From assembly GCA_019747455.1 (NCBI GenBank), contig JAIEQT010000312.1, forward strand, positions 1-11,189: a DNA stretch of 11,189 nt, given 5' to 3'. Below the pieces are notes generated by a model. The model was given only the letters and a program-made list of their open reading frames with translations. It was not told the origin of the DNA and did not search any database. Numbering within the stretch: position 1 is the first letter of the stretch; every line of letters begins with the position of its first letter. This document shows positions 1 through 11,189 of the stretch, piece after piece. Source of the DNA: Chitinophagaceae bacterium (lineage in GTDB: Bacteria; Bacteroidota; Bacteroidia; Chitinophagales; Chitinophagaceae). Made by a program: the position numbers and the translations under genes.

Positions 1-971
1 TTAAATTCTTTAGGTTGTTTACTCCATTCTTCTTTGGGCAAAGATTTGAAATATTCATAGGTTTTTTTCAATCCCTCAGCCCTATCTACTTTGGGTTCCC
101 AACCTAATATTTCTTTAGCTTTTGTAATATCCGGCCTGCGTTGTTTAGGATCATCCACCGGTAATGGTTTGTAAATAATTTTTACCGAGGAGCCTGTTAA
201 TTTCAATACTTCTTCTGCAAAATCTTTCAAGGTGATTTCATTTGGGTTACCAATATTTACCGGCATGGTATAATCACTTAACAGTAATCGGTAAATACCT
301 TCAATTAAATCATCTACATAACAGAATGAACGCGTTTGGCTACCATCACCAAATACAGTAAGATCTTCTCCACGTAATGCTTGTCCGATAAAAGCCGGCA
401 AAGCACGCCCATCATTGAGTCGCATACGAGGCCCATAGGTATTGAATATTCTTACTATCCTGGTTTCAACGCCATGAAAAGTATAATAGGCACGCGTAAT
501 AGATTCCATGAAACGCTTGGCTTCATCGTACACACCACGCGGACCCACCGGATTCACATTACCCCAATATTCTTCTGTTTGCGGATGTACCATCGGATCG
601 CCATATACCTCACTGGTAGACGCCACCAACATACGTGCTTTCTTCTCCTTAGCTAATCCCAAACAATTATGGGTACCCAATGCACCTACCTTCAATGTTT
701 GAATCGGAATTTTTAAATAATCAATAGGGCTTGCCGGAGAAGCAAAATGCATGATATAGTCTAAATGTCCAGGTACATGAATGAACTTAGATACATCGTG
801 ATGATAAAATTCAAAATCATCCCTTTTAAAAAGGTGCTCGATGTTGCGAAGATCTCCGGTAATGAGGTTATCCATGCCAACTACATCGAATCCTTCTTTT
901 AAAAAACGATCACACAGATGAGACCCCAGGAATCCGGCAGCGCCGGTAATTAAAACGCGTTTTTTTGCCAT
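1..971 (-). CDS. uxs: UDP-glucuronate decarboxylase (UDP-xylose synthase), 3' end cut by window
   Basis: The protein is an NAD-dependent short-chain sugar-nucleotide epimerase/dehydratase. It most likely decarboxylates UDP-glucuronate to UDP-xylose in the cytoplasm. Reading from the ATG at 971, 323 codons are visible without a stop, close to the usual full length of about 310-330 residues, so only the last few residues are missing. Seen in the sequence: the N-terminal NAD-binding glycine motif GAAGFLG (residues 10-16), the ASTSEVYG segment with the catalytic Ser/Thr (about 117-124), and the catalytic Y148-x3-K152 pair in the string YDEAKR, which is typical of UDP-xylose synthases rather than of GalE or RmlB. 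Its start lies 10 nt after the ugd stop, and Ugd makes its substrate, which supports the assignment. It is the third gene of a three-gene operon whose promoter lies near 3440. The specific activity is inferred from family resemblance. Confidence 0.88.
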
Positions 972-981
972 ACAACTGATT

Positions 982-2283
982 TTATTTACGACCAATACTT
1001 TCGTAATAATAGCCCATATCGGTAATGAATTTCACGTCAAATAGATTTCTACCATCGAAGATCACTTTTTGTTTCAATATTTCATTGATACGATCGAAAT
1101 CGGGTGTGCGGAATTCACTCCATTCTGTAGCAATAATTAATGCATCGGCACCTTCCAAAGCTTCATACTGATTCTTCGCATACTTTACTTTATTCCCAAT
1201 AGTACGTTCTACATTGGGCATAGCTTCCGGGTCAAAAGCAGTAACGGTAGCACCGGCAGCTACCAAGGCATCGATCACATACAAGGCCGGAGCTTCTCTG
1301 ATATCATCTGTATTCGGCTTGAAAGCCAATCCCCACAAAGCAAAATGTTTACCTTGTAAATTCCCGGCAAAATATTTTTCAATCTTTGGTATCAGATGCA
1401 ATTTTTGTTTTTCATTTACATCTTCCACCGCTTTCAAAATTTTAAAATCATAATTCACTTCTTCAGAAGACATAATCAATGCCTGAACATCTTTGGGAAA
1501 ACAGCTCCCACCATAACCGATACCCGGAAACAAAAAACGCTTACCAATTCTATCATCACTACCAATACCTCTACGTACCATATCTACATCAGCCCCTAAT
1601 CGCTCGCATAATTGGGCAATTTCATTCATGAATGAAATCTTAGTGGCCAAAAAAGAATTAGCGGCATACTTTGTTAACTCAGCTGATTTTTCATCCATAA
1701 AGATCACCGGATTACCCTGGCGAACAAACGGAGCATATAAATCAGACATCACTTTTTTAGCTCGCTCAGAACGCGTTCCTACCACTACTCTATCTGGTTT
1801 CATAAAATCATCTACAGCCACACCCTCTCTTAAAAACTCAGGGTTACTCACTACATCGAACTCCCCTTTAAAATTCGCAGCAATAGCAGCATGTACTTTT
1901 TCAGCCGTGCCCACTGGCACGGTACTTTTATCTACGATAACCTTATAGTCTGTAAGAATCTGTCCTAAATCTTTGGCAACACCCAATACATATTTTAAAT
2001 CTGCAGCACCGCCTTCTCCGGGAGGGGTAGGTAATGCTAAAAAAATGATCTCTGCATCTTTAACACCTTCCGCTAAATTGGTAGTGAACTGTAAACGACC
2101 TTCTTTTAAATTTCTTAAAAAAATCTTTTCCAAGCCGGGTTCATAAATAGTTATTTCCCCATTAGAAAGCTTGGTAACTTTCGATTGATCAATATCAATA
2201 CAAGTTACTTTATTACCTGTTTCGGAAAAACAAGTGCCCGTTACTAAGCCAACATAGCCGGTACCTACTACAGCAATTTTCAT
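982..2283 (-). CDS. ugd: UDP-glucose 6-dehydrogenase
   Basis: This enzyme oxidises UDP-glucose twice with NAD+ to give UDP-glucuronate. It has 433 residues, normal for the bacterial family. Domains in order: an N-terminal Rossmann NAD-binding domain with GTGYVGL (7-13), a central helix domain, and a C-terminal UDP-binding domain. Visible catalytic elements are the DKSTVPVGT segment (118-126), NPEFLREG (147-154, with the family glutamate E149), the ELTKYAAN stretch (K205, N209), and [10 protein letters not shown] with the nucleophilic C261. Only 3 nt separate its start from the aminotransferase stop (2287), and 10 nt separate its stop from uxs, so all three are probably one transcript. There is no Shine-Dalgarno sequence; the start is preceded by A/T-rich sequence, as is common in Bacteroidetes. 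UDP-GlcNAc/ManNAc 6-dehydrogenases belong to the same superfamily, but the adjacent UDP-xylose synthase favours UDP-glucose as substrate. Confidence 0.93.
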
Positions 2284-2286
2284 ATT

Positions 2287-3417
2287 TTATTGATTTATAA
2301 ATTGTAGAACATGAGTTGTAATGTAAGATAATTGTTCTTCTTCCATTTCCGTATGAATGGGTAAAGAAATTACTGCATTTGTTAAGCTATCAGTTACCGG
2401 CATATGGATTTTACTTAAACCAAATGAGGCAAACATATCTTGTTTATGACCGGGAACGGGATAATAGATCATAGCAGGAATTTTATGGTCTGCTAAATAA
2501 GACACAAGCGCATCTCTGTCAACATCCTTCAGTTGTAAAGTATATTGATGATATACATGGGTACTATATCCGGCCACATAAGGTGTAATAATTTTTGCGT
2601 TGCCTGCAAAAGCTTTATTATAATATTCAGCTACGGCTGCTCTGGCAGCATTGTATGCATCAAGTTTTTTAAGTTTGATATGTAATACAGCTGCCTGGAT
2701 AGAATCCAATCGAGAGTTACAACCTACCACTTCATGATAATATCTTTTTTGCTGACCATGATTGGCGATCATTTTCATTTGATGAGCTAAAGCATCATCA
2801 TTGGTAAAAATGGCTCCTCCATCCCCATAAGCCCCTAAGTTTTTAGAAGGATAGAAAGAGGTAGCACCAATAGTACCCATCGTACCCGTTTTCTTTATAG
2901 TGCCATCAGAAAATGTATAGTCGCAGCCTATGGCCTGGGCATTATCTTCAATCACATATAAGTTATGTTCTTTAGCAATGGCCAAAATCTCTTCCATAGG
3001 TGCTGCATGTCCGTATAAATGAACCGGCACAATGGCTTTTGTTTTGGGGGTAATGGCCTTGCGAACAGATTCGGGATCTATACAAAATGTTTTCGGGTCA
3101 ACCTCTACAAAAACAGGAGTTAGCTTCAATAATGCTACAACTTCGGTGGTAGCGATATAGGTAAATGATGGCGTGATCACTTCATCACCCGGTTGTAAAT
3201 TGAGCGCCATCATGGCTATTTGCAGGGCATCGGTTCCATTGGCACAGGGTATCGTATGCTTTACCCCTAAATAGGCACTCAGGGCAGCTGTAAAATCCTG
3301 AACGGCTTTACCATTGATATAAGCAGCCGTATCAAGCACTTCATGGATCGCTTTATCAACCTCTTCTTTTATGTTTACATACTGATTTTTGGTATCTACC
3401 ATCTGTATCGGCCGCAT
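2287..3417 (-). CDS. DegT/DnrJ/EryC1/StrS-family PLP-dependent sugar aminotransferase
   Basis: This is a fold-type I PLP aminotransferase that transfers an amino group, usually from glutamate, to a keto-sugar nucleotide. Length is 376 residues, standard for the family. Visible features: ANGTDALQIAMMAL (59-72, cofactor phosphate loop), VIEDNAQAIG with D158 contacting the pyridine nitrogen, and TSFYPSKNLGAYGDGGA with the Schiff-base lysine K192. From memory it resembles WbpE/WlbC-type enzymes, which aminate UDP-3-keto-GlcNAc-uronate, and also 3-keto-6-deoxyhexose aminotransferases. The substrate cannot be decided here, because no partner oxidase or ketoisomerase is in the window. It is the first gene of the operon with ugd and uxs, and a TAGCTTTG promoter motif lies 18 nt upstream of its start. 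The ATG at 3417 is chosen because the family N-terminus (an IxxxDxKNQ-like segment) begins within the first ten residues. Confidence 0.9.
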   Translation of the reverse strand: MRPIQMVDTKNQYVNIKEEVDKAIHEVLDTAAYINGKAVQDFTAALSAYLGVKHTIPCANGTDALQIAMMALNLQPGDEVITPSFTYIATTEVVALLKLTPVFVEVDPKTFCIDPESVRKAITPKTKAIVPVHLYGHAAPMEEILAIAKEHNLYVIEDNAQAIGCDYTFSDGTIKKTGTMGTIGATSFYPSKNLGAYGDGGAIFTNDDALAHQMKMIANHGQQKRYYHEVVGCNSRLDSIQAAVLHIKLKKLDAYNAARAAVAEYYNKAFAGNAKIITPYVAGYSTHVYHQYTLQLKDVDRDALVSYLADHKIPAMIYYPVPGHKQDMFASFGLSKIHMPVTDSLTNAVISLPIHTEMEEEQLSYITTHVLQFINQ

Positions 3418-3435
3418 ATACTTTCTTTAGGGCAA

Positions 3436-3443
3436 CAAAGCTA
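3436..3443 (-). promoter_or_regulatory. Predicted promoter (-7 motif) of the aminotransferase-ugd-uxs operon
   Basis: The minus strand reads TAGCTTTG here, a full match to the Bacteroidetes primary-sigma -7 consensus TAnnTTTG. The predicted transcription start falls near 3432, giving a 5' leader of about 15 nt before the ATG at 3417. I could not find a TTG -33 element at the expected 17-23 nt spacing, so the call rests on the -7 motif and its position. Confidence 0.6.
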
Positions 3444-3470
3444 GGGTAAAATAAAGAATTAAGAAGACTG

Positions 3471-3478
3471 TACATTTG
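3471..3478 (+). promoter_or_regulatory. Predicted promoter (-7 motif) of waaA; decides its start codon
   Basis: TACATTTG is an exact TAnnTTTG match. Transcription would begin about 4-7 nt past the G at 3478, that is near 3482-3485, where the waaA ATG begins. The in-frame TTG at 3476 lies inside the promoter motif, so it cannot be the start codon of a transcript made here. No -33 TTG is visible. Confidence 0.55.
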
Positions 3479-3484
3479 CAAAAC

Positions 3485-4741
3485 ATGCGCCTTTTCTATC
3501 AACTTTTCATCAAAGTATACCCGCTTATTATTCGGCTTATTTCGCCGTTTAATAAGAAAGCCCAAAAATGGATTATAGGCAGAAAAGAAAGCTTCTCTTT
3601 ACTATCCGATTTTACCGCTAAGAACACAAAGCCAGTTATTTGGATGCATACGGCTTCATTAGGAGAATTCGAGCAAGGTTTGCCGATATTGGAGCGAATT
3701 AAATTGAGTTATCCGAACTATGCTATTGTTGTAAGTTTTTTCTCTCCATCCGGATACGAAGTGCGAAAAAAACATCCCATTGCCGATTTGGTTTGCTATT
3801 TACCGATGGATAGCAAAGCGAATGCTACTGCATGGTTAAAAGTTTTAAAGCCGACTTTGGTATTTTTTGTGAAATATGAGTTTTGGTTTTATTATCTAGA
3901 AGCTTTGCTGAAACAAAAAATTACCTGCTTATTGGTAGCCGGTATATTTAGAAAAGAGCAGGTTTTCTTTCAATGGTATGGTCATTTTTACAGAAAAATC
4001 TTGGATTGCTTTAGCTTCATGATGGTGCAAGATCAAGATTCTTTGAATCTCTTATCGTCTATTGGTTTGGCACATAAATCTGCTATTGCAGGAGATCCGC
4101 GTTTCGATAGGGTCATTTCCATTGCTGATCAATCGACCGAAATACCTGCAATTAGTGATTTTTTAAACTCCTCACCTGCCCTTGTTTGTGGTAGCACCTG
4201 GAGTAAAGATGATAAGGCCATAGCCACATTCGCCCATCAACATCAGGGTTATAAATATATCATTGCCCCACATGATATTAGTGCCCAAAGAATTAAAGAA
4301 TGTGTAGCCCTATATCCTAACCCTATTTTATTTACCGATTGGCAAATTGCGGGTAAAATAGAAAAAGAAAAAGCGCAAACACTTATTATCAATAATATGG
4401 GTATGCTAAGCCGTATTTACCAATATGCAACTGTTGCATTCGTAGGAGGAGGCTTCGATACAACCGGTGTTCATAATACGCTGGAAGCGGCTGTTTACGG
4501 GGTCCCTGTAGTTTTCGGGCCTGTTTATCATAAATACTTAGAAGCTGTAGAATTAGTAGCAAAAGGTGGCGCTATTGCAGTAGCTAACCCTGAGGAATTA
4601 TATGATTGTTTTATTGATTTATTTAAAAATGACCGAGCCAAAGAAGTTGGCTTTATTGCCAAAAATTACGTAGCAAGCAACGCAGGGTCGGTAGAAAAAA
4701 TAGTTGCTTATATTCAGGCAAACCGTCTCTTAACTAATTGA
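3485..4741 (+). CDS. waaA: 3-deoxy-D-manno-octulosonic acid (Kdo) transferase
   Basis: This GT30-family enzyme transfers Kdo from CMP-Kdo to lipid IVA at the cytoplasmic face of the inner membrane, an essential step in lipopolysaccharide core synthesis. Length from the ATG at 3485 is 418 residues, normal for WaaA/KdtA. Seen: an N-terminal hydrophobic membrane anchor (about 4-20); the acceptor-domain motif HTASLGEFEQ (55-64) with E61 as the family catalytic base; then GDPRFDR (203-209), GSTW (236-239), APHD (261-264), and GGGFDTTGVHNTLE (321-334), which binds the CMP moiety in the C-terminal GT-B domain. A TTG nine bases upstream keeps the frame open, but the predicted promoter overlaps it, so the ATG is preferred. 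It is divergent from the sugar-nucleotide operon, and its last 28 bp overlap the end of the convergent gene at 4714-5352. Confidence 0.93.
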   Translation: MRLFYQLFIKVYPLIIRLISPFNKKAQKWIIGRKESFSLLSDFTAKNTKPVIWMHTASLGEFEQGLPILERIKLSYPNYAIVVSFFSPSGYEVRKKHPIADLVCYLPMDSKANATAWLKVLKPTLVFFVKYEFWFYYLEALLKQKITCLLVAGIFRKEQVFFQWYGHFYRKILDCFSFMMVQDQDSLNLLSSIGLAHKSAIAGDPRFDRVISIADQSTEIPAISDFLNSSPALVCGSTWSKDDKAIATFAHQHQGYKYIIAPHDISAQRIKECVALYPNPILFTDWQIAGKIEKEKAQTLIINNMGMLSRIYQYATVAFVGGGFDTTGVHNTLEAAVYGVPVVFGPVYHKYLEAVELVAKGGAIAVANPEELYDCFIDLFKNDRAKEVGFIAKNYVASNAGSVEKIVAYIQANRLLTN

Positions 4742-5352
4742 TCGAAAAGTTTTACAGGCTCACTATTCTCTTCCCAACTCAATTTTACTTTTAATTCTCT
4801 TTGTATCCAGTATTGCGCTTCGGGGTAAATATTGAATCCGTTGATGGTTCGAATACTTCTTTCATACATATTCTCATCTCCCCTAAATAAATTATTGATA
4901 AACAAATACCGATCATTGATGCTGATTGCTTTTTTGAGATCCCGGATAGGAGCTTCTTCCAACATAGTAGCAACTTCCGTTTCTTCTTGTTTAAGCCTGT
5001 CGTTTACACTATTAGTAGTACCTCCTAAAAAAGCATTGATATCTGTTGCAGCTTGATGATAATCTTGATGAATCAAAGTAGGAATCGCCATAGGCTCTTC
5101 AAATAGCCAACCTGATTGTTCTTCTTTTTTTACAGGCTTATGTTCTACCGGAAAAGCCGGGCTCTCCATTTGCTGTGCCGGTAGTGCTATTGCGGGCATC
5201 ACTACAGCTACTTTACCGTTATTTATAGGCTCTATAGCTTTGGGCTGTAATTCAGCCAATACCAACTGTGCCGTAATAGCCATTTGAGATGGTTCAGCTT
5301 GTTGATCGAACTGTTCTTTTAATTTATTAATTAAAGTGCCCAATCTTTCCAT
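4714..5352 (-). CDS. Conserved hypothetical protein of Bacteroidetes, disordered middle and folded C-terminal domain
   Basis: I do not recognise a named family. From the ATG at 5352 the protein has 212 residues; a TTG three codons upstream (5361) is less likely. It has a short N-terminal helix (about 1-37), a low-complexity middle rich in Pro, Ala, Glu and Gln (about 38-130) that is probably disordered, and a well-formed C-terminal part (about 137-212). That part carries [17 protein letters not shown], a Trp-containing segment near residue 195 and the ending [10 protein letters not shown] recall this NDRYxFxxxLFxGD pattern from uncharacterised Bacteroidetes proteins. There is no signal peptide or membrane segment, so it is probably cytoplasmic. 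The 3' end overlaps waaA by 28 bp in convergent orientation, and the start faces tdk across 80 bp. A near-consensus TAGCTTTA at 5392-5399 (minus) could be its promoter. Confidence 0.8.
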
Positions 5353-5420
5353 GGGAAACAATACTTTTGGGGGTTGTTAATGAGCCAGATATAAAGCTAC
5401 TAACGTTTTCTTTATTAATA

Positions 5421-5428
5421 TTATTTTG
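5421..5428 (+). promoter_or_regulatory. Possible -7 promoter element of tdk
   Basis: TTATTTTG differs from TAnnTTTG at one position. It lies 4 nt before the ATG at 5433, so a transcript from it would be leaderless or nearly so, as predicted for waaA. No -33 TTG is visible. This is a weak call. Confidence 0.3.
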
Positions 5429-5432
5429 TTTC

Positions 5433-5999
5433 ATGTTTATAGAGCCAAATTTATCAGGTACACGCAAGGGATGGATTGAAGTTGTATGCGGAAGTATGTT
5501 CAGTGGGAAAACAGAAGAACTTATTCGTCGCTTAAAAAGGGCCCGTATTGCCAATTTAAAAGTTGAAATATTTAAGCCGGCTATCGATACCCGGTACGAT
5601 GAAACAAAAGTGGTTAGTCATGATGCTTCCAGCATTCCTTCAACCCCTATCGATAATTCTCAAACCATTTTGTTGATGGCACAGGATGTAGATGTGGTAG
5701 GTATTGACGAAGCTCAGTTCTTTGATGCGGAAATCATACACGTTTGTGAAACCCTGGCACTGAGAGGCGTACGTGTAATTGTTGCCGGTTTAGATATGGA
5801 TTATATGGGTAAACCTTTCGGCCCCATGCCCAACTTACTGGCTATTGCTGATTACATTACTAAGCTACACGCTATTTGCATGAAATGTGGTAACATCGCC
5901 AATATTTCTTATCGCAAAACCGCAGATGCCGGTCAGGTTTTATTAGGAGAAAAAGATACTTACGAACCTCGTTGTAGAACATGTTTTCATGAATCTTAG
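5433..5999 (+). CDS. tdk: Thymidine kinase (type II, zinc-containing)
   Basis: The enzyme phosphorylates thymidine to dTMP with ATP in the salvage pathway. The protein has 188 residues from the ATG at 5433. An upstream TTG at 5367 would add 22 hydrophobic residues and is rejected, because the family in Bacteroidetes begins near MFxEPNL. Seen: Walker A GSMFSGKT (20-27), the IDEAQFF motif with catalytic E93 (91-97), the [15 protein letters not shown] segment (118-132), and a structural zinc site made by CMKC (149-152) and CRTC (181-184), followed by only four residues. The order and spacing fit a complete tetrameric type II kinase. The last 11 nt overlap the start of ccmB, which suggests co-transcription without any functional link. 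Confidence 0.95.
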
Positions 6000-6648
6000 T
6001 CAAAATATATGGGCCTTATTGAAGAAAGACATATTGCTTGAAATGAGGCAACAATATACCTTTTATGGTATCCTACTCTATATTGGTGCTACCAGCTTTG
6101 TAGTATATCTTTCTGCCGGACAGCCAGAGGATAAAATTTGGAATGCGCTTTTCTGGATATTGCAATTATTCATTTGCGTGAATGCAGTTGCTAAAAGTTT
6201 CTTACAAGAACATAGCGGTAGAATGTTATACTATTATACCATTAGCTCTCCTACTGCTTTTGTAATAGCTAAACTGTTATTCAATGCCTTATTAATGCTC
6301 TTGATGAATTTGGTTAGTCTGGCGATATTTACGCTTTTGTTAGGCAACCCACTTACCCATTTAGGAAGTTTTTTAGCCATCAGTTTATTAGGAGGAATCA
6401 GTTTAAGCTTAGTATTTTCTTTTTTAGCCGCCATAGCCGCAAAAGCACAGCAACAAACCGCTCTCATGGCCATTATGGGATTCCCATTGATTATTCCGCA
6501 GCTATTGTTATTGATGAAATTAGCTGTTGTTGCGTTTTCTTCTGTGGTACAAAAAGGGTTACCCGAATTAATAGCCATGCTGGTAGGATTAGATATCCTG
6601 GTTATTGCTTTGGCTTATATTCTATTCCCTTTTTTATGGAAAGATTAG
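5989..6648 (+). CDS. ccmB: Heme exporter CcmB (ABC transporter permease, cytochrome c maturation)
   Basis: CcmB is the integral membrane subunit of the CcmABCD complex, which releases heme-loaded CcmE for system I cytochrome c maturation. Length is 219 residues, as expected. The sequence starts with the cytoplasmic stretch [15 protein letters not shown] and then has about six hydrophobic segments (roughly 24-44, 50-68, 90-117, 126-150, 156-178 and 192-215). The family signature around [12 protein letters not shown] (163-174) is present. It overlaps the end of tdk by 11 nt, and its own stop overlaps the convergent amn stop by 4 bp. No ccmA lies next to it, and ccmC/ccmD are 3.4 kb away on the other strand, so the ATPase and CcmE/F must be encoded outside this window. 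Confidence 0.9.
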
Positions 6649-7415
6649 AAGCGAAGGTGGCGAACAGTTTGACCTTTATTAATCAATTGTTTTAGCGAAT
6701 CGATACCAATTTTCAAGTGCTTCTCTACATATTGCTCCGTAATTTTCTTATCGCTGGCCTCGGTTTTAACACCATCGGGAATCATGGGTTGATCACTAAC
6801 CAATAGTAAAGCACCGGTAGGAATTTTGTTATAGAAACCAACGGTGAATATGGTTGCCGTTTCCATATCAATGGCATAAGCCCTTACTTTGGTAAGATAC
6901 TCTTTGAAAGCATCATCATGTTCCCAAACCCGTCGGTTTGTGGTGTACACGGTACCGGTCCAGTAATCCACTTTATAATCTCTAATGGTGGTTGAAATGG
7001 CTTTTTGCAGCGCGAAAGCCGGCATCGCAGGTACTTCGGGCGGGAAATAATCATTCGATGTACCCTCTCCTCTTATGGCAGCAATAGGCAGTATAAGATC
7101 ACCTAATTTATTTCTTCTTTTTAGTCCTCCGCATTTACCCAAAAAAAGCACTGCTTCTGGCTCGATAGCAGTTAATAAATCCATGATGGTTGCAGCACCC
7201 GGACTACCCATTCCAAAATTAATAATTGTAATACCATTAGCGGTGGCACATTGCATGGGCCTATCGGCACCCACAACTTTTACTTTATGCCATTTGGCAA
7301 ACATGGTTACATAGTTACCGAAGTTGGTTAACAGAATAAATTTACCAAAATTCTCTAGTTTCTCGCCGGTGTAACGAGGTAACCAATTGTTTACTATTTC
7401 TGCTTTTGTTTTCAT
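6645..7415 (-). CDS. amn: AMP nucleosidase (short Bacteroidetes form)
   Basis: The protein belongs to the purine/uridine phosphorylase superfamily and most likely hydrolyses AMP to adenine and ribose 5-phosphate. It has 256 residues from the ATG at 7415. The open frame runs 11 codons further upstream, but that stretch is made of the heptad repeats at 7422-7449 and is not family-like. Seen: NFGNY (31-35), the phosphate/ribose-binding FGMGSPGA (67-74), GKCGGL (93-98), the nucleoside-binding AIDMETATIF (181-190) and SDQP with the catalytic aspartate D208. It lacks the extra N-terminal domain of the E. coli enzyme (about 480 residues), as I recall for Bacteroidetes homologues. A related nucleoside phosphorylase activity cannot be excluded. 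The upstream gene on the same strand is the four-helix-bundle gene; no promoter motif is visible in the 50-bp gap between them. Confidence 0.87.
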   Translation of the reverse strand: MKTKAEIVNNWLPRYTGEKLENFGKFILLTNFGNYVTMFAKWHKVKVVGADRPMQCATANGITIINFGMGSPGAATIMDLLTAIEPEAVLFLGKCGGLKRRNKLGDLILPIAAIRGEGTSNDYFPPEVPAMPAFALQKAISTTIRDYKVDYWTGTVYTTNRRVWEHDDAFKEYLTKVRAYAIDMETATIFTVGFYNKIPTGALLLVSDQPMIPDGVKTEASDKKITEQYVEKHLKIGIDSLKQLINKGQTVRHLRF

Positions 7416-7421
7416 GTGCTT

Positions 7422-7449
7422 GACTATAGACCATGGACAATAGACCATG
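7422..7449 (-). repeat. Left array of four 7-bp degenerate tandem repeats
   Basis: Read on the minus strand, the four consecutive heptads are CATGGTC, TATTGTC, CATGGTC and TATAGTC, fitting YAYNGTC. The array ends exactly 6 nt before the amn start codon and begins 16 nt after the stop codon of the four-helix-bundle gene. It is the inverted partner of the array at 7907-7934. Confidence 0.85.
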
Positions 7450-7450
7450 T

Positions 7451-7464
7451 CTAAATAAAGTGAA
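7451..7464 (-). repeat. Left imperfect inner inverted repeat
   Basis: The minus strand reads TTCACTTTATTTAG. It matches 11 of 14 positions with TTCACGGTATTAAG at 7891-7904 on the plus strand, and each copy sits one or two nt from its heptad array. The alignment was found by eye, so chance is not excluded. Confidence 0.45.
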
Positions 7465-7465
7465 G

Positions 7466-7828
7466 TTACGATTTATTTTTTTGCAAAGCGTTTTTGAATG
7501 CACTTAGCATTTTTGAAAGTATTTCGAATTCTTGATATAACTCATTAAATAGTTGTTCATATATATAACCTCTTTCCTTTGCCTTCAACAAGCAGGCAAC
7601 TACTTCCAAAAGAGAACGATTAGCATAAATAATAAATCTGATTTGTTCGTTGTTAGTTTGCCCTGCCGATCCTTCAGCTATATTCAATCCGACACTGTCA
7701 ATTGCCCTAGTAAGCTGATTTGACAAGTTGAACCTTTCCTTATCCGGAAATTGCATAGCTAGATTATTTATTTTTTCACCTAAATAAAAAGATTTCTCCC
7801 AGACATTAAGTTTTTCAAATTTAAACAT
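7466..7828 (-). CDS. Four-helix-bundle protein (S23 ribosomal / 23S rRNA intervening-sequence-protein family)
   Basis: The 120-residue protein belongs to the family first described as proteins encoded in intervening sequences of 23S rRNA genes and related to the Avd accessory protein of diversity-generating retroelements. Its cellular role as a stand-alone gene is not established. Family marks are the opening FEKLNVWEKSF (3-13), FPDKERFNLSNQLTRA (27-42), the hallmark SVGLNIAEGSAG (45-56), the ANRSLLEV segment (69-76), and LLKAKERGYI (81-90), ending in a Lys-rich tail. The whole chain is predicted helical; the family forms a pentameric bundle. The ATG at 7828 is chosen over the TTG at 7834 because the family starts at this point. 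It is not inside an rRNA gene here. Heptad repeat arrays flank it on both sides. Confidence 0.92.
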   Translation of the reverse strand: MFKFEKLNVWEKSFYLGEKINNLAMQFPDKERFNLSNQLTRAIDSVGLNIAEGSAGQTNNEQIRFIIYANRSLLEVVACLLKAKERGYIYEQLFNELYQEFEILSKMLSAFKNALQKNKS

Positions 7829-7890
7829 AGTCAATGATACAAATTGAAATAGTATTCCTTTGCGTATATTTACCTTACTATTAATATTTT

Positions 7891-7904
7891 TTCACGGTAT
7901 TAAG
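7891..7904 (+). repeat. Right imperfect inner inverted repeat
   Basis: TTCACGGTATTAAG is the inverted partner of the sequence at 7451-7464 (11 of 14 identical). It lies 2 nt before the right heptad array and about 60 bp upstream of the four-helix-bundle start. Confidence 0.45.
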
Positions 7905-7906
7905 CC

Positions 7907-7934
7907 TACGGTCTATCGGCTATTGTCTATTGTC
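7907..7934 (+). repeat. Right array of four 7-bp degenerate tandem repeats
   Basis: The four consecutive heptads are TACGGTC, TATCGGC, TATTGTC and TATTGTC, the same YAYNGTC type as the left array but on the plus strand. The array ends 6 nt before the ATG at 7941, the same spacing as between the left array and the amn start codon. Confidence 0.85.
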
Positions 7935-7940
7935 TCCCTC

Positions 7941-8387
7941 ATGCTCCTCCCCTTTCCACCATATCATCCACGTGTTAAAGAAGAAAATGGGAAAGAATAT
8001 ATTTTCGATCCGGTGAGGAAGCAATGGGTTCGGTTAACGCCTGAAGAATGGGTGCGCCAACATTTTATTAATTATTTAGTTGAAGTATTAGCGTATCCTG
8101 TAAAACTTATTGCCATAGAAAAGCAGATACGTATTGGCGAGTTACAAAAGCGTTTTGATATACTCGTTTATAAAAATGATAGGCCTTGGATGCTCATAGA
8201 ATGCAAGGAGCAGCAAACAAAACTAAACGATGCAGTAATTACGCAGGTATTTCAATATCAATCTGTAATTGGCGCTGAGTACATGGTTATTACCAACGGT
8301 GAGGAAACATTTTGTGGCAATGTAGTGAATGGCACAATCCATGCGGTAACAGCGATACCCGCATATAAAAAATCCGGAAGCGTATAA
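7941..8387 (+). CDS. HsdR N-terminal-like PD-(D/E)XK domain protein, stand-alone
   Basis: The 148-residue protein resembles the nuclease-type N-terminal domain of type I restriction R subunits (the HSDR_N_2 kind), but the helicase and all other subunits are absent. Seen: the opening FPPYHPRVKEENGKEYIFDP (5-24) and TPEEWVRQHF (33-42), which are typical of short Bacteroidetes proteins of this type. The putative active site is D73, E87 and K89 in RFDILVYK and LIECKE, with a Gln-rich helix TQVFQYQ (101-107). Because the PD-(D/E)XK residues are intact it may still bind or cut nucleic acid, but no target is known. The frame is open from 7860, but the upstream part encodes the repeat array, so the ATG at 7941 is chosen. 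The gdhA terminator hairpin overlaps its last codons. Confidence 0.85.
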   Translation: MLLPFPPYHPRVKEENGKEYIFDPVRKQWVRLTPEEWVRQHFINYLVEVLAYPVKLIAIEKQIRIGELQKRFDILVYKNDRPWMLIECKEQQTKLNDAVITQVFQYQSVIGAEYMVITNGEETFCGNVVNGTIHAVTAIPAYKKSGSV

Positions 8388-8398
8388 CGGCTCCCGGA
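8367..8398 (-). terminator. Rho-independent terminator of gdhA, inside the 3' end of the HsdR-N-like gene
   Basis: On the minus strand TCCGGGAGC (8398-8390) pairs with GCTTCCGGA (8381-8373) as nine base pairs including one G-U, with an 8-nt loop, followed directly by six T (8372-8367). On the plus strand the same hairpin has an A-C mismatch, and the downstream run (CTTTCTT) is poorer, so termination should favour gdhA. The gdhA stop is 41 nt upstream of the stem. Confidence 0.75.
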
Positions 8399-8438
8399 CT
8401 TTCTTCGGTCTTTTGGACCCTTCGTCTTCTAGACTTTC
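8396..8438 (+). repeat. Degenerate 8-bp near-tandem pattern between HsdR-N-like gene and gdhA
   Basis: Five related octamers follow each other: GGACTTTC, then after 3 nt GGTCTTTT, GGACCCTT, CGTCTTCT and AGACTTTC. The common core is G(A/T)C followed by pyrimidines. This could be a decayed array akin to the heptads upstream of the gene, or merely biased pyrimidine-rich sequence. Confidence 0.35.
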
Positions 8439-8439
8439 C

Positions 8440-9861
8440 TTATGGGAATATTCCTAACTCAGTATAAGACGTTCCTACTTTATTAATCGCACATACATAA
8501 GCAGCAGTACGCATATCAGGTATTTCGGGATTCTTCTGCCAAATATCCATGATCTCACGAGTGGCGGTTATCATGGTTTCTTCTAACCCACTATGAACAA
8601 GATCTACTTCTTCCGGACCGTGTAAAATAAATTTACGCTCCGCGTCTGTTACTTTCTTATCTGTTAATGTTTCGATCTGGCTTAAGATATGTGTGTTCAT
8701 ATTTTCGGTAAAACGCTTCTCCATTCTACCATAACGAACGTGACTAAGATTCTTCAACCACTCAAAATAAGAAACGGTTACACCTCCTGCATTTAAATAC
8801 ATATCGGGCACAACCAATGTTCCTTTAGCTGCTAAAATCTCATCGGCTTCCGGTGTAAGCGGACCGTTCGCCGCTTCCCCAATAATTTTTGCCTTTACAT
8901 TCGGCGCATTAGTGCCATTGATCACATTCTCTAATGCTGCAGGAATCAAGATATCGCAAGCTAATTCTAATGCATCATTACTCTTTGCCAAATTAGTAGC
9001 ACCCGGGAAATTTAAAATAGATCCGGTGGCTTTTCTATGCTGGAAAACTTCTTCTTCATGTAATCCGTTCTCGTTGTAGATAGCACCCTCATATTCAGCA
9101 ATACCAACTACTTTAGAACCATGTTCCCGGAAAAATTTAGCGCTATGATAGCCCACATTTCCTAAACCCTGCACAACTACGGTTTTATTTTCAACACCGG
9201 TTGTTAATCCCAAACGCTTCATTACATCGGGCATATTACATACTTCACGAATACCAAAGAACACACCTAACCCGGTAGCTTCTTTTCTTCCACGTACGCC
9301 ACCTTGCGTAATAGGCTTACCGGTAACACAACCAGCTGCATCAATTTCGCCCGGCTTTAATGACGCATAAGTATCTACGATCCATGCCATTTCTCTCTCA
9401 CCGGTTCCATAATCAGGAGCAGGTACATCAATACCAGGTCCGATAAAATTTTTCTTGACTAACTCACTTGTATATCTACGTGTAATTTTCTCTAATTCGT
9501 ATACGCTATAAGCACGTGGATTAATTTTAATACCGCCTTTACCGCCACCGAATGGAACATTCACGATAGCACATTTATAGGTCATCAAAGATGCCAATGC
9601 CATTACTTCATCTTGGTTCACTTCATCGCTAAAACGGATACCACCTTTACAAGGTGATTTATGTTGAGAATGTTGAACCCGATATGCTTCAATTACTTCA
9701 ATTCTTCCATCATCCATTTTTACAGGAAAACGCATGCTGTAAATACTATTACAAGCTTTAATTTGTTCGAGCAAGCCTTTTTCCCACTGAGTAAATTTGG
9801 CCGCTTTATCAAAACTTTTCTCAACACTTTGAAAAAAGCTATACGGTGTTTGATTTGACAT
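8440..9861 (-). CDS. gdhA: Glutamate dehydrogenase, resembling the animal mitochondrial type
   Basis: The enzyme interconverts glutamate and 2-oxoglutarate plus ammonium with NAD(P). It has 473 residues from the ATG at 9861; a TTG two codons upstream is in frame but unlikely. Seen: CKGGIRF with K72 (71-77), ASLMTYKCA with K96 (90-98), PFGGGKGG with catalytic K108 (103-110), PAPDYGTGERE with D150 (147-157), the GKPITQGGVRGR stretch (181-192), and the Rossmann loop QGLGNVG (231-237). From memory, long stretches such as GPGIDVPAPD and LNAGGVTVSYFEWLKNL are shared almost word for word with mammalian GLUD1. The segment corresponding to the GLUD1 antenna appears about ten residues shorter. Cofactor preference cannot be read from the sequence with confidence. 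Only 30 nt separate it from the ccmD-like stop, so it may share the ccmC transcript. A hairpin terminator follows. Confidence 0.95.
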   Translation of the reverse strand: MSNQTPYSFFQSVEKSFDKAAKFTQWEKGLLEQIKACNSIYSMRFPVKMDDGRIEVIEAYRVQHSQHKSPCKGGIRFSDEVNQDEVMALASLMTYKCAIVNVPFGGGKGGIKINPRAYSVYELEKITRRYTSELVKKNFIGPGIDVPAPDYGTGEREMAWIVDTYASLKPGEIDAAGCVTGKPITQGGVRGRKEATGLGVFFGIREVCNMPDVMKRLGLTTGVENKTVVVQGLGNVGYHSAKFFREHGSKVVGIAEYEGAIYNENGLHEEEVFQHRKATGSILNFPGATNLAKSNDALELACDILIPAALENVINGTNAPNVKAKIIGEAANGPLTPEADEILAAKGTLVVPDMYLNAGGVTVSYFEWLKNLSHVRYGRMEKRFTENMNTHILSQIETLTDKKVTDAERKFILHGPEEVDLVHSGLEETMITATREIMDIWQKNPEIPDMRTAAYVCAINKVGTSYTELGIFP

Positions 9862-9891
9862 GTGCAATCGATTTATAGATTATTTAGGTAT

Positions 9892-10104
9892 TTATTTATT
9901 TTCTTTTTCTAATCTTGTGATCTTACGATCTACACTGGCGAGGTATAGAAATAGTCCGATTAAAATGGTTACCACTACGGCCATAACAACAAATATTTTG
10001 CCATTACTACGCATCACTCCCTCGCCTGCTGTTTCTTGTGCTTTTACTGTTATACAAAGAAAGCAGTTCATGAAGAATAAAGCAATGATTTTCAACTTAT
10101 TCAT
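9892..10104 (-). CDS. ccmD: CcmD-like small membrane protein
   Basis: This 70-residue protein starts with a probable signal peptide (residues 1-23, MNKLKIIALFF then a Cys-rich hydrophobic core ending VKAQ). A short polar stretch follows, then one transmembrane helix (about 36-56, KIFVVMAVVVTILIGLFLYL) and a charged tail SVDRKITRLEKENK. The single helix followed by a basic tail, directly after ccmC, matches CcmD-family proteins of Bacteroidetes, where I recall such an N-terminal signal sequence. CcmD helps release holo-CcmE from the CcmABC complex. Its ATG overlaps the ccmC stop as ATGA, which indicates translational coupling and fixes the start; a longer frame reading back to 10179 lies within ccmC and is rejected. 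Confidence 0.8.
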   Translation of the reverse strand: MNKLKIIALFFMNCFLCITVKAQETAGEGVMRSNGKIFVVMAVVVTILIGLFLYLASVDRKITRLEKENK

Positions 10105-10778
10105 GCATTCATTTTTTGATAGGCTAATAATGAGTAGCGGGTTTTGATCGAACTGATCCAAACGCCCAAAAGAGTCCAACCTAAAACAGCCGGATAAAAT
10201 ACCATTCGCATATGGGCGTCCATATCTTGACCATTAATACCCGGATTACCTTCGCTGCCCTCTCCACCGGGGTGAAGCGATTCTGTTAATCGAGGAAGTA
10301 TCCAAAGTGTAGGAAACAACATAAAAAAGGCAAATACATTGTATACTGCTCCGATACGAGCTTTCTTAACATCATCTGTAATACTACCTCTTAGTACAAA
10401 ATAAGCCAGATATATAAGCATAGCTATAGCAGCCCCATTCTGTTTAGGATCGCCGCTCCAGGGGCTTCCCCATTGGTAGTTGGCCCATATGGCTCCGGTA
10501 ATTAACCCGAGCATGCCGAAAACGGTACCTGTTGCTGCAAAAGCGCTGGCATTCGAATCGTTTTGAATTGTTGGATTACGCAGATATTTTACGGAATACC
10601 ATACTGATACAAAAAGTAAGATCATCATCCCAAACCACATGGGTACATGAAAGAAAAAGTTACGGATCGATTCCTGCATGCGATCATCGAGACGGGGTAC
10701 TTTTACGTAGAAACCATAGGTACAAGTATAGAGTAGGAGTAAAAATGACAATATCTTCCACCAGCGCTGTCGAATCAT
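10101..10778 (-). CDS. ccmC: Heme handling protein CcmC (cytochrome c maturation)
   Basis: CcmC is an inner-membrane protein that presents heme to CcmE in system I maturation. It has 225 residues and about six membrane segments (roughly 8-25, 46-63, 82-100, 117-131, 142-161 and 193-212). The two heme-ligand histidines of the family are probably H44 (FFFHVPMWF) and H169 (TESLHPGG). The tryptophan-rich loop between them reads WGSPWSGDPKQNG (103-115), weaker than the canonical WGxxWxWD of CcmC/CcsA proteins. The loop after H169 is long and Gly-rich. It overlaps ccmD by 4 bp, and the 5' region contains a promoter motif at 10829-10836 and an inverted repeat. ccmB is elsewhere in the window on the other strand. 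Confidence 0.9.
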   Translation of the reverse strand: MIRQRWWKILSFLLLLYTCTYGFYVKVPRLDDRMQESIRNFFFHVPMWFGMMILLFVSVWYSVKYLRNPTIQNDSNASAFAATGTVFGMLGLITGAIWANYQWGSPWSGDPKQNGAAIAMLIYLAYFVLRGSITDDVKKARIGAVYNVFAFFMLFPTLWILPRLTESLHPGGEGSEGNPGINGQDMDAHMRMVFYPAVLGWTLLGVWISSIKTRYSLLAYQKMNA

Positions 10779-10779
10779 A

Positions 10780-10787
10780 ATTGGGTA
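10780..10787 (-). repeat. TACCCAAT copy 1 (minus strand), adjacent to the ccmC start
   Basis: The minus strand reads AATACCCAAT followed by T and the ccmC ATG. It is one of three copies of this 8-mer in the divergent ccmC/queA region and is inverted relative to the other two. In ccmC mRNA it would occupy the ribosome-binding position. Confidence 0.6.
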
Positions 10788-10801
10788 TTAATAACACCTG
10801 G

Positions 10802-10821
10802 TTCAACATTAAGTTGTTGAA
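10802..10821. repeat. Perfect 7-bp inverted repeat in the ccmC leader
   Basis: TTCAACA (10802-10808) and TGTTGAA (10815-10821) are separated by 6 nt. It lies between the predicted ccmC transcription start (about 10825) and the start codon, so it could be a dyad operator or an RNA hairpin. No T-run follows on either strand, so it is not a standard terminator. Confidence 0.6.
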
Positions 10822-10828
10822 TCGGTGG

Positions 10829-10836
10829 CAAAATTA
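10829..10836 (-). promoter_or_regulatory. Predicted promoter (-7 motif) of ccmC
   Basis: The minus strand reads TAATTTTG, an exact TAnnTTTG match. A TTG lies 22 nt upstream within the TACCCAAT copy at 10855-10862, at the long end of the usual -33 spacing. The predicted leader is about 46 nt. Confidence 0.6.
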
Positions 10837-10854
10837 GGTGAAAGCAAACCAAAA

Positions 10855-10862
10855 TACCCAAT
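10855..10862 (+). repeat. TACCCAAT copy 2
   Basis: This is an exact 8-mer in the context AAATACCCAATGAATG. It overlaps the possible -33 element of ccmC and lies 22 bp (start to start) from copy 3, about two helical turns. It may be an operator half-site. Confidence 0.6.
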
Positions 10863-10876
10863 GAATGTGTAAAATT

Positions 10877-10884
10877 TACCCAAT
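10877..10884 (+). repeat. TACCCAAT copy 3
   Basis: This is an exact 8-mer in the context ATTTACCCAATAATAG, in the same orientation as copy 2. It lies 18 bp upstream of the predicted -33 element of queA. Confidence 0.6.
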
Positions 10885-10902
10885 AATAGCGTCTGACGGG
10901 TG

Positions 10903-10933
10903 TTGGGGGATTGGGGAGATTATCGTAATTTTG
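10903..10933 (+). promoter_or_regulatory. Predicted promoter of queA (-33 TTG and -7 TAATTTTG)
   Basis: TTG at 10903-10905, a 20-nt spacer and TAATTTTG at 10926-10933 together match the Bacteroidetes -33/-7 pattern. This is the best promoter in the window. Transcription should start near 10937, leaving a leader of about 110 nt before the queA ATG. Confidence 0.72.
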
Positions 10934-10937
10934 CCGC

Positions 10938-11046
10938 TCTCAAAATTTTCATGCCGTAACATGAAGCGAGTCGCCCCTATCCGCCGTAGGTGTATATGCG
11001 CCAACCTGAATGTGGCTATCTAAACCGTAAAAATCAGATCAGACAC
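10938..11046 (+). promoter_or_regulatory. Long GC-rich 5' leader of queA, possible structured or peptide-coding regulator
   Basis: The leader is long for this genome. Its segment 10961-11020 is 55% GC by count (33 of 60), while the surrounding intergenic DNA is visibly A/T-rich. Small stems are possible (GGTG/CGCC around a 6-nt loop near 10997-11010, and CCTA/TAGG near 10977-10990). It contains a minimal ORF ATG-CCG-TAA (10951-10959) and a 20-codon ORF (10961-11023). I see no match to preQ1 riboswitch classes. The function is unknown. Confidence 0.4.
10961..11023 (+). CDS. Possible 20-residue leader peptide upstream of queA
   Basis: An ATG at 10961 opens a frame of 20 codons ending in TAA at 11021-11023, 23 nt before queA. 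The peptide is MKRVAPIRRR followed by CICANLNVAI: three adjacent arginine codons (CGC, CGT, AGG), then two cysteine codons, then two asparagine codons (AAC, AAT), which are read by queuosine-modified tRNA. There is no Shine-Dalgarno sequence, but neither do the real genes here have one. I do not recognise the peptide. An ORF this short can arise by chance; the GC-rich leader could instead be a structured RNA. Confidence 0.3.
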   Translation: MKRVAPIRRRCICANLNVAI

Positions 11047-11189
11047 ATGAAATTATCTCAGTTTAAGTTCGACCTTCCCCTTAATCTCATTGCCCAAAAT
11101 CCTACTAAAAAACGCGAAGACAGCCGTATGATGGTGGTAGACCGAAAAAGCGGGCATATGGAAAACCGCCATTTCAAAGACATTCTCGA
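11047..11189 (+). CDS. queA: S-adenosylmethionine:tRNA ribosyltransferase-isomerase, N-terminal part
   Basis: QueA transfers and isomerises the ribosyl moiety of SAM onto 7-aminomethyl-7-deazaguanine in tRNA, giving epoxyqueuosine. Only the first 47 codons are in the window; the family is usually about 340-350 residues. The visible start MKLSQFKFDLPLNLIAQNP, followed by KKREDSRMMVVDRKSG and NRHFKDI, is the conserved QueA N-terminus (LxxFdFdLPxxLIAQxP...RdxSRlmVldRxtG). The ATG at 11047 is the obvious start. It is preceded by a long leader and a good promoter, and is divergent from ccmC. Confidence 0.93.
   Translation, partial: MKLSQFKFDLPLNLIAQNPTKKREDSRMMVVDRKSGHMENRHFKDIL

Follow-up and report, generated by a model that had tools for sequence, protein, structure and literature searches.

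The window is the whole stretch of 11,189 nucleotides that was analysed. Between the start codon of amn (minus strand) and the start codon of an HSDR_N gene (plus strand), the interval 7416..7940 holds an inserted cassette, which consists of a single gene (7466..7828, minus strand) and one short tandem array (arm) on each side of it. No transposase gene is present between the arms. The gene codes for a 120 aa four-helix protein of the S23 family (23S rRNA-intervening-sequence type), read from the ATG at 7828 (122 codons if an upstream TTG is used). Its sole Pfam match is PF05635 (23S_rRNA_IVP; E 3.2e-30, 104.9 bits versus a cut-off of 33.8), and the NIAEG core of the family is conserved. This copy is located between amn and HSDR_N and thus outside any 23S rRNA gene. 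The AlphaFold2 model has four helices (pLDDT 95.8), and the solved folds closest to it are 2gsc (XCC0516, TM 0.91), 2rld (BT_0352, TM 0.81) and 4dwl (Avd, TM 0.80). Both 2gsc and 2rld contain five chains, and the paper on 2gsc refers in its title to five four-helix bundles. Elsewhere in the window, a queA RNA (RF03093, 58.7 bits) at 10948-11019 is the sole Rfam match above the gathering score.

The arm 3' of the S23 gene (7422..7449, plus strand) is composed of four heptads of the type GACNATN, which read GACTATA GACCATG GACAATA GACCATG. TRF reports it with period 14 (score 49); the lag-7 score is 7.5 and the lag-14 score is 11.5. The arm 5' of the gene (7907..7934, minus strand) also has four heptads, which run in the opposite orientation to those of the other arm; in direct reading, it is TACGGTC TATCGGC TATTGTC TATTGTC (TRF: 7911-7935, period 7; lag-7 score 11.0). 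The first-pass annotation of this DNA had described inverted arrays of four heptads around a 120-codon S23 gene. This is confirmed, except that unit 2 of the right array (TATCGGC) lacks the GTC. Runs in which at least 3 of 4 heptads carry GAC or GTC start at positions 7415, 7422, 7429 and 7911 of the window, all within the two arrays. Across 200 Markov-1 simulated windows, the mean was 0.065 such positions, and 8 of the 200 had any. Two properties seen in many relatives (see below) are faint in this copy. The ungapped inverted-repeat score of its arms is 10, below the threshold of 14 that was applied elsewhere, because the arms have a common unit but a different order of unit variants. A polarity of G-rich and C-rich arms is barely visible, as the heptads of each arm have as many G as C.

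Arms at S23 genes and their period

S23 genes were found in 147 of 198 sampled genomes from the phylum Bacteroidota. The set analysed for arms comprises 209 genes, each oriented by strand and taken with 250-bp flanks. It was compiled from the window and its own genome, from the best-scoring matches of two genome searches (L036-L095, at most one per genome), from 60 regions of up to 20 kb each (L096-L155, hand-picked for long contigs and spread, with arrays known beforehand at L123 and L124 only) and from 80 named loci (L156-L235, the best 80 of 575 confirmed matches). Of initially 211 genes, L123 and L124 were removed as duplicates of L063 and L064. Six loci (L055, L122, L165, L174, L195 and L214) contribute no gene to the set; at least L055 and L122 have in-frame stop codons. 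Inverted repeats were scored for 204 genes, leaving out five with flanks shorter than 150 bp (including L209, L215 and L235). ORFs were called with simple scripts rather than a gene finder, and the period call is kept per locus, so that second genes on a locus take the call of the first.

The lag autocorrelation of the S23 flanks peaks at 7, with smaller peaks at 8 and 9. Of the 209 genes, 120 have an array score of at least 11 on either side (84 with period 7, 27 with period 8, 7 with period 9 and 2 with another period). At a score of at least 9, there are 159 of 209, versus 11 of 209 with shuffled flanks (the shuffle preserves single-base composition only). The 60 regions also permit a comparison with other genes. 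Arrays on either side are found at 28 of 61 S23 genes, at 86 of 682 other ORFs at a distance of over 1 kb and at 7 of 89 ORFs of 100-150 aa. For arrays on both sides, the corresponding values are 13 of 61, 9 of 682 and 1 of 89; with periods of 7-9 nt on both sides, the odds ratio of S23 genes versus other ORFs is 20 (p 6e-10). When only intergenic stretches are considered, a lag-7 score of at least 11 is reached by 32 of the 110 that adjoin an S23 gene and by 48 of the 551 others.

The two flanks are also related to each other. An inverted-repeat score of at least 14 was obtained for 100 of 204 S23 genes versus 2 of 204 mismatched flank pairs. The co-occurrence of gene and heptads, which the first-pass annotation had proposed to check, thus holds far beyond the window. 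In a scan of 1,476 ORFs (including ORFs near S23 genes), 19 that are away from S23 have such a repeat; matches near S23 are not among these 19. Of the 204 genes, 166 score at least 14 for the repeat or at least 9 for the array, and 38 score lower on both.

Arms are not restricted to Bacteroidota. Among 24 S23 genes from other phyla, 16 have an inverted repeat and 18 an array; this count leaves out Elusimicrobiota L174, SAR324 L195, Lentisphaerota L214, Acidobacteriota L209 and L215 and Cyanobacteriota L235. The arm-bearing genes include representatives of Bacillota, Pseudomonadota, Chloroflexota, Thermodesulfobacteriota, Nitrospirota, Myxococcota and Acidobacteriota. Many of these loci are MAG contigs, and one (L224) is from a named isolate, Thiohalocapsa halophila. 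The protein from L216 (labelled Limnohabitans) is identical in 99 of 118 residues to that from L182 (a Flavobacterium MAG); L216 and some other non-Bacteroidota MAG contigs may be mis-binned.

Arrays have a median size of 4.6 units; the median distance is 40 nt from the upstream array to the start codon of the S23 gene and 8 nt from its stop codon to the downstream array. For 68 genes, arrays are present on both sides, with a single period on both sides in 63. For 55 of these 63, inverted orientation gives a better match of the units than direct orientation, and in 47 of 63 the match is above the 95th percentile of random pairing. Arms with an inverted repeat often retain the same order of unit variants. 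Furthermore, the arms are polar: G exceeds C in 79 of 85 upstream arrays, and C exceeds G in 76 of 86 downstream arrays. That S23 genes were inserted into pre-existing arrays was considered and rejected, since the arms would then be direct rather than inverted. Two cassettes, L205 and L228, have 9-nt units, and the array of L205 is very long.

The repeat period goes with the lineage of the S23 protein, and this holds across phyla. A tree was computed from the 118 proteins with a period call; it has few columns, and many of its forks are unresolved. On this tree, the period label requires 14 changes, while shuffled labels require 31.1 on average and were as low in none of 200 shuffles. The main period-8 clade has 23 rows (20 with period 8, 2 with period 9 and 1 with period 7). 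Its hosts are Bacteroidota and MAG contigs labelled as Lambdaproteobacteria, Nitrospirae and Desulfobacteraceae (L168-L170). Cassettes with 7-nt and with 8-nt units are found together in genome G058 (L040, L111) and in genome G097 (L068, L140). Unit sequence also follows protein identity for period 8 (Mantel rho 0.56, with 0 of 500 permutations as high). For period 7, this relation is weak (rho 0.06, 47 of 500 permutations as high), and common units are found only in S23 pairs that are more than 60% identical. YAYNGTC, named by the first-pass annotation as the repeat type, does not hold as a signature of the S23 family: lineages differ in unit and period, and the units at further S23 genes in the genome of the window are different.

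It might be argued that these are ordinary, slippage-prone intergenic heptads that accumulated beside S23 genes by chance. An excess of heptads has been described for many bacterial genomes, and slippage has been proposed (PMC4692102). Arrays are indeed common away from S23 (the 86 of 682 other ORFs above), and their length varies between orthologous cassettes (see below). Slippage, however, generates direct arrays; it accounts neither for inverted arms, in which the order of variants is often retained, nor for the polarity, nor for a period that is tied to the protein tree. This explanation is already disfavoured, and we regard it as very improbable.

Empty sites and dispersed arrays

A genus-level comparison covered 29 HSDR_N loci, from 29 of the 36 genomes of the same genus with a match. 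The gene order amn / HSDR_N / gdh is kept in 28 of the 29; the remaining locus begins at a contig end. A tblastn search for S23 in the 29 loci gave no match. As had been suggested for checking, empty sites were looked for at amn/HSDR_N: 28 congeners have neither the gene nor heptads in the gap between the two genes, which is just a short intergenic stretch there. In L240, one weak period-7 match (score 8) is located inside the coding end of amn and not in the gap.

Two further sites come from another genus (g120). L151, from genome G129, covers 20 kb, contains four S23 genes and was compared to its seven relatives. Three of the eight genomes (G129, G113 and G140) carry cassette ii, and five lack it. 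The site of cassette iii is cleanly empty in G140 and G248, which have a 6-9-base gap instead; the remaining six genomes have S23 matches at this position. The arms of both cassettes are octads as judged by eye; the lag score gave no period call on the G129 copies. Cassette iv was not counted as a clean empty site, since its flanks are too diverged. Orthologous cassettes differ in array length. At three sites, the presence and absence of gene and arms thus coincide, and the cassette in the window is an insertion.

Near-identical second S23 copies within a genome were searched for one S23 lineage in 12 genomes, and none were found; the other S23 copies in these genomes are at most 75% identical to the query. 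There is thus no sign of recent gene-bearing transposition in this set. On contig 1, the single contig of genome G264, two S23 matches of equal score and equal identity are found near 1814 and 3724498, near both contig ends. These may be a duplicate or an assembly overlap.

Arrays without a gene are frequent. In the genome from which the window is taken, the GAC unit of the window (with at most 1 mismatch) has 121 matches versus 0 for the reversed control. Among 100 of the 121 matches listed, there are 37 GAC sites, and 36 of these are not at an S23 gene; both strands are represented within 150 bp at 4 of the 37. The first-pass annotation had regarded heptads that are scattered genome-wide and show no association with the gene family as evidence against its proposal. 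The scatter is evident; the lack of association is not. A similar picture is obtained for TCTCGTA, which is found in the arms of L003 (a further S23 gene of this genome), with 35 matches versus 2 for the control and 17 sites by count, of which 16 are not at S23. The unit of one S23 gene from a foreign genome has 0 matches, and its reversed control has 8. Thus, heptad families that are unrelated to a known S23 unit also exist here. In L009 (contig C366 of the same genome), a heptad array appears, as judged by eye, to be inside a coding frame, so that arrays may not be strictly intergenic.

Some gene-less arrays are paired like the arms of a cassette. Contig C520 of the same genome contains two gene-less inverted pairs (L383:1499-1592 and L384:1500-1605, about 840 bp apart), which are near-identical over about 85 bp and have unrelated flanks. 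As single-stranded DNA, both give good folds (z -4.4 and -5.4). In the 60 regions, 132 of 187 arrays do not adjoin an S23 gene (for array density, coding and intergenic DNA are mixed outside the S23 flanks). There are 27 gene-less pairs of neighbouring arrays with the same period, of which 15 match better inverted and 8 better direct. The 15 better-inverted pairs have the G-rich/C-rich polarity of S23 cassettes in 11 cases and the opposite polarity in 1.

At the level of the bacterial family, GACNATN arrays were found in 21 of 59 genomes with S23 versus 0 of 20 without (p 0.0009, a statistic that ignores kinship). The reversed pattern, which represents another heptad family, was found in 13 of 79 genomes, including one that lacks S23. 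Genome G055 has 142 matches to this reversed control pattern and thus contains another large heptad family. A strict rule of one array type for one S23 protein was rejected, since G071 and G003 have many GACNATN arrays and no close relative of the S23 protein from the window.

Such dispersal would be expected if S23 were an array-binding regulator or chromosome organiser. The arrays would then be operators, mostly located elsewhere, and the gene would move by ordinary horizontal transfer and recombination. A period that goes with the protein lineage fits with this, and paired opposite-strand hepta- and octanucleotide arrays in Geobacter metallireducens are called putative global regulator sites in the accessible part of PMC2700814. 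Operators, however, need not flank the gene in inverted orientation with fixed polarity, nor need they come and go with the gene at empty sites, and the near-identity of the gene-less pair, in spite of unrelated flanks, suggests a unit that moves. We consider such a regulator unlikely.

A role at the RNA level has a similarly small chance of being the full explanation. The element would then behave like the intervening sequences (IVS) of 23S rRNA: the arms would pair in the transcript, RNase III would cut the stem, S23 would be encoded in the loop, and insertion into an operon would be tolerated. The IVS of Coxiella has the same plan, as far as the text available describes it (PMC4990558). The 3' neighbour is codirectional for 60 of 65 S23 genes versus 584 of 819 other ORFs, which is in line with tolerated operon insertion. 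A stem, however, needs neither conservation of the period nor dispersed solo arrays. Arm differences on the sense strand also lack a bias towards G-U-compatible changes, with 49 compatible versus 82 incompatible transitions and, when counted per locus, 21 versus 41 (p 0.015, the other way). Selection for a sense-RNA stem via G-U-compatible changes was thus rejected. In fetched S23 loci, five short rRNA motifs gave 0 matches, which is a weak test for location inside 23S rRNA.

GxxExxY genes with a similar layout

The inverted-repeat scan retrieved two small ORFs (L127:4496-4894 and L109:12506-12934) which we take to be GxxExxY proteins by their appearance. The corresponding Pfam domain, PF13366, is found in 98 of the 198 genomes from the phylum. 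In a first pass, in which some gene ends were poorly called, 10 of 30 GxxExxY loci had an inverted repeat with a score of at least 14. With more loci, and with the genes re-called by a profile built from their own hits, it is 27 of 53 versus 1 of 53 mismatched pairs. The arms of these genes (PDDEXK_3; L326-L375, L127 and L109) have units of the CACAGAG or GCAAAG type, spaced by about 8-10 nt. They are also polar: CACAGAG is found upstream in 21 cases and downstream in 4, and CTCTGTG upstream in 3 and downstream in 18. Their lag scores are weak, with at most 7 of 53 reaching 9 at any lag and side. GxxExxY genes thus have an S23-like layout, consisting of a single gene and inverted arms with another unit.

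It is tempting to speculate that S23 and GxxExxY cassettes represent one undescribed class of mobile elements; we put this forward tentatively, with the chances somewhat against it. A single small protein that is no known transposase would read a tandem array of short units at both ends, and its lineage would determine the spacing (7-9 nt in S23 cassettes and about 8-10 nt in those of the nuclease-fold GxxExxY proteins). If true, much of the unexplained short-period tandem-repeat DNA in bacteria would be the footprint of such elements.

Proposed cassette family and comparison with known systems

The first-pass annotation had proposed a transposase-free one-gene element with repeat ends. The empty sites, the inverted arms throughout the family and the gene-less derivatives sustain this, and the proposal needs amending. 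That the unit is inserted is observed directly. We infer that S23 binds the arrays and that the mover comes from outside. The feature in the window probably belongs to a widespread family of minimal mobile cassettes, each about 0.45-0.55 kb long, with one S23-type gene between inverted arms. An arm would typically comprise about four to five units of 7, 8 or 9 nt in tandem. An S23 pentamer would recognise the arrays of its own lineage, perhaps with one unit per subunit, both at the two cassette ends and at dispersed copies. S23 would thereby be the specificity factor, and movement would be carried out by an enzyme supplied in trans. By analogy, the IVS precedent and the orientation bias relative to the 3' neighbour would favour an RNA step, but the arm differences lack the G-U-compatible bias (see above).

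We know of no agreed explanation for S23 genes or for over-represented heptameric repeats. The data suggest that S23 cassettes are an undescribed minimal mobile cassette with no known enzyme for their own movement. They join two puzzles, S23 genes and the heptameric repeats that are described as over-represented in many bacteria in the available part of PMC4692102. The S23 gene of rRNA intervening sequences gains a possible chromosomal counterpart, empty sites become available for studies of mobility, and a second gene family (GxxExxY) with an S23-like layout is indicated. In the open-access literature (preprints and most subscription papers fall outside, and long result lists were covered in part), no link of S23 or GxxExxY genes to short-period arrays was found. 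According to the sections available, 23S_rRNA_IVP genes have been reported in cas loci (PMC3936711), and 23S_rRNA_IVP is named in a figure legend of a CRISPR survey (PMC10910872).

Several known systems resemble the cassette in part. Tandem short units and inverted pairs have been described for heptads from Xanthomonas (GGGAATC) and Nostoc and for the hepta- and octanucleotide pairs from Geobacter. For the Xanthomonas heptads, the available text gives 70 convergent inverted pairs in Xcc and 75 in Xac (PMC4692102), and the Geobacter array pairs are on opposite strands at variable distance in the portion seen of PMC2700814. Unlike S23 cassettes, these repeats are described as SSR/G4 or as regulator sites, and the accessible parts of these papers tie no gene family to them. 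Homology of PF05635 to Avd, a protein of diversity-generating retroelements, is suggested in the available part of PMC10053308, and the fold of the window protein is similar to that of Avd at 11% sequence identity. No reverse transcriptase and no pair of template and variable repeats, which characterise these retroelements, was noticed in the ORF list of the window.

The 23S rRNA IVS is similar in its protein family, its size (about 0.43 kb) and, less clearly for the window copy with its repeat score of 10, its inverted ends. For Coxiella, the text available gives an IVS of 428 nt whose terminal stem has 28 bp and whose loop contains S23, and calls it selfish (PMC4990558). The copy in the window and the cassettes at empty sites are, however, located between ordinary genes. 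Their ends, perhaps unlike IVS stems, are tandem arrays of 7-9-nt units with a lineage-related period, and their gene-less array relatives are dispersed in the genome from which the window is taken.

In REP/RAYT systems, a Y1 HUH transposase is encoded between the repeats. REP/REPIN elements with RAYT transposases, the subject of PMC3116915, share with S23 cassettes a low-copy gene with inverted repeats that are also dispersed without the gene, including paired gene-less copies. The gene in the window differs in that it codes for a four-helix S23-type protein and not for an HUH transposase, and the ends of the cassette are tandem arrays. By this analogy, the logic of the cassette resembles that of REP/RAYT, with S23 being no known transposase. 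In its plan, the S23 cassette is thus both IVS-like and REP-like, lacks a defining feature of each and possibly belongs to a larger class.
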